From: Halobacteriales archaeon QH_7_66_36
GTDB lineage: Archaea > Halobacteriota > Halobacteria > Halobacteriales > Haloarculaceae
Length of the DNA: 58,690 bases
Reading direction: 5' to 3'
NCBI GenBank assembly: GCA_003021175.1
Contig: PXQV01000008.1
Span: forward strand, 1-58,690
Shown here: piece by piece, positions 1 to 58,690 of the stretch
How the letters are laid out: every line of letters starts with the position of its first letter
How positions within the stretch are numbered: position 1 is the stretch's first letter
Translations under genes and position numbers: made by a program
The notes under the pieces: model-generated
What the model saw: only the letters and a program-made list of their open reading frames with translations
Database searches by the model: none
Told to the model about the DNA's origin: nothing

Positions 1-84
1 CCCGAGCGAATCGAGGTCGTCACGCACCTGTCGCTGGTTGCGGATGGAGGCGACGTGGGTGCGCGTGACCGTCCGATTCGCCAT
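1..84 (-). CDS. tnpB: IS1341-type transposase / TnpB-family protein, N-terminus only (cut by window edge)
   Basis: This minus-strand frame starts at the ATG at 84 and runs off the left edge, so only 28 residues are visible. They begin MANRTVTRTHVASIRNQRQV and continue RDDLDSLG, which I recognise as the N-terminus of haloarchaeal IS1341-type OrfB/TnpB proteins (RNA-guided nuclease family of IS200/IS605 elements). A TATA-like site lies about 25 nt upstream and a strong hairpin about 100 nt upstream, as expected at the left end of such an element. Whether the full protein keeps its catalytic DED residues cannot be seen here. Confidence 0.8.
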   Translation of the reverse strand, partial: MANRTVTRTHVASIRNQRQVRDDLDSLG

Positions 85-105
85 GCGTAGCCTGTATCGT
101 CTGGC

Positions 106-113
106 GGATAAGT
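106..113 (-). promoter_or_regulatory. TATA-like box of tnpB
   Basis: On the minus strand this reads ACTTATCC, centred about 25 nt before the ATG at 84. That is the spacing of haloarchaeal leaderless promoters. Confidence 0.45.
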
Positions 114-179
114 AACCTCCGGTGGAATATCCAGTTGGGTGCCGCCGGTGGTTGTTCTACCGAGTTGACGCGATTCACG

Positions 180-197
180 CCCGCCCTTCAGGGCGGG
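180..197. repeat. Perfect 7-bp hairpin, probable left-end hairpin of the IS1341-type element
   Basis: CCCGCCC (180-186), loop TTCA, GGGCGGG (191-197) form a perfect stem. IS200/IS605-type elements end in imperfect palindromes rather than inverted repeats, and this hairpin sits upstream of the truncated tnpB, so it is a good candidate for the element's left-end structure. The exact element boundary is not visible. Confidence 0.5.
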
Positions 198-253
198 ACT
201 CTCTCGCTGACTGGGGTAGATGCTGTTTTACGCCGGGCGCTCCTTCGTCGCGT

Positions 254-625
254 ATGCACAACGGCGACGCGGAGAACGTGCGTGGGGGCCCGCTGATCCC
301 CTGCTCGCGTGATCCCGAGACGGGCTTTCAGCGCGACGGCTACTGCCGGCACGTGCGGCGCGACCCCGGTCGCCACGAGGTGTGTGCGGTCGTCACCGCG
401 GCGTTTCTCGAATTCTCGAAGGCGCAGGGAAACGACCTCGTGACGCCGCGCCCGGAGCTGAAGTTTCCCGGCTTGGAGCCGGGGGACCGCTGGTGTCTCT
501 GTCTCCCGCGCTGGGAGGAGGCCCGCGAGGCGGGGGTGGCACCGCCGGTCGTGCTCGAAGCGACGAACGCGGCCGTGCTCGACACGCTCAGTCGCGCGAC
601 GCTCGAAACACACGCCGCCGACTGA
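254..625 (+). CDS. DUF2237 family protein
   Basis: The 123-residue product matches the DUF2237 pattern closely: an N-terminal NVxGGPLxPCSxDPxTGF segment, then RDGYCR, VCAVVTAAFLEFSKAQGNDL, a FPGLEPGDRWCLC block, and a VAPPVVLEATNAAVL segment near the C-terminus. The family is small, cytosolic and of unknown function, and it occurs in bacteria and haloarchaea. I chose the ATG at 254 because family similarity begins directly after it; the frame is open further upstream but that part looks non-coding. A T-rich TATA-like stretch lies at about 228-237. Confidence 0.85.
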   Translation: MHNGDAENVRGGPLIPCSRDPETGFQRDGYCRHVRRDPGRHEVCAVVTAAFLEFSKAQGNDLVTPRPELKFPGLEPGDRWCLCLPRWEEAREAGVAPPVVLEATNAAVLDTLSRATLETHAAD

Positions 626-699
626 CCGAGGCGGGCACACCGGCCGTGTGCCGCGTGTCCGACGGGGATTTTTGTGCTCGGCTGGGGTACGGAACGGGT

Positions 700-1029
700 A
701 TGGAAACCGAGCCAGAGGCGACGGGCGAGCGCGGCGTCCCAATCGAGGTGACGGTCGCCGCGGACGGTGACGAGCGGCCGTCCGTCGTCGACGGGACGCG
801 GCTCGACGTGGCGGTCGACGGCCGGCTCTACCCGACCGCCGAACGCCGTGACGGGTCGTATCTCGCGTGGTGGTTCGACGCCGGCGACAGCCCCGCGCCG
901 GAGTCGGAGGTGACGACCGAGTGGGTCGCCGCGCCGACCCGGTTCCTCGCGGCGGCGACGCTCCGCGAACTGTGGGAGGACCCGGCCGTGTTCGACCGCC
1001 TTGCCGACGCCGCCGAGTCGCGACCCTGA
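700..1029 (+). CDS. Conserved haloarchaeal hypothetical protein
   Basis: This is a 109-residue acidic protein whose function I do not recognise. It has no membrane segment, signal peptide or cysteine cluster. The middle part (VDGRLYPTAERRDGSYLAWWF) looks like a small beta-rich fold and the C-terminus is helical. The ATG at 700 is preceded at about 665-675 by a TATA-like ATTTTTG stretch, consistent with a leaderless start. Base composition and codon use match the neighbours, so I consider it a real gene. Confidence 0.6.
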   Translation: METEPEATGERGVPIEVTVAADGDERPSVVDGTRLDVAVDGRLYPTAERRDGSYLAWWFDAGDSPAPESEVTTEWVAAPTRFLAAATLRELWEDPAVFDRLADAAESRP

Positions 1030-1077
1030 CGCCACGCTATCGTCGCGCTTTTTTCCGCCACCGCCCCCGGACCGGTC

Positions 1078-2598
1078 GTGACCGAGGCGGAGCTGTCAGA
1101 GGACGCCGACGCCCGGCTGGCCGACGCGCTCGAACGGGTCGCACACGGGGCCGTCGTGAGCGTGCCGAGCCTCCTCGCCGAGCGGCTCCTCGTAGTCGTG
1201 TTCACCGCGCTGCTCACGAACGGCTTCTCCGCGGCCGCCTACGGCCTGTTCGTGCTCGCGCGCCGCGGCCAGCGGTTCCTCGCCATGGTCGCGCTGGGCT
1301 TTCGGAGCGGCCTCAGCCGCTATCTCCCGAACGCCGCGGACGACGCGGAACGGAACCTCGTGGCGACGTTCGGGAGTCTACTGGTCGTGAGCAGCGCCAT
1401 CGTCTTCGGCGTCGCGCTGTTTCTCGCGGCCCCGACGGTGGCGCAGATTGCCGGGGAGGGCGCGGCCTTCGAGGCGTTCGTCCGCGCGTTCGGCCTCGGG
1501 CTCCCCGGCTTGGTGTGGCTGCGGACGGCCGCGGAGTTGCTCCGCGGCTTGGAGGAGGTGTGGGGGCTGAATCTCGCGCTCAGAGTCGGCTTTCCGGCGC
1601 TCCAGCTCGGCGCGGCCGGCGCGGGCGTCCTGCTCGGTGACCTGCTGCTCGTCGCGGTTGCCGTGCCCGTCGTCGCCGTCGTCGCGGGGGGAGTCGCGGT
1701 CGGGTGGCTCGCTCGCGAGCGGGGACTCCGCCCTCGGCTCCGAGGTGTCGACGCCGGCGCGCTCCACCGCCGCTACGCTCGCTACACCCTCCCGCTGTTC
1801 GTCGGGAACATCGCCACCACGGTCCAGCGGCTCGGCTTCTACCCGCTCATCGCGCTGTTTCTGACGGGGACCGCGGGCGGAGTGTTCGCGGTCGGTGCGC
1901 TCGTCGGCCTGCTCGTCCGGCTCCCACTCATGGGGATCAACCAGTTCATGCCGCCGGTGGCCGCGGCGCTGCACGGCGCCGGACACCGCGAGGCGCTGTC
2001 GCGGCTCTACGGCGCGACCAGCCGGCTCGTCCTCGTCGGCGTGACCGGGCTGGCGGTGCCGGCCGTCGTCTTCCGCGTCGAGGTGATGGCGCTGTTCGGT
2101 CCGACGTTCGTCCGGTACGCCGGCCTGTTGCCCGCGTTCGTCCTCGCGCAGTGGGTCGCCTGTGCGGCCGGCAGCGTCGGCATCCTCCTGAAGATGACCG
2201 ACAACCAGCGCGCGCTGCTGGTCGTCAACGTCGCCATCACCGCAGGACTCGTCGTCGTCGCCGTACCGCTCACCCGTCGGTTCGGACTCGCCGGCGTCGT
2301 CGCGACGTATCTCCTGATGCTCACAATCAACAACACGCTGGAGGTCGTGGTGCTCTGCTGGATCGAGGGGCTCCAGCCGCTGACGCCGGCCCACGTCAAG
2401 CCGCTCGTCGCCGCCGTGCCGCTGGCCGCTATCGCGGTCGGCACGCAGGCGGTCGTTCCCGGTCGGACAGGTGCGATAGGCGGGACGTTCCTCGGGCTGG
2501 TCGCGTACGCGACGACCCTGCTGTGGCTCGGGTTCGACCCGGTCGAGCGGCGGCTCGTCGGCGCGCTGACCGACCGCTACCGCGGGATCATCGCCTGA
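1078..2598 (+). CDS. Oligosaccharide flippase family protein (MVF/MOP superfamily)
   Basis: The 506-residue protein has about 12-14 hydrophobic segments, an N-terminal amphipathic stretch, and the layout of Wzx/RfbX-type flippases. These move lipid-linked sugars across the membrane for glycan assembly; haloarchaeal relatives work in N-glycosylation of the S-layer (AglR-like). Recognisable parts are the early SLLAERLLVVVFTALLTNGF helix pair and the central loop around residue 240. The start is GTG at 1078, with a TATA-like CTTTTTTCC about 25 nt upstream. No glycosyltransferases sit nearby, so the substrate is unknown. The 3' end overlaps the convergent next gene by 11 nt. Confidence 0.75.
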   Translation: MTEAELSEDADARLADALERVAHGAVVSVPSLLAERLLVVVFTALLTNGFSAAAYGLFVLARRGQRFLAMVALGFRSGLSRYLPNAADDAERNLVATFGSLLVVSSAIVFGVALFLAAPTVAQIAGEGAAFEAFVRAFGLGLPGLVWLRTAAELLRGLEEVWGLNLALRVGFPALQLGAAGAGVLLGDLLLVAVAVPVVAVVAGGVAVGWLARERGLRPRLRGVDAGALHRRYARYTLPLFVGNIATTVQRLGFYPLIALFLTGTAGGVFAVGALVGLLVRLPLMGINQFMPPVAAALHGAGHREALSRLYGATSRLVLVGVTGLAVPAVVFRVEVMALFGPTFVRYAGLLPAFVLAQWVACAAGSVGILLKMTDNQRALLVVNVAITAGLVVVAVPLTRRFGLAGVVATYLLMLTINNTLEVVVLCWIEGLQPLTPAHVKPLVAAVPLAAIAVGTQAVVPGRTGAIGGTFLGLVAYATTLLWLGFDPVERRLVGALTDRYRGIIA

Positions 2599-3028
2599 CC
2601 ACCAGCAGCGCCGTGTTCCCCCGTCGGTCGACGTAGGAGGAGCTGGCAGGGGGTTTCACCTCGAACTCGACCGTCCCGTCCGCCTGATTCGGGCCGAGCG
2701 ACGGCGACAGCGGGACCGTCGCCACGCCGGAGCCGTTCGTCCGCGCGGTCACGACCCCGTCGAGTCGCGCGGAGCCGCCGCGAGCGATGACTGTCGCATC
2801 TGACACCGGTTCGCCGTCCGGGCCGACGACGGTGACGGCGACCGTTCCGTTGCCGGGGGCCGTCACCTCCGGCTGTGGCCGGATGTCGAGTTCGCCGGCT
2901 CCCATCGCCGGTAGCCCGGAGAGCATGTTCAACATCACCGACAGCGACGCGACGCCGACGACGAGCGCGATCACGAGCCGTATCGGCAACCCCTCGATGG
3001 CCCGCTCGTCCCGGCTAAATCTGTGCAT
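2588..3028 (-). CDS. Membrane-anchored pilin-like protein with a carboxypeptidase-regulatory-like (Ig-like) domain
   Basis: The 146-residue product starts with a short charged segment (MHRFSRDERAIEGLP) and one long hydrophobic helix (about residues 14-40), reminiscent of archaeal type IV pilin-like signal regions. A roughly 100-residue extracellular beta-sandwich follows, with the typical VTVVGPDGEPVSDATV repeat of carboxypeptidase regulatory-like domains. It is likely anchored with the C-terminal domain outside. The function is unknown. Its TATA box lies between it and the divergent HerA-like gene. Confidence 0.6.
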   Translation of the reverse strand: MHRFSRDERAIEGLPIRLVIALVVGVASLSVMLNMLSGLPAMGAGELDIRPQPEVTAPGNGTVAVTVVGPDGEPVSDATVIARGGSARLDGVVTARTNGSGVATVPLSPSLGPNQADGTVEFEVKPPASSSYVDRRGNTALLVVRR

Positions 3029-3049
3029 GGCGGCGGTGGCCGCGCTTTC

Positions 3050-3059
3050 GGATATAAAC
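3050..3059. promoter_or_regulatory. TATA box between divergent genes
   Basis: GATATAAACT (plus) reads AGTTTATATC on the minus strand, about 26 nt before the ATG at 3028, which suits a leaderless transcript of the pilin-like gene. The plus-strand HerA-like gene may share it with a short leader. Confidence 0.5.
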
Positions 3060-3102
3060 TCTCGTCCGAGGGTTGAACCCGGAAGCCGCGACCAGCCGGG
3101 GC

Positions 3103-4131
3103 ATGGCGGTCATCGGACGCGGCGCGGACGAGTCGGGACCGACGCTCCCGCTCGGCCACTATCGAGCGCGGGACGGGAGCGTCAGCGCCCCCGTCGAGGT
3201 CGACTGCGCACGCCCGCACGCGGCCTGCGTCGTCGGCAAGCGCGGCAGCGGGAAGTCGAACACGCTCGCGCTGCTGGCAGAGGGGCTGTGCGAGGTCGAC
3301 GGCGCTGTCCCGGTCGTCGTCGACCCGATGGGAGCGTTCGACGGGCTCGGAGCGGTCGGCGCGACGGTCTGCGAGCCGCGCGTCCGGGCCACGGCCGTGC
3401 CGCCGGCAGAGTGGCCGGCGCTCGTCGGTCTCGACCCCGCGGGGAGCGCCGGGTCGCTCGTCTGGCAGGTCGCGGACGCGGCGGACACACTCGCCGGCAT
3501 GCGCGAAGCGCTCGCGGAGAGCGACGCGACGCCCGATGCCGTGCGGACGGCCGAGAATCACCTCGCACGAGCGGCGTCGTGGGACGTGTTCGACCCGAAC
3601 GGGCTGGCCGCACCCGCCGAACCGACGGTGCTCGACCTGACGGAGCTGCCGGAGCGGGCCGCGAACGCGGTCGTGCGGGCCGTCGCGGCCGGACTGTACG
3701 AGCGGCGAGTCGCCGGCCACGGGCCGCTACCGTGGCTGCTGGTCGACGAGGCACACGCGTTTCTCGACGGCGTGGCCGCGCCGGCGCTCGACCGACTGCT
3801 CACCCGCGGTCGCGCGCCGGGCGTCTCAGTCGTCCTCGCGACACAGCGACCGGAGGCGCTGCCCGACACGGCAGTCTCGCAGGCCGACCTGCTCGTCGCT
3901 CACCGGCTGACCGGTCGCGCCGACATCGAGGCCGTCGCCGGGGCGCGCGGCGCGTATCTGGACGGAGCCGTCCGCGATCGGCTCCCTGCGGGCGTCGGAG
4001 AGGCGCTCGTGTTCGACGACGTGACGGAGCGGGCACACGCCGTCCGGGTCGCCGAGCGCGCGACCCCGCACGGCGGAGCGGCGCCGCGCCTCTCCGCGTC
4101 CGGCGAGGAGACGCGCCGCTCGCCGATGTGA
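3103..4131 (+). CDS. HerA-like / DUF87 P-loop ATPase
   Basis: The 342-residue protein has a Walker A motif GKRGSGKS (residues 45-52), a Walker B WLLVDEAHAF near residue 205, and a following sensor-like LATQRPEALP segment. This is the core of HerA/FtsK-type translocases of the DUF87 group, which pump DNA and often act with the nuclease NurA in end resection. No NurA or Mre11/Rad50 gene is nearby, and the protein is shorter than classical HerA (about 500), lacking a clear N-terminal HAS barrel. A TTG at 3073 is an alternative start; the ATG at 3103 is preferred. Confidence 0.75.
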   Translation: MAVIGRGADESGPTLPLGHYRARDGSVSAPVEVDCARPHAACVVGKRGSGKSNTLALLAEGLCEVDGAVPVVVDPMGAFDGLGAVGATVCEPRVRATAVPPAEWPALVGLDPAGSAGSLVWQVADAADTLAGMREALAESDATPDAVRTAENHLARAASWDVFDPNGLAAPAEPTVLDLTELPERAANAVVRAVAAGLYERRVAGHGPLPWLLVDEAHAFLDGVAAPALDRLLTRGRAPGVSVVLATQRPEALPDTAVSQADLLVAHRLTGRADIEAVAGARGAYLDGAVRDRLPAGVGEALVFDDVTERAHAVRVAERATPHGGAAPRLSASGEETRRSPM

Positions 4132-4168
4132 ACTGTCGGAGTCGAGCACGGACGCGGACGCAGATGCG

Positions 4169-4738
4169 TCAGCCGTCGTCGAGTTTCCGGAGTTCGGCCT
4201 CGAATTCCTCGGGGGAGAAGTCGGCCGCCACCTCGTCGAGTTCGTCGCTCATCTGCTCTACCTCCTCGACGAGTTCGGCGTACGCCTCGCTCTCGTCCAG
4301 TTCGCGCTGGCTCTTCTGCGTGTCGAGGGTCGCACGCTTCGAGGAGAGCGCGTAGTATTCGCGCAGTCGCTCACCGTACGCCGCGCGGTCGGAGAGGTCC
4401 TGCACGGCTTCGTTGAGTTCCGCGCGGCGAACCGGCTTCACGAGGTAGTCGTCGAACCCCATCTCGATGATGTCGAAGTCGGGTTCGACGGCCGTGACCA
4501 TCGCCACTCGGCACTCGTACTCCTCGTCGCGAACCCGGTCGAGCACCTCGTCGCCCGAGAGGTCCGGCATCAGGCGGTCGATCAGGGCCACGTCGGTCGT
4601 CTCGTCCATGTCCGCGAGGCCCGCTTCGCCGCCGTAGGCCGTCCGGACGTCGTACTCGCTGTCGAGCCACGCGGCGTACAGGTCCGCCAGATCCGGTTCG
4701 TCGTCAATGATGAGCACCGTCGGCTGGTCGTCGCTCAT
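4169..4738 (-). CDS. HalX-domain response regulator
   Basis: The 189-residue protein has an N-terminal receiver domain with acidic pair D12-D13, phospho-acceptor D54 in ALIDRLMPDLSG, and conserved K101 in YLVKP. A C-terminal HalX helical domain (about 120-189, coiled-coil-like and very acidic) follows. HalX regulators are haloarchaeal output or relay proteins, usually paired with bacterio-opsin-activator-type histidine kinases. No kinase gene is adjacent, so the signal is unknown. Length and architecture are normal for the family. Confidence 0.9.
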   Translation of the reverse strand: MSDDQPTVLIIDDEPDLADLYAAWLDSEYDVRTAYGGEAGLADMDETTDVALIDRLMPDLSGDEVLDRVRDEEYECRVAMVTAVEPDFDIIEMGFDDYLVKPVRRAELNEAVQDLSDRAAYGERLREYYALSSKRATLDTQKSQRELDESEAYAELVEEVEQMSDELDEVAADFSPEEFEAELRKLDDG

Positions 4739-5002
4739 CAGACGTCACCCCCGCCGCAACTGGGTTGCACATTTACGCATAGTAGCCCCGTGGTATGAGG
4801 TTTTGGGGACGATCGTGCCGCGTGCGCGACGGTGTCGCGAGCGCGAATCTCCACGTGAAAGTATGGGGACCGCTCTGAAGCGGTCGGTATCGATGGGTAG
4901 CGCTCCCGAGCCGTCCGTACCGGGACGCGGGTTCATTACACTCGATACACTTCACGGCAAACGAGGAGAGACGCGCCGCTCGGTATCTTCTCTCCGTAGG
5001 AG
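4739..5002. other. Gene-free structured stretch between the HalX gene and tRNA-Asp
   Basis: I see no credible ORF here. The stretch holds several hairpins: CGCGAC/GTCGCG near 4825, a perfect 7-bp stem GACCGCT-CTGA-AGCGGTC at 4868-4885, and GGAGAGA/TCTCTCC near 4966-4996. It could carry a small RNA or be a remnant of an integrated element, given the tRNA 3'-end copy that follows it. Confidence 0.35.
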
Positions 5003-5024
5003 CGCCCGAGGCGGGATTTGAACC
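5003..5024 (-). repeat. 22-bp copy of the tRNA-Asp 3' end (putative att-site remnant)
   Basis: Positions 5003-5024 are identical to 5112-5133, the 3' acceptor and T-arm part of tRNA-Asp. The copy is in the same orientation, 109 bp downstream of the tRNA. Direct duplication of a tRNA 3' end is the usual trace of site-specific integration. Only 87 bp lie between the copies, and no integrase gene is present. Confidence 0.6.
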
Positions 5025-5111
5025 ACGTCGACTTCGCTCTCTGTGGTCGCTCGTCGTCCACTTCGAATCCCTTCGAGGGTATTTGCGGCTCGCGGGGTCG
5101 CCGCAAAAGTA

Positions 5112-5184
5112 CGCCCGAGGCGGGATTTGAACCCGCGTCACGACCGTGACAGGGTCGTATGATGGGCCACTACACCACCCGGGC
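5112..5184 (-). tRNA. tRNA-Asp (GTC)
   Basis: Read on the minus strand the sequence forms a 73-nt intronless tRNA. The acceptor GCCCGGG pairs with CTCGGGC, the anticodon stem CGACC/GGTCG encloses loop CTGTCAC with anticodon GTC, and the T-arm has GGTTCAAATCC. The discriminator base is G, as expected for Asp. CCA is not encoded. A TATA-like CTTATC lies at about 5214-5221, roughly 30 nt upstream. Confidence 0.95.
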
Positions 5185-5420
5185 GAACGCATTACCGGAT
5201 AGCCCGGTGGCGTAGATAAGGCTTTCCAACCGTCGACGCCGCGGTGTGGGGAGCCGTGCCGTGGGCACAAGAGTCTTGTAGTGACCCATCCAACCACGAG
5301 GCGTGACTGCGGGTGGTCAGTGAGCGGCAGCCGTCGCACCCGTTCCGAAAGCGTTTTGCGTTGCTGGGAGTTACACTACTGTAGTATCTTTAGGAGGTTC
5401 TCTCAGCCAGCCCCAATCAC

Positions 5421-5648
5421 ATGGTAGACGTAAGCCAACACGACCTCGTGCCCGAGCACACCGTCGTCTCGGAGTCGGAGATCGACGACGTGCTCGCGGA
5501 GTACGACATCGACCGTACAGACCTGCCCAAGATCAAACGCACCGACGCCGCACTCCCCGACGACGCCGAGGTCGGCGACGTCGTCGAGGTGGTGCGCGAT
5601 TCGCGAACGACCGACCGTGCCGTCGTATACCGACTGGTGATCGAATAA
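5421..5648 (+). CDS. rpoH: DNA-directed RNA polymerase subunit H (RPB5-like)
   Basis: The 75-residue protein corresponds to the C-terminal domain of eukaryotic RPB5, with the typical [26 protein letters not shown] and [20 protein letters not shown] segments. It docks on the jaw of RNA polymerase. It is the first gene of the polymerase operon, and its TAA is followed directly by the ATG of rpoB''. Upstream, 5375-5385 is an ACTAC-T-GTAGT palindrome next to an AT-rich TAGTATCTTTA stretch that probably includes the operon promoter. Confidence 0.97.
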
Positions 5649-7211
5649 ATGGACCGACAGAAACGCCGCGCCGTCTCTCGGGAGTACTTCTCCCGTGATC
5701 GCCTCGCCGAACACCACTTCCGCTCGTTCAACGCCTTCCTCGACCGCGGGATGCAGCGCGTCGTCGACGAGAAGGAGAGCATCGACACGGACATCGGCGA
5801 CAAGGAGGGCCAAGAGCCGGTCCGCGTCGACCTCGCTGACGTCCGGGTGGAGACCCCTCGCGTCCGCGAGGCGGACGGCTCCGAGGAACTGCTCTACCCA
5901 CAGGAGGCCCGCCTCCGCAACATCACCTACTCCGCGCCGGTGTTCATGGAGATGGAGATCGTCCGCGGCGGCGACGAGGAGCCGGAACAGGTGGTCGACT
6001 CCGCCGAGACGAAGATCGGCCGCATGCCGGTGATGGTCGGCTCCGACAAGTGTAACATCGCCGACTTCACCGACGAAGAGCTGATCGAGATCGGCGAAGA
6101 CCCCGCCGACCCCGGCGGCTACTTCATCGTCAACGGCTCCGAGCGGGTGCTGATGACCAGCGAAGACCTCGCGCCCAACAAGATCCTCGCCGAGTACGAC
6201 ACGAAGTACGGCGACGAGATTCAGGTCGCCAAGACGTTCTCACAGCGCCGGGGCTACCGTGCGCTCGTGCTGTGCGAGCGCAACCGGGAAGGGCTACTCG
6301 AGGTGTCGTTCCCCTCCGTGTCCGGCTCGATCAACTTCGTGACGCTCGTGCGCGCGCTCGGACTGGAGTCCGACGAGGAGATCGTCCACCGCGTGAGCGA
6401 CGACCCGGAGGTCGTGAAGTTCATGCTCGAGAATCTGGAGGCCGCGGAGGTGCAGTCGACCAACGAGGCAATCGAGACGTTGGGCAAGCGGGTCGCCTCC
6501 GGACAGGGGAAGAACTACCAGCTGAAACGGGCCAACTACGTCATCGACCGCTACCTGCTGCCGCATCTCCACGAGGAGGGCGTCGAGGACGAGGAGGTCC
6601 GGACGAACAAGGCCGTCTACCTCTGCCGGATGGCGGAGGCGTGTTTCGAACTCGCGCTCGGCCGCCGTGAGGCCGACGACAAGGACCACTACGCGAACAA
6701 GCGGCTGAAGGTGAGCGGCGACCTGATGAAGGACCTGTTCCGGACGGCGCTCAACAAGCTGGCACGCGACGTGAAGTACCAGCTCGAACGGGCGAACATG
6801 CGCAACCGGCAGCTGTCCGTCTCGACCGTGGTCCGGTCGGACGTGCTCACCGAACGACTCGAACACCCCATCGCGACGGGTAACTGGGTGGGTGGCCGCT
6901 CGGGCGTCTCACAGCTCGTGGACCGGACGGACTACATGGGCGTACTGAGCCACCTGCGCCGGCTCCGCTCGCCGCTGTCGCGGTCACAGCCACACTTCGA
7001 GGCGCGCGACCTGCACGCGACCCAGTGGGGTCGCATCTGTCCCTCCGAGACGCCGGAGGGACCGAACTGTGGGCTGGTGAAGAACTTCGCGCAGGCGATG
7101 GAGCTGTCGCAGAACGTCGAGGACGAAGGCGAGCTGAAGCGCGAACTCGCCTCGATGGGCGTGAACGGCATCCCCGGCATCGAGACCGTGGAAGCACGAG
7201 GAGACGACTAA
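5649..7211 (+). CDS. rpoB2: DNA-directed RNA polymerase subunit B'' (N-terminal half of the second-largest subunit)
   Basis: The 520-residue product is the N-terminal part of the archaeal B subunit, including the protrusion, lobe and start of the fork. Landmarks are [20 protein letters not shown] at the N-terminus, [22 protein letters not shown] in the middle and [21 protein letters not shown] near the C-terminus. The B subunit is naturally split in halophiles and methanogens, and the other half follows one base after the stop. Length is normal. Confidence 0.97.
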
Positions 7212-7212
7212 C

Positions 7213-9042
7213 ATGAGTAGTCAACGAGAATCCAAGGTGTACGTCAACGGGTCGCTCGTCGGGACCCACCCACAGCCGCACGAACTCGCGAACAGCGTCC
7301 GCGAGGCCCGCCGCCGTGGCGAGGTCTCGGAGATGGTCAACGTCTCCGTCAAGGAGGAGACGGACGAGATCATCATCAACGCGGACGCCGGGCGGGCGCG
7401 CCGCCCGCTGTTCGTCATCGACGAGGATGGCGAGCCGCTCGTCTCCGACGAGGAACTGGAAGCCGTCGAGGGGGGCGACCTGACCTTCGACGACCTCGTC
7501 GACCGCGGCTACGTCGAGTACATCGACGCCGAGGAGGAGGAGGACGTGCTCGTGGCCGTCGACGGCGACGAACTCACCGCGGACCACACCCACATGGAGG
7601 TGGACCCGCAGCTCATCTTCGGCATCGGTGCCGGGATGATCCCCTACCCCGAGCACAACGCCTCGCCTCGGATTACGATGGGATCGGGGATGATCAAGCA
7701 GTCGCTCGGGCTGCCGTCGGCCAACTACCGCATCCGGCCGGACACCCGCCAACATCTGCTCCACTACCCGCAGCTGTCGCTCGTCAAGACGCAGACGACC
7801 GAGCAGATCGGCTACGACGACCGGCCCGCCGCGCAGAACTTCGTCGTCGCCGTCATGAGCTACGAGGGGTTCAACATCGAGGACGCGCTCGTGCTCAACG
7901 GCGGCTCGGTCGACCGGGCGCTCGCCCGCTCGCACTTCTTCCGCACCTACGAGGGTGAGGAGCGGCGCTACCCCGGTGGACAGGAGGACCGCTTCGAGAT
8001 CCCGGACGACGACGTGCGCGGCGCGCGCGGCGAGGACGCGTACACCCACCTCGACGAGGACGGGCTGGTCAATCCGGAGACGCGCGTCGGCGAGAACGAC
8101 GTGCTGCTCGGGAAGACCTCGCCGCCCCGGTTCCTCGAAGAGCCGGACGACATGGGCGGGCTCTCGCCCCAGAAGCGCCGGGAGACGAGCGTGACGATGC
8201 GCTCGGGCGAATCCGGCGTCGTCGACACGGTGACGCTGATGGAGGGCGAGGACGGCTCGAAGCTCTCGAAGGTGTCCGTGCGTGACGAGCGCATCCCCGA
8301 ACTCGGGGACAAGTTCGCCTCCCGGCACGGTCAGAAGGGCGTCGTCGGCCACATCGCCCCGCAGGAGGACATGCCGTTCACGCAGGACGGCGTCGTGCCG
8401 GACCTCATCATCAATCCGCACGCACTCCCGTCGCGGATGACCGTCGGCCACATTCTGGAGATGCTGGGCGGCAAGGTCGGCTCGCTGGAGGGTCGCCGCG
8501 TCGACGGCACCGCCTTCACCGGCGAGGACGAGGACGACCTGCGCGACACGCTCGTGGACAACGGCTTCAAGTCGAACGGAAAGGAGGTGATGTACTCCGG
8601 CGTGACCGGCGAGCAGATCGAGGCAGACATCTTCGTCGGCGTCATCTTCTACCAGAAGCTGTACCACATGGTGTCGAACAAGATCCACGCCCGCTCGCGT
8701 GGGCCGGTGCAGGTGCTCACGCGCCAGCCCACGGAGGGGCGCGCCCGCGAGGGTGGCCTCCGCGTGGGGGAGATGGAGCGTGACGTACTCATCGGGCACG
8801 GGGCGGCGATGGCACTGAAAGAGCGGCTGCTCGACGAATCCGACCGCGAGTTCATCCACGTCTGTGGGAACTGCGGGATGACGGGCGTCGAGAACGTGGA
8901 GCAGCGACACGTCTACTGCCCGAACTGCGAGGAGGAGACGGACGTCCACGAGGTAGAGATGAGCTACGCGTTCAAGCTCCTCTTGGACGAGATGAAGGCG
9001 CTGGGCATCGCCCCGCGCATCGAACTGACGGACGCAGTCTAA
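7213..9042 (+). CDS. rpoB1: DNA-directed RNA polymerase subunit B' (C-terminal half of the second-largest subunit)
   Basis: The 609-residue product carries the hybrid-binding, wall and clamp parts of subunit B. It contains [21 protein letters not shown], the [15 protein letters not shown] motif that contacts nucleic acid near the active centre, and a C-terminal zinc site starting at C551 (CGNCG, later CPNC). It starts at the ATG one base after rpoB'' and ends in TAA; an unusual 93-bp spacer with a mini-ORF separates it from rpoA'. Confidence 0.97.
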
Positions 9043-9043
9043 C

Positions 9044-9139
9044 ATGAGCACGTCGAGACATTCCGGTTCGCTCGCGTTCGCTCGCTACACGGGCTGTGAC
9101 TCGCCTACACAAACGAAATTCCGGAGGAATTCAGTATGA
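9044..9139 (+). CDS. Possible 31-codon mini-ORF linking rpoB' and rpoA'
   Basis: An ATG one base after the rpoB' stop opens a 31-codon frame. Its TGA (9137-9139) overlaps the ATG of rpoA' (9136-9138), and the frame contains the GGAGG ribosome-binding site of rpoA'. No family resemblance is visible. It may only keep ribosomes moving into rpoA', or be chance. Evidence for a peptide is weak. Confidence 0.3.
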   Translation: MSTSRHSGSLAFARYTGCDSPTQTKFRRNSV

Positions 9140-12132
9140 GTCAGGGACAAGCACCCAAACGGATCGGGTCGCTCAGCTTCGGGCTGATGGACCCCGAGGA
9201 GTACCGAGAGATGTCGGCCACGAAGGTCATCACGGCCGACACGTACGACGACGACGGCTTCCCCATCGACATGGGGCTGATGGACCCCCGTCTGGGCGTC
9301 ATCGACCCCGGTCTCGAATGCAAGACCTGTGGCAAACACTCCGGGTCGTGTAACGGCCACTTCGGCCACATCGAGCTGGCCGCGCCGGTCATCCACGTCG
9401 GCTTCGCGAAGCTCATCCGCCGGCTCCTCCGGGGGACGTGTCGCGAGTGCTCGCGGCTCTGTCTCACAGAAGACGAGAGGGCGGAGTTCCGCGACCGACT
9501 CGACACCACCCGCAGTCTGGGCGAGGATCTGGGCGACGTGACGAAGGCCGCCATCCGGAAGGCGCGCAAGGCGTCGCAGTGTCCGTACTGCGGCGAGAAG
9601 CAGTACGACATCCAGCACGAGAAGCCGACGACCTACTACGAGGTGCAGGAGGTGCTCGCCGCGGAGTACTCCGAGACCATCGCGGCGGCGATGGAGGGCC
9701 GGCCGGTCGAGGGCGAGGACGAGGACGTCGAGCGCGAGCCGATGGCCCCGACCGACCTCGCCGAGGAGACGGGCATCGACCTCTCCCGGATCAACGAGAT
9801 CCTCTCCGGCGAGTTCCGGCCGACGAAGTCTGACCGACAGGCGCTTGAGGCGGCGCTCGACGTGGATCTCACCGAGGAGGACATGAACAAGCTGATGCCC
9901 TCGGACATCCGCGACTGGTTCGAGGACATTCCCGACGAGGACATCGAGGTGCTGGGCGTCGACTCCCAGAAGTCCCGCCCCGAGTGGATCATCCTCACCG
10001 TCCTGCCGGTGCCGCCGGTGACGGCCCGCCCCTCAATCACGCTGGACAACGGCCAGCGCTCCGAGGACGACCTCACCCACAAGCTGGTGGACATCATCCG
10101 CATCAATCAGCGGTTCATGGAAAATCGTGAGGCGGGCGCGCCCCAGCTCATCATCGAGGACCTGTGGGAACTGCTCCAGTACCACGTCACTACGTTCATG
10201 GACAACGAGATCAGCGGGACGCCGCCGGCGCGCCACCGCTCCGGCCGCCCGCTGAAGACGCTCAGCCAGCGGCTGAAGGGGAAGGAGGGCCGCTTCCGCG
10301 GCTCGTTGTCCGGCAAGCGCGTCAACTTCTCCGCGCGGACGGTCATCAGTCCGGACCCCACCCTCTCGCTGAACGAGGTGGGCGTCCCCAACCGGGTCGC
10401 CAGCGAGATGACCCAGACGATGAACGTCAACGAGCGGAATCTCGACGACGCGCGCCGCTACGTCGCCAACGGGCCCGAACACCATCCGGGCGCGAACTAC
10501 GTGCGTCGGCCGGACGGCCGCCGGCTGAAGGTGACGGAGAAGAACTGCGAGGAGCTCGCGGAGAAGGTCGACCCCGGTTGGGAGGTGTCCCGACACCTCA
10601 TCGACGGGGACGTGGTCATCTTCAACCGGCAGCCGTCGCTCCACCGGATGTCCATCATGGCTCACGAGGTGGTCGTGATGCCGTACAAGACGTTCCGGCT
10701 GAACACCGTCGTCTGTCCGCCGTACAACGCCGACTTCGACGGCGACGAGATGAACATGCACGCGCTCCAGAACGAGGAGGCGCGCGCCGAGGCGCGCGTC
10801 CTCATGCGCGTGCAAGAGCAGATACTCAGCCCGCGGTTCGGCGAGAACATCATCGGGGCGATTCAGGACCACATCTCCGGGATGTATCTGCTCACCCACG
10901 AGAACCCGCGGTTCAACGAGACGCAGGCGCTCGACCTGCTGCGTGCCACCTCCATCGACGAACTGCCGCCGGCTGACGGAGAGGTGTCGGAGACACCTCA
11001 AGCAGACGGCGAAGCCGTCGACGGCGAGGAGGACGGCACGAAGTACTGGACCGGGCGCACCGTCTTCTCCGAGCTGCTCCCGGACGACCTCGATCTGGAG
11101 TTCGAGGGGACCGTCGGCGAGCCGGTCGTCATCGAGGACGGCCAGCTCGTCGAGGGGACCATCGCCGAGGACGAGGTCGGCGAGTTCGGCGGCGAGATCG
11201 TCGACACCATCACGAAGGTGTACGGCAACACCCGCTCGCGGGAGTTCATCAACGAGGTGGCGACGCTGGCGATGCGCTCCATCATGCACTTCGGCTTCTC
11301 CGTCGGCATCGACGACGAGTCCGTCGACGACGCGGCCGAGGTCCAGATTCAGGAGGCCATCGACAGCGCCTACGAGCGGGTCCAGAAGCTGATCAAGACG
11401 TACGAGACCGGCGAACTCGAATCGCTCCCGGGGCGGACGGTCGACGAGACGCTGGAGATGAAGATCATGCAGACGCTCGGTCGTGCGCGCGACTCGGCGG
11501 GCGACATCGCCGACGACAACCTCACCGAGGACAACCCGGCGGTCGTGATGGCCCGCTCCGGCGCGCGTGGGTCGATGCTGAACCTCACGCAGATGTCCGC
11601 CTGCGTCGGCCAGCAGGCCGTCCGCGGCGAGCGCATCAACCGCGGCTACGAGGACCGCACCCTCAGCCACTACAAGAAGGACGACCTCTCGGCTGACGCC
11701 CACGGCTTCGTCGAGTCCTCCTACCGGCAGGGGCTCGACCCGCAGGAGTTCTTCTTCCACGCGATGGGCGGCCGCGAGGGGCTGGTCGACACGGCCGTCC
11801 GGACCTCGAAGTCCGGCTATCTCCAGCGCCGGCTCATCAACGCGCTCTCGGAGCTGGAGACGCAGTACGACGGCACCGTGCGCGACACCTCCGACACCAT
11901 CGTCCAGTTCGAGTTCGGCGAGGACGGCACCTCGACGACGCAGGTGGCCCACGACGCCGAGAGCCCGATGGACGTCGAAGAGATCGCCGACCGCGTGATC
12001 GACGCCGAGTTCGCCGACGAGGCGGAACGCGAGTCGTTCCTGCGCGGCGAGACGGGCGAGACGAACCTCTCGGAGCACGGCGACACGTGGCGCAGCCCCG
12101 GGTCCGCCCCGGAGGTGGAGTCGGATGACTGA
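9136..12132 (+). CDS. rpoA1: DNA-directed RNA polymerase subunit A' (N-terminal part of the largest subunit)
   Basis: The 998-residue subunit starts with the clamp-core zinc site ([17 protein letters not shown] from C62). The catalytic magnesium loop is [12 protein letters not shown] (531-542), followed by the bridge-helix region near [20 protein letters not shown]. These residues show the active polymerase centre. A GGAGG Shine-Dalgarno lies 9 nt before the ATG. A 30-residue acidic insertion near residue 620 ([19 protein letters not shown]) is typical halophile padding. Its 3' end overlaps rpoA'' by 8 nt. Confidence 0.97.
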
Positions 12133-14806
12133 CGCCAGCGACGACGTGCGCGCGCTGGTCGAGGACACCGACCTTCCCAAGCGCCTCCGCGAGAAGGTGT
12201 ACGAGGCCGTCGACGACCGAGGGGCGACGCTCGACGAGGTCGAAGACATCGTCTCGGCGGTCGAGTCGCGGTATCGGGACACCCGCGTCGACCCGCTGGA
12301 CCCCGTCGGCACCGTCTCCGCGCAGTCCATCGGTGAGCCGGGGACGCAGATGTCGATCCCGGCCGACGAGCGTGTTCTCGTCCGGCGGGACGGCGAGACG
12401 GACGCCGTCGAGATCGGCCCGTTCGTCGACTCGCTAATGGAATCCGCCGAGACACGCGCGTTCGACGACCACGAGATCGCGCTCGCGCCCGACGGTATCG
12501 AGGTGCCGAGTCTCGGTGCTGACGAACGGGTTCGCTGGAAGGCGCTCGAAGAAGTCAGCCGCCACGAGACCCCCGACGAGCTGCTCCGGTTCGAGCTCGA
12601 ATCCGGGCGGACGATTCGGGCGACGAAGGCCCATTCGTTCGTGACGCGGCGGGACAACGACGTAGTCCCCGTCGCGGGCGAGGAACTGAGCGAGGGGGAC
12701 TGGCTCCCGGTCGTCGGTGACCTGCCCGTTGAGTCGGGTAGCGACACCGTTGACCTGCGGGAGCACCTCCCCGCGAGCGATTACTGGTACACGTCCGCGC
12801 TGACCGACGGTGGCGCGGCGACGTTCCCGGCTGGCGACGAGCAGGTCGAGAACAAGCGGGCCGCGCTCGAAGCGGGACGAATCGACGGCGGGGCCGTCTA
12901 TCCGAGGGGTGGAACCGTCGGGCTTCCCGAGCGGCTCCCGCTCGACGAGGAGACTGGATTCTTCATCGGCGCGTGGCTCGCCGAGGGCAACGCGACGGAC
13001 GGCTACGTCTCCGTTTCGAACACCGACCCGGCGTTCCAAGAGCGGGTTCGCTCGTTCGCCGAGCGATTCGATCTCTCCATGAACGAGTACGCCAGCGACG
13101 GCGAATACGGCGACAGTTACGATATTCGGGTGAACGGGACGGTACTCGCCGACTTCCTTCGGACAGCATGTCTCGACGACGGCGAGAAGGTCGTCCCCGG
13201 ATTCGCGTTCGGGGCCGACGAGTCGTTCGTGGCCGGGCTGCTCGCCGGCTACTTCGGCGGTGACGGAAACATCGGCCGGAGCAGTATTCGGGCGAGTTCG
13301 ACGAGCGAGCGGCTGACCGCCGGGGTCGCGCTCCTGCTCGCACGAGTCAACGTCTACGCCACCCTCGGCGAGACGGACGGCTCCCGAACGCTCCGTATCC
13401 CCGCGAAGTTCGTCCCCCGGTTCGCCGCGCGGGTCGGGATGGTCGGCGAGCGTGGCGACGCACTCGCGGCACTCGCCGACGATGTCGACGCTGACGGCCC
13501 GGACGCGACCGATCAGATTCCGAACTTCGGCGACGCGCTCCGGAATGTCGCGTCGGCGGCAGAGATTCCGACACGGCAGGTCAACAGCGCGTCGAAGCGT
13601 CAGCGTATCGGCCGCAACCGACTCGCCGGACTCGTCGCGGACGCCGAAGCTGCCGGCGTCGACTCGTCGGCGCTCGACGCGCTCCGGACTGCGGTCGAGG
13701 GCGATGTCGTCTGGGACCGAATCGACTCGGTCGAGACGGTCAGCAGCGACTACGAGTACGTGTACGACTTCTCCGTCGCGGGGCTGGAGACGTTCACCAC
13801 CGCGGAGGGCGTCGTGACGCACAACACGATGAACACCTTCCACTACGCGGGCGTCGCAGAGATCGACGTGACGCAGGGGCTGCCGCGGCTCATCGAACTC
13901 GTGGACGCGCGCAAGACGCCGGACACGCCGATGATGACCGTCTATCTCGACGAGGAGCACGCGAGCGACCGCGAGCGCGCCCACGAGGTCGTCTGGAACA
14001 TCGAGTCGACGCAGATACTCGCGTTGGGCGACGTGTCGACGAACGTCGCCGACATGCTCGTCCGTATCGACCTCAACGAGGAGACGCTACGCGAGCGGTG
14101 GCCCACCTACGACGACGTCGACGAGATCGTCGCGGAGATCGCCGACACCATCGAGTCGAATCTGGGCGTCGCCACCAGCCGACCGGAGCCGACGGTCGTC
14201 GAGTTCGGTCCCGACCAGCCGTCGTATCGCGAACTGCTCCAGCTCGTCGAGGAGCTGCGCGACATCGTGTTCAAGGGGATCGAGGACATCACGCGCGTCG
14301 TCATCCGGAAGGAGGAGCTCGATGATGGGACCGAGGAGTTCGTCCTCTACACAGAGGGGTCGGCGTTCGGCGACGTGTTGGAGATCGACGGTGTCGACCC
14401 GTCGCGGACCACGTGTAACAACATCCACGAGATCCACCGCGAACTCGGCATCGAGGCGGCCCGCGAGGCGCTGATCAACGAGACGAAGAACACGCTCGAA
14501 GAGCAGGGGCTGGACAACGTGAACGTCCGCCACCTGATGCTCGTCGCGGACATCATGACGAACCGCGGCGAGATCGAATCCATCGGTCGGCACGGCATCT
14601 CCGGCAGCAAGGAGTCCGTGCTGGCCCGCGCCGCCTTCGAGGTGACGGTCAACCACCTGCTCGACGCCGCCATCCACGGCGAGGTGGACGCCCTCGACGG
14701 GGTCACGGAGAACGTCATCGTCGGTAAGCCGATCAAGCTCGGCACGGGCGACGTGGATCTCCGGATGGGGTCGCGCCGCGCGTCACCCGAGAGCGCCGAC
14801 GACTAG
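12125..14806 (+). CDS. rpoA2: DNA-directed RNA polymerase subunit A'' containing an intein
   Basis: The precursor has 893 residues; the usual A'' has about 400. Residues 1-76 (to [11 protein letters not shown]) and 568-893 (from [15 protein letters not shown]) are A'' sequence and join to a normal 402-residue subunit. It forms the jaw and the C-terminal part of the trigger-loop module. Residues 77-567 are an intein that must splice out for a working polymerase. The gene overlaps rpoA' by 8 nt and ends 41 nt before nusA. Confidence 0.96.
12353..13825 (+). mobile_element. RpoA'' intein with LAGLIDADG homing endonuclease
   Basis: The intein occupies residues 77-567 (491 aa) and sits exactly between GEPGTQM and [10 protein letters not shown], in the trigger-loop region. 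Residue 1 is Ser and the C-terminus reads VVTHN, followed by extein Thr, so splicing should use Ser1, the terminal Asn and Thr+1. Block B is seen in [11 protein letters not shown]. Two LAGLIDADG-like helices, [12 protein letters not shown] and [12 protein letters not shown], both keep an acidic residue, so the endonuclease may be active. Inteins at this site are known in haloarchaeal rpoA''. Confidence 0.93.
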
Positions 14807-14847
14807 CGTAGACCACTGTTTTTACCCCGCCGACTCGAAGCGGACGT

Positions 14848-15666
14848 GTGATACGGCTCTCCGACGAGGACCGCCAGCTCATCGGCTTCTTCGAGGAAGA
14901 ATCCGGGGCGACGGTGCGCGACTGCGTGCGCGACGACGACCGTGTGGTGTTCGTCGTCGCGGCCGGCGAGATGGCCGACGCCATCGGCCCGCAAGGCCGG
15001 ACCGTCTCGCGGATCGAAGACCGGGTCAACAGGCGGGTCGAACTCGTCGAGGACGCGGACGACCCGGCGACGTTCGTGGCGAACGCGCTGCGGCCCGCGC
15101 CGGTGTACGACGTGTCCGTCGGCGAGCGCGAGGACGACGACGAGACGGAGATCGTCGCGTACGCGGAGGTGAACGCCGCCGATTTCGGGGCGGCCATCGG
15201 CCGCGACGGGCGCAACATCGAGATGGCCGAGCGACTGACCGCCCGCCACTTCGACGTGGACGCCGTCGAACTCGTTCCCGAGCCGGAGTCGGTGGTGGAG
15301 ACGGTCGCCGAGGAGACGGGGACGGAGCCGGTCGACGCGCTGTTCGACGCCGACGACGAGCGGGTGGTCGTGCTCGCGCCTGCGGGGTCACGCGAGGAGA
15401 TAGCCACAGAAGGCGACGCGCTCCGGACGGCGTTGGGGTGGCCGGTGGTCGTCGTCGGGTACGCGAGCGACGCGCCCGACCTGCTGGCGAACGCGCTCGC
15501 GCCCGCAGACGTGACGAACGTGACCGTCAGCGACAGCGGCGTCGCGTACGTCGAAGTGCCCGAGGACGAGCGGGGGCTCGCCATCGGGACCGGAGGGAAG
15601 CGCATCCGGCTGGCGCGGCTCCTCGGCGCGGCGTACTACGGGCTCGACGACGTGGAGTTGGCGTGA
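14848..15666 (+). CDS. nusA: NusA-like transcription factor with internal tandem duplication
   Basis: Archaeal NusA is normally about 140-150 residues with two KH domains and binds RNA in transcription elongation/termination. This one has 272. Residues 29-142 contain the two usual KH motifs (GPQG 47-50, GRDG 118-121). Residues 169-271 repeat the same order at lower similarity: DDERVVVLAPAG against DDDRVVFVVAAG, LLANALAPADVTNVTV against FVANALRPAPVYDVSV, and AIGTGGKRIRLA against AIGRDGRNIEMA. In the repeat the first GxxG is lost (TEGD) and the second kept (GTGG). GTG start, with TATA-like GTTTTTA at 14818-14826. Confidence 0.9.
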   Translation: MIRLSDEDRQLIGFFEEESGATVRDCVRDDDRVVFVVAAGEMADAIGPQGRTVSRIEDRVNRRVELVEDADDPATFVANALRPAPVYDVSVGEREDDDETEIVAYAEVNAADFGAAIGRDGRNIEMAERLTARHFDVDAVELVPEPESVVETVAEETGTEPVDALFDADDERVVVLAPAGSREEIATEGDALRTALGWPVVVVGYASDAPDLLANALAPADVTNVTVSDSGVAYVEVPEDERGLAIGTGGKRIRLARLLGAAYYGLDDVELA

Positions 15667-15719
15667 CGCCCGACCGAGTGAACGACGCGAGCGGAGAGGG
15701 GAAAAATCTATCTTCGGGG

Positions 15720-15985
15720 TCGTACTTAATGAAGCGATTGCTGGCGAAGGACCCGCTCGGGGTAGGACTGGAAGGGCTGTGCGCTCGACGACGACGGGCG
15801 ACGTAAGCAGCGAGGGACCACCGGTCCCTCGGGCCGCTCGCGCGGCGATGCTGCGCGAGGAGACCGCAGGAGTGAGTGGAGCGAACGACGAGGACCGCAG
15901 CGAGCCCATCGAGTCGAGCGTACAGGGGCTTCCCAACGCTTCGCTGCTCCGTTCACGACAACTCCAAGGCTCAATTAAACAGCAC
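15720..15985 (-). repeat. Structured dispersed element, copy G (diverged subfamily)
   Basis: Read on the minus strand it has the layout of the other copies with a different stem. GGAAG (15929-15933) pairs with CTTCC (15770-15774), with C-rich flanks. An 11-bp stem, TGTACGCTCGA against TCGAGCGCACA (15914-15924 with 15778-15788), has one non-canonical pair. The 3' flank AGTCCTACCC (15760-15769) is conserved. The loop holds nested palindromes (GGGACCACCGGTCCC). The ends carry weak inverted repeats (GTGCTGTTTAATTGAGC and GTCGTACTTAATGAAGC). Confidence 0.6.
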
Positions 15986-15995
15986 TAGTGGCGGG

Positions 15996-16210
15996 GCAGT
16001 ATTCAGCTAAGAGTGACGCCGGAGAGTAAGCGGGCAACGAGGTGTAGAAAGCCCCCGGTCGCTACGGTCGCGCGACTCGCTGCGCGACTCGCGGGCCGGA
16101 GGCCCGCTACGGTGCTTGCGTCGCCGTGCTTCCCGTAGCGACCGGCCCCTTTCAGTCCCGCCCAGCACGGTTTCTCGGTCGAGCGACGACTCGCTTATTT
16201 GAACACCGCC
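15996..16210 (+). repeat. Structured dispersed element, copy A
   Basis: The ends resemble AGTATTCAG and TTTGAACACC (weak inverted repeat). GAAAG (16047-16051) pairs with CTTTC (16149-16153). Inside, CGGTCGCTACGG (16056-16067) is perfectly complementary to CCGTAGCGACCG (16133-16144). The loop holds a GCGGGCC/GGCCCGC hairpin. AGTCCCGCCC follows the outer stem. It lies back to back with copy G, and together they fill the space between nusA and the toxin-antitoxin pair. Confidence 0.75.
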
Positions 16211-16257
16211 CCTTCGAGCCGGTCAACGCTTTTGTGCCCGTGCGTCGTACTTCCACT

Positions 16258-16674
16258 ATGACCGCGGCCGACGCCGACACCCCGGTTGATACCGAAGCAG
16301 TTCGGTCCATCCTGTGTGACCACCCCGTCGAGTTCGCCGTGCTGTTCGGGTCGGCCGCCCGAGGCGAATCCCACGCGGAGAGCGATGTCGATATCGGTGT
16401 CGTCTTCGAGTCGTTTCGAACCGTTCGGGCGTACCGAACGGCGCGAGAAGAACTGACCGCAGACCTGATGTCTGCGATGGGGCGAAACGAAATCGATCTC
16501 GTCGACCTCGACGATGCGGAGCCGAGCGTTGCTCGCCACGCGCTCAGCGATGCGGTCGTTCTACTCGGTGACCCCGCTCGACTGTCGGACCTCCGGGACA
16601 GATACCGAGTGGACGGAAATGAATCGGAATTTCAAACACGGCTCGACCGTGCGTTGGAGCGTGCAGGGTCCTGA
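16258..16674 (+). CDS. mntA: MNT-type nucleotidyltransferase antitoxin (MntA-like)
   Basis: The 138-residue protein has the minimal nucleotidyltransferase signature: G31-S32 in LFGSAARGE and the acidic pair in ESDVDIGVVF (D43, D45). In MNT/HEPN systems this enzyme transfers AMP to a tyrosine of the HEPN toxin and neutralises it. The stop TGA overlaps the ATG of the HEPN gene by one base, the usual tight antitoxin-first order. A TATA-like CTTTTGTG lies at 16228-16235. The ATG at 16258 gives the standard family N-terminus; the open frame upstream is repeat sequence. Confidence 0.88.
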   Translation: MTAADADTPVDTEAVRSILCDHPVEFAVLFGSAARGESHAESDVDIGVVFESFRTVRAYRTAREELTADLMSAMGRNEIDLVDLDDAEPSVARHALSDAVVLLGDPARLSDLRDRYRVDGNESEFQTRLDRALERAGS

Positions 16675-17114
16675 TGGACGACCGGCGCACCGAGATCATC
16701 GTCGCGAACGTGGAGTTCGCAGCCGACAGCATCGCGCGACTCCGTGAGAAACAGGGCGTTTCGTTCGCGGAGTACCGCGACGATCCCGACACCCGAGACA
16801 TCGTCGAACGGCAGTTCCAGAAGCTCATCGAAGCCTGTCTCGATATCGCTCGAACGGTCCTTCGAGGACACGAGGGATCGGTTCCGGAGACGAACGCCGA
16901 TTGTATGCGTGAACTCGGGAACCGTGGAATCCTGAGCGAGTCGCTCGCGGCCGAAATGGCGTCCGCAGCCGGGTTCAGGAACGTACTCACCCACCAGTAC
17001 GGCCGTCAGTTGAATCACCAGACGGTTCACGACGCGCTCCACGACCTCGGCCGGTTCGAGGGGTTCCTCCGTTCGATCCGCGATCATCTCGATGCGGTGG
17101 GTGCGCTCGATTGA
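16674..17114 (+). CDS. hepT: HEPN-domain ribonuclease toxin (HepT-like, DUF86)
   Basis: The 146-residue all-helical protein carries the HEPN catalytic motif R-x4-H-x-Y: R102, H107, Y109 in FRNVLTHQYG. HepT toxins cleave RNA, and the tyrosine is the target of AMP transfer by the partner. All motif residues are intact. It is translationally coupled to mntA and followed 63 nt later by rpsL, which has its own promoter. The pair looks like an accessory insert in the ribosomal/transcription cluster. Confidence 0.88.
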   Translation: MDDRRTEIIVANVEFAADSIARLREKQGVSFAEYRDDPDTRDIVERQFQKLIEACLDIARTVLRGHEGSVPETNADCMRELGNRGILSESLAAEMASAAGFRNVLTHQYGRQLNHQTVHDALHDLGRFEGFLRSIRDHLDAVGALD

Positions 17115-17143
17115 CCGGTCGGCCACCGGCGACCGAAAGAAGA

Positions 17144-17154
17144 CGCTTAAGTAG
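17144..17154 (+). promoter_or_regulatory. Promoter of rpsL-rpsG
   Basis: CGCTTAAGTAG is centred about 28 nt before the rpsL ATG at 17178, with a purine-rich BRE-like CGAAAGAAGA just upstream. It makes rpsL-rpsG independent of the polymerase operon despite the upstream insert. Confidence 0.6.
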
Positions 17155-17177
17155 CTCGGTCGGGAAACACCGGTACT

Positions 17178-17606
17178 ATGGCGAACGGCAAGTACGCCGC
17201 GCGCAAACTCAAGAAGGACCGCCAGCAGCACCGGTGGTCCGACTCCGATTACGCGCGACGCGCTCGCGGGCTCGGCGAGAAGTCTGACCCGCTCGAAGGC
17301 GCGCCGCAGGGGCGCGGCATCGTACTGGAGAAGGTCGGTATCGAAGCGAAACAGCCCAACTCCGCGATCCGGAAGTGCGTCCGGGTCCAGCTCATCAAGA
17401 ACGGGAAGCAGGTCACCGCCTTTTGTCCCGGTGACGGCGCTATCTCCTTCATCGACGAGCACGACGAGGTGACCATCGCCGGCATCGGTGGCGCGAAGGG
17501 TCGCGCGATGGGCGACCTCTCTGGCGTGAACTACAAGGTCGAGAAGGTGAACGGCGTCTCGCTGATCGAGCTCGTCCGCGGGAACGCGGAGAAACCCGTC
17601 CGATGA
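17178..17606 (+). CDS. rpsL: Ribosomal protein S12 (uS12)
   Basis: The 142-residue decoding-centre protein contains [19 protein letters not shown], the universally conserved [15 protein letters not shown] region, and the archaeal N-terminal extension [16 protein letters not shown]. Start and length are normal. It overlaps rpsG by 4 nt (ATGA). In most haloarchaea it follows nusA directly; here about 1.5 kb of accessory sequence intervenes. Confidence 0.97.
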
Positions 17607-18220
17607 GCTCGGAGGAGGACGCCCCCGAACCGGACGCACCGGCGGGAAACGACGACGAAGAGGTGTCTGCGCTGCTGTTCGGCAAGTGGAGCGTCGACAG
17701 CATCGAGTACGACGACCCCTCGACGCAGCGGTACATCACCGTCACGCCGATCGCCCACACGCAGGGGCGACACGCCGACAAGCAGTTCAAGAAGTCCCAG
17801 CTCTCGGTCGTCGAGCGGCTCATCAACCGCCTGATGCAGACGGAGGAGAACACCGGCAAGAAACAGCAGGCGACCCGCATCGTGCGGGAGGCGTTCGACA
17901 GCATCCACGAGCGCACGGGCGAGAACCCGGTGCAGATCCTCGTACACGCCGTCGAGAACGCCGGGCCGCGCGAGGAGACCGTCCGCCTGAAGTACGGTGG
18001 CATCTCCGTCCCGAAGGCCGTCGATGTCGCCCCGCAGCGGCGCGTCGATCAGGCGCTGAAGTTCCTCGCCGAGGGCGTCCACGGCTCGTCGTTCAAGACG
18101 ACCACGTCCGCGTCGGAGGCGCTCGCCGACCAGTTGCTCGGCTCGGCCAACTACGACGTGCAGACGTACGCCGTCAACCAGAAGGAAGAGAAGGAGCGCG
18201 TCGCGGCCGCCGCCCGCTAA
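17603..18220 (+). CDS. rpsG: Ribosomal protein S7 (uS7)
   Basis: The 205-residue archaeal uS7 has an acidic N-terminal extension, the [17 protein letters not shown] segment and the [23 protein letters not shown] block that binds 16S rRNA at the head of the small subunit. It overlaps rpsL by 4 nt, so the two are translated together. An elongation factor 2 gene, often next in the str cluster, is absent. Confidence 0.97.
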
Positions 18221-18307
18221 TCGCAGTTCTATCTCTCTGCGTTTCTCGTCGGCCGAGAGCCGTCGGTCCGTCTCGCGCACGGCAACCAGCGTGCCGCCAC
18301 GCGGCTG

Positions 18308-18317
18308 TAATATAAAT
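18308..18317 (+). promoter_or_regulatory. TATA box of the small gene at 18341
   Basis: TAATATAAAT lies 24-33 nt upstream of the ATG, the expected leaderless spacing. Confidence 0.6.
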
Positions 18318-18340
18318 TCTCTCGACCCCCGGATCGGGGT

Positions 18341-18628
18341 ATGGACGCGGCGGAATTAGTAGAGCGGCTGGAACGATTCGGGGGGAGCGAGCCGGAGCGG
18401 CGCGCGGTCGCTCGCTCGGTCCGCGACCTCGCCGACTCGGGGGTCTTCGAGCGCGACGAAGGGTACGAACTCACCGTCGACGCGGTGTTAGACCATCTCG
18501 CGGACGCACCCGAGAACGGTGAATCGGACGGGAGTCCGGCGGACCGCTGGAACTGGTGGCTCGGGTCGCTGGAGGCCGCCCACGGTAACTACGCCCGCTT
18601 TCAGGTGCGCCGCTGGCAGGAGCGATAG
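18341..18628 (+). CDS. Small conserved haloarchaeal protein
   Basis: The 95-residue acidic protein has an N-terminal helical segment that looks like a small winged-helix or helical bundle (AELVERLERF, then ARSVRDLADSGVF). Its C-terminus is rich in aromatic residues (DRWNWWLGSLEAAHGNYARFQVRRW). I do not recognise a named family. A clear TATA box and neighbour-like codon use support a real gene. It may be co-transcribed with the SDR gene, which starts 31 nt downstream. Confidence 0.6.
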   Translation: MDAAELVERLERFGGSEPERRAVARSVRDLADSGVFERDEGYELTVDAVLDHLADAPENGESDGSPADRWNWWLGSLEAAHGNYARFQVRRWQER

Positions 18629-18658
18629 GGTTTGAACGCCGGCGCCCGAACCGGGTGT

Positions 18659-19396
18659 ATGGAGACGCAGCCTGATCTCTCCGGACGAGTCGCGTTGGTG
18701 ACCGGGAGCGCACGTCGGGTCGGCCGAGAGGTGTTGCTCGCGCTGGCAGACCGGGGTGCGGACGTGGCCGTCCACTACCACACGAGCGAGGCGGCCGCCC
18801 GCGACACCGCCGCCGAGGCGCGCGATCGAGGCGTCGGGGCGACCGTCGTACAGGCCGACGTGACCGATCCCGAGGACGTCGATGCCGCGTTCGACGCCGT
18901 GGAGTCAGACCTCGGCACCGTCGACGTGCTCGTCAACTGCGTCGGCGACTTCGACGACCGCCGCTGGGACGAACTGTCGCTCGCCGACTGGCAGCGCGTG
19001 CTCGGGACGAACCTCTACGGGACGTATCTCTGCTCGCAGCGCGCGGTCGATCCGATGCGCGAACGGGGGTGGGGCCGCATCGTCAACTTCGGCTTCGCGG
19101 ACTGCGACCGGCGACACACGCCGCCGTCGAACTTCCCGTACTTCGTCGCGAAGACGGGCGTGCTCATGTTCACCCGGATGCTCGCGTACGACACACAGGA
19201 CGACGGCATCACCGTCAACGCCGTCTCGCCGTTCGCCGTCGAGAACACCGTCTCCGATATGAGCAGCTTCCCGCGCGGACGGGCCGCCGCGTTCGAGGAC
19301 ATCGTCGCACCGATCCTCTTCTTTGCGAGCGAGGACGCGAGCTATCTCTCCGGGGAGAACGTGGCCGTCGACGGTGGCCGCCTCCCGGAGGCGTGA
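18659..19396 (+). CDS. Short-chain dehydrogenase/reductase (pteridine-reductase-like)
   Basis: The 245-residue Rossmann enzyme has TGSARRVG at residues 15-22 (the arginines favour NADPH), NCVGDF, and the catalytic YFVAK (Y-x3-K). The N-terminal TGSARRVGREVLLALADRGADVAVHY resembles pteridine reductase/FolM-like members. The usual catalytic serine region reads NFGFADC, so the serine seems replaced, which may affect activity or substrate. The C-terminal SGENVAVDGG is standard. The ATG at 18659 fits the family; an earlier in-frame start would add non-homologous residues. Confidence 0.82.
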   Translation: METQPDLSGRVALVTGSARRVGREVLLALADRGADVAVHYHTSEAAARDTAAEARDRGVGATVVQADVTDPEDVDAAFDAVESDLGTVDVLVNCVGDFDDRRWDELSLADWQRVLGTNLYGTYLCSQRAVDPMRERGWGRIVNFGFADCDRRHTPPSNFPYFVAKTGVLMFTRMLAYDTQDDGITVNAVSPFAVENTVSDMSSFPRGRAAAFEDIVAPILFFASEDASYLSGENVAVDGGRLPEA

Positions 19397-19475
19397 GCGA
19401 CGGCGGTCGTCGTCGCTGTCGGCACGCCCGTCCCGAACCGACGAACGAAAGCGTTCAGCGAGTGTACCCCCGGTA

Positions 19476-20708
19476 ATGGACGTTCAGTTTCTGGGCGGGG
19501 CCCGCGAGGTCGGGCGGAGCGCCATCCTCGTCGACGACTCTCTGCTGCTCGATTTCGGGATGCTGACGGGTAATCCGCCGCAGTTTCCGGTGCGGACGCC
19601 GGAGCCCGACGCGGTCGTCGTGTCACACGGCCACCTCGATCACGTCGGGACGGTCCCGGCACTCCTCTCCGGTGACGCGCGGCCGCCGATCCACTGGACG
19701 CCGCCGACGTACCGGTTGACGCTCACGCTCGCGCGGGACACGCTCAAGCTACACGGTGGCTCGTACAACTGCCCGTTCACCGAGACCGACCTCAAGCGCG
19801 TCACGCAGGTCTCGGAGACGCACGGATACCGGGACACCTTCGAGGCGGCCGGCTACGAGGTGACGTTCTACAGCGCGGGCCACATCCCCGGGAGCGCGCA
19901 CGTGCTCGTCGACGGCGGCGAGACGCGACTGCTCTACACCGGTGACTTCCACACCGCCGACCAGCGGCTCGTCTCGGGAACGACGGCACGCCCCGAGGCC
20001 GACGTCGTCATCTGCGAGAGCACGTACGCCGACGCGGAGCGGGGCGACCGGTCCACGGTGGAGGCGCGGTTCGCGGAGAGCGTCGAGACGACGCTCTGGG
20101 AGGGCGGAACGGTCGTGGTCCCCGCGTTCGCCATCGGACGGACACAGGAGATGCTGCTCGTCTGTGCGGCACACGACATCCCCTGTTACGTCGACGGGAT
20201 GGGACAGCAGGTCACCGAGATGCTCCGGCAGTGCCCCGAGTTCGTCCGCGACGCCGACGCGCTCCGGCGCGCGAAGTCCCACGCGCGGTTCGTCACCGGC
20301 CGCGACGGCCAGCGCGAGCGCATCACCGACCAGACGGCGGCGATCATCACCACCAGCGGGATGCTCACCGGCGGCCCCGCGATGAGCTACATTCCCGAGA
20401 TCCGGGCGAATCCGGTGAACAAGATCGCGATGACCGGCTATCAGGTCGAAGGGACGCCCGGACGGGACCTCGTCGAGACGGGCAGCGCCGAGATCGACGG
20501 CCGCATGATGCCCGTCAGCGCACAGGTCGAGCAGTACGACTTCTCGGCACACGCCGACCGCGAGGGACTCCTCGGGTTTCTCGACGCGTACGAGGACTCG
20601 CGGGTGCTCGTCAACCACGGCGACCGCTGTGTCGCGTTCGCCGAGGAGCTGCGCGCCGACGGGTTCGACGCGACGGCACCCGAACGCGGGGAGCGAGTGG
20701 AGCTGTGA
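19476..20708 (+). CDS. Beta-CASP metallo-beta-lactamase RNase (aCPSF2-like)
   Basis: The 410-residue enzyme begins MDVQFLGGAREVGRSAILVD and has the metal motif HGHLDH (51-56), a later GHIPGSAHVL, YTGDFHTADQRLV, and a C-terminal FSAHADREGLLGFL. This is the archaeal CPSF/RNase J-like fold without N-terminal KH domains, so it fits aCPSF2 rather than aCPSF1. It probably works in RNA 3'-end processing or 5'-3' decay. All metal ligands seem present. The ATG at 19476 gives the standard N-terminus. Confidence 0.88.
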   Translation: MDVQFLGGAREVGRSAILVDDSLLLDFGMLTGNPPQFPVRTPEPDAVVVSHGHLDHVGTVPALLSGDARPPIHWTPPTYRLTLTLARDTLKLHGGSYNCPFTETDLKRVTQVSETHGYRDTFEAAGYEVTFYSAGHIPGSAHVLVDGGETRLLYTGDFHTADQRLVSGTTARPEADVVICESTYADAERGDRSTVEARFAESVETTLWEGGTVVVPAFAIGRTQEMLLVCAAHDIPCYVDGMGQQVTEMLRQCPEFVRDADALRRAKSHARFVTGRDGQRERITDQTAAIITTSGMLTGGPAMSYIPEIRANPVNKIAMTGYQVEGTPGRDLVETGSAEIDGRMMPVSAQVEQYDFSAHADREGLLGFLDAYEDSRVLVNHGDRCVAFAEELRADGFDATAPERGERVEL

Positions 20709-20749
20709 CGAGTCGTAACGCCGATACTCGCGGCGCGCGCAGAGCGGCC

Positions 20750-21319
20750 ATGCTACCCGACCCGAGCGCGACGCTGCTGGTCGACCTCGATGGGACGGTC
20801 GCCGACCAGCTCCCCCGCGTCTGTGAGTATCTCGACACCGCCCACGGGGTCGACATCACGCCCGGTGAGATCGACGCGTGGTCGTGGCCGGTCCCCGACC
20901 CCGCGCCGCACGCACACATCGGCGAGACCATCGCCGAACTGATGCAGGAGCGCCCCGAGTGGTTTCTGGGCTCGCTCGACCCGATACCGGGGGCCGTCGA
21001 CGGCCTGACCGCGCTCTCCGGTGCCGGCTACGAGATTCACGTCGCGACCCACCGCATTCCGGAGACGCACGCCGTCTCGAAGGCGTGGCTCGACGAGCAG
21101 GGCGTCCCGTACGACCGGTTCGTCCACGACGTGCCGGCGAACAAGGGACGGCTGGACGGCGACGTACTGCTCGACGACTACCACGCGAACGTGGCCGACG
21201 CGCTCGACGCGGGCACGGCGGGCGTGCTCGTCCGACAGCCGTACTCCGACCCGAGCGCCTGTGAGCCAGCGCCCGTCGCGGAGGGCTGGGACGACATCGT
21301 TGACCTGTTCGGCGTCTAG
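20750..21319 (+). CDS. HAD-superfamily 5'-nucleotidase-like phosphatase
   Basis: The 189-residue protein starts its HAD fold with LLVDLDGTVAD (nucleophile D and acid/base D of DxDGT), has a cap-like insertion, and ends with LLDDYHANV as the metal site. The arrangement resembles 5'(3')-deoxyribonucleotidase/NT5C-type phosphatases. The substrate is uncertain. It lies 41 nt after the beta-CASP gene on the same strand, and its 3' end overlaps the convergent gene by 4 nt. Confidence 0.75.
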   Translation: MLPDPSATLLVDLDGTVADQLPRVCEYLDTAHGVDITPGEIDAWSWPVPDPAPHAHIGETIAELMQERPEWFLGSLDPIPGAVDGLTALSGAGYEIHVATHRIPETHAVSKAWLDEQGVPYDRFVHDVPANKGRLDGDVLLDDYHANVADALDAGTAGVLVRQPYSDPSACEPAPVAEGWDDIVDLFGV

Positions 21320-22047
21320 TCGAGCAGGTCGGCCGGATCCGCCTCGATCGCCGTCTCCGCGACGGCCGACTCGTCGATGTCCGTCCGCGTCACCCGCGTC
21401 GACTCGCGCGTCTCGAACACCTGCTCGGTGTCTATCGCCGCCGTCTCGATAGCCTCGCGCACCTTCGACGCGTCGGGGCTGGACACCGTCTCCGGATCGA
21501 TACCGGCGTCCGCGAGCGCCGCGGTGACCGTCTCCTCGTCGCGCAGTTCGGTCCGCTCGTGCGTCGAGTGGCGCACCGCTCCGATGTCGCTCGCCACCTC
21601 CCGGTCTCGCGAGAGTCGCGCGGTCAACTCGTCGCGAACCGTCTTTCGACCGGCGTCGGCGGCGGCACGCAGGTCGGACAGCAGGACGTACAGGTCCGTG
21701 AGTTGGAGCGCGTTGAGGTCGTCGACGGCGGTCCCGTACTCGTCGAGCAGTCGCGCGGCCGCCAGCGCGTCCGCGAGGAACGCGTCGTCGACGTGCGTCG
21801 TCTCACCGGTGCCGTCCGGGTCGGCCGACTCGCTCCGGCCCGATGCCGCGGATGCTGCCGACGCGTCCCCCTGCTGGCGGCGTTTCGCGTCTCGGACGAA
21901 CGACGCGGCACCCTCGTAGCCGAGCGCGTCCCAGTCGTGGGCTGCGTCGTCGGTGCCGGAGACGTGGGCGGCGACCGACCGGATCCGATCCCGGTACGTG
22001 CAGTCGTCGACCGGGCAGGTGATCGGCTCGTACTCCGTCTCGCTCAT
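21316..22047 (-). CDS. Haloarchaeal protein with an N-terminal zinc-finger-like motif
   Basis: The 243-residue protein opens with CPVDDCTYRDRIRSVAAHVSG followed by H-rich residues, a C-x4-C...H...H arrangement like a C2H2 finger. A low-complexity Ala/Ser linker (about 60-85) and a helical acidic C-terminal half follow. I know no function. The finger could bind nucleic acid or another protein. The short intergenic stretch to the next gene has an AATAAACG stretch that could serve either direction. Confidence 0.6.
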   Translation of the reverse strand: MSETEYEPITCPVDDCTYRDRIRSVAAHVSGTDDAAHDWDALGYEGAASFVRDAKRRQQGDASAASAASGRSESADPDGTGETTHVDDAFLADALAAARLLDEYGTAVDDLNALQLTDLYVLLSDLRAAADAGRKTVRDELTARLSRDREVASDIGAVRHSTHERTELRDEETVTAALADAGIDPETVSSPDASKVREAIETAAIDTEQVFETRESTRVTRTDIDESAVAETAIEADPADLLD

Positions 22048-22124
22048 GTGTGAACGTGTCTGGTGGCGACGAATAAACGTTCGTAGGGAGTAGGCTCATG
22101 CGTTCTCGCGTGTTAGCATTACGC

Positions 22125-22517
22125 ATGGAATCGAACGGACGAACGCAGACGGGGAAGCAACCGGACCTGACCGACGCCGAACGCGCGGCGCTGCACGACC
22201 TTCGGCTCGGTCTCGAACACATCCACCGAGGCTACGGCCACCTGCTCGCCTTCCACCACCAGATCGGTCACGCGATGGACCGGTTCGCGGACGCGCGCGA
22301 CCACGACGAGTTCGCGAACCGGCTTCGCGACGAGCGACTGCCGGCCGGCGTCGTCGACGACCGCTGGACGTACGAGTTGGTCGAGGCGTTCGAGAACAAC
22401 TTCCTCGCCGACACCACCGCCTTCGAGCAGGCCATCCGGGACGCGCTGGCGGACGGCGCGGACCACGTCACCGAGCGCGAACAGCAGCGGCGGTGGCAGG
22501 TTCACGCGGAGGAGTAG
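22125..22517 (+). CDS. Conserved haloarchaeal hypothetical protein
   Basis: The 130-residue charged, helical protein has an LEHIHRGYGHLLAFHHQIGHAMDRF segment rich in histidine and no membrane segment. I do not recognise it. Two starts are possible: ATG 22125 (chosen, because the protein-like composition starts here) or ATG 22098, nine codons earlier. AATAAACG at 22072-22079 lies about 23 nt before 22098, so the longer form could be the leaderless one. Confidence 0.6.
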   Translation: MESNGRTQTGKQPDLTDAERAALHDLRLGLEHIHRGYGHLLAFHHQIGHAMDRFADARDHDEFANRLRDERLPAGVVDDRWTYELVEAFENNFLADTTAFEQAIRDALADGADHVTEREQQRRWQVHAEE

Positions 22518-22604
22518 TCGCCTTCCGTCTCCGGATAGTGAAAGCCGACAAGATCGTCGAGCCAGTCGCAGACGGGACGTGGAAAGGCGTCGCCCCTCGA
22601 CGGG

Positions 22605-22886
22605 CTACTCCGTCGCTGCCTCGACGGCGTCGGCTTCCTCCTCCAGCGCGGCGGCGAGTTCCCGCGCCTGCTCGGGGTCGAGTCGGAGTCGGTCGGCGTG
22701 TGTCGATAGCGTCTCCAGTTCGGTGTTGTCGAGCTCCAGCGCGAACTCGACGTGGTCGGGGTCGTGTCGGGGCGAGGTGACGTTCACCGTCGCGTACGCC
22801 GACTCGTCGAAGCCGTGGCCCTCTGCCTCCGCGTCGACGAGATCCAGCGTCGTGTACGCGTTCACGCGCATGATTCGGTCGGCCAT
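22605..22886 (-). CDS. DUF6360-like haloarchaeal protein
   Basis: The 93-residue acidic protein begins MADRIMRVNAYTTLDLVDAE and has GHGFDESAYATVNVTSPRHD, then a strand and a C-terminal helix rich in Glu/Ala. It resembles the small DUF6360 family of haloarchaea, whose function is unknown. It stands alone downstream of the helicase gene on the same strand, 49 nt away in the reverse direction. Confidence 0.65.
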   Translation of the reverse strand: MADRIMRVNAYTTLDLVDAEAEGHGFDESAYATVNVTSPRHDPDHVEFALELDNTELETLSTHADRLRLDPEQARELAAALEEEADAVEAATE

Positions 22887-22935
22887 ACGCCACCCTCGGT
22901 GCGTTCGGGCCTAAGCGTGACGCTGGCGGACGGTG

Positions 22936-25299
22936 CTACTCCACGCGAACGGTCCGGGTTTCGGTGACGGGCGCGAGCGGCAGGTCGGCGAACGCCACCG
23001 TGACGCGGAACGTCAACTCGTCCGGGTCGCCGCCGAAGACGCCGACGGGAAGCGTCGTCTCGCCGAGATACCGGGAGTCGGCCGTCATCTCGACGCCGTT
23101 GACGGTGACACGGACGCCGGCTTTCGCGCCCTCGCCGGTGTTGCGCACGGTGATGTCGTGCATCTCGCTGTCGCCGCGCCGAACGCTGTCGGGGAAGTCG
23201 CCCCAGTCGATTTCGACGGTCGGGAGGTCGTCGGCCTGCGCGACGACCCGCTCGGCGAGACCCTCGGAGAGGCCGGCCTCGACCAACCCCTCGACGCCGG
23301 CCGCGAGCACGTCCGCCGGCGTCGTCAGCCCGGCCGCCGCGAGCTTCGAGCCGCGGCCCGTTCCGACGCCGTCGATGGCGGTGAGACCGACCGCCTCCGC
23401 GGAGATGCCGTTCTCGACGCGCGCCTCGACGCGGCGAGCGACGTTGGCCGCGTACGGGCCGGCGAACCGTTCGAGGAACTCACGGAGCGCGGCGACCAGC
23501 CGGAGCGCGTTCTGTCGGATCACCCACGCGTCCGACTGGAGTTCGCCGGGCGTGGTGCCGTCCATCGACGCCCGCAGGATTGCGAGCACCTTCCGGTTGC
23601 CGGGGTCGAGGTCGTCGCCGTCAGCGAGGACGGCACGCACCGCGTCGCGCTCGTCGCGGCGCGCGCTCACGCTGTCGAACTCCGCCGCGTCTGCCACCGC
23701 TCGCAGTACGTCGTCGTCGGTGAGTTCACCGCTTCCTTCGGCAGCGCCGTCTGCCAGCCGTTTGAACGCCTCGGCCGTCTCTAATCGGAGGTAGAACTTC
23801 GAGGTGAGACGGCCGAGCGGCGTCCCCTCGACGCGGAGTTCGGCGTCCGTCTCGACGAAGCCACCCTCGACGAGGTCCTGTAGCGTCTCGCGGACGCGCT
23901 CGCGGAGTTTGCCGCCGAACTGGTACTGTTCCGGGGCCGACTGCGCGCGGACGTAGTAGAACGTCGTCTCCAGCCACCCCATCACGTCGTCCAGATCGCG
24001 CACCGTGCCGAGGGCTATCTCCGCGTTGAGGTGGGCCTCCAGCTCGGCGGCGAGCCGCGACTCTATCTCCTTGCCGTCGCGGAGTAGGTCGCGGTAGCGC
24101 GCCGCGTCGCCGCCCTCGCAGATGACGTGCGCGTGGCCCTTGTCGTCGTAGCCGGGGCGGCCCGCGCGCCCGAGCATTTGGAGCACGTCGAGCGGACTCA
24201 TGTCCACCTCGCCCTCCAGCGGGTCGTGGAGCTTCGTGTCACGGATGACGACGCACCGCGCGGGGAGATTCACCCCCCACGCGAGCGTCGAGGTGGAGAA
24301 GAGCACCTGCACCTTCCCCTGCTTGAACCACTCCTCGACCGCGTTCTTGTCCTCGCGCGAGAGCCCGGCGTGGTGGAAGGCGACGCCGTCGACGACTGAC
24401 TGCCGGAGCGTCTCGTTGCGCAGGTCGTTCGCCGCCGTGTGGAGGTCGTAGTCGCCCCGCGCACCGATGTCGATGTCGCGCTCGGCGAGCACGTCCCGGG
24501 CCTTTTTCGCCGCCTGCACCGTGTCCTGTCGCGAGGAGACGAACACGAGCGCCTGTCCGTCCGCCTCGACGTGTGGCTGTGCGAGGTCGAGCGCGCGGTA
24601 GAGCCGGCGATACTTGTCCTGAAAGGCGTTCTCGCCGGAGGCGTACGTCTCGACGCTCGCGTGCAACGGAACGGGTCGGTAGTCGTCGCCGAACTCGAAG
24701 GTGCACGCCTCGGGCGCGTCGAGCCACGCGGCCACGTCGCCGACGTTCGGCATCGTCGCCGACAGCGCGACGATGCGGGGATCACAGAGCCGACGAAGGC
24801 GGGCGACCGTCACCTCCAACACGGCCCCGCGCTCGTCGGAGTCGAGCAGATGCACCTCGTCGATGACACAGCAGTCGACGCCCGTGACGAACGAGTAGCG
24901 ACTGGTGTCGTGTTTCCGGGTGGCGGAGTCGGCCTTCTCCGGCGTCATCACGAGGATGTCCGCGCGCTCGGCGCGGCGCGGGTTGAGGTCGCGCTCGCCC
25001 GTCACGACGTAGACGGAGTAGCCCATCTCCTCGAAGCGGTCCCACTCGGCCTCCTTCTCGTTGGTGAGCGCGCGCAGCGGCGCGAGAAACAGCGCCGTCC
25101 CGCCGGCGGCGAGCGTCTTGCAGATGGCGAGTTCCGCGAGCGCGGTCTTGCCGCTGGCCGTCGGCGCGCTCACGACGACGTTGTCGTCGCGGTCGAGAAT
25201 CGCCGGCAGTGCGGCCGACTGCATCCGGTTGAACTCGTCGAAGCCGAACGCGTCGGCGAACTCCGGCACCGCGTCCGCGACGTCGTAGGTCGATGCCAC
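22936..25299 (-). CDS. Hel308/Ski2-like superfamily 2 helicase with C-terminal beta-sandwich
   Basis: The 787-residue protein (GTG start at 25299) has Q-motif-like FNRMQSAALPAIL, Walker A APTASGKT (45-52), DEVH (147-150), SATMPN, and motif VI QMLGRAGRPG. A winged helix and a helix-hairpin-helix segment (LTAIDGVGTGRGSKLAAAG) follow, as in Hel308, which unwinds stalled forks. The last ~100 residues form an Ig-like beta-rich domain (HDITVRNTGEGAKAGVRVTV) not present in classical Hel308. An ATG at 25359 lies inside the preceding gene and is less likely. Confidence 0.88.
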   Translation of the reverse strand: MASTYDVADAVPEFADAFGFDEFNRMQSAALPAILDRDDNVVVSAPTASGKTALAELAICKTLAAGGTALFLAPLRALTNEKEAEWDRFEEMGYSVYVVTGERDLNPRRAERADILVMTPEKADSATRKHDTSRYSFVTGVDCCVIDEVHLLDSDERGAVLEVTVARLRRLCDPRIVALSATMPNVGDVAAWLDAPEACTFEFGDDYRPVPLHASVETYASGENAFQDKYRRLYRALDLAQPHVEADGQALVFVSSRQDTVQAAKKARDVLAERDIDIGARGDYDLHTAANDLRNETLRQSVVDGVAFHHAGLSREDKNAVEEWFKQGKVQVLFSTSTLAWGVNLPARCVVIRDTKLHDPLEGEVDMSPLDVLQMLGRAGRPGYDDKGHAHVICEGGDAARYRDLLRDGKEIESRLAAELEAHLNAEIALGTVRDLDDVMGWLETTFYYVRAQSAPEQYQFGGKLRERVRETLQDLVEGGFVETDAELRVEGTPLGRLTSKFYLRLETAEAFKRLADGAAEGSGELTDDDVLRAVADAAEFDSVSARRDERDAVRAVLADGDDLDPGNRKVLAILRASMDGTTPGELQSDAWVIRQNALRLVAALREFLERFAGPYAANVARRVEARVENGISAEAVGLTAIDGVGTGRGSKLAAAGLTTPADVLAAGVEGLVEAGLSEGLAERVVAQADDLPTVEIDWGDFPDSVRRGDSEMHDITVRNTGEGAKAGVRVTVNGVEMTADSRYLGETTLPVGVFGGDPDELTFRVTVAFADLPLAPVTETRTVRVE

Positions 25300-25339
25300 T
25301 ACCGACTCTCGGGAACGGGCCAAACAAAGGGGTTGCCAC

Positions 25340-26776
25340 TCACGCCGCCTCGGCGACATCCGACTCCTCGGTCTCGGTCGGGTCGGCCGCCGCGTGACGC
25401 ATCATACCACCGTGGACCGAGTAGCGGTAGTAGGCGGCGAGCCACAGCGCGGCCCCGATGTTCGAGATGGTGACCGCCCAGAAGACGGCCGTGACGCCGA
25501 CGGCGAGATACAGCACGCCGGCCGCCGCGATGGGGAGCCGAACGCCGCCGTACTGGAGCAGGGTCGAGACGAAGCTCACCCGTGAGCGGTCGGCGGCGTT
25601 GAACCCCGCCTCGAAGGTGTAGATGGCACCCAACGCCGGATAGCCGTACGCGAGGATCGTGAGATACTGCACCGTGAGCGCGAGCCCCTCGCCCGACAGC
25701 GTCGGCGCGAACGCCGTCGCGATGACGCCGGGAATCAGCCACTGTGCGACGCCGATGACCGTCAGCGCGCCGGCGGCGACGGCGACGGCCAGCCACGTGG
25801 TGCGGCGCGCCCGGCTCGCGTTGCCGGCCCCGAGGTTCTGCCCGATAACGCTCTGTGCGGCCTGTTGGAGCCCCTGTGGCGGAACGAACGCGATGGTCGC
25901 GACGCGCGCCCCGACGGTGTACGCGGCGAGACCGGCGGCCCCACCCCCGAGGAACACGAGCAGATAGATCGGGAGCCGAATGAGTTGACGGGTGCCCTGC
26001 TGAGCACCGACCGGACCGCCGACGCTGACGATGTCGCGGATCGCCTCGGGGTCGACCGTCGCGGCCGCGCGACGCAACATGCCGTCGTTGCGGCCGCGGG
26101 CGACGAACGTCAGGCCGACGACAGCGCCGGCGGCCGAACCGAGCACCGTCGCCAGCGCCGCCCCGGCGGCGGTCAGCCGCGGGAACGGCCCGATGCCGAA
26201 GATGAGCAGCGGGTCGAGGATCACGTTCGTGCCGAGCGCGACGAGATTCAGATACAGCGAGGCGCGGGAGTCACCCCACGCGACGAAGCCGCCGTTCTCC
26301 AGCGTGTCCGTGAACGCGAGCAGCGGGAGCCCCAGCGCGTACACGGAGAAGTACTGCACCGCGAAATCGAGGAGGCCGGCCTGATTCCCCGGCCGGAGCG
26401 AGGTGAACAGTTCCAGCAGCGGGCGCGCGGCCAGAAAGCCGGCGAGACCGACGACTGCACCGACGAGCAGCGACAGGCCGAGCCCGTTAGCGAGCGCCCG
26501 CCGTGCCCCCGATTCGTCGTCGCCGCCGACGCGCCGCGAGACGACCACCTGCGTGCCGACGAACGCGACGAAAGAGATCACCAGCGCGAGCCCGACGAGC
26601 GGGGCGGTGAAGCCGACCGCGGCCACCGCCTCCGGGCTCAGTCGTCCGAGAAACACCACGTCGACGATCTGCTGGACGACGAGAACGACGTTTTGCGCCA
26701 GTAACGGCACCGCAAGAACGAGGAGAGACCGGAGGAGATTCCCCTCGGTTATTTCCTCCGAAGAGACATCCAGCAT
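25340..26776 (-). CDS. MATE family efflux transporter
   Basis: The 478-residue membrane protein has about 12 helices and the MATE two-bundle layout. The first bundle contains VPLLAQNVVLVVQQIVDVVFLG and VAAVGFTAPLVGLAL; the second contains GAQQGTRQLIRLPIYLLVFLGG. MATE exporters use Na+ or H+ gradients to extrude drugs and metabolites. The ATG at 26776 matches family N-termini, and an AT-rich promoter region (AAAGTTAATG on the minus strand) lies about 30 nt upstream. The helicase gene follows 40 nt downstream. Confidence 0.88.
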   Translation of the reverse strand: MLDVSSEEITEGNLLRSLLVLAVPLLAQNVVLVVQQIVDVVFLGRLSPEAVAAVGFTAPLVGLALVISFVAFVGTQVVVSRRVGGDDESGARRALANGLGLSLLVGAVVGLAGFLAARPLLELFTSLRPGNQAGLLDFAVQYFSVYALGLPLLAFTDTLENGGFVAWGDSRASLYLNLVALGTNVILDPLLIFGIGPFPRLTAAGAALATVLGSAAGAVVGLTFVARGRNDGMLRRAAATVDPEAIRDIVSVGGPVGAQQGTRQLIRLPIYLLVFLGGGAAGLAAYTVGARVATIAFVPPQGLQQAAQSVIGQNLGAGNASRARRTTWLAVAVAAGALTVIGVAQWLIPGVIATAFAPTLSGEGLALTVQYLTILAYGYPALGAIYTFEAGFNAADRSRVSFVSTLLQYGGVRLPIAAAGVLYLAVGVTAVFWAVTISNIGAALWLAAYYRYSVHGGMMRHAAADPTETEESDVAEAA

Positions 26777-26919
26777 CGGGCGAGTCCTTCTGTCAGCAGC
26801 TACATTAACTTTCGCAATAATATCGGTGAATAACACCCAGTGTAGCGCCGGACGGAACCGTTCCGGCCGTCGAAGTCCGGCAACAGAGCGACGGGCAGCG
26901 CCGACAGGCGACCGAACGG

Positions 26920-29580
26920 TTACTCGTGGATCTCGATGGCCGGACGGCCGGGTTCTGCCTTCGCAGCGGCCGATTCGTCGGCCTCCTCGGCCGGCAGGAC
27001 GCGCACGTCGGCGTCGAACTCTCGTTCGATCAGCCACGTCGCCCGGTTCAGCGCCTCGTACTCCCGTTCCGGCGGGAGCGCGCGGGTCAGCGCCTCGCGT
27101 TCCGCCTGCAGTGACTGGCCGTAGTTGGCCGCGGCGTCACCCTGCTCGCGGATCTCCGAGTCCTCCATGATCGCCGAGATGACGTTCGGCGCGTCGGATT
27201 CGACGGCGATCTCCAGCGCGCGGTGTTTCCACGCCGGGGCGACGACCGCGTCGATGCGGTCCGGGTCCTCGATGCCCGCCACGTCGACGATGTCGCGGAT
27301 GTCCTCGCGGGTGTTCTCCACGAGGCGGCGGCGCGCGGCGGCGTCGGCCGTGTCGGCCGCCGGGTCCGGCCAGTCGGCGTCGACGACCAGTCCCTCGTAC
27401 CCCAGTTCGTCCCACAGTTCCTCGGCGATGTGGGGCGCGACCGGGGCCAGCAGTTTCACGACGACGCGCAGCCCCCGCTCGACGGTGCCGGCGTGTGGCT
27501 CGTCGACGTAGTCGACGTAGCCGCGGACGGTCCGAGCGAGCGACTGTGCCTCGCGGGTCGCGACGTTGAACGTCAGGTCGTCGTACTCGGCGGTGGCGAC
27601 GTCGATGGCCGCGTCAATCTCGTCGCTCAGGTAGGCGGCAGTCGCGTCGCGTTCGCCCGCGGCGTCCGAGCGCACGAACCGCGTCACGTCCCCGTGGAGG
27701 CGGTTCAGGAACGCCCGCGTCGACCGGACGCCCTCCTCGGTCCAGTCGAAGGCGCGGTCCGGCTGGGCGGCCTGCATCATGAACAGCCGGGCCGTGTCCG
27801 CGCCGTACTCCTCGACGATGCGCTGGGGCGAGACGGTGTTCCCCTTCGACTTCGACATCTTCGACCCCTCCAGTTGGACCATCCCCTGTGCCAGCAGGTT
27901 GGTGAACGGCTCGCGGTGGGCCAGCCCCATCTCGTCGGCCAACACCTTCTGGAAGAACCGCGAGTAGAGGAGGTGCATCACGGCGTGTTCGATGCCGCCG
28001 ACGTACTGGTCGACGGGCATCCAGTCGTCGGCCCGCTCGGCGTCGAACGGGGTCGCCTCCAGTTCGGGGGAGACGTACCGCAGGAAGTACCACGAGGAGT
28101 CGACGAACGTGTCCATCGTGTCCGTCTCGCGGGTCGCGGACGCGCCGCAGTCGGGACAGGCCGTCTGCTTCCACTCCTCGGCTGCATCCAGCGGGTTACC
28201 GGTCGTGTTGATGAACGCCGGCAGTTCGACGGGCAACTCCTCGTCGGGGACCAACACCGGGCCGCAGTCGTCACAGTGGACGACCGGAATCGGCGTCCCC
28301 CAGTAGCGCTGCCGGGAGATGCCCCAGTCGCGGAGTCGGTACTGGGTGTGGAACGTCGCGCCGTCGGTGTCCTCGGTGATCTGCTCGCGCGCCTCCGCCG
28401 AAGCGAGGCCGCTGTACTCGCCGCTGTCGACGAGCACGCCGTCCTCGGTGTAGGCGCGCTCGCTCACGTCCGGCACGTCGTCGGCGTCGGAGGCGATCAC
28501 CGGGTCGATGTCGATGCCGAGCTTCGATGCGAACGTGTGATCGCGCTCGTCGTGGCCGGGGACGCCCATCAGCGCGCCCGTCCCCACGTCCGAGAGCACG
28601 AAGTCGGCGACGTAGACGGGGAGTCCCTCGCCCGTGACGGGATTGGTCGCCGTCAGGTCCGTCGGGACGCCGTTCGGCTCGTCGCCGTCGGGGTCCGCCT
28701 CGTGGTGGACGAACTCGTGGACCGCCTCGTCGGTCTCGACGAGTCGCTGGCTGATCTCGTGGCCGGGAGCCAGCGCGAAGAACGTCGCGCCGTAGACGGT
28801 GTCCGCGCGGGTGGTGAACGCCTCGACGGTCTGTTCGATGCCCGGGCCGTCGACCTCGAAGGGGAGCCGCGTCCCCTCCTGTCGGCCGATCCAGTTGCGC
28901 TGCATCTCGCGGACGGAGTCGGGCCACCCGTCGAGGTGGTCGATGTCGTCCAGCAGTTCGTCGGCGTACTCGGTTATCTCCAGGAACCACTGGGCCAGTT
29001 CCCGCTCCGCGACGGGCGTGTCACAGCGCCAGCAGAGTTCCTCGTCGCCCTCAACCTGCTCGTCCGCGAGCACCGTCTCACAGGAGGGACACCAGTTCAC
29101 GTCGGCGTCGCGCCGCTCCACGAGGCCGGCGTCGTGGAACAGACCGAACAGCCACTGGTTCCACCGGTAGTACTCCGGCTCGCAGGTGGTCACCTCGCGG
29201 TCCCAGTCGTAGCCGAACCCCATCGACTCCATCTGGCCCTTCATCGTCTCGATGCAGTCGATTGTCCAGTCGCGGGGGTTCGAGTCGCGCTCCTTGGCGG
29301 CGTTCTCGGCGGGAAGGCCGAACGCGTCCCATCCCATCGGATGCAGCACGTCGTCACCCTGCATCCGCCGGAACCGCGCGTACGCGTCGGTGATGGTGTA
29401 GTTCCGGACGTGGCCCATGTGGAGCTGTCCCGAGGGATACGGGTACATCCCGAGCACGTACGTCGGCTCCGCTGCGTCGTCGGGCGTCCGGTAGGCGTCG
29501 GCCTCGTCCCATCGCTCCTGCCAGCGTCGTTCGACCGCCGTGTGGTCGTAGCCGTGGTCCAGTTCGCTCATGAGAGTCAT
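26920..29580 (-). CDS. leuS: Leucyl-tRNA synthetase (bacterial type)
   Basis: This 886-residue class I synthetase has HMGH (residues 54-57) and KMSKSKGN around residue 610. A zinc-like CPSC...CWRC region and an editing domain containing TTRADTVYGATFFALAPGHE are present. The order and wording (HMGHVRNYTITDAYARFRRMQG, LHPMGWDAFGLPAENAA) are those of bacterial LeuRS, as known for haloarchaea and explained by old lateral transfer. ATG 29571 (three codons in) is an alternative start; CTTAAG at about 29609-29617 fits the first ATG. Confidence 0.96.
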   Translation of the reverse strand: MTLMSELDHGYDHTAVERRWQERWDEADAYRTPDDAAEPTYVLGMYPYPSGQLHMGHVRNYTITDAYARFRRMQGDDVLHPMGWDAFGLPAENAAKERDSNPRDWTIDCIETMKGQMESMGFGYDWDREVTTCEPEYYRWNQWLFGLFHDAGLVERRDADVNWCPSCETVLADEQVEGDEELCWRCDTPVAERELAQWFLEITEYADELLDDIDHLDGWPDSVREMQRNWIGRQEGTRLPFEVDGPGIEQTVEAFTTRADTVYGATFFALAPGHEISQRLVETDEAVHEFVHHEADPDGDEPNGVPTDLTATNPVTGEGLPVYVADFVLSDVGTGALMGVPGHDERDHTFASKLGIDIDPVIASDADDVPDVSERAYTEDGVLVDSGEYSGLASAEAREQITEDTDGATFHTQYRLRDWGISRQRYWGTPIPVVHCDDCGPVLVPDEELPVELPAFINTTGNPLDAAEEWKQTACPDCGASATRETDTMDTFVDSSWYFLRYVSPELEATPFDAERADDWMPVDQYVGGIEHAVMHLLYSRFFQKVLADEMGLAHREPFTNLLAQGMVQLEGSKMSKSKGNTVSPQRIVEEYGADTARLFMMQAAQPDRAFDWTEEGVRSTRAFLNRLHGDVTRFVRSDAAGERDATAAYLSDEIDAAIDVATAEYDDLTFNVATREAQSLARTVRGYVDYVDEPHAGTVERGLRVVVKLLAPVAPHIAEELWDELGYEGLVVDADWPDPAADTADAAARRRLVENTREDIRDIVDVAGIEDPDRIDAVVAPAWKHRALEIAVESDAPNVISAIMEDSEIREQGDAAANYGQSLQAEREALTRALPPEREYEALNRATWLIEREFDADVRVLPAEEADESAAAKAEPGRPAIEIHE

Positions 29581-29632
29581 TTGTTGCTTCGAAGTTACGG
29601 TTCAGTCCTTAAGCTTTCTATCCAGCCGTGGG

Positions 29633-29758
29633 TACTGTTCAGAGAAGCGCGATTCAGGTGGATGAGCCAGCAACAGGAGGTAGAAAGCCCCCGGCCCCTT
29701 TCAGTCCCACCCACCGCGATTTCTCAAGCGAGCGACGACCCCTCATCTGGACGCTCCC
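29633..29758 (+). repeat. Structured dispersed element, copy B (stem-less form)
   Basis: It shares the outer part of the family: ACTGTTCAG start, GAAAG (29683-29687), CTTTC (29698-29702), AGTCCCACCCACCGCGATTT and GCGACGACCCC. The inner stem and its loop are missing exactly: CCCCCGG runs straight into CCCC. It fills the space between leuS and priL. No gene is visible in this gap. Confidence 0.7.
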
Positions 29759-29826
29759 AGCCGCGGGACAGGTCGCATTGGCGTCGCAACGCTAGGACAG
29801 CCAGCGCGCGCGACGAGGACGCCGCG

Positions 29827-30840
29827 TCACTCCCCTTCGACCAGTTCCAGTCGCTGCTCGTAGTAGGCGAGCGGGTGGTTGATCGTCTCGCACAGTTCGT
29901 CTGGGTTGTAGCAGTCGCCGTTCGCCTGCATCGTCTCACACGACGGCGGTGCGAACTGGGCGTCATCGCCCGCGAGACGCTCGTACTGTTCGCGCAGGTC
30001 GGCGGAGGCGTCGTCCAGTAGCGTCGCCACCCGCTCGAACTCCGCGCCGGTCGACGCGAGAAAGGTCAACAGCGCGAACCGGCCGGTCGCGCTCGTCTTA
30101 CCGTCCCGTGCCCGCGCCACGAGCGTCTGCACGCAGGGCGGGAACGCCGACGGCTCGAACCGGTCGACGCCGTCCGTCTGTTCCACCGGCGCGAGGGTGT
30201 CGTGGAGGTTCGCCACCTCCGCGTCGAGCGCGCCGGCGATGGGGTCGGGCACCGATAGTGGTAGGCCGTCGGCGACCCGGACCCGGACCGCCTCGCGGAG
30301 CAGTTCGTACAGCTCGCGCCGCGAGACCGTCACGTCGCCGTCGGCGAGCACGCGCGTCGCGAGCCGCCAGCGGGTGCCCGAAAGCGGCGCGGCGAGTTCC
30401 AGATACGTGCCGACCCGCACTGCGAACGTGCCGTCGCCGGTCGGCCGCACGTCGCCGCCGGCGTCGAAGTCGGAAAGCAGCGCGTCGAGCGAAAGCGTAC
30501 CGTCGTCCGTGGATTTCAGCTGCGTCTCCTCGTCGAAGTCGTCGGTGAACCGCTCGTAGGCGAGCGTCGCCTCGGCGCGGGCGTACTTCTCGACCGCACC
30601 AGACACGTCCACCAGCGAGACAAGGACGCGCGCGACCGGATACGAGAGCAGTTCGGCGCGGGCGCTCCACGACCGGTTCGCGGCGACCGTGCCGTCGACG
30701 AGCGCGCGCTCCACTCGCTCGACGCCGCGCTCGACCGGCGCGCCGCCCTCGCGGACGACAGAAGCGAGGTCCACGTCCGCCGCCTCGACGGCCTCGCGAG
30801 CGGCCGACAGGAACGGGTAGCGGGTGTGGATTCGTTGCAT
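29827..30840 (-). CDS. priL: DNA primase large subunit PriL
   Basis: The 337-residue protein begins MQRIHTRYPFLSAAREAVEA and has the conserved iron-sulfur cysteines of PriL: FPPCVQTL and PPSCETMQANGDCYNPDELC near the C-terminus, with NHPLAYYEQRLE at the end. PriL regulates PriS in making RNA/DNA primers. PriS is not in the window. The ATG at 30840 gives the standard N-terminus, with AATAAACG at 30864-30871 about 26 nt upstream. Confidence 0.92.
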   Translation of the reverse strand: MQRIHTRYPFLSAAREAVEAADVDLASVVREGGAPVERGVERVERALVDGTVAANRSWSARAELLSYPVARVLVSLVDVSGAVEKYARAEATLAYERFTDDFDEETQLKSTDDGTLSLDALLSDFDAGGDVRPTGDGTFAVRVGTYLELAAPLSGTRWRLATRVLADGDVTVSRRELYELLREAVRVRVADGLPLSVPDPIAGALDAEVANLHDTLAPVEQTDGVDRFEPSAFPPCVQTLVARARDGKTSATGRFALLTFLASTGAEFERVATLLDDASADLREQYERLAGDDAQFAPPSCETMQANGDCYNPDELCETINHPLAYYEQRLELVEGE

Positions 30841-30894
30841 GGCCTCGGCTTGTAGAGGGGCCTGAATAAACGCGACGGTAAGCGGGGTCGAGCA

Positions 30895-30901
30895 CAAAAA
30901 A
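30895..30901 (-). terminator. T-run, probable terminator of tssA
   Basis: Seven consecutive T on the minus strand lie about 190 nt after the tssA stop and immediately after a second, orphan copy of the tssA 3' end. Archaeal termination uses T-runs. Confidence 0.45.
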
Positions 30902-30916
30902 GTGAGCGAGTTCGCT

Positions 30917-31109
30917 TACTCGGCCTCGCCGTGCTCGCGGGTCACGGTGTCTGCTCGCGGCCGGTGGCCGTCTGTTCGCGGCTCCGCCGCTCACACGGCC
31001 CGCAGACCCCCGGTCCGCGCTGCTCGCACGGCCCGAGGTGGCTTCGCCGCCACGCTGTTCCCCGCTCGCGTTTCCGAGGCCTCGTAGGCAGAGCCTACTC
31101 GGCCTCGCC
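30917..31109. repeat. 14-bp direct repeat flanking a ~165-bp palindrome-rich insert at the tssA 3' end
   Basis: TACTCGGCCTCGCC occurs at 30917-30930 and at 31096-31109; both encode the tssA C-terminal G-E-A-E plus stop on the minus strand. The stretch between is GC-rich with short palindromes (GTGGCTTCGCCGCCAC, GCGGCTCCGCCGC) and no credible gene. The arrangement looks like an insertion with target duplication that separated tssA from its terminator. Confidence 0.45.
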
Positions 31110-31955
31110 TGTCTCGACGGGCGCGCCGACGAGGTTCCCCCACTCGGTCCACGAGCCGTCATAATTGATGGTGTCGTCGTAGCCGAGCAGTTCGTGGAGC
31201 GCGAACCACGCGACCGACGAGCGCTCGCCGATCCGGCAGTACGCGACGGTCGTGCCGTCGCCGTCGATGCCTTTCTCGGCGTACAGCTCTTCGATCTCGT
31301 CGGCGTCCTTGAACGTGCCGTCGTCGTTCGTGACGGCCGCCCACGAGATGTTCTGGGCACCGGGGATGTGACCGCCGCGCTGGGCGGTCTCCTGCAGGCC
31401 CGGCGGCGCGAGGATCTCGCCGGAGAACTCCTCGGGCGAGCGCACGTCGACCAGCGGAATGCCGCGCTCGACGGCGTTGTCAACGTCCTCGCGGTAGGCG
31501 CGGATAGACTCGCGCGGGCCGGACGCCTCGTAGTCGACGGCCGAGAACTCGGGCACCTCCTCGGTGGTCGAGTAGTCGTTGTCGACCCAGTACTCGCGGC
31601 CGCCGTCCATGAGCTTCACGTCGTCGTGGCCGTAGTACTTGAACTGCCAGTAGGTGTAGGCGGCGAACCAGTTGGAGTTGTCGCCGTACAGGACGACCGT
31701 CGAGTCGTCGCTGATGCCGTGACTCCCGAGCAGGTCCTCGAAGTCCTCCTCCGTGAGGATGTCGCGGGTCGTCTGGTCCTGCAGTTGGGTCTCCCAGTTG
31801 AAGCCGACTGCCCCCGGCGCGTGCGCCTCGTCGTACGCCTCCGTGTCCACGTCGACCTCGACCAGCCGGTGGCCGGAGTCGTCGCTCTGGAACTCGTCGA
31901 GATGCCCTTCCACCCAGTCGGCGGAAACGAGCACGTCCTTCGCGTAATCAGTCAT
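31095..31955 (-). CDS. tssA: Thiosulfate/3-mercaptopyruvate sulfurtransferase (two rhodanese domains)
   Basis: The 286-residue protein has an inactive N-terminal rhodanese domain (around VEVDVDTEAYDEAHAPGAVGF) and a catalytic C-terminal one with VDVRSPEEFSGE and active-site cysteine in VAYCRIGERSS. It transfers sulfane sulfur from thiosulfate or mercaptopyruvate to acceptors such as cyanide or thiols. The CRIGER loop is typical of thiosulfate-preferring archaeal forms. It is divergent from a second sulfurtransferase, with a 268-bp shared regulatory region. Confidence 0.9.
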   Translation of the reverse strand: MTDYAKDVLVSADWVEGHLDEFQSDDSGHRLVEVDVDTEAYDEAHAPGAVGFNWETQLQDQTTRDILTEEDFEDLLGSHGISDDSTVVLYGDNSNWFAAYTYWQFKYYGHDDVKLMDGGREYWVDNDYSTTEEVPEFSAVDYEASGPRESIRAYREDVDNAVERGIPLVDVRSPEEFSGEILAPPGLQETAQRGGHIPGAQNISWAAVTNDDGTFKDADEIEELYAEKGIDGDGTTVAYCRIGERSSVAWFALHELLGYDDTINYDGSWTEWGNLVGAPVETGEAE

Positions 31956-32223
31956 GATACACTTCGTATTGATGCGGCCATCACATATCGCTCTTCCCCT
32001 CGGCCAGTTCGGCCACCGCTCTCGTCTACCGGACACTGTTGCCGCGTTCGCCGCGACTGCCACGACCAGACAGAACCGTCTTCGAGTTCTATCCGAGACT
32101 CCGAGCCGACGGCCACGGACAGAGGATTCAGCCCGAAACGAGCAATTTTTGTCGGTAGCGTGGAGTGGTGCCGAACCGCGTCGATGACGCCGGGTTGAAA
32201 CGCCGTCGGAGCGACCCTCCGGT

Positions 32224-32997
32224 ATGAACGACGTGGTCGTCTCCGGGGAGCGGCTCGCCGACCGGCTGGACGCGGTGCGTGTCGTTGACGTGCGCGACGC
32301 GTGGGAGTTCGACGGCATCGGCCACCTGCCCGGTGCGGTCAACGTGCCGTTCGACACGTTCCGGAGCGACGACGGCGAGGCGGGGAAGCTCCCCGGCGCG
32401 GACCACTTCGCCGACCTGATGGAGTCTGCGGGGATCGGGACGGACGACCGCGTGGTCGCGTACGACGACCACCACGGCGTGTTCGCGGCCCGGCTGCTCG
32501 TCACCGCGGAGCTGTACGGCCACGACCCCTCCAAGCTGCATCTGCTTGACGGCGACTTCTCCGCGTGGCAGCGCGACCACGAGACGACGAGCGACGAGCC
32601 GACACCCGAGCCGGCCACCTACGAGGCGACGTTCGACACCGACGGCCCGCTCATCCCGATGGCGGCGGTCCGGGAAGCCATCGACGGCGGCGCGACGCTG
32701 GTCGACACCCGCGAGACGCAGGAGTACGAGGAGGGCCACATCGAGGGGGCGATCCGACTCGACTGGCGCGAGCTCGTCGGCGACGACCGGGGCATGAAGC
32801 CCGAGGCGACGCTCCGTGACCTACTGGCCGAACGTGGCATCCACCCCGAGGACCGGATCGTCCTCTACTGTAACACCGCTCGGCGCATCAGCCACACCTA
32901 CACCGTGCTTCGCCACCTCGACTACCCCGATCTGGCCTTCTACGAGGGGTCGCTGACGGAGTGGGAGCGAGAGGGTGGCGAACTCGTCACGGAGTGA
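32224..32997 (+). CDS. tssB: Thiosulfate/3-mercaptopyruvate sulfurtransferase, second paralogue
   Basis: The 257-residue protein again has two rhodanese domains. The first has VVDVRDAWEFDGIGHLPGAVNVPFD with no catalytic cysteine; the second has LVDTRETQEYEEGHIEGAI and the active cysteine in LYCNTARRIS. The CNTARR loop differs from CRIGER of its divergent partner, which suggests a different substrate preference. The shared upstream region may coordinate both. Its 3' end overlaps the convergent next gene by 11 nt. Confidence 0.9.
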   Translation: MNDVVVSGERLADRLDAVRVVDVRDAWEFDGIGHLPGAVNVPFDTFRSDDGEAGKLPGADHFADLMESAGIGTDDRVVAYDDHHGVFAARLLVTAELYGHDPSKLHLLDGDFSAWQRDHETTSDEPTPEPATYEATFDTDGPLIPMAAVREAIDGGATLVDTRETQEYEEGHIEGAIRLDWRELVGDDRGMKPEATLRDLLAERGIHPEDRIVLYCNTARRISHTYTVLRHLDYPDLAFYEGSLTEWEREGGELVTE

Positions 32998-33979
32998 CCT
33001 GATTCCCGTCGGAGAGCAGCGACACCACCTCGACGACGAGCGCGACAGCCAGCGGCCCGGCGATGAAGCCGATGGCACCGAGCGAGAGGATGCCGCCGAC
33101 GAAGCCGACGAAGTAGAGCGTCACCGGCAGGTCGGCGGCGTAGCTCGCGAGCCGTGGCCGGATGATCGCGTCCGGAAGCAGGCCGACGACGATGCCGCCG
33201 ACGAGCGCCACGAGCAGCGCCCGCGTGACGTTACCCGCGAGGAAGTCGGCGAGCGCGAGCGCGGCCAGCAGTATGCCCGGCCCGGCCACGGGGACGAACT
33301 GGAGGACGGCCGCGCCGACCGCGAGCGTGACGGGCACGGGATACCCGAGTGCTACGAACGTGCCGAACGCGACGACGAACGTGGCCGCCGCCGTCGCCGC
33401 CTGCAGGACGTAGATCCCGTAGAGGGTGTCGCGCGTCCGGCCGTGGAACCGCCTGACAACGTCGTGATACCCCTCGGGCACGACGTTGAACACGGCCTTG
33501 GCGGCCGCCTCCGGCCGGAGCAGCAGGCCGAACAGCAACACTCCGAACAACACGAGTTTCAGGACGAGCACCGGCGTCGACTGGGCGACGTTGACCGCGA
33601 TGCGCTGGAGGCCGGTGACGACCGGATCGACGAGCGTCGACGTCTCGACCCGGTACATCTGGCCGGCGAACGTCACCGAGAAGTCGTCGGGAAGATCCGT
33701 CACCAGCGCGACGATGGCGGTGCGCCGCCGGTAGAGGGCGAGACCCGCGAGGCCGAGCGCCGAGAGGACGATGCCGAACGCGCCCGCCGAGATGGCACCT
33801 GCGGCCAATCGCCGCGAGAGCCCGCGCCGCTGGAGCCGCTGGTGGAGCGGATACACCACGTACGCGACGGTGATCGCGAAGAAGGCCGTGACGATGACGT
33901 CCTGCAACACCAGCGCCGTGACGGCGAGCAGGCCGACGAGTACGGCCGCGAGCACGTACCGACGGACGGAGCGGGACAC
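32987..33979 (-). CDS. AI-2E family transporter-like membrane protein
   Basis: The 330-residue protein has two N-terminal helices (RRYVLAAVLVGLLAVTALVLQDVIVTAFFAITVAYVVYPLHQRL), a periplasm-like loop, and a C-terminal set of helices with PVTLAVGAAVLQFVPVAGPGILLA and PDAIIRPRL, the family signature. Members include AI-2 exporters and Na+/H+ antiporters, so the substrate is open. I chose the GTG at 33979 because the family N-terminus starts there; the upstream part of the open frame is not protein-like. AAAACGTTAC upstream can serve as TATA. Confidence 0.85.
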   Translation of the reverse strand: MSRSVRRYVLAAVLVGLLAVTALVLQDVIVTAFFAITVAYVVYPLHQRLQRRGLSRRLAAGAISAGAFGIVLSALGLAGLALYRRRTAIVALVTDLPDDFSVTFAGQMYRVETSTLVDPVVTGLQRIAVNVAQSTPVLVLKLVLFGVLLFGLLLRPEAAAKAVFNVVPEGYHDVVRRFHGRTRDTLYGIYVLQAATAAATFVVAFGTFVALGYPVPVTLAVGAAVLQFVPVAGPGILLAALALADFLAGNVTRALLVALVGGIVVGLLPDAIIRPRLASYAADLPVTLYFVGFVGGILSLGAIGFIAGPLAVALVVEVVSLLSDGNQVTP

Positions 33980-34066
33980 GACGGCATCTGGCGGCCCCCG
34001 AGAGTAACGTTTTCGGCAACGACGGAAGGTAGTCGTCACGTCGCCCGTCGCGGTCGTTTCCGCGCT

Positions 34067-34077
34067 CCTTATCAAAC
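34067..34077 (+). promoter_or_regulatory. TATA box of thiBPQ
   Basis: CTTATCAAAC is centred about 27 nt before the ATG of thiB, so the transcript is probably leaderless. I see no TPP riboswitch in the short intergenic space. Confidence 0.55.
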
Positions 34078-34098
34078 ACCCGGTGGAACTACCCGGTA

Positions 34099-35178
34099 AT
34101 GACACGAACGACGCGCCTGACGCGGCGGGGGTATCTCGCGGCCGTCGGCGGGGCGAGCGCTGCGCTCGCCGGATGTACGGGATTCACCGGCAGCGGCGAC
34201 CCGAGCGGGACGCTCACCGTCGCGACGTACCCCTCGTGGGTCGAGGGTGAGGGGCCGGCCGGCCCGTGGCTGAAGGAGGAGTTCGAGGCGACGTATCCGG
34301 ACGCGACGGTCGAGTACGTCACCCCCGAATCGACGGTCAACAACTACATCCGTCGGAAGTCTGAGGGCGCACCCATCGACGCCGACCTGTACGTCGGCCT
34401 CAACGTGGACCAACTGCTCCGCGTCGACGCGGAACTCGACGACCCGCTGTTCCTCGACGTGCAGGGTGAGGTCAAAAACGGCGGCAACGTGAAGGACGGC
34501 CTCCGATTCGACCCGGACGGTCGGGCGGTGCCGTACGACACCGGCTACATCTCGCTCGTCTTCGACGAGTCGGCAGTCGACCGGCCGGCGACGTTCACGG
34601 ACCTGACGGCCGACGCGTGGAGCGACTCGCTCATCGTCCAGAACGCGCAGTCGTCGGCGACGGGCCGTGCGTTCCTGCTGTGGACGATACAGCAGCTCGG
34701 CGCGGACGGCTATCTCGACTACTGGCGGTCGCTCAAGGAGAACGGCATCACGGTGCTCGGGAGTTGGGACGACGCGTACAACGCCTACTCCGAGGAGGAG
34801 AAGCCGATGGTTGTCTCCTACTCGACGGATCAGGTGCACGCCAACCGCTACGGTCAGGACATGACGCGCCATCAGGTCGCGTTCCTCGAAGAGCAGGGGT
34901 ACGCCAATCCGGAAGGGATGGCGCTGTTCGCCGACTCCGACAACCGCGAGCTGGCGACGGCGTTCATGGACTTCATGCTCTCGCCGGCGGCACAGGGTGA
35001 GATCGCGGTCCGGAACGTTCAGTTCCCGGCGATCCCGGAATCGGAGGCGGAGCTGCCGGAGACGTTCGCGCAGTACGCCAAGGCACCGACGGAGCCGGTG
35101 ACGTTTACCTACGAGGGGCTGAAGGGGAACGTGGATGGCTGGACCGAGGACTGGGCCCGCGAAATCGCGCAGGGCTGA
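34099..35178 (+). CDS. thiB: Thiamine ABC transporter, substrate-binding lipoprotein
   Basis: The 359-residue protein has a Tat-type signal (R9-R10 in LTRRGYLAAVGG) and a lipobox LAGC with C26 as the lipid anchor, the normal export mode in halophiles. The mature part matches ThiB: GTLTVATYPSWV, AVPYDTGYISLVFD, and YSTDQVHANRYGQD. It binds thiamine outside the cell and hands it to ThiP. It overlaps thiP by 44 nt, so the three genes form a tight operon. Confidence 0.9.
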   Translation: MTRTTRLTRRGYLAAVGGASAALAGCTGFTGSGDPSGTLTVATYPSWVEGEGPAGPWLKEEFEATYPDATVEYVTPESTVNNYIRRKSEGAPIDADLYVGLNVDQLLRVDAELDDPLFLDVQGEVKNGGNVKDGLRFDPDGRAVPYDTGYISLVFDESAVDRPATFTDLTADAWSDSLIVQNAQSSATGRAFLLWTIQQLGADGYLDYWRSLKENGITVLGSWDDAYNAYSEEEKPMVVSYSTDQVHANRYGQDMTRHQVAFLEEQGYANPEGMALFADSDNRELATAFMDFMLSPAAQGEIAVRNVQFPAIPESEAELPETFAQYAKAPTEPVTFTYEGLKGNVDGWTEDWAREIAQG

Positions 35179-36913
35179 GCGGGTCGCGCTCCCGCTTGTC
35201 GCCGCCGCGACGGCCGCCCTGCTGGTCGTCATGCTCTACTATCCGGTCGGGACCGTCCTCGTCGAGGCGGTCACCGGCGACAGCGGTCTCTCGCTCGCGC
35301 CCGTCCTCGACGTGTTGGCCGATCCGTTCTACGTCGGCGCGCTCGCAGGGGTGTTCCGCGACCCGGCGGGCGTTCCAGCCGGTATCGCCACGTGGCTGCG
35401 CGCGCCTGACGTGCCCGGATTCGGCCTGTTCGGCTTCACCGCGTGGCAGGCGTTGCTCTCGACCGTGGCGAGCCTCGCGCTCGGGCTGCCGGGCGCGTAC
35501 GCGCTGGCCCGCTTCGAGTTTCCCGGGCGGCGGACGGTGGAGTCGCTCACTGCCGTCCCGTTCGTCCTCCCGTCGATCATGGTCGCGGTCGGCTTCGTCG
35601 CCGCGTTCGGGGCGAACGGCCCGGTGAACGACCTGCTGCGTGCCCTCGGGCTACCGACGCTGGAACTCGTCTTCACGCTGGAGGTGATCGTCCTCGCGCA
35701 CGCCTTCTACAACGCGCCGCTGGTGGTTCGGGTCGTGGCCGCCGCGTGGGAGGGGGTCGACGCGCGCGCCGTGGAGACGGCGCGGTCGCTGGGCGCGTCA
35801 CCGAGTCGGGCGTTCCGAGACGTGGTGCTCCCGCAGTTGCTCCCCGCGGTCGCGACCGGCGCGCTGCTGACGTTCATCTTCACGTTCATGTCGTTTCCCA
35901 TCGTGCTCGCGCTCGGCGGCCTGAAGCTCGCGACCGTCGAGGTGTGGCTGTTCGACCGCGTGCAGAATCTCCAACTCACGGAGGCGGCGGCGCTCGCGGT
36001 GCTCGAAACGGTCGTCTCGCTCGCGCTCACCTACGCGTATCTCCGCTACGAGGCGGCCGCCTCGCGCGGCGACCGGGTGGCCGCGCCGCTCGCCCGCGAC
36101 CGACTGTTCGGCCGTCTCGACGCGACGCGGGTCGCCCTGCTCGGCTACGGCCTCGTCGTCGGGGTCGTCTTCCTGCTCCCCATCGTGAGCATGCTCGCCG
36201 CCAGCGTCACCGGGCCGAACGGCCTCACGACCCGCTACTACGAGTTCCTGCTCAGACAGGAGGCGGCGACCTCCGGAACAGCGCCGGGCGTGGCGGTGCG
36301 CAACAGCCTCCTCTTCGGCATCGGGACGCTCGCGTTCGCGGTGCCGATGGGCCTCGTGTTGGCACTCGCGTCCGTCCGGGAGGGGGTCGCCGCCCGGTTC
36401 GTCGGCGTGGCCGCGATGGCACCCTTCGCCGTGAGCGGCGTCGTCGTCGGCCTCGGCCTGCTGGAGGGCCTCGTCTTCGGCGTCGAGGTGTTCGGCGCGC
36501 GGCTCACCGTGTCGGGACCGGTCGCCATCGTCGTCGCGCACGCGGTCGGCGCGTACCCGTTCGTCGTCCGGAACGTCGCGCCGCTGCTCGGGCGACTGGA
36601 CCGTCGGCTCGTCGAGTCGGCGCGTGCGCTGGGTGCGACCCGGGCCCGCGCACTCGTGGACATCGAGGTGCCGCTCGTGATGCCGGGGATCGCCGCCGGA
36701 GCCGCCTTCGCGTTCGCCATCTCGATCGGCGAGTTCGACTCGACGGTCATTCTCGCGGAAGGATCGGGCGCGTACACGATGCCCGTCGCCGTCGAGCGGT
36801 TCCTCACCGACCGGACGCTCGGTCCCGCGACGGCGATGGGGTCGGTGCTGCTCGCCGTCACCGCCTGTTCGTTCCTCGTCATCGACCGGGGCGGAGGTCG
36901 GTACCGTGAGTAG
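35135..36913 (+). CDS. thiP: Thiamine ABC transporter, fused permease
   Basis: The 592-residue protein is a tandem permease with about 12 helices and two EAA-type loops: ETARSLGASPSRAFRDVVLPQLLP in the first half and ESARALGATRARALVDIEVPLVMPG in the second. Each contacts one ATPase subunit. Fused permeases of this length are typical for ThiP and the iron-type FbpB. Context with thiB favours thiamine. It overlaps thiB upstream by 44 nt and thiQ downstream by 8 nt. Confidence 0.9.
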   Translation: MAGPRTGPAKSRRAERVALPLVAAATAALLVVMLYYPVGTVLVEAVTGDSGLSLAPVLDVLADPFYVGALAGVFRDPAGVPAGIATWLRAPDVPGFGLFGFTAWQALLSTVASLALGLPGAYALARFEFPGRRTVESLTAVPFVLPSIMVAVGFVAAFGANGPVNDLLRALGLPTLELVFTLEVIVLAHAFYNAPLVVRVVAAAWEGVDARAVETARSLGASPSRAFRDVVLPQLLPAVATGALLTFIFTFMSFPIVLALGGLKLATVEVWLFDRVQNLQLTEAAALAVLETVVSLALTYAYLRYEAAASRGDRVAAPLARDRLFGRLDATRVALLGYGLVVGVVFLLPIVSMLAASVTGPNGLTTRYYEFLLRQEAATSGTAPGVAVRNSLLFGIGTLAFAVPMGLVLALASVREGVAARFVGVAAMAPFAVSGVVVGLGLLEGLVFGVEVFGARLTVSGPVAIVVAHAVGAYPFVVRNVAPLLGRLDRRLVESARALGATRARALVDIEVPLVMPGIAAGAAFAFAISIGEFDSTVILAEGSGAYTMPVAVERFLTDRTLGPATAMGSVLLAVTACSFLVIDRGGGRYRE

Positions 36914-37910
36914 CCTCACGCTCGACGGCGTGGCGAAACGCTACGGCGACGCGACCGCGCTCGCGGACGTGGACCTCACCGTGCGCGACGGAGAGTTCTT
37001 CACGCTCGTCGGTCCTTCAGGGTGTGGCAAGACGACCACCCTCCGGACGATTGCCGGCTTCGAGACGCCGACCGCGGGCGACGTTCGCTTCGGCGTCGAC
37101 TCCGTGCTCGGCGTCCCGCCCGAGGACAGAGACGTGGGCGTCGTCTTCCAGCAGTACGCGCTGTTCCCCCACATGAGCGTCGGCGAGAACGTCGCGTACG
37201 GCCTCCGGTTCACCGACTGCGGGACGCGGTCGCCCGACGCACGCGTCGCTGAACTGCTCGAACTCGTCGGGCTGGCGGGGTTCGCGGACCGCGAACCGGC
37301 CGAGTTGTCGGGCGGCCAACAGCAGCGGGTCGCGCTCGCGCGGGCGCTCGCCCCCGAACCGGGCCTCCTCTTGCTCGACGAACCGATGAGCGCGCTCGAC
37401 GCGCGGCTCCGCGAGCGGTTGCGCCGCGAGGTGCGCGACATCCAGCAGACGCTCGGCGTGACGACGGTGTACGTCACCCACGATCAGGCGGAGGCGCTGG
37501 CCGTCTCCGACCGCGTGGCCGTCATGTCAGAGGGCCGGATCGAACAGGTCGGACCACCGGAGCAGGTGTACCGCGAGCCGGCCACCCGGTTCGTCGCGGA
37601 GTTCGTCGGCGAGAACAACGTGTTCGCCGGCACCGTCCGCGACGGAACGGTCGACGTTGGACCGACCTCGTTCGAACTCCCGGCCACGGACGGGCCGGTC
37701 ACCTTCTGCGTCCGGCCCGAAGCGATGCGGGTCGGCGGGGAGACGAACACCGTGACCGGGCGCGTCGAGTACGCCGAGTTTCTCGGCGACGCCGTCCGGG
37801 TCGGTCTCGCGTGGAACGGTCACGAACTGACCGTTCGGACCGATACCGTTCCCGACGGCGACGAGTTGACCGTCGGCTTCGACCCCGACGACGCCGTCCT
37901 CGTCGAGTGA
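36906..37910 (+). CDS. thiQ: Thiamine ABC transporter, ATP-binding protein
   Basis: The 334-residue ATPase (GTG start) has Walker A GPSGCGKTT (36-44), signature LSGGQQQR, Walker B LLLLDEP, and a switch histidine in YVTHDQ. A C-terminal TOBE-like regulatory domain (about 240-334) makes it longer than bacterial ThiQ and closer to FbpC/PotA-type subunits. It energises uptake through ThiP. It is the last gene of the operon; the convergent ilvA follows after 1 nt. Confidence 0.9.
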   Translation: MSSLTLDGVAKRYGDATALADVDLTVRDGEFFTLVGPSGCGKTTTLRTIAGFETPTAGDVRFGVDSVLGVPPEDRDVGVVFQQYALFPHMSVGENVAYGLRFTDCGTRSPDARVAELLELVGLAGFADREPAELSGGQQQRVALARALAPEPGLLLLDEPMSALDARLRERLRREVRDIQQTLGVTTVYVTHDQAEALAVSDRVAVMSEGRIEQVGPPEQVYREPATRFVAEFVGENNVFAGTVRDGTVDVGPTSFELPATDGPVTFCVRPEAMRVGGETNTVTGRVEYAEFLGDAVRVGLAWNGHELTVRTDTVPDGDELTVGFDPDDAVLVE

Positions 37911-37911
37911 G

Positions 37912-39123
37912 TCACACCAGCACGTCCACCTCGTACCCCTCGGCTTCGAGTTCGGCGATGAGTTGCGCGACGTGTTCGTGGCCGCGCGTCTCCAGATCGA
38001 TCTCCACGTCCGTCGCCCCAACGCTCGTATCCAGCGACGTGCGCTCGTGTTTGATGCCGTAGATGTTGGCACGAGCGCCGGCGATGATCTCGATGAGGCC
38101 TTCGAGCGCGCCGGGTCGGTCCTTGAGCGTGGTGCGGATCTTCAGATAGCGGCCGTCCTCCACCAGTCCGCGGGTGATGACGTTCCGGAGCACGTTCAGG
38201 TCGATGTTTCCCCCGCAGAGTGCCGGAACGATCACCTCGCTTTCCTCGTAGGCGAACGCCTCTTCGACGACCGCCGCGAGCGCGATTGCCCCGGCCCCTT
38301 CCACGAGCGTCTTCGAGCGTTCGAGCAGGTCGACGAGCGTGCGGGCGATAGCCGCGTCGTCGACGGTGACCACCCTGTCGACCCGCTCCTCGATCACATC
38401 GAAGGTTGCCCGTCCGGGCTTGCCGACAGCGATTCCGTCTGCGATTGTGTCGGTCGCGTCGCGTTCGACCGGTTCGCCCTTGTGGAGCGACTCCGCCATC
38501 GCCGACGAACCTTTGGCCTGCACGCCGACGACGCGCGTGTCGGGGCCGTCCGCCTTCACCGCCGTCGCGATGCCGGAGATCAGGCCGCCACCGCCGACGG
38601 GAACGACGACCGTATCCAGTGACGGCAGGTCCTCGACCAGCTCCAGGCCGAGCGTCCCCTGTCCGGCCATGACGTGTTCGTCGTCGAACGCGTGAACGTA
38701 GGTGCGGCCCTCCTCGGTCTCGATCTCGTGGGCCTTCTCCTGTGCCGTGTCGTAGTCGACGCCGTGGAGGACCACCTCCGCGCCGTAGGCGCGCGTGGCC
38801 TCCACCTTCGAGACGGGCGCGTACTCCGGCATGACTATCTTGGCGTCCACGCCGGCGCGGTCGGCCGCGAGCGCGACGCCCTGTGCGTGGTTGCCGGCGC
38901 TGGCCGTGACGACGCCGGCCGACCGCTCTGCGTCGTCGAGTTGCGCCATCTTGTTCGTCGCGCCGCGGATCTTGAACGACCCGGTCCGCTGGAGATTCTC
39001 CAGTTTCAGATGGATCTCCGCGCCCGTCAGGTCCGAGAACGTGTGCGAGTAGTCGAGCGGCGTGTGTCGCGCCACCTCCATCACCCGCTGGCGCGCTTCG
39101 AGGACGGCAGCGACGTCCAACAT
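37912..39123 (-). CDS. ilvA: Threonine ammonia-lyase
   Basis: The 403-residue PLP enzyme has the cofactor lysine K51 in SFKIRGATNK, a phosphate-binding glycine loop VGGGGLISGIA, and a C-terminal ACT domain (about 325-403, TTLKDRPGALEGLIEIIAG). It turns threonine into 2-oxobutyrate for isoleucine synthesis. The ACT domain suggests feedback control. The ATG at 39123 gives the standard N-terminus, and AACCCATAG on the minus strand about 26 nt upstream can act as TATA. Confidence 0.92.
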   Translation of the reverse strand: MLDVAAVLEARQRVMEVARHTPLDYSHTFSDLTGAEIHLKLENLQRTGSFKIRGATNKMAQLDDAERSAGVVTASAGNHAQGVALAADRAGVDAKIVMPEYAPVSKVEATRAYGAEVVLHGVDYDTAQEKAHEIETEEGRTYVHAFDDEHVMAGQGTLGLELVEDLPSLDTVVVPVGGGGLISGIATAVKADGPDTRVVGVQAKGSSAMAESLHKGEPVERDATDTIADGIAVGKPGRATFDVIEERVDRVVTVDDAAIARTLVDLLERSKTLVEGAGAIALAAVVEEAFAYEESEVIVPALCGGNIDLNVLRNVITRGLVEDGRYLKIRTTLKDRPGALEGLIEIIAGARANIYGIKHERTSLDTSVGATDVEIDLETRGHEHVAQLIAELEAEGYEVDVLV

Positions 39124-39319
39124 AGTCTCGGCTACCCAGTCCGGGGTTCTATGGGTTTCGGGAAAAGTGGGGAAGGAACGTGTGCAATTGTTTGTAGCGC
39201 GGGGCGCATAATAAACCCCAGCCATCCAGAGTGAAAGTGAAATCGCACCACAGGAGCGTGATGAAAGTGGCGTCAGACGAGTGTCGGCCGGGTGTCAGGG
39301 ACGAGCCAACAGCACGACG

Positions 39320-40126
39320 TTAGTACAGCACGTGTTCGGTGTCGTAGGAGCCGAGCACGCGCACCCAGCCGTCCGCGGCGATCTCCTCGATGTCAGCCAG
39401 CGCGCGGTCCGTGCGGTCCTCGTAGAGGCCGGCCTCAATGTCGATGTGGAACACGTAGTCGCCGAGTCGCTCGCCGGAGGGCCGCGACTCGACGCGAGAG
39501 AGGTTGATGTCCTGCTCGGCGAACGGTTCGAGCAGGTCGAGTAGGAGACCGGGGTAGTTCTGGTTCGGATACACGACGAGCGACGTTTTTCCGCCAGCTT
39601 CGGTCCGCTCTGCTTCGGCCGCGAGCACGACGAACCGGGTGGCGTTCGAGGTACGGTCCTGAATGTCCTCCGCGAGGACGCGCAGGTCGCCGTCGGCGTT
39701 GTCAGGGTGGCCGACGCCCGCCACGCTCGCGTCCTCACGGGCGCGTTCGACGCCGCGTGCGGTCGACGCGACTGCCTCCAGCGTCGCGTCGGGATACTCG
39801 CGGTCGAGATAGTCTCGACACTGTGCGAGCGCCTGTGCGTGGCTGGCGACGGTGTCGAACGTCTTCTCCTGTGCGAGCAGCGCGTGTCGGATTGGCGTGA
39901 CTATCTCCTGAACGACGGCGACGTTTCGGTCGGCCAGCGCGTCCAGCGACTCGGTGACGCTCCCCTCGATGCTGTTCTCAATGGGGACGACGCCGCGGTC
40001 GTACTCGCCGGTCGACACCCCTTCGACGATGGCGGCCACCGACTCCGTGAACGTCACCTCGTCGGCGACGGCGCGCGTCGCGCGGTGTGAGTAGGTCCCT
40101 TCTGGCCCCAGCGTGAGTGCTTGCAT
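39320..40126 (-). CDS. pheA: Prephenate dehydratase
   Basis: The 268-residue monofunctional enzyme starts MQALTLGPEGTYSHRATRAV and has the TRF-type catalytic motif as SNATRFVVLA. A C-terminal ACT domain with KTSLVVYPNQNYPGLLLDLLE and SRVESRPSGERLGDYVF follows; ESRP is the phenylalanine-binding motif. It converts prephenate to phenylpyruvate and should be inhibited by phenylalanine. No chorismate mutase domain is fused. A TATA-like CTGATACCC lies about 24 nt upstream. Confidence 0.93.
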   Translation of the reverse strand: MQALTLGPEGTYSHRATRAVADEVTFTESVAAIVEGVSTGEYDRGVVPIENSIEGSVTESLDALADRNVAVVQEIVTPIRHALLAQEKTFDTVASHAQALAQCRDYLDREYPDATLEAVASTARGVERAREDASVAGVGHPDNADGDLRVLAEDIQDRTSNATRFVVLAAEAERTEAGGKTSLVVYPNQNYPGLLLDLLEPFAEQDINLSRVESRPSGERLGDYVFHIDIEAGLYEDRTDRALADIEEIAADGWVRVLGSYDTEHVLY

Positions 40127-40342
40127 GTACGCGCCTACTCCTGTCGAGGGTATCAGCGTGTCGGCGCGACCGACCTCGGTCGGGGAGCGGACGCTACCGA
40201 CCACTCGAAATGGCGGACAGGCGGCCCGTGGCCGGGACGACGACGGGTGGGCCACACCAGCGCGCAGGCCCGTCGTCGCTGTGGTCACGTCACGGAACGG
40301 CTGGTCGCGGATTCGTATATAAATCTCAGCCTCCCGGGCCGG

Positions 40343-40551
40343 TAGTGTTCAGTTAAGAGTGACTCCGGAGCGTAGGATGGCAACACGGTGTAGAAAGCCT
40401 CCGGTCGCTGCGGTCGCACGACTCGCTGCGCTCCGCAGCCTCCCTTTGATCGGCTTACGGTGCTTGCGTCGTCGGGCTTCCCGCAGCGACCGGCCCCTTT
40501 CAGTCCCACCCGACCGCAGTTGCTCAGACAGCTATCGCGTATCCAAACACC
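40343..40551 (+). repeat. Structured dispersed element, copy C
   Basis: It starts TAGTGTTCAGTTAAGAGTGACTCC in two parts (40343 on) and ends near CCAAACACC. GAAAG (40393-40397) pairs with CTTTC (40497-40501). The inner stem CGGTCGCTGCGG (40402-40413) is perfectly complementary to CCGCAGCGACCG (40481-40492). Compared with copies A and D one A-T pair has become G-C on both sides. The rest of the gap between pheA and lpdA (40127-40342 and 40552-40604) shows no gene. Confidence 0.75.
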
Positions 40552-40604
40552 GTCTCCGGGCCGACCCCTATCTAAAAGAATTCACGTGAATTCGTGAATT
40601 TCCG

Positions 40605-42029
40605 CTACCGATTCAGCGTGTGGATGGCGGCGTCCTCAGCGTTCTTTACGGCCTCCATCACGGCCTCCGACAGCGTGGGATGAGTGTGGACGGTCGAGCC
40701 GACATCTTCGAGGGTCGCGCCCATCTCGATAGCGAGGCCGACCTCCGCGATGAGTTCGGAGGCCTCGGGCCCGACGATCTGTGCGCCGAGCAGGAAGCCG
40801 GTGTCGGCGTCCGCGACGACGCGGACGAAACCCTCCGACTCGCGGAGGGTGAGCGCCCGTCCGGAGGCGTGCATCGGCATCTGTCCGACCGTCGGATCGA
40901 AGCCGGCCTCCTCCGCCTCCGCCTCGGTCATCCCGACGGTGCCGACCTCCGGGTCGGTGAACACCGCGTTCGGAATCGACTGGAAGTCCATCGCCGCTGG
41001 CTCCTCGGCGATGACCTCCGCGACCACCTCGCCCTCGGCAGAGGCCTTGTGCGCGAGCATCGGCTCACCGGCCACGTCGCCGACGGCGTAGATACCGTCC
41101 ACGTTCGTCTCGCCGTAGTCGTCGGTGTCGAGGAAGCCCCGTTCGGTTGGGTCGAGACCGACGTTCTCCAAGCCGAGCGTGTCCGTGACCGGCTGTCGGC
41201 CGACGGCGACGAGCACCGTGTCGGCGTCGTAGGTGGCCGTCTCGCCCCCCTCTGTCTCAGTCGTGACGCGGACGCCGTCGCCCTGCGGCTCCCACTCGCT
41301 CGCGCCTTCGCCGAAGTTGAACTCGACGCCCAGCTCCTCGGCGCGCTTCCGGACGACCCGCCCGACATCCTCCTCGTAGGCCGGAAGCGCGGCGTGGAGC
41401 ATCTCGACGACGGTCACGTCGCTCCCCAGCTTGGCGTACGTGGTCGACAGCTCCATCCCGATGTAGCCGGCCCCGACGACGACCAGCGACTCGGGGACGG
41501 AGTCGAGATCCAGCGCGTGTTTCGACGAGAGCACGTGCTCGCCGTCGAACGCGAAGCCCGGCACCTCGATCGGTCGCGACCCGGTCGCGATGATCGCGTG
41601 TTCGTACTCGAGGGTCTCCGAGCCTTGGCCCTCGCCGCCGTGTGCGACCCGAACAGTCCCCTCGCTCGCGAACTCCGCAGTCCCTTCGACGAGGTTGACG
41701 CCGTTCGCCTTGCACAGTTTCTCGACGCCGCCCGTCAACTGGTCGACGACGCCGTCCTTCCACGACTGGAGGCCTGCCATGTCGACGGCGGGGTCAGCGT
41801 GGATACCCATCTCCTCGGCGGCGGCGGCCTCGTGGGCCGTGTCCGCGCCGGTGATGAGCGCCTTCGACGGGATACAGCCGCGGTTCAGACAGACGCCGCC
41901 GTAGGCGTCGCGCTCAACGAGCGTCGTGTCGAGGCCCAGCTGCGCCGCGCGGATGGCGGCCACGTATCCACCCGGCCCGGCGCCGATGACGAGTACCTCC
42001 GTCCCCGTCGAGATGTCTCCAACGACCAT
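40605..42029 (-). CDS. lpdA: Dihydrolipoyl dehydrogenase (E3)
   Basis: The 474-residue flavoprotein has the FAD site VLVIGAGPGGYVAA, the redox disulfide C47/C52 in GGVCLNRGCIPSK, the NAD site VVVGAGYIGMELS, and a C-terminal catalytic HTHPTLSEA. It reoxidises dihydrolipoyl groups of E2 with NAD+. It is the last gene of the dehydrogenase block, but rtcB lies between it and pdhC. All catalytic residues are intact. Confidence 0.95.
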   Translation of the reverse strand: MVVGDISTGTEVLVIGAGPGGYVAAIRAAQLGLDTTLVERDAYGGVCLNRGCIPSKALITGADTAHEAAAAEEMGIHADPAVDMAGLQSWKDGVVDQLTGGVEKLCKANGVNLVEGTAEFASEGTVRVAHGGEGQGSETLEYEHAIIATGSRPIEVPGFAFDGEHVLSSKHALDLDSVPESLVVVGAGYIGMELSTTYAKLGSDVTVVEMLHAALPAYEEDVGRVVRKRAEELGVEFNFGEGASEWEPQGDGVRVTTETEGGETATYDADTVLVAVGRQPVTDTLGLENVGLDPTERGFLDTDDYGETNVDGIYAVGDVAGEPMLAHKASAEGEVVAEVIAEEPAAMDFQSIPNAVFTDPEVGTVGMTEAEAEEAGFDPTVGQMPMHASGRALTLRESEGFVRVVADADTGFLLGAQIVGPEASELIAEVGLAIEMGATLEDVGSTVHTHPTLSEAVMEAVKNAEDAAIHTLNR

Positions 42030-42080
42030 GACTGGCAGTTTCCGCCGCTGGCTGGTAGTTCTTGTGAAGCGTCGACCGCG

Positions 42081-43529
42081 TCACGCCAGCGCCTTCAGGT
42101 TGTGAACCACGTCGAGCCAGTCGTCCACCGTCGCAGTCGGTTCGAGCGCGGCGGCGATCCGTTCGGCCGGCTTGTACGCCATCGGCGCCTCGTCGAGCAC
42201 GCCGTCGACGACCGACTCCGAGTACACCCCCTCCATCGTCGCCTCGAACTCGTCGAGCGTGAGCGACTCGTGCGCGTCGCGGCGACCCATCACCCGCCCC
42301 GCGCCGTGGGGAGCCGTCTGATGATATTCGTCGTTTCCCGCTCCGGTGGCGAGCACCGACCCGTCGGCCATGTTGAACGGCACGACGAGCCGCTGGCCCT
42401 CGCGAGCGGGCGTCGCTCCCTTTCGTATTGTCAAATCAGTGAAGTCTATATAGTTATGGATCGACTGAAACCGCTCGTCGGGCTCGACATCGAGCGCCTC
42501 GCAGATGGCGTCGATCATGAGCGTGCGGTTCCAACGGGCGTACTGCTGGGCGAACAGCATGTCGACGTAGTAGCCGTGCGCCTCGCGGCCGTCGAGCCAG
42601 TCGAGATCCGCGTTCCGGTCGACGTGTCCGGGCGCGAGCGACGATAGCTCGTCGAAGACCGCCTCGATCTCGCTCCCCTCGAAGTCCGCGCGGACGCGCT
42701 CCTTCCGGACGTGAGATTCGCCCATTCCACCGGTGATCCACCGGAACAGCTCGCCGTCCCCGACCGTGTCTGGGTCGAACTTCACGTAGGGGACGAGTTC
42801 GTCGGGGAGCGCCTCACGAATCTGGTCGGCGTTCCGGTAATCCGTCGCCGTCGACTGCCAGTGTTCCGCGACGGCCTTGCCGAGATACCGCGAGCCGCTG
42901 TGGATCACGAGCCAGTAGTCGCCCGACTCGCGGGCCTGCGCGAACTCGACGAAGTGGTTCCCCCCACCGAGGGTGCCGGCGCTCTTGATCACGTGATCCG
43001 TCCCTTGGCGCTGGTCGGCGAGCACGCGCCGACACAGATCTTTGAAGTAGTCGCCGTCGTAGCCGTCGAACTCGAACGTCGCAGGGTCGATTGGCTCGCC
43101 GTGTCGCGCCTCGAAGGCGTCGTCGAACCGCTCGAAGACGCGGGTCGCGCGCTCGAACGGGAACTCGTCGACGAGATGCACCGCGTCGTCGTACGAGTGG
43201 ACCGACCGCCCCATCGGCACGGCGTCGCGAACCCGGCGCTCGCGCTCCGCGTCCGAGCACGGAAGGTCGTCGCCGAGATTCGCGGCGGCCATGCCACACC
43301 CCACGTCGACGCCGACGATGTTCGGTACCACGCGGTCGGGCAGGGGCATCGTGAAGCCGACGGGCGCGCCCGCCCCCCAGTGGGTGTCGGGCATGATTCG
43401 GACGGGTTCGGTGAACGCCGGATGGTCGATGAGTTCCCGAATCTGGTCGAGACAGTTCTCCTCGACGAGCGACTCGTCGTCGACCAGCACCCGAGCGTCC
43501 GTGTGCGCGCCGCGCAGTTCGATAGCCAT
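42081..43529 (-). CDS. rtcB: RNA-splicing ligase RtcB
   Basis: The 482-residue protein has MPDTHWGAGAPVGFTMPL, the metal-binding cysteine in VDVGCGM, GGGNHFVEFA, a metal histidine in IHNYIDF, and PHGAGRVMGR with the guanylylated histidine. It joins tRNA exons in archaea after intron removal. Residues FQSIHNYIDFTDLTIRK are written in rare AT-rich codons (42421-42470) unlike the rest. A promoter-like GTTCTATTCC on the minus strand lies about 26 nt upstream, so it may be transcribed apart from pdhC. Confidence 0.92.
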   Translation of the reverse strand: MAIELRGAHTDARVLVDDESLVEENCLDQIRELIDHPAFTEPVRIMPDTHWGAGAPVGFTMPLPDRVVPNIVGVDVGCGMAAANLGDDLPCSDAERERRVRDAVPMGRSVHSYDDAVHLVDEFPFERATRVFERFDDAFEARHGEPIDPATFEFDGYDGDYFKDLCRRVLADQRQGTDHVIKSAGTLGGGNHFVEFAQARESGDYWLVIHSGSRYLGKAVAEHWQSTATDYRNADQIREALPDELVPYVKFDPDTVGDGELFRWITGGMGESHVRKERVRADFEGSEIEAVFDELSSLAPGHVDRNADLDWLDGREAHGYYVDMLFAQQYARWNRTLMIDAICEALDVEPDERFQSIHNYIDFTDLTIRKGATPAREGQRLVVPFNMADGSVLATGAGNDEYHQTAPHGAGRVMGRRDAHESLTLDEFEATMEGVYSESVVDGVLDEAPMAYKPAERIAAALEPTATVDDWLDVVHNLKALA

Positions 43530-43580
43530 GCTCCACTCGTAGTTGATGGCCCGCGGAATAGAACCTGCCGGTCGAGCGGG

Positions 43581-45128
43581 CTACTCCAACAGCAGCAGTT
43601 CCGGCTCCTCCAGATACCGCTTCACCGTGTTGGTGAACTGCCCCGCTTCGGCCCCGTCGATGACGCGGTGGTCGATGGACAGCGAGAGCGTCAGGACGTG
43701 TCGGGGCACCACCTCGCCGTCGACCACGCGCGGCTTCTCCTTGATCTCGCCCAGTCCGAGGATGGCGGTCTCGGGGTAGTTGATGATCGGCGTGGCGTGT
43801 TCGCCGCCGACCGCGCCGAAGTTGGTGATCGAGAACGTCCCGCCCTGCATCTCCTCGGGGGCGATGGAGCGGTCGCGGGCCTTCTCGACGAGGTCGTTCA
43901 TCTCGTCGGCGATGTCCAACATCCCCTTCCTGTCGGCGTCTTTCACGACCGGAACCATCAGGCCGGCGTCCGTCGCGGTCGCGATGCCGACGTTGTAGTA
44001 GTGTTTCTTGCGTATCTCGCCGGCCACCTCGTCGAGTTGGCTGTTGAGGATGGGGTACTGTTTCAGCGCCGCGACGACGGCCTTGACGACGAACGGCATG
44101 TACGAGAGCGACGCGCCGCGCTCCGCGGCTTCGGGCTTCAGCCGTCCGCGGGTCTCGACGAGTCGGGTCACGTCCGCCTCGTCGTGGTGGGTGACGTGCG
44201 GCGCGGTGTACTTCGACTCCTCCATCGCCTCGCCGATGGTCTGCCGGACGCCCGTGTACGGCTCCCGCGTCTCGCGGCGTTGGACCTCCGCGTCCGGGAG
44301 CGGGTCGAGGTCGACGCCGCCAGCGGGAGTCTCACCGGCCTCGCCAGTCTCCGCCTCGGCACCCGGGGCCGTCTGCTCGACGCCGCCCGCCGCGTGCTCG
44401 CGAACCTGCTCCGGCGCGACGAACGCCTCGCCGTCGCGCGTCTGTTCCGTCGAAACGGCGTCGATGTCGACGCCCTCTTCCTCGGCGAGGCGGCGCGTCG
44501 CCGGCGCGGCGAGCGTCCGGTCGCGGTCGGCCTCGCCCTCCGTCACCGTCGACGCACCCCCACCGAGTTCGAGTTCGTCCACCTCGTCGCCGACCGCTGT
44601 CGTCGCCGACTGGACGGCCGACTCGGGTTTCGGTTCCGGCTCGGTAGAAGCGTCACCCTCCGCGTGCGAGCGAACGTCGCGGTCGGTCACGCGCCCGCCG
44701 GGGCCGGACCCCTCGACGGTCAAGATGTCGATATCGAGTTCACGGGCGAGGCGGCGGGCCGACGGCGAGGCGAACACGTGCTCTGCAGGAGCGTCGTCCG
44801 TCTCCGCGACGGCCGACACCGCCGACTCGACGGTTTCGTCGTCAGCACCCCCGGTCGTGTCAGTGGTCGCCGCGCCCGCGTCATCGTCTTCGTCCGTGTC
44901 GAAGCCGATGATCACGTCGCCGACGGGGACGACCTCGCCTTCCGCGGCGTGAATCTCGCGGACGGTGCCGTCAACCGGCGACGGCACCTCGACGACCGCC
45001 TTGTCCGTCTCCACCTCGGCGACGGGTTGGTCCTCCGAGACGGCGTCGCCGGAGTCGACGAGCCAACTCACGATCTCGGCCTCGGTGAGCCCCTCGCCCA
45101 CGTCGGGCAGTGTGAACTCGCGGACCAT
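43581..45128 (-). CDS. pdhC: 2-oxoacid dehydrogenase E2 (dihydrolipoyl acyltransferase)
   Basis: The 515-residue protein has one lipoyl domain with K43 in ETDKAVVEV, a peripheral-subunit-binding domain (118-155, FASPSARRLARELDIDI), and a second diverged one (206-246, LAAPATRRLAEEEGVDI). Acidic linkers and a catalytic acyltransferase core with the SIDHRVIDG motif follow. It passes acyl groups from E1 to CoA. Two E1/E3-binding domains in one chain are unusual. The ATG overlaps the pdhB stop by one base. Confidence 0.94.
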   Translation of the reverse strand: MVREFTLPDVGEGLTEAEIVSWLVDSGDAVSEDQPVAEVETDKAVVEVPSPVDGTVREIHAAEGEVVPVGDVIIGFDTDEDDDAGAATTDTTGGADDETVESAVSAVAETDDAPAEHVFASPSARRLARELDIDILTVEGSGPGGRVTDRDVRSHAEGDASTEPEPKPESAVQSATTAVGDEVDELELGGGASTVTEGEADRDRTLAAPATRRLAEEEGVDIDAVSTEQTRDGEAFVAPEQVREHAAGGVEQTAPGAEAETGEAGETPAGGVDLDPLPDAEVQRRETREPYTGVRQTIGEAMEESKYTAPHVTHHDEADVTRLVETRGRLKPEAAERGASLSYMPFVVKAVVAALKQYPILNSQLDEVAGEIRKKHYYNVGIATATDAGLMVPVVKDADRKGMLDIADEMNDLVEKARDRSIAPEEMQGGTFSITNFGAVGGEHATPIINYPETAILGLGEIKEKPRVVDGEVVPRHVLTLSLSIDHRVIDGAEAGQFTNTVKRYLEEPELLLLE

Positions 45129-46111
45129 CAGAACGTCACCGTCTCTCGGATGCCGTCCTCGATGCGGGCGGCCTCGGGCATGTAGTAATCCTCCAGCGCG
45201 TACAGCGGGAACGGCGTGTCGAAGCCGGTCACGCGCTTCACCGGTGCCTCCTGATACAGCAGCGCCTCCTCCTGAATCGTGGCAGCTATCTCCGCCCCCA
45301 GCCCGCCGGTCTTGGGCGCTTCGTGGACGACGACCGCACGGCCCGTCTTCCGGAAGGAGTCGACGATGGCGTCCCAGTCCATCGGCGACAGCGTCCGCAG
45401 GTCGACCACCTCGGCGTCTACCTCGCCCGCGAGATTCTCCGCGGCTTCGAGGGTCGGGCGAGTCATCGCACCCCACGTGAACACGGACACGTCCGTGCCC
45501 TCGCGGCGGACGGCCGCGTCGCCCAACTCGACCGTGTACGGCTCCTCGGGCACCTCCTCGCGGAAGGCCCGGTAGATCAGCTTCGGTTCGAGGAAGACGA
45601 CCGGGTCCGGATCGCGTATCGCGGCCGCGAGCAGTCCCTTCGTGTCGTGAGGCGTCGACGGAACGGCGACCTTCAGCCCCGCCTCGTGGGTGTAGAAGGC
45701 CTCCTTCGACTCGGAGTGGTGTTCGGGCGCGCGGATGCCGCCGCCGTACGGCGCGCGCAGCGTCATCGGCACGGTGAACCGGCCGCGCGACCGCGTCCGC
45801 ATCCGGGCGGCGTGCGAGACGATCTGGTCGAAGCCCGGATACATGAAGCCGGAAAACTGGATCTCGGGGACCGGCACCATCCCGTAGGCGGCCATGCCGA
45901 CGGCGGTGCCGACGATGCCCGACTCCGCGAGCGGCGTGTCGAACACCCGCTCCTCGCCGAACTCCTCGTGGAGTCCCTGCGTGGCGCGGAAGACGCCGCC
46001 GTTCTCGCCGACGTCCTCGCCGAACACGACCACGTCGTCGTCGCGTTCGAGTTCGCACTTGAGACCGTCCCGTACTGCCTGTACCAGCGTGAGGTTCTGC
46101 GTCGTGCTCAT
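45128..46111 (-). CDS. pdhB: 2-oxoacid dehydrogenase E1 beta subunit
   Basis: The 327-residue subunit has [27 protein letters not shown] at the N-terminus, [38 protein letters not shown] and a C-terminal [15 protein letters not shown]. It forms the E1 heterotetramer with PdhA and binds the pyrimidine side of thiamine diphosphate. It overlaps pdhA by 4 nt and pdhC by 1 nt. Length is normal. Confidence 0.95.
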
Positions 46112-47211
46112 TCTTCGAGTAGCTCCCCGTCGTGCTGCTCCCGGAGTCGCTGCAGATACTGCATCTGTGATTCGAGCCGTCGGGGCATCTCCGCGTACAC
46201 GTGCTCGAATATGCTCTCCGCCGACGGCCGCTCTATCGACTCGGCTGCCTCGATGGTGTCGGCCACCTCCGCCTCGACTGAGTCCGTTATCTCGGCGACG
46301 CGCTCGTCGTCGAGGACGCCCCGGTCGCGCAGGAACGCTTCCAGTCGCGGGATCGGGTCCTTCTGCTTCCACCGCTCGACCTCCTCTTCGTCGCGGTAGA
46401 CGGAAGGGTCGTCGGCGGTCGTGTGCGCACCGAAGCGGTACTGGACGGCCTCGATGAGCGTCGGCCGGAGCTCCTCGACAGGTGGCTCGCGGGCCTTCTT
46501 CACGGCCTCGCGTGTCACCTGATACACGGCGAGCGGGTCCATCCCGTCGACCTGTATCCCCTCGAAGCCGTACGCCGTCGCCTTCTGGGCCAGCGTCTCG
46601 GTCGCCGTCTGCTCCTCGCGGGGCACGGAGATGGCCCACCCGTTGTTGTTACAGAAGAACACCGTCGGCGTGTCGAAGACGCCGCCGAAGTTGAGTCCCT
46701 CGTGGAAGTCCCCTTCGGAGGTCGCGCCGTCGCCGAAGTAACACACGGCGACCGCGTCGTCGTCTCGGTAGTCGATGGCCATCCCCAGCCCTGCGGCGTG
46801 GGGGATCTGCGAGGCGATCGGCACCGCGACGGGCATGATGTTCAGTCCGTCCAAGGAGTTGCCTCGCTCGTCGCCCATCCAGTAGCGGAGCGTCTGGTCG
46901 AAGTCGAGACCGCGGACGTACATCGCGGCGTGTTCGCGGTAGGAGGGCACGATCCAGTCGCGCTCGGCCAGCGCCATCGCGGAGCCGACCTGTGCGCCCT
47001 CTTGGCCCGACAGCGGCGGATACGTCCCCATTCGCCCCTGTCGCTGGAGGCTCACGGCCCGCTGGTCGAAGTGACGCGCCAGCTTCATGTTCCGATACAT
47101 GTCGACCAACTGCTCGTCGGAGAGGTCCGGCACCGTCGCGCCGTCGACGACCCGCCCCTCCTCGTCGAGCACCTGCACCCGTTCGTCCGGATCGCGTTCC
47201 AGCACGCTCAC
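46108..47211 (-). CDS. pdhA: 2-oxoacid dehydrogenase E1 alpha subunit
   Basis: The 367-residue subunit has the thiamine-diphosphate motif [20 protein letters not shown] ending in NNNGWA, plus the [13 protein letters not shown] and [11 protein letters not shown] segments. Pyruvate is the likely main substrate in haloarchaea, though branched-chain acids are possible. The start is GTG. An 8-codon upstream ORF ends in a TGA that overlaps this GTG. TATA-like TATTTA lies about 65 nt upstream. Confidence 0.95.
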
Positions 47212-47234
47212 GACCGAACCACCCGTGGTGACAT
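47208..47234 (-). CDS. Possible 8-codon leader ORF of pdhA
   Basis: ATG at 47234 opens MSPRVVRS and stops at a TGA that overlaps the pdhA GTG (GTGA). An in-frame ATG at 47261 would make it 17 codons. The TATA-like TATTTA at 47273-47278 would place transcription start near 47249, so the short form is more likely in the transcript. It may couple translation or be chance. Confidence 0.25.
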
Positions 47235-47407
47235 ACCCGAAATCTCCGGCCCGTTACGCATATGATTTTCGTAAATACCTTTCGCCGCGTGCCGTTCTTG
47301 CCACGGGATCGAACGTTCGTCCAGTTTCGGTTGGATCGCGGGCGACGCTTTCGAGCGTTCGTCGGGTCGCCGGTCGACGGTCGGAAGCGAGCGTGTCACG
47401 GGTAGAG

Positions 47408-48349
47408 TTAGTCGCTCCGCGCCCGCGCCTGTTCGCGCGCCGTCGCGACGTCCGCGCCGTCGCGGGCGACCGCCTCCACGAAGAACTCGCCGGCCTTGAA
47501 CGAGGAGCGCACCATCGGTCCCGACGCACAGTAGAGGAAGTCGAGTTCCTCCTCCGCGACGGCGCGCCACGTCTCGAACTTGTCCGGGTGGACGTAGTCG
47601 AACACCTCCAGATGGCGCGTCGACGGCTGGAGATACTGGCCGAACGTGACGATGTCGACGCCGACCTCCCGTAGGTCCGACAGCGTCTGGTACACCTCGT
47701 GGTCGTACTCGCCGACGCCGAGCATGAGCGAGGTTTTCGCGTAGGCGTCGCTCTCGGCGTAGCGTTCGAGAACGGCGAACGACTGCTCGTAGCCCGCGCG
47801 GCGGTCCCGCACCGGCCACTGAAGCCGGTCGACCGTCTCGACGTTGTGCGCGAGCACGTCCGCGCCCGCCTCGGCGACGGTGTCGACCAGCTCGAGGTCG
47901 CCCCGGAAGTCCGGCGTCAGCGCCTCGACGAGGATGGAGTCGTCGCGGTCCTTGATCTCACGGATCGTCTCGGCAAAGTGTTCGGCCCCCTGATCGGGCA
48001 GGTCGTCCCGGTCCACGCTGGTCAACACGACGTAGTCCAATCCGATCTCGGCGACGGCGTCCGCGACGTTCGCGGGTTCGTCGGGGTCGAGCGGCTCCAT
48101 CCCGCCCGTCTGCACGTCACAGAAGTTACAGCCGCGCGAGCAGCGGTCGCCCATGAGCATGAACGTCGCCGTACCGGGCCCGTTGCGCCCGGACCAGCAG
48201 TCGCCGAGATTCGGACACGACGCCTCCTCGCACACCGTGTGGAGGTCGTGCTCGCGGAGCGTGGATTTGATCTCGGTGAACCGCTCGCCCGAAGGGGGAC
48301 GCATCTTCAGCCACTCCGGCTTGCGACGGCGGTCGCGGGACCGGCTCAT
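47408..48349 (-). CDS. lipA: Lipoyl synthase
   Basis: The 313-residue radical-SAM enzyme has the auxiliary cluster cysteines C40, C45 and C51 (HTVCEEASCPNLGDC), the SAM cluster C70, C74 and C77 (CSRGCNFC), and the C-terminal PMVRSSFKAGEF. It inserts sulfur into octanoyl groups to make lipoyl cofactors, here used by the E2 encoded next to it. GCTTTTGCCC on the minus strand about 26 nt upstream can be its TATA. Confidence 0.95.
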   Translation of the reverse strand: MSRSRDRRRKPEWLKMRPPSGERFTEIKSTLREHDLHTVCEEASCPNLGDCWSGRNGPGTATFMLMGDRCSRGCNFCDVQTGGMEPLDPDEPANVADAVAEIGLDYVVLTSVDRDDLPDQGAEHFAETIREIKDRDDSILVEALTPDFRGDLELVDTVAEAGADVLAHNVETVDRLQWPVRDRRAGYEQSFAVLERYAESDAYAKTSLMLGVGEYDHEVYQTLSDLREVGVDIVTFGQYLQPSTRHLEVFDYVHPDKFETWRAVAEEELDFLYCASGPMVRSSFKAGEFFVEAVARDGADVATAREQARARSD

Positions 48350-48399
48350 TACGCACGGTTGTCGCCACGCGGGCAAAAGCGTGCCGTCCGGCGGTCGGG

Positions 48400-48643
48400 T
48401 AGTGTTCACACAAAACCAATTCAGTCGGATGAGCCAGCGACAGGGTGTAGAAAGCCCCCGGTCGCTACGGTCGCGCGGCTCGCTGCGTTCGCTGCGGTAC
48501 TTACGTCGCCGTGCTTCCCGTAGCGACCACCGGGAGAGCTTCGCTCTCCCGAGCAATCGGCGGCGAAGCCGCCGATAACGGCCCCTTTCAGTCCCACCCA
48601 CCGCGGTTTCTCGGCCGGGTGACGACCCCGTACCTGAACACTG
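48400..48643 (+). repeat. Structured dispersed element, copy D
   Basis: AGTGTTCA (from 48401) and TGAACACT (to 48642) are perfect 8-bp terminal inverted repeats. GAAAG (48450-48454) pairs with CTTTC (48585-48589). GGTCGCTACGG (48460-48470) pairs with CCGTAGCGACC (48518-48528). A further segment has two perfect hairpins, GGGAGAGC-TTC-GCTCTCCC and CGGCGGC-GAA-GCCGCCG. The element takes up most of the gap between lipA and the phosphatase gene; no gene is visible there. Confidence 0.8.
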
Positions 48644-48705
48644 TCGTCGGTCAGAAGTCCCCGAATCTCAACGCTCATGGGACCGCCGACCGACGACGGG
48701 AGTGG

Positions 48706-49320
48706 ATGACGACCATCGTCGCGCTCCGACACGGGCGAACGGCGTGGAACCACGAGGGCCGGATGCAGGGGTGGGCACCCGTACCCCTCGACGAGCGGGG
48801 CCGCGAGCAGGCAACCGCGGCGGGTGCGTGGCTCGCTGACGAGTACGCGTTCGACGCCGTCTACGCGTCCGATCTTCAGCGGACCCGCGAGACGGCCGAA
48901 CGAGTGCTCGAACAGCTACCCAACGAAGACGTTCACTACGGGGGAGCGTGGCGCGAGCGCGACATCGGCGTGTATCAGGGACTCCCCTACGAGGACGTGT
49001 ACGAACGGTTCCCGGCGTTCGCGCTCGGCGAGGCGGCCGCCGACGCCGCCGACCGCCGCCCGGACTCGGGCGAGAGCCTCGCGGACATGTACGACCGGAC
49101 GACCGCGCGCTTCGAGGAACTGTGCGAGACGCACGCCCCGGACGACACGCTGCTGGTCGTCACCCACGGCGGCCCAATCTACATGCTCACCGGTCACGTG
49201 AAGGGACTCGCGATCCGCGAGGCGGTGTTGGAGCACTCACAGGACAACTGCGGCGCGACCGTCTTCGACCACGACGGCTCGACCGAGGTGGTCGCGGAGA
49301 ACCTGACCGGCTGGCGCTAG
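48706..49320 (+). CDS. Histidine phosphatase (phosphoglycerate mutase-like)
   Basis: The 204-residue protein has the phospho-acceptor H9 in ALRHGRTAWN and the second catalytic histidine H154 in VVTHGG, plus a conserved E in WRERDIGVYQG. The small size and lack of a dPGM insertion suggest a broad phosphatase (alpha-ribazole or sugar-phosphate type) rather than glycolytic mutase. The ATG at 48706 fits the fold; upstream sequence belongs to the repeat. Its 3' end overlaps larE by 4 nt. Confidence 0.85.
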   Translation: MTTIVALRHGRTAWNHEGRMQGWAPVPLDERGREQATAAGAWLADEYAFDAVYASDLQRTRETAERVLEQLPNEDVHYGGAWRERDIGVYQGLPYEDVYERFPAFALGEAAADAADRRPDSGESLADMYDRTTARFEELCETHAPDDTLLVVTHGGPIYMLTGHVKGLAIREAVLEHSQDNCGATVFDHDGSTEVVAENLTGWR

Positions 49321-50183
49321 CTCGGATACTCCGTCGAGAGCACGTCCGTTTCCCCCTCGTAGGCGTCGTTCGCCGGGGAGACGCTTCCGGTCGCGTACCC
49401 CTCTAAATCGAGGGTAACGTGGTCGAAGCCACAGTCGAGCAGGTGGTCGCGCGCGGCCCGCACGAAGTCGGGGTCGAGCGCCCGCTCCAGTTCGTCCTCG
49501 CCGATCTCGATGCGCGCGAGTCCGTCGTGGTCGCGCACGCGGAACTGCTCGAAGCCCCACGTCCGAAGCAGCGTCTCGGCCTGCTCGACGCGGGTGAGCC
49601 GCTCTTCCGTCACGTCCAGCCCCGTCGGGATGCGCGAGGAGAGACACGCCATCGAGGGTTTGTCGGCGACGGAGAGGTCGTAGTGGTCCGCGACCGCCCG
49701 AACCTCCGACTTCGTGAGGCCGTGTTCGAGCAGGGGTGAGTAGGCGTCGAGTTCCTCGACGGCCCGGAGGCCGGGCCGGTGGCCCTCGCCGGGGTCGTCG
49801 GCGTTCGTGCCGTCACACACCACGTCGATGCCCAGTTCGCGGGCCGTGTCGAACATCTCGCCGAGGCGCATCGACCGGCAGTGGTAACAGCGGTCGCCGT
49901 CGTTCGCGACGAAGTTCGGGTCGTCGAGTTCCGAAAAGGAGGAGATCTCGTGGCGGATGCCGATCTCGTCGGCGACGCGGGTCGCGTCGTCCAGTTCGGC
50001 CGCAGGTAACGTCTCGGATTTCGCGGTGCAGGCGACCGCGTCCTCGCCGAGTACGTCGTGGGCGATGGCGGCGACCACCGCGCTGTCGACGCCCCCGGAG
50101 AAGGCGACGAGGACGGGACCACGCTCCGCGAGGTCGACACGTGCCGCGTCGACCTTCGCGGCCACTACGTCGTCAAGTGTCAT
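49317..50183 (-). CDS. larE: ATP-dependent sacrificial sulfur transferase LarE-like
   Basis: The 288-residue PP-loop enzyme has SGGVDS (29-34), GDRCYHCR (96-103), and C180 in SMACLSSRIPTG. C180 corresponds to the cysteine that gives up its sulfur in lactobacillar LarE to make the nickel-pincer cofactor of lactate racemase. LarB/LarC are not in the window, so the real substrate may differ; related haloarchaeal proteins are annotated only as LarE family. All motif residues are intact. Confidence 0.87.
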   Translation of the reverse strand: MTLDDVVAAKVDAARVDLAERGPVLVAFSGGVDSAVVAAIAHDVLGEDAVACTAKSETLPAAELDDATRVADEIGIRHEISSFSELDDPNFVANDGDRCYHCRSMRLGEMFDTARELGIDVVCDGTNADDPGEGHRPGLRAVEELDAYSPLLEHGLTKSEVRAVADHYDLSVADKPSMACLSSRIPTGLDVTEERLTRVEQAETLLRTWGFEQFRVRDHDGLARIEIGEDELERALDPDFVRAARDHLLDCGFDHVTLDLEGYATGSVSPANDAYEGETDVLSTEYPS

Positions 50184-50349
50184 GCACGCGCTCCGGGGTC
50201 GACGCTGAAAAGTTCGCCGGAGCGACCGTCGGTGGGGCGCACGGAGGAGCCATTCGCAGGACAGTCACGCCCGACGCCGACGCGCACTTCTCTCCCCCTC
50301 GGCCGGCGCGAACGGTGGGTACAAACCTGCCGACACCGTACGCCGACGC

Positions 50350-50976
50350 ATGAACGCCGACGAGTTCGTCGACGCGGTACGGAATCAGAACAAGACTGAG
50401 CTGTCGCGGCTCGGCTCTTCGAAGTCGCTGTACGCCGACACGGAAGGCGAGATGGAGCCGGACGTCGTCATGCGTGCGGCCGCGGACGCCGAACACGCCG
50501 CCGCAGAGACGTTCGAGGCGTGGGCCGACTCCGCCGCCGGTGAGGCGAGCGAGGTGTTCCGCGCGACGGCCGAAGAGGAGTACGACCACTACGAACAGGT
50601 CGTCGCCGAGTTGGACGACCACGAATCCGGCGGAGATCCCCCTGCCATACAGGAGTATCTCCGCGGGCTCGACGGCACGACGGAGCGACTCGGCGCGCTC
50701 GTCGGGCGGACGCTCGCCGCCGAGAAGTCGAAGGAGCAGACGACCGGCTTCTTCGTCGGGCAGGCGAAGCCGCAGGTGGCGAGCACGTTCCGCGGGCTGG
50801 GTGACGACCTCGACGACCAGATCGCCCGCGCGACCGACCTGCTGGCCGAGCGGTGTGAGAGCGACGAGGAGTGGGAACGAGCAGTGACGGCCGCTTCGGA
50901 GGCCATCGGGGTCGCCTACGAGGAGTACACGGAGCGGCTGGAGTCGATGGGCGTCAACCCGAAGCCGGTGTGTTAG
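50350..50976 (+). CDS. Ferritin-like/rubrerythrin-like haloarchaeal protein
   Basis: The 208-residue, mainly helical and acidic protein has two E-x2-H-like pairs, DAEHAAAETFEAW (about 46-58) and TAEEEYDHYEQV (about 75-86), which suggest a ferritin-like diiron bundle. The segment MNADEFVDAVRNQNKTELSRLGSSK is conserved in haloarchaeal homologues as I remember them; some are labelled transcription antitermination protein without clear basis. The function is open. Its stop overlaps the convergent signal peptidase gene by 4 nt. Confidence 0.6.
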   Translation: MNADEFVDAVRNQNKTELSRLGSSKSLYADTEGEMEPDVVMRAAADAEHAAAETFEAWADSAAGEASEVFRATAEEEYDHYEQVVAELDDHESGGDPPAIQEYLRGLDGTTERLGALVGRTLAAEKSKEQTTGFFVGQAKPQVASTFRGLGDDLDDQIARATDLLAERCESDEEWERAVTAASEAIGVAYEEYTERLESMGVNPKPVC

Positions 50977-51731
50977 ACGGCCGCCCGCGTGCTGTTAGTG
51001 GTCGCCGGCGCGGCTGGATCGGTCGACGCGGATAACTCCACCAGCGTGGCTGGCCCGGACCAGACGTAGAGCGGGCAGGGACCGTTGCCGGAGGCGCAGA
51101 GCTTCACGTAGCCGAGGCCGGGAACGCCGAACTCGGCGGTCCCGATGATCCACGCCGGCCGCACCGGCGAGGACAGCCCCGTCACCTGATCGTATCGGTC
51201 GTTCGTCGCCGGGTTGTCGCCCTTCGTGATGAATCCGGCGTGCGGCGCCGGACAGTTGCGGAGCTGCTCGCAGTTCTTCGCGTCGCCGATGCTGTCCTTG
51301 TCGGCTCTGTCGTACCAGTTCTCTCCGTCCGCGACCCAGAGGCGGGCCCGATGGATGATCGGGGTTCCGGAGCGATTGTCCGGTCGGTAGATGATCACGT
51401 CGCCGTAGTTCGAGAACTCCTGATAGCCGGCCGTCCGGCCGTCCTGATACGTGACGACGCCCGTCTCCCCCTGCGCGGCCTCCGGCGAGAGTCGGTCTTC
51501 GTCCATCACGAACACCAGCTCGCCGACGGTCATGTTCGGCTCCATGCTGCCGGACTCGACGGCGACCATGGGAGGCCAGACGCCGCTGATGGCGAACAAC
51601 AGCAGCCCGACCGCGAGCACCGCGCCGACGCTCGTGAACACCTCTCGGACGTACGCCACGCCGGAGTGGTCGGTCGTCCAGAGCCAGCGCAGCCACTCGA
51701 CCGGCCCGCGCGGCCCCGACTCGTCGCTCAT
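50973..51731 (-). CDS. sec11: Signal peptidase I (Sec11/archaeal type)
   Basis: The 252-residue membrane protease has one clear N-terminal helix (about 33-55). Catalytic Ser62 lies in SGSMEPN, His127 (in place of lysine, as in Sec11) in IIHRAR, and acidic residues in TKGDNPATND. A last hydrophobic stretch near the C-terminus may be a second membrane contact. It cleaves Sec and probably Tat signal peptides. The ATG at 51731 fits the family. Confidence 0.9.
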   Translation of the reverse strand: MSDESGPRGPVEWLRWLWTTDHSGVAYVREVFTSVGAVLAVGLLLFAISGVWPPMVAVESGSMEPNMTVGELVFVMDEDRLSPEAAQGETGVVTYQDGRTAGYQEFSNYGDVIIYRPDNRSGTPIIHRARLWVADGENWYDRADKDSIGDAKNCEQLRNCPAPHAGFITKGDNPATNDRYDQVTGLSSPVRPAWIIGTAEFGVPGLGYVKLCASGNGPCPLYVWSGPATLVELSASTDPAAPATTNSTRAAV

Positions 51732-51925
51732 TACCCCCCGTATCCGTGCAAGTCGTTTGAACGTTCTGTCTTCCGGGAGTCTCGCTGGATTCGGCAACAG
51801 CGACGGGATGAGACGGGAGTCGTGACGCGAATCGAGGCTCGGAGAGGCCGCGTGCCGCTGTCGAGCGAGCGGGCGCTTTGCTCGGGTCGGCACGCTTTTG
51901 CCCGCCTGTCGCTTCTCATCGGAGC

Positions 51926-53500
51926 GTGCCGCTGGAGTCGCCAGCCCGGATAGCGAGCGAACTCGCGAGCCGTGGCTTCAACGCGTCCCGCGAGGCCGTC
52001 ACCCTGCTCGCCAGTGCCGCAGATACGGAGACAGCGCTGGCGCTCGCCGTCGAGGCAGTGCCCAACGACACCCTCGTTCTCACCGCCGAGGACGTGGAGC
52101 GGGTGCTCGACGACGGCCGCCACACGCGCCGCGACGCCGATATCAGTGATTCGAAGCCTGACGACCCCTCCGTTTCGACTGGAACTGACCCGGAGAATCT
52201 GAACGACAAGAGTGGAACTGCTCCAGTCGAAACAGAGGGGTCTTCGGGCGGGGCGGCGCTGGGGTCGTCGTTCGCACGCGACCCAGATATCTCGAAGCGA
52301 TCCATCAGCGTCGGGCAGGACATCACCGGGGAGTCGACGGGTACCGGCGAGTACGGGGACTTCGTGACGGTGTTTCGCGACCGCTACGAGAAGCTCGCCG
52401 GGCAGTTGCGCGGCCGGGTGAACCACCGGCCGACGGACTCGCTGCGCGCGATGCCGGGCGGGAGCAACGCCGGCCTCGTCGGGATGGTCAACGACATCCG
52501 CTCGACGGCGAGCGGCCACTGGCTAATCGAGTTGGAGGACACCCACGGCGTCTTCCCGTGTCTGGTCATGAAGGACAAGGGTATCGCCGACCTCGTGGAC
52601 GAACTCCTGCTCGACGAGGTGATCGCCGTCGACGGGACGGTGAGCGACGACGGCGGCATTCTCTTCGTCGACTCGCTCCACTTCCCGGAGGTGCCGCGCA
52701 CTTACGAGCCGAGCACGGCCGACCGTCACGTGCAGGCCGCGCTGGTCTCGGACGTGCACGTCGGCTCCGAGGAGTTCCTCGCGGGCGCGTGGCACCGCTT
52801 CGCCGACTGGCTCCACACCGAGGAGGCCCGCAACGTCGAGTATCTCCTCGTCGCGGGCGATATGGTGGAAGGCGTCGGCGTCTACCCCGATCAGGACGAC
52901 GAGCTCGACATCGTCGACATCTACGAGCAGTACGAGGCGTTCGCGGAGTATCTGAAGGAGGTGCCGGGCGATCTGGAGATCCTGATGATCCCCGGCAACC
53001 ACGACGCCGTCCGCCTCGCCGAGCCACAGCCCGGCTTCGACGAGGAGCTGCGCGACATCATGTCAGCTCACGACGCCCGCATCCACGGCAACCCCGCCAT
53101 GGTCGACGTGGAGGGCGTGAAGATTCTGATGTACCACGGTGTCTCGCTCGACGAGGTGATCGCCGAACTCCCAGAGGAGAAGGCGAGTTACGACGCGCCA
53201 CACAAGGCGATGTACCAACTGCTGAAGAAGCGCCACGTCGCCCCGCAGTACGGCGGTCACACGCGACTCGCCCCCGAAGAGGAGGATTATCTGGTGATGG
53301 AGGAGGTGCCGGACGTGTTCCACACCGGCCACGTCCACAAGCTCGGCTGGGGGCAGTACCGCCGCGTCATCGCCGTCAACTCCGGCTGTTGGCAGGCGCA
53401 AACCGACTTCCAGCGCTCGGTCAACATCGACCCCGACGCCGGCTACGCGCCGATCCTCGATCTGGACACGCTCGACATGAGCGTCCGCGACTTCTCCTGA
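51926..53500 (+). CDS. polB: DNA polymerase D small subunit (DP1)
   Basis: The 524-residue exonuclease subunit has the calcineurin-like metal motifs SDVHVGSEEF, AGDMVEG, IPGNHDAVR, MYHGVSLD and TGHVHKLGW, preceded by an OB domain (about 185-265). DP1 gives PolD its 3'-5' proofreading; the large subunit DP2 is elsewhere. The GTG at 51926 matches the VPLESPARIASELASRGFN start, with a TATA-like GCTTTTGCC upstream. Residues 80-107 are a low-complexity linker made by a palindromic DNA repeat. Confidence 0.93.
   Translation: MPLESPARIASELASRGFNASREAVTLLASAADTETALALAVEAVPNDTLVLTAEDVERVLDDGRHTRRDADISDSKPDDPSVSTGTDPENLNDKSGTAPVETEGSSGGAALGSSFARDPDISKRSISVGQDITGESTGTGEYGDFVTVFRDRYEKLAGQLRGRVNHRPTDSLRAMPGGSNAGLVGMVNDIRSTASGHWLIELEDTHGVFPCLVMKDKGIADLVDELLLDEVIAVDGTVSDDGGILFVDSLHFPEVPRTYEPSTADRHVQAALVSDVHVGSEEFLAGAWHRFADWLHTEEARNVEYLLVAGDMVEGVGVYPDQDDELDIVDIYEQYEAFAEYLKEVPGDLEILMIPGNHDAVRLAEPQPGFDEELRDIMSAHDARIHGNPAMVDVEGVKILMYHGVSLDEVIAELPEEKASYDAPHKAMYQLLKKRHVAPQYGGHTRLAPEEEDYLVMEEVPDVFHTGHVHKLGWGQYRRVIAVNSGCWQAQTDFQRSVNIDPDAGYAPILDLDTLDMSVRDFS
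52163..52242. repeat. 21-bp near-perfect inverted repeat inserted in the DP1 linker
   Basis: The arms 52163-52183 (GACCCCTCCGTTTCGACTGG plus A) and 52222-52242 are complementary at 20 of 21 positions, with a 38-nt loop. The palindrome encodes PSVSTG...PVETEGSS, and because of symmetry the opposite strand can encode the same peptide. It falls in the disordered linker between the N-terminal and OB domains, where an in-frame insertion is tolerated. Confidence 0.7.
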
Positions 53501-53562
53501 CGACACCCGACGATGCGGCATATCACGCTATGCTGCGGTTATGCTCCAACACAGCAGCGAGC

Positions 53563-53890
53563 GGCGGTATTCAGATAAGCGATGGCTGATTGAGCAATCA
53601 CGAGGGCGGGAATGAAAGGGGCCGTTATCGGCGGCGTCGCCGCCGATTGCTCGGGAGAGCGCCGCTCTCCCGGTGGGCGCTACGGGAAGCACGGCGATGT
53701 AAGCCGCGAGGCGACTGTGTCGCCTCGGCCCGCTCGCGCGGGGCAACCGCGCGAGGACACCGCAGCGGGCCGCAGGCCCGCGAGGAGCGCGGCGAGATCT
53801 GCTCGCGGCCGTGGGCCGCTCGCACGGCCCGTGGACCGACGGTCCACGCTGCGCGCGACCGTAGCGCCCGGGGGCTTTCTACACCTCGGA
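53563..53890 (-). repeat. Structured dispersed element, copy E (minus orientation)
   Basis: Read on the minus strand: GTGTAGAAAG, stem GGGCGCTACGG (53859-53869) pairing with CCGTAGCGCCC (53675-53685), then GGGAGAGC-GGC-GCTCTCCC and CGGCGGC-GAC-GCCGCCG hairpins, CCCCTTTC (from 53621 down to 53614), and a TCTGAATACCGCC end. The T-A pair of copies A and D is G-C here. Positions 53790-53888 are identical, inverted, to 58592-58690. The remainder of 53501-54005 holds only this element and a tRNA fragment. Confidence 0.78.
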
Positions 53891-53972
53891 CGTGCTCACT
53901 CCGTTGCGCGCGACCTCTCTGCTGCAACTCCCACGGTTCGATCACGCCTCGCTGTCGCTCGGCGGATACGGA

Positions 53973-53990
53973 CCGAGTGGGGGTTGAACC
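53973..53990 (-). repeat. 18-bp imperfect copy of the tRNA-Lys 3' end
   Basis: It matches 54010-54027 of tRNA-Lys at 17 of 18 positions, in the same orientation, 37 bp downstream of the tRNA 3' end. Like the tRNA-Asp copy, it may be an old attachment site. Confidence 0.45.
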
Positions 53991-54005
53991 GAAGCGAGAC
54001 AGTAA

Positions 54006-54079
54006 CGGGCCGAGTGGGAGTTGAACCCACGACCGTCCGGTTAAAAGCCGGACGCTCTGCCGGGCTGAGCTATCGGCCC
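54006..54079 (-). tRNA. tRNA-Lys (TTT)
   Basis: The minus strand gives a 74-nt intronless tRNA. The acceptor GGGCCGA pairs with TCGGCCC, the anticodon stem TCCGG/CCGGA encloses loop CTTTTAA with anticodon TTT, and the T-arm has GGGTTCAACTCCC. The discriminator is G and CCA is not encoded. A GTTTACC stretch at about 54105-54111 may be its TATA. Confidence 0.95.
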
Positions 54080-54130
54080 TCAGTGATACATAGCGCCATG
54101 ACGTGGTAAACAGTTTCGATGCGGGCAGGG

Positions 54131-54814
54131 CTACTCGTCGAGATACGACGCCAGCGCGTCGGCGACCACGTCGGCAGGACCGGTCTCGTCGAGCGCGGCG
54201 CGGCGGCGGAGGCGCTGGTACACGTCCGTCGGGAGCGACAGCTCGACGCGACCGAGTTCGACATCGGTGTCGCCGAGTGCTTCCTCGACGCTCGCGCCGT
54301 CGTTGACCCGAGAGGCCGCGGCGCGCACCTCTCGGACGGTGAGACCGTGGTCGAGCACGGCCCACGCGAGGAGGAATCGGGCCTCGCCGGCGACGCGCGC
54401 GATGTGTTTGGCCGCGGTCGGTGCGATCTGACCGAGGGCGACGTACCGGCGCACGGATCGGGGCAGGTCGTGGACGCGCGCCCACTTGCGGATGAACGAG
54501 ATGGTCGCTTCGCCGCCGGCCCGCTTCGCGGCGGCCTTGTACGAGCCCTCGCCGCGGACGAGCGCGGCACACGCGGCCGCACCCCGAAGCATGTACACGT
54601 TGTCGGTGCCCCCGGCGGTGTTCTCGGCGAACCGACGGACGACGTCGGCGGCCTCAGCGAGGCTCTCGGGATCAGTTGGGTCGAACCGGGCCGCCTCCTC
54701 GCCAGCGACGTTCCGCCGAATGACGGGTTCGCCGACGGGCGACTCACGGCTGGCCGTCCCCGTCGACGGCTGCTCGTCTGGGTCGGAGGCGCTACGCTTC
54801 TCTCCGGGGTCCAT
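54131..54814 (-). CDS. ParB-HTH-like DNA-binding protein with C-terminal ribbon-helix-helix-like end (DUF7119-like)
   Basis: The 227-residue protein has a disordered charged N-terminus (1-45). A central helical region (about 85-175) reads YKAAAKRAGGEATISFIRKWARVHDLPRSVRRYVALGQIAPTAAKHIARV (positions given in two parts), the layout of the ParB/KorB helix-turn-helix domain. The C-terminus VELSLPTDVYQRLRRRAALDETG resembles a ribbon-helix-helix. No ParB N-terminal nuclease/CTPase domain is present. It likely binds DNA; target and role are unknown. TATA CTTTTTATC lies about 30 nt upstream. Confidence 0.6.
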   Translation of the reverse strand: MDPGEKRSASDPDEQPSTGTASRESPVGEPVIRRNVAGEEAARFDPTDPESLAEAADVVRRFAENTAGGTDNVYMLRGAAACAALVRGEGSYKAAAKRAGGEATISFIRKWARVHDLPRSVRRYVALGQIAPTAAKHIARVAGEARFLLAWAVLDHGLTVREVRAAASRVNDGASVEEALGDTDVELGRVELSLPTDVYQRLRRRAALDETGPADVVADALASYLDE

Positions 54815-54934
54815 TCGTTACTGACTCGTATGTCAGGCGACGATAAAAAGGCCCTGTCGCCGTGCGCAGATGTCCGACGCCGCACTCCCCTGTGCAGTCC
54901 TCGGGCGGCCTCGCGTCGCACTCGCTGAAAACGA

Positions 54935-55084
54935 TCAGTCGTCGTCGCGCTCGCTGGTGTGCTCCCAGATCTCGGTACAGCCGCATCCGTCATCGACATC
55001 TTCGAGATGGCTCGTGTCGACATCCTCGTATCGGTCGTCGCGGTCCTCGTCGGACGACGTCTGCTCCTCCGACTCGCCGCTCAT
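54935..55084 (-). CDS. Small CGC-motif protein (49 aa)
   Basis: A 49-residue acidic protein starts MSGESEEQTSSDEDRDD and ends with the conserved-looking DDGCGCTEIWEHTSERDDD. The CGC pair followed by TEIWEHxSE is one I associate with tiny haloarchaeal proteins; the two cysteines may bind metal or act in redox. A GGAGGTGA ribosome-binding site lies just upstream, and the ATG overlaps the stop of a 19-codon leader ORF. Confidence 0.65.
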   Translation of the reverse strand: MSGESEEQTSSDEDRDDRYEDVDTSHLEDVDDGCGCTEIWEHTSERDDD

Positions 55085-55140
55085 GCCGTCACCTCCCCGC
55101 GGGGCGTACTCTGCGCCGCGGTGCTACGGGTTTCTCGCAT
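55081..55140 (-). CDS. 19-codon leaderless leader ORF upstream of the CGC protein
   Basis: ATG at 55140 opens 19 codons ending in TGA that overlaps the next ATG by 4 nt (ATGA). The TATA box at 55163-55171 is centred about 27 nt before this ATG, the exact spacing for a leaderless start. The ORF includes the Shine-Dalgarno of the next gene. This fits translational coupling; a function of the peptide itself is not evident. Confidence 0.45.
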   Translation of the reverse strand: MRETRSTAAQSTPRGEVTA

Positions 55141-55162
55141 CAGTTCACCGTACAACCTACGT

Positions 55163-55171
55163 AAGTATAAG
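55163..55171 (-). promoter_or_regulatory. TATA box of the leader ORF/CGC protein unit
   Basis: The minus strand reads CTTATACTT at -23 to -31 relative to the ATG at 55140. Confidence 0.6.
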
Positions 55172-55362
55172 CCCGTGCCAGTTCGTAATCACTACCCGTG
55201 CTGAGGAATACCGGGCGGTGTTGCTCGTTTCCCTGACGCTCGCTCGCGTGAGAACTACAGGACGACGGCGGGTCGGCCGTAACAGCGGTGTCACCGCATC
55301 CGACGACAGTCAGGGGTCGCCGCGAGCGTCGGGCTTACGTCGCTCGGTCGGTTCGCTGTGAT

Positions 55363-55698
55363 GTGGTCACCTCGGTTCACCAGCTCGACGACGGTGCGTG
55401 GGTGAGCGTCAACGACAGCCGAGAGGTGAACGTCTCGGATCTCTGGCAGCTCGCCCGGAGCGACTTCTGCGGCTGTGAGCAGGCCGACTTCCTCGCCGAA
55501 GGGTTCGTCGAGGTGAGTGCTGCCGCCGGACGCGTGGAGGCGCGCATCGCCGGCCGCTGTATCGCCTGTGGCGAGGAGGGCGTCACCGACTGGCTGGAAC
55601 TCGGGCGCGCCGACCCCGAGTCGGGCGAGTTCCGGTCGGTCGTCCCCGAGAGCGTCCACGTTCCCGACCGGCGACGACGGCTCGCGACGCCGGAGTGA
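55363..55698 (+). CDS. Small haloarchaeal protein with zinc-ribbon-like cysteines
   Basis: The 111-residue protein (GTG start chosen) begins VVTSVHQLDDGAWVSVNDSR, has FCGCEQADF and CIACGEEG (cysteines spaced as in a small zinc ribbon), and ends in a basic tail. An upstream in-frame ATG at 55288 would add 25 residues of basic, non-haloarchaeal composition. Function unknown. It lies 120 nt upstream of nirA in the same direction and might be co-expressed, but nirA has its own TATA box. Confidence 0.55.
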   Translation: MVTSVHQLDDGAWVSVNDSREVNVSDLWQLARSDFCGCEQADFLAEGFVEVSAAAGRVEARIAGRCIACGEEGVTDWLELGRADPESGEFRSVVPESVHVPDRRRRLATPE

Positions 55699-55790
55699 GT
55701 GGGCGTCGGCGAGTGGTACTGCATCACAGATACCAGCAACAGTTGCTTAGAAGCGGGAGCCGGGGGGATGTTTGACGCGTCTGGCGTGCG

Positions 55791-55797
55791 TATATGA
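55791..55797 (+). promoter_or_regulatory. TATA box of nirA
   Basis: TATATGA lies 22-28 nt upstream of the ATG at 55819, suggesting a leaderless transcript. Confidence 0.6.
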
Positions 55798-55818
55798 TTC
55801 GAGGACGTGTGCGTGTGT

Positions 55819-57591
55819 ATGCCGAGTAAAGTCGAGGGATGGAAGAGCGAGGCCTACGGGAACGAGGTCCGCGAGCACATCCTCGAGTTCGCCGAGGAGG
55901 GCTGGGACGCCATTCCCGAGGACGAACACGACGCGTGGTTCGAGCGGTTCAAATGGTGGGGTCTCTACCACCAGCGGAAGGGACAGGAGAGCTACTTCAT
56001 GATGCGGATCGGGACGCCGAACGGCGTTCTCGAACCCGGACAGCTGGAGGTCGTCGCGGACGTGGCCGACGAGTACGCGCGCGGCCCCGTCGACAACCCG
56101 GAGTTCGGCGGCGCGGTCTGTGACTGGACCACCCGCCAGAGCATCCAGCTCCACTGGATCAAGCTGGAGGACATCCCGGACATCTGGGAGGAGCTCGAAG
56201 CCGTCGGCCTCTCCACACAGCAGGCGTGTGGCGACTCGTGGCGCAACATCGTCGGCTGTCCCGTCGCCGGCAAGGACACCGAGGAGTTCATCGACGCGTG
56301 GCCCGTCGCTGAGAAACTCAACGAGCGGTTCAAGGGCAACGAGGACCACACCAACCTCCCGCGCAAGTGGAAGGTGTCCGTCACCGGCTGTTCGGAGGGC
56401 TGCGGACAGGGGGACATCAACGACCTCGCCTTCGAGCCTGCGGTGAAGGAGATAGCTGGCGAGGAGGTGAAAGGCTTCAACGTCCGCGTCGGTGGCGGGC
56501 TAGCCCGCAAGGAGCCGCGCTTCGCCCGCTCCATCGACGTGTTCTGCACCCCCGACGAGGTCGGCGACGTCGCCGGGGCCTGCTCAACGCTGTTCCGCGA
56601 GCACGGCGACCGCGAGGACCGGTTCAACGCCCGCATCAAGTTCCTCGTCGACGAGTGGGGCACCGAGAAGTTCCGCCGCGTCCTGCAGGAGGAGTTCGTC
56701 GACTTCGACCTCCGCTCGGCCGGCGAGGACCTCCGCGACGAGTACACCTACAACGCCGGCGACGGCGAACACGGCGACCACGTCGGCGTCCACGAGCAGC
56801 CCGACGGCAACTACTACGTCGGCCTGAGCGTGCTCGTCGGTCGGATGGGCGCAGACGACACCCGCGAACTCGCCCGACTCGCCGACGAGTACGGCTCCGG
56901 CGAGGTGCGCATCACCCAGCGACAGAACCTCATCGTCACGGACGTGGACTCCGACCGCCTCGACGCGTTCCTCGACGAGCCGCTTCTGGAGGACTACTCG
57001 CCGGACCCCCACCCGTTCATGCGCGGCTCCATCGCCTGTACGGGGACGGAGTACTGCTCGCTTTCCATCGTGGAGACGAAGAACCGGCAGGTGCGCTACG
57101 CCCGCTGGCTGAAGGAGAACGTCGAGGTGCCTGCCGGGGTCGAGGACTTCCACATCCACCTCTCCGGCTGTACGGCCTCCTGTGCCCAGCCGCAGATCGC
57201 GGACATCTCGCTGCGGGGCATGAAGACCCGCAAGGACGGCGAGCCGGTCGAGGCGTTCGACATCGGCCTCGGCGGCGGGCTCGGCGAGAATCCGCAGTTC
57301 GCCGACTGGGTCGAGATGCGCGTCGCCGCCGACGAGGTGCCGGGCTACGTCGAGAACCTGCTGGCCGTCTACGAACAGCGGCGGCGGGACGGCGAGAGCT
57401 TCCGCGAGTTCATCGCCCGCCACGAGGAGGACGACCTGAACGGCCTCGCCGAACCCGAGGAGACGAGCTACGAGGACCCGTACATGCACAACACGAAGAT
57501 GACGTGGTACCCGTACGCCGACGAGGACGACATGAGCGCCTCGCCCGCCCCGACGAACGGGCAGGGCGAACCGCTCCCGTCTGACGACTGA
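55819..57591 (+). CDS. nirA: Assimilatory nitrite reductase (ferredoxin, sirohaem), NirA-like
   Basis: The 590-residue enzyme has two sulfite/nitrite reductase repeats. In the second half the coupled [4Fe-4S]-sirohaem ligands are C-x5-C in ACTGTEYCSLS and C-x3-C in SGCTASCAQPQ. The first half has the matching TGCSEGCGQGDIND segment. It reduces nitrite to ammonium with ferredoxin; a sulfite reductase is the alternative, but length and wording favour nitrite. No nitrate reductase or transporter lies nearby. ATG 55819 fits the TATA box; GTG 55807 is possible. Confidence 0.88.
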   Translation: MPSKVEGWKSEAYGNEVREHILEFAEEGWDAIPEDEHDAWFERFKWWGLYHQRKGQESYFMMRIGTPNGVLEPGQLEVVADVADEYARGPVDNPEFGGAVCDWTTRQSIQLHWIKLEDIPDIWEELEAVGLSTQQACGDSWRNIVGCPVAGKDTEEFIDAWPVAEKLNERFKGNEDHTNLPRKWKVSVTGCSEGCGQGDINDLAFEPAVKEIAGEEVKGFNVRVGGGLARKEPRFARSIDVFCTPDEVGDVAGACSTLFREHGDREDRFNARIKFLVDEWGTEKFRRVLQEEFVDFDLRSAGEDLRDEYTYNAGDGEHGDHVGVHEQPDGNYYVGLSVLVGRMGADDTRELARLADEYGSGEVRITQRQNLIVTDVDSDRLDAFLDEPLLEDYSPDPHPFMRGSIACTGTEYCSLSIVETKNRQVRYARWLKENVEVPAGVEDFHIHLSGCTASCAQPQIADISLRGMKTRKDGEPVEAFDIGLGGGLGENPQFADWVEMRVAADEVPGYVENLLAVYEQRRRDGESFREFIARHEEDDLNGLAEPEETSYEDPYMHNTKMTWYPYADEDDMSASPAPTNGQGEPLPSDD

Positions 57592-57605
57592 CGCCGCGGC
57601 TTCCC

Positions 57606-57621
57606 TTTTTTGTCCTATTTT
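57606..57621 (+). terminator. T-rich terminator after nirA
   Basis: TTTTTTGTCCTATTTT begins 15 nt after the nirA stop, as expected for archaeal T-run termination. Confidence 0.55.
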
Positions 57622-57658
57622 CACGACCGACGAGCACCGCGTCCGACGGCGCGAGAAG

Positions 57659-58495
57659 CTACCCCAGTCGCGTCGGCTCCGTCGTCCGCTCGACACTGAC
57701 CGTCACGCTGTCGCCGACAGTGAATTCGTGGCCCTCGTGGAAGACGAGTTTCGCACCGAACGGCACCTGTGAGGCGAACAGCGACAGCCCCGTCGCGCGG
57801 ACACCGTTCGCACGGACGGCGACATCCGTCCACGACACCCCTCGGCCGTCGGCGGTGCCGACTTCACAGCCGAACAGCGACACCGACCCCTCGTGTGGCC
57901 GGAGCGCTCCGCCGCCGGTGTAGTGGACGAGGCCGCCGTCGAGGGGAACGCCCTCGTCACTCGCGAGCGCGGCGAACCCCTCGCCGCCAGTCGGCGCGTC
58001 GAGCAGGGCGTAGGTGGGCCCAGTCTCGACGACTGTCCCGGTTCCGTCCCACGCGAGCGGCGTCACGTCCACGTCCAGTTCGATCGGGAGTGAACCCGAC
58101 GCACGGTACGGGTTCGCGTCTGGGTCGCGAAAGCCGAGGTGGACGTGGTCGTCGACCCAGCGGCCGAAGAAGCCGGAGCGGACCAGCGTCCCGAGCGAGT
58201 CGTCGACCGCAACTCTCTCGCCCGACTCGACGCCGGGGTCGACGTGGAGCACGCGGGCGACGTACTCGCCCGTGTCGACGAGGATGAGATGGTCTTCGTC
58301 GACGGCGTACTCGCGGGGCGGACAGTCGACAGTCCGCGTGTCGAGCACGCGCCCGGCGACCGGTGACGGCGCGGGCCCGCCGCTCTCGCCGGGGTACAGG
58401 TCGACCGCACAGCCCCGGTCGTGGGCCGGATACGGCGAGTTGTACAGCGAAAATCGCTCGTAGCGGCTGACGACCGACTCCGGCAGCGTAACCAT
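57659..58495 (-). CDS. M23/LytM-fold-like haloarchaeal protein
   Basis: The 278-residue protein has AHDRGCAVDLYPG (H25, D32) and, later, DDHVHLGF (H116, H118), echoing the H...D and HxH zinc motifs of M23 metallopeptidases. PAPSPVAGRVLDTRTV and ILVDTGEYVARVLHVDPG resemble the beta-sheet core of that fold. The C-terminal half (about 135-278) is a beta-rich region with no match I know. There is no signal peptide, so it is probably cytosolic. Archaea lack murein, so a different substrate or a non-enzymatic role is likely. Confidence 0.55.
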   Translation of the reverse strand: MVTLPESVVSRYERFSLYNSPYPAHDRGCAVDLYPGESGGPAPSPVAGRVLDTRTVDCPPREYAVDEDHLILVDTGEYVARVLHVDPGVESGERVAVDDSLGTLVRSGFFGRWVDDHVHLGFRDPDANPYRASGSLPIELDVDVTPLAWDGTGTVVETGPTYALLDAPTGGEGFAALASDEGVPLDGGLVHYTGGGALRPHEGSVSLFGCEVGTADGRGVSWTDVAVRANGVRATGLSLFASQVPFGAKLVFHEGHEFTVGDSVTVSVERTTEPTRLG

Positions 58496-58591
58496 GACTG
58501 GCGTACGTCGGGAGAGGGTGTGGCGTTTACGACTCGACCAAGGTGGGAACGGTGGGGCTCGTCAAGAGTGGCACCAAGAGTATGCGGCCAC

Positions 58592-58690
58592 CGAGGTGTA
58601 GAAAGCCCCCGGGCGCTACGGTCGCGCGCAGCGTGGACCGTCGGTCCACGGGCCGTGCGAGCGGCCCACGGCCGCGAGCAGATCTCGCCG
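58592..58690 (+). repeat. Structured dispersed element, copy F (cut by window end)
   Basis: GAAAG (58601-58605) and the 5' arm GGGCGCTACGG (58611-58621) are present; the 3' half lies beyond the window. All 99 visible bases are identical to the inverted copy E at 53790-53888. The loop has a GTGGACCG-TCGGTCCAC palindrome. The preceding 58496-58591 shows no gene. Confidence 0.75.

Follow-up and report, generated by a model that had tools for sequence, protein, structure and literature searches.

A tandemly duplicated NusA with four KH domains in the haloarchaeal genera Halosegnis and Halorarius

Introduction

Archaeal NusA is widespread and its function is unclear (PMC8116511). It is an RNA-binding protein, and one proposal pairs it with the S1 domain of Rpo7, the two together reconstituting the parts of bacterial NusA (PMC7289017, PMC8116511); according to one review it is encoded by all archaea (PMC7289017). 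The nusA gene described here lies on a 58,690 nucleotide stretch of DNA from Halobacteriales archaeon QH_7_66_36 (contig PXQV01000008.1, positions 1 to 58,690; hereafter the window) and is unusually long. Is the additional sequence a second NusA unit, how did it arise and what does it imply for RNA binding? A sequence-only reading of this locus had proposed a tandem internal duplication followed by divergence and partial loss of RNA-binding motifs, and had connected it with an adjoining accessory insert and with a longer RNA-binding surface.

Results

The long nusA gene encodes two NusA units

The gene and its parts, in window coordinates, are as follows; the limits of KH1, KH2 and KH4 were taken from the secondary structure of an AlphaFold model.

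14848-15666, + strand: nusA, long form, 272 aa, GTG start, stop included (open reading frame and TIGR01952)
14848-15273, + strand: N half, residues 1-142 (TIGR01952 E 2.3e-46)
N half, + strand: KH1, residues 6-68
14986-14997, + strand: KH1 GxxG (G47-P-Q-G50), present
N half, + strand: KH2, residues 73-144
15199-15210, + strand: KH2 GxxG (G118-R-D-G121), present
15229-15231, + strand: E128, KH2 helix position 12
15274-15663, + strand: C half, residues 143-272, second NusA unit (TIGR01952 E 1.3e-17; model against 2CXC, TM 0.90)
15283-15459, + strand: KH3, residues 146-204, KH fold retained and GxxG gone (model and alignment)
15472-15660, + strand: KH4, residues 209-271
15586-15597, + strand: KH4 GxxG (G247-T-G-G250), present
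15616-15618, + strand: R257, KH4 helix position 12

Compared by BLASTP, the two halves matched at 45 of 138 positions (33%, E 2e-15), and their Smith-Waterman score of 134 was equalled by none of 1000 shuffles (mean 34, SD 6). Against TIGR01952, the archaeal NusA model, the whole protein scored 218 bits, the N half 158 and the C half alone 64.4, just under the curated cut-off of 74.35 bits; the whole 272-aa protein remains a NusA by virtue of its N half. Archaeal NusA is otherwise a single unit of ∼140 residues, and as there are two units in these 272 residues the protein is called here a variant of archaeal NusA. Both KH domains of the N half carry a GxxG loop; of the two in the C half only KH4 does, KH3 having none, as had been read from the sequence. 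The ranges originally aligned, residues 29-142 and 169-271, fall within the aligned halves, and the proposed tandem duplication is borne out by the match of the halves to each other and to TIGR01952 and by the four KH units modelled.

The duplicated 272-aa NusA is real, and the observation is confirmed. An origin by chance or by a frameshift artefact was excluded, the long frame being kept in two genera, including the complete chromosomes of Halorarius litoreus and H. halobius. An informal reading of the alignment found no conserved start codon from which the C half might be separately translated. A genome-wide comparison found a single locus matching the long NusA protein in the genome of the window. 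The gene context of NusA is kept, between rpoA2 and rps12, with an MNT/HEPN pair intervening before rps12 in the window.

Several features of the surrounding DNA were also recorded. A TTTTTA run is visible by eye at 14819-14824, 24-29 bases upstream of the nusA GTG start, which is the spacing expected for the TATA box of a leaderless transcript, and such a run is visible in L005 too; in Halorarius rpoA2 and nusA directly abut, again by eye. The window rpoA2 (12125-14806) contains an intein that includes a LAGLIDADG endonuclease domain, at roughly residues 79-564; H. rubeus and the two Halorarius species have an rpoA2 free of this intein, which has a full-length match in MAG QH_7_65_31.

Each half is predicted to adopt the NusA fold

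AlphaFold, supplied with long forms and short NusAs, returned a model with a mean pLDDT of 95.3 and a pTM of 0.86, in which the order helix, two strands, two helices, strand recurs four times. The top solved match in Foldseek was archaeal NusA (2CXC), and each half contains two KH domains with the NusA fold. When modelled from C-half sequences only, the C half superimposed on 2CXC with a TM of 0.90 and an rmsd of 1.7; residues 150-272 are thus KH-like. As the linker joining the halves is only ∼1 residue, and given the pTM, the four KH domains probably form one stiff unit in the model.

The long form is restricted to two genera

The length of nusA was surveyed in 59 relatives and then in 146 genomes of the family. 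Among the 146, the long form was found only in Halosegnis, the genus of the window (six species), and in Halorarius (two species); named records place the carriers in these genera, and the two Halorarius chromosomes are complete. Other haloarchaea have a short NusA: elsewhere in the family the ordinary gene encodes ∼140 aa, and those that were read run to ∼135-142 aa when counted from the aligned start. Open frames of ∼263 aa recorded elsewhere are stop-to-stop frames; in the one that was read, L014, nusA itself spans ∼139 aa. A search of 392 genomes of the order, a sample without Halorarius, yielded no tandem copy outside the window's genus among the matches listed; outside that genus these reached at most 107 bits against a C-half profile on which complete C halves score ∼235 bits. 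No other adjacent NusA pair was present in 120 sampled genomes of the phylum, in which second copies occupied separate loci.

Seven genomes that were 94-99% complete, L073-L077 (G096, G009, G095, G094, G097), L070 (G203) and L071 (G179), lacked nusA at its usual place between rpoA2 and rps12 and gave no match to the NusA family above the cut-off anywhere, in contrast to the review's statement on all archaea (PMC7289017).

Two carrier sequences are irregular. The gene in G003 is incomplete as it runs off the contig end, and 21 residues of KH1 are missing in frame in G001 (L005/L053, MAG QS_9_67_17). In this MAG there is also a gap within the intein region of rpoA2, and the frame of the HEPN gene is broken; all three defects are probably MAG errors.

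The accessory insert that had been noted beside nusA is present: a nucleotidyltransferase/HepT-like pair of the MNT-HEPN toxin-antitoxin type (16258-17114) is inserted between nusA and rps12. Among the carriers compared it was seen only in the window's species and the close MAG QS_9_67_17. A link between the insert and the duplication was ruled out, since H. rubeus and the two Halorarius species carry a long nusA but no such insert.

Motif decay differs between the two halves

KH domains were scored with profiles of short NusAs, using held-out short sequences as the yardstick. KH1 of the N half scored close to the yardstick (median 102 bits, yardstick 113) and KH2 was lowered (90 against 129 bits), while KH3 was barely recognisable (11 bits) and KH4 fell in between (71 bits). 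GxxG has gone from KH3 in all seven readable copies. The helix that follows the KH2 loop has Arg or Lys at position 12 in 46 of 46 parsed short NusAs and Arg in two further sequences read by eye, giving Lys/Arg in 48 of 48; in the N halves of the long form this position is Glu or Thr (6/6), and the equivalent KH4 position in the C halves is Arg (7/7). The net charge of the loop and helix start was +2 to +5 for KH4 of the C halves and 0 for KH2 of the two N halves compared; for KH2 of short forms it lay between 0 and +2, apart from a single +4.

Purifying selection acts on both halves, dN/dS being below 1 in every pair compared (N half 0.12-0.44, C half 0.11-0.38). In most pairs constraint was weakest on KH3, and in several it was strongest on KH4. 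The course of events first proposed, a duplication followed by divergence and by decay of some of the RNA-binding motifs, is supported by the sequence, by the fold and by the comparison of genomes.

The decay of the two halves looks complementary at the level of sequence, with KH3 losing GxxG and KH2 the basic residue. This is the pattern expected when two copies divide one task, and suggests something other than a simple extra copy; as the carriers form a single lineage, and so one evolutionary case, the complementary losses are suggestive and fall short of proof. The suggestion of a longer RNA-binding surface is too simple: since KH2 of the N half has also lost a conserved basic residue, the count of working RNA sites may be no higher than before the duplication.

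The same data bear on two other interpretations. The C half could be a protein-binding or dimer-mimicking module, its KH fold kept for contacts with the ribosome, with RNA polymerase or with some other factor, and all RNA binding left to the N half. The absence of KH3 GxxG from every copy would agree with such a role, as would the faster overall evolution of the C half (mean pairwise identity 0.69, against 0.73 for the N half, and a long branch); however, KH4 retains its GxxG together with the Arg of the helix, exceeds the KH2 domains compared in basic charge and ranks with the most constrained regions of close pairs, which makes this role unlikely. A second possibility is near-neutral drift, in which a tolerated duplication left NusA function unchanged and the C half is a passenger kept only by the needs of folding. 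Constraint on NusA may indeed be weak, because nusA is apparently missing in several haloarchaeal genomes, and KH3 is decaying. Yet the open frame of the C half has lasted across two genera at the dN/dS values given above, with a KH4 motif that is conserved and basic, and drift is the less likely of the two.

The duplication probably arose once from the resident gene

In a tree of RpoA2 all eight carriers formed one clade (support 97/82), and in the protein tree the N halves formed one clade and the C halves another. A single event in a common ancestor, before Halosegnis and Halorarius split, is therefore probable; joint transfer of the operon may also be compatible with the RpoA2 tree, RpoA2 being encoded by the neighbouring gene. 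With the C-half profile, two haloarchaeal NusAs scored 85-106 bits, single or first copies from other classes of the phylum 40-71 and second copies from those classes 40-57. The C half is thus nearest to haloarchaeal NusA, which makes the resident gene a likelier source than an outside one. In the best tree the C half sat on a long branch and did not pair directly with the N half, an absence attributable to that branch; a tree with N and C halves in one clade gave a p-AU of 0.27, so that pairing is compatible with the data.

A fusion with a foreign or paralogous second NusA is the least probable origin of the C half: it resembles other haloarchaeal NusAs (32-42% identity) about as closely as it resembles the N half of its own chain (33%), and the halves are unpaired on the best tree, but the haloarchaeal scores exceed those of both kinds of copy from other classes, the NusA2 structures of Sulfolobales fit poorly (TM 0.58-0.63), and the tree is explicable by the long branch. 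That archaeal nusA underwent an in-frame internal tandem duplication in an ancestor shared by Halosegnis and Halorarius is well supported.

Discussion

Each half of the long protein shares its KH pair and fold with archaeal NusA (TIGR01952; Aeropyrum pernix, PDB 2CXC), and the gene position between rpoA2 and rps12 is common to both. The long protein differs in having two units per chain, a KH3 without GxxG and a KH2 without the conserved helix Lys/Arg. The KH1-KH2 region of Mycobacterium tuberculosis NusA, solved with RNA (PDB 2ASB/2ATW), is likewise a tandem KH pair with GxxG loops and binds single-stranded RNA; unlike bacterial NusA, the protein described here has four KH units rather than two and has no N-terminal RNAP-binding or S1 domain. 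Archaeal NusA2 (Saccharolobus solfataricus, PDB 9F9U; second NusA copies elsewhere in the phylum) also gives its organism two KH pairs of the NusA type, but it is encoded by a gene of its own away from the first and is a much poorer match to the C half, for which it is not the closest match, haloarchaeal NusA scoring higher.

The reading that we favour, with moderate confidence, is a four-KH NusA in which RNA would be held mainly via KH1 and KH4. An internal in-frame tandem duplication placed four KH domains in one chain, after which KH3 dropped its GxxG loop while keeping its fold, and KH2 lost its conserved basic helix residue; KH1 and KH4 retained theirs. The product would be a single elongated NusA touching the nascent RNA, as it leaves RNA polymerase, mainly by KH1 and KH4, with KH2 and KH3 as a scaffold that fixes their spacing. 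It would do the usual job of NusA beside the Rpo4/7 stalk with an RNA footprint that is wider or bipartite. Judged from its motif, KH2 of the N half retains GxxG and hence could still bind RNA; in the M. tuberculosis sequence the KH2 Arg lies one residue beyond position 12, so position 12 is not necessarily an RNA contact. More tentatively, and with some doubt, the protein might act as a rigid bipartite RNA reader, its outer KH1 and KH4 domains held at a fixed spacing, that alters which transcripts pause or terminate in both genera.

The literature searched, with most subscription papers outside its reach, contained no account of an archaeal NusA that is duplicated. The long NusA is an apparently undescribed form of a known transcription factor, and the complementary decay of its halves points to specific residues worth testing. 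One family holds three states: most genera have a short NusA, Halosegnis and Halorarius have the doubled form, and several species of another genus apparently lack NusA altogether. Comparison of the three provides a natural test of NusA function.

Follow-up and report, generated by a model that had tools for sequence, protein, structure and literature searches.

An inverted pair of origin recognition boxes within the haloarchaeal gene for the PolD small subunit as a candidate Orc1 control site

The stretch of DNA analysed here (58,690 nucleotides, referred to as the window) carries on its plus strand, at 51926-53500, the gene for DP1, the small (proofreading) subunit of the polymerase PolD. 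The gene begins with a GTG start codon and its product matches the NCBIfam model NF003116 ('DNA-directed DNA polymerase II small subunit') with 960 bits against a cut-off of 425, as well as the Pfam families PF04042 and PF00149; its closest named relatives are those of the MAG Halobacteriales archaeon QS_9_67_17 (97%) and of Halosegnis rubeus (78%). Residues 66-150 (52121-52375) probably form a permissive, disordered linker, since they have a pLDDT below 50 in the AlphaFold model of DP1 (mean pLDDT 64.6, 22 sequences), and alignment to solved DP1 chains starts only at query residue 145 or later. The family match and the low-confidence region bear out a sequence-only reading of this DNA, which had located a palindrome in this subunit of PolD and assigned it to a flexible linker. 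DP1 adjoins a divergent, signal-peptidase-like gene (50973-51734, minus strand; TIGR02228 with 48.4 bits, just below the cut-off of 51.85), mentioned for context only. Downstream of DP1 lies a gene for a DUF7119 protein (54131-54814, minus strand; PF23433, 240 bits) with a weak match to a ParB-type HTH, and a tRNA-Lys (ttt) gene is located between the two (54006-54079, minus strand).

The linker contains an inverted repeat (52156-52249) comprised of two 28-nt arms (52156-52183 and 52222-52249) that are 89% complementary and flank a 38-nt spacer. The 21-bp arms with one mismatch that had been noticed in the coding sequence are indeed present within it, as GACCCCTCCGTTTCGACTGGA (52163-52183) and TCCAGTCGAAACAGAGGGGTC (52222-52242). 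Each arm holds the 19-bp core of the haloarchaeal origin recognition box (ORB), TCCANNNGAAACNNAGGGG, a predicted site of the initiator Orc1/Cdc6. The left ORB, which reads TCCAGTCGAAACGGAGGGG on the minus strand (52165-52183) and occupies a conserved orthologous place, has 0 mismatches to the core and its G-string faces outward, towards the start of DP1; the right ORB, TCCAGTCGAAACAGAGGGG on the plus strand (52222-52240), likewise has 0 mismatches and its G-string faces outward in the downstream direction. The 38-bp spacer between them (52184-52221) is nearly fixed in length across haloarchaea, free in sequence and, as a class, not AT-rich. Both arms are read in one DP1 frame as D-PSVSTG ... 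A-PVETEG-S and, since they point in opposite directions and share one phase, the minus strand over the palindrome is an open frame with the same peptide motifs, as had also been claimed. The core matches the window twice at 0 mismatches, whereas over 100 dinucleotide shuffles the average number of matches at ≤3 mismatches was 0.08, and in no shuffle were there two; two exact matches in one window are not a product of chance.

ORBs are described, in passages of published work, as Orc1 sites that bear an extended G-string in halophiles (PMC3528665, PMC3936714, PMC7776575). The whole 2.6 Mb genome contains seven exact copies of the core: two in DP1, four around orc1/oriC1 that span C12:61595-64128 (orc1 itself at 61758-63023, minus strand), and one elsewhere (C17:14646). 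Eight relatives hold 38 exact ORBs in total, and among the 30 fetched as loci, 10 lie in DP1, 13 have orc1 within 1.5 kb, 3 stand beside these at oriC1 (assigned from pairing or chromosome ends) and 4 are elsewhere. The outermost two ORBs upstream of orc1 (63859, minus; 64110, plus) face outward, as the DP1 pair does, and carry the extended halophile G-string GGGGTGGGGG, which was not found at the DP1 pair, where GGGGTC is present instead. More broadly, among 157 exact ORBs located upstream of DP1 the bases after GGGGT are G at a frequency of 73-83%, compared with 9-45% among 140 DP1 ORBs. Judged by their bases, the DP1 arms are the ORB core and not the full origin-type haloarchaeal ORB; that Orc1/Cdc6 binds the pair is very probable.

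The distribution of the pair was assessed in the best 80 of 185 DP1 loci, a named set ranked by protein similarity independently of the ORB, with an inverted pair scored at ≤5 total mismatches of 28. The pair is present in 73 of these loci, spaced start to start by 57 bp in 69, by 69 bp in two and by 54 bp in two, and the remaining seven hold the right ORB only, namely six loci titled as Halorubrum (L083, L084, L088, L089, L094 and L097) and Haloplanus ruber (L075). In the six Halorubrum genes the left ORB is gone and the right one is intact (0 mismatches), and across 81 loci the right arm is the better kept (≤1 mismatch in 66, versus 52 for the left arm). The linker around the pair varies by some 170 nt, with 194-368 nt between the DP1 start and the first arm and 84-255 nt between the second arm and FRDR. 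A further 68 haloarchaeal DP1 loci yielded 49 pairs, but nine of these loci had been chosen by ORB pattern; the 59 chosen without the ORB, which may overlap the named set, comprise 40 with the pair, 6 with the right ORB only, 1 with the left only and 12 with none (no pair by the cut-off, and each arm taken singly at more than 1 mismatch), and some of the last group (L129, L183, L185 and L208) retain a degenerate pair at 57 bp. The pair is not indispensable, since Halorubrum-like genomes keep the right ORB only and 12 of the 59 loci have none. In Haloferax DP1 (L050, L062, L068, L073, L076, L079, L081 and L092), the 57-bp pair has degenerate arms with 3-4 mismatches in total. A search for the pair as a fixed-spacing pattern gave hits in 152 of the order's 293 genomes, one per genome in all but two (one an apparent contig duplicate), and a reversed control pattern gave no match in the same order among the matches listed; 21 of 22 loci fetched by the pattern are in DP1 and the exception (L233:1468-1543) is inside orc1. 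DP1 genes from other families of the phylum gave no ORB pair (0 of 23), and of the 20 outgroup loci for which upstream DNA was included, 10 have ORB-like sites 2-5 kb upstream of DP1. The element is a haloarchaeal one and occupies an orthologous place in nearly all named haloarchaeal DP1s studied.

Rickettsia palindromic elements (RPEs) are in-frame palindromes in genes, and the sequence-only reading had likened the DP1 palindrome to an inserted element of this type. It is, as such a mobile element would be, an in-frame palindrome in a linker, and a similar peptide occurs in two proteins, but its position is orthologous throughout haloarchaea, nothing is conserved beyond the two ORBs, neither spacer nor flanks are repeated, and the genome holds only seven exact ORBs and not many dispersed copies at non-orthologous sites. 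Unlike an RPE, the palindrome is not mobile and is explained by ORBs; an RPE-like insertion is hardly credible and was rejected on orthologous position and ORB identity. Recurrence of the arm in other genes had been proposed as a sign of such elements, and it was found, as S-PVETEG-S in an insert of the Natrialbaceae-type Orc1; this is the sole trace of the RPE idea, and a DNA site accounts for it. In the proposed comparison of DP1 orthologues, the palindrome is kept at the orthologous place in nearly all of them, as DNA and not as protein.

This distinction is drawn from a codon test on a MAFFT alignment of all 81 DP1 proteins, built without reference to the ORB. Val83 is encoded by GTT in 58 of 58 cases (background 4.9%), Thr85 by ACT in 62 of 65 (2.9%), Gly86 by GGA in 61 of 64 (5.8%), Pro100 by CCA in 74 of 75 (7.0%), Glu102 by GAA in 80 of 80 (25.5%) and Gly105 by GGG in 69 of 75 (22.8%), counts that carry no probability, as the species share ancestry. 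Where the ORB permits any base, both codons and residues vary among the 81 DP1s. Across the 67 loci with a spacing of 57, the information content lies entirely in the arms, where every codon position contributes, and in one or two adjacent bases, and is close to background in the spacer. Selection acts on the DNA of the arms and not on the protein: rare codons are fixed, the spacer varies freely, and there is hardly any of the covariation between arms expected of an RNA stem. A short linear motif of the DP1 linker, PSVSTG...PVETEG, would agree with the invariance of Ser84, Glu102 and Gly105 in 22 aligned DP1s and with the same peptide in the Natrialbaceae-type Orc1 insert, but it would not fix synonymous sites on rare codons or leave residues free exactly where the ORB tolerates change (Glu, Lys, Gly or Arg at 104; Val, Pro, Ala or His at 101). 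The codon test led to rejection of this very improbable reading.

In favour of an RNA hairpin in the DP1 transcript, the RNA fold of the window is strong (-49.8 kcal/mol, z -6.5), but there is little or no covariation between the arms: pairing at variable positions is about equal to that obtained by re-dealing the second arm across species, apart from two positions where it is slightly more frequent. Identical middle triplets occur in both arms in 25 of 71 cases versus 17.3 expected (P 0.007), and this mild excess probably reflects shared ancestry. Moreover, Halorubrum-like genomes have lost one arm and retained the other at 0-1 mismatches, and the ORB at the orc1 start is solitary. The RNA stem was rejected as well, its probability being very small.

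A further possibility is that the pair marks a dormant or auxiliary replication origin, or the relic of an oriC formerly at DP1. Its inverted ORBs and outward G-strings have the polarity of this genome's oriC1 core, and DP1 adjoins orc1/oriC1 in most haloarchaea: a close orc1 lies near DP1 in 65 of the 80 loci, typically 2.2-4.5 kb upstream, and two further orc1 matches are distant paralogues of 27-28% identity. In the present genome, DP1 (on C11) is not adjacent to orc/cdc6, and orc1 is located more than 60 kb into C12. Ten loci with some 10 kb available on both sides have no close orc1, and seven of them carry the 57-bp pair, two the 69-bp pair and the tenth, from a Halorubrum MAG, the right ORB only; the pair is independent of linkage to oriC1. 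The spacers, with a mean GC of 0.665 against 0.676 for the surrounding coding sequence, have as a class no AT-rich unwinding element (the window's own spacer has a GC of 0.53), and the extended G-string is absent at the DP1 ORBs. Mutation of the G-string abolished oriC1 in Haloarcula hispanica, according to a passage of one study (PMC3936714). A relic, in turn, would decay rather than hold rare codons, and GC skew around DP1 has no clear turn. Because it survives unlinked from oriC1 and lacks both an AT-rich unwinding region and the extended G-string, the DP1 pair is probably not an origin, active or relic, and the origin reading is improbable, whereas a regulatory role is likely. The pair may have a local role in oriC1 firing where the distance is only about 3 kb, as in most genomes.

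ORBs are also found at orc1 itself. Of 62 orc1-linked loci, 60 have an ORB at ≤2 mismatches no more than 700 nt upstream of the conserved LPHR motif, and an in-frame ATG follows 4-15 nt after the ORB end in 57 of the 62; in this genome, the minus-strand ATG of orc1 at C12:63284 follows an ORB at 63299-63317 (locus L007). The ORB that abuts the orc1 start is a candidate autoregulatory operator. Inside the orc1 coding sequence, an ORB is present in 24 of 58 loci, whose genomes are of Natrialbaceae type as read from their record titles; it shares the frame of the DP1 ORBs, encodes S-PVETEG-S and most often has a degenerate inverted partner at 48 bp. These loci were chosen by ORB match, and their codon counts are no independent test.

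That ORBs are concentrated at oriC1, next to the orc1 start and within DP1 suggests feedback of Orc1 on its own gene and on PolD. On balance, the DP1 palindrome is best regarded as an intragenic inverted ORB pair that would serve as an Orc1-bound control site outside an origin. Orc1/Cdc6 of the oriC1 type would bind the inverted ORBs within the DP1 coding sequence, with one molecule on each and a defined separation of 57 bp from start to start; the conserved spacing suggests that the two would act together. The resulting nucleoprotein complex would hinder DP1 transcription when free Orc1 is abundant, and RNA polymerase elongating through the gene could be stopped by a bound pair, so that the supply of replicative polymerase would be tied to the level of initiator; in parallel, orc1 would be subject to feedback through the ORB that adjoins its start. 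A roadblock would fit a pair located at varying distances from the DP1 start, as would a sink, whereas a promoter-proximal operator would not tolerate variation of some 170 nt. Repression or roadblock of DP1 is put forward as the main output only tentatively, and its nearest rival is titration, in which the pair would soak up Orc1 and limit re-initiation, its place in DP1 being incidental. Comparable cases are datA in E. coli and oriC2D of Haloarcula hispanica, which is rich in ORBs and has been published as a cluster of such sites that is not an origin, with a proposed role in titrating Cdc6E (PMC3936714). The DP1 pair similarly places initiator sites outside an origin, without origin features, and would double soon after initiation in the majority of genomes, where DP1 is about 3 kb from oriC1. 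Two sites, however, would add little beside those of oriC1, a sink would need no particular location although the pair is retained by DP1 genes that are no longer near oriC1, and most of the remaining intragenic ORBs belong to orc1, all of which makes titration rather unlikely. Returning to control by bound Orc1, it is possible, if far from assured, that haloarchaea hard-wire an Orc1 circuit into the coding sequences of replication genes through the DP1 pair present in most of the class, the orc1-start ORB and the Natrialbaceae-type orc1-internal ORB (pair), in which case initiator occupancy would directly gate production of both the replicative polymerase and the initiator. No claim of helical phasing is made, because a spacing of 54 recurs, though the other DP1 spacings (57, 69 and 78) and that of most orc1 pairs (48) would be near half-integral turns.

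Known systems resemble the DP1 pair in part. Haloarchaeal oriC1 ORBs share with it the identical 19-bp core, the inverted arrangement with outward G-strings and the orc1 of the same genome, but the DP1 pair lies inside a protein-coding gene, has a spacer of almost constant length (38 bp) without AT enrichment, is devoid of the extended halophile G-string and persists away from oriC1. In oriC2D, ORBs also stand outside an origin proper with a likely role in negative control, although as an intergenic cluster of 11 beside cdc6E and not as two sites in coding sequence. The E. coli DnaA regulon, as presented in part of one article, is compact, includes replication genes and relies on paired initiator sites of fixed spacing outside the origin (PMC11317965), but its initiator is bacterial, and its DnaA-box pairs are unrelated in sequence, are upstream of their target genes and are spaced by 2-3 bp. 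The DNA-damage-responsive Orc1-2 of Sulfolobales is an Orc1-family protein that regulates transcription, as described in sections of one report, yet it is a non-initiator paralogue that binds an ANTTTC element in promoters (PMC9738581).

The binding site is already known, and its conserved place inside DP1 is new. A literature search of open-access full text found no report of ORBs inside DP1, and a published survey of haloarchaeal origins, by its own description in part, considered only intergenic regions beside orc/cdc6 genes (PMC3528665), a restriction by which the DP1 pair would escape it. If Orc1 binds the pair, archaea would possess a set of initiator-controlled genes analogous in logic to the bacterial DnaA regulon, and the pair would offer an easily recoded site for testing the coordination of initiation with fork supply. 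Two minor observations concern the other surroundings of ORBs and of orc1. The same-strand frame after orc1 (L013, C12 near 61127) has an N-terminus that we take to be that of the PolD large subunit, DP2. Lastly, the ORB at C17:14646 (L008:1501-1519) is single and follows a serB-like phosphatase gene at a distance of about 50 bp, as does one in a related genome (L238:1501).
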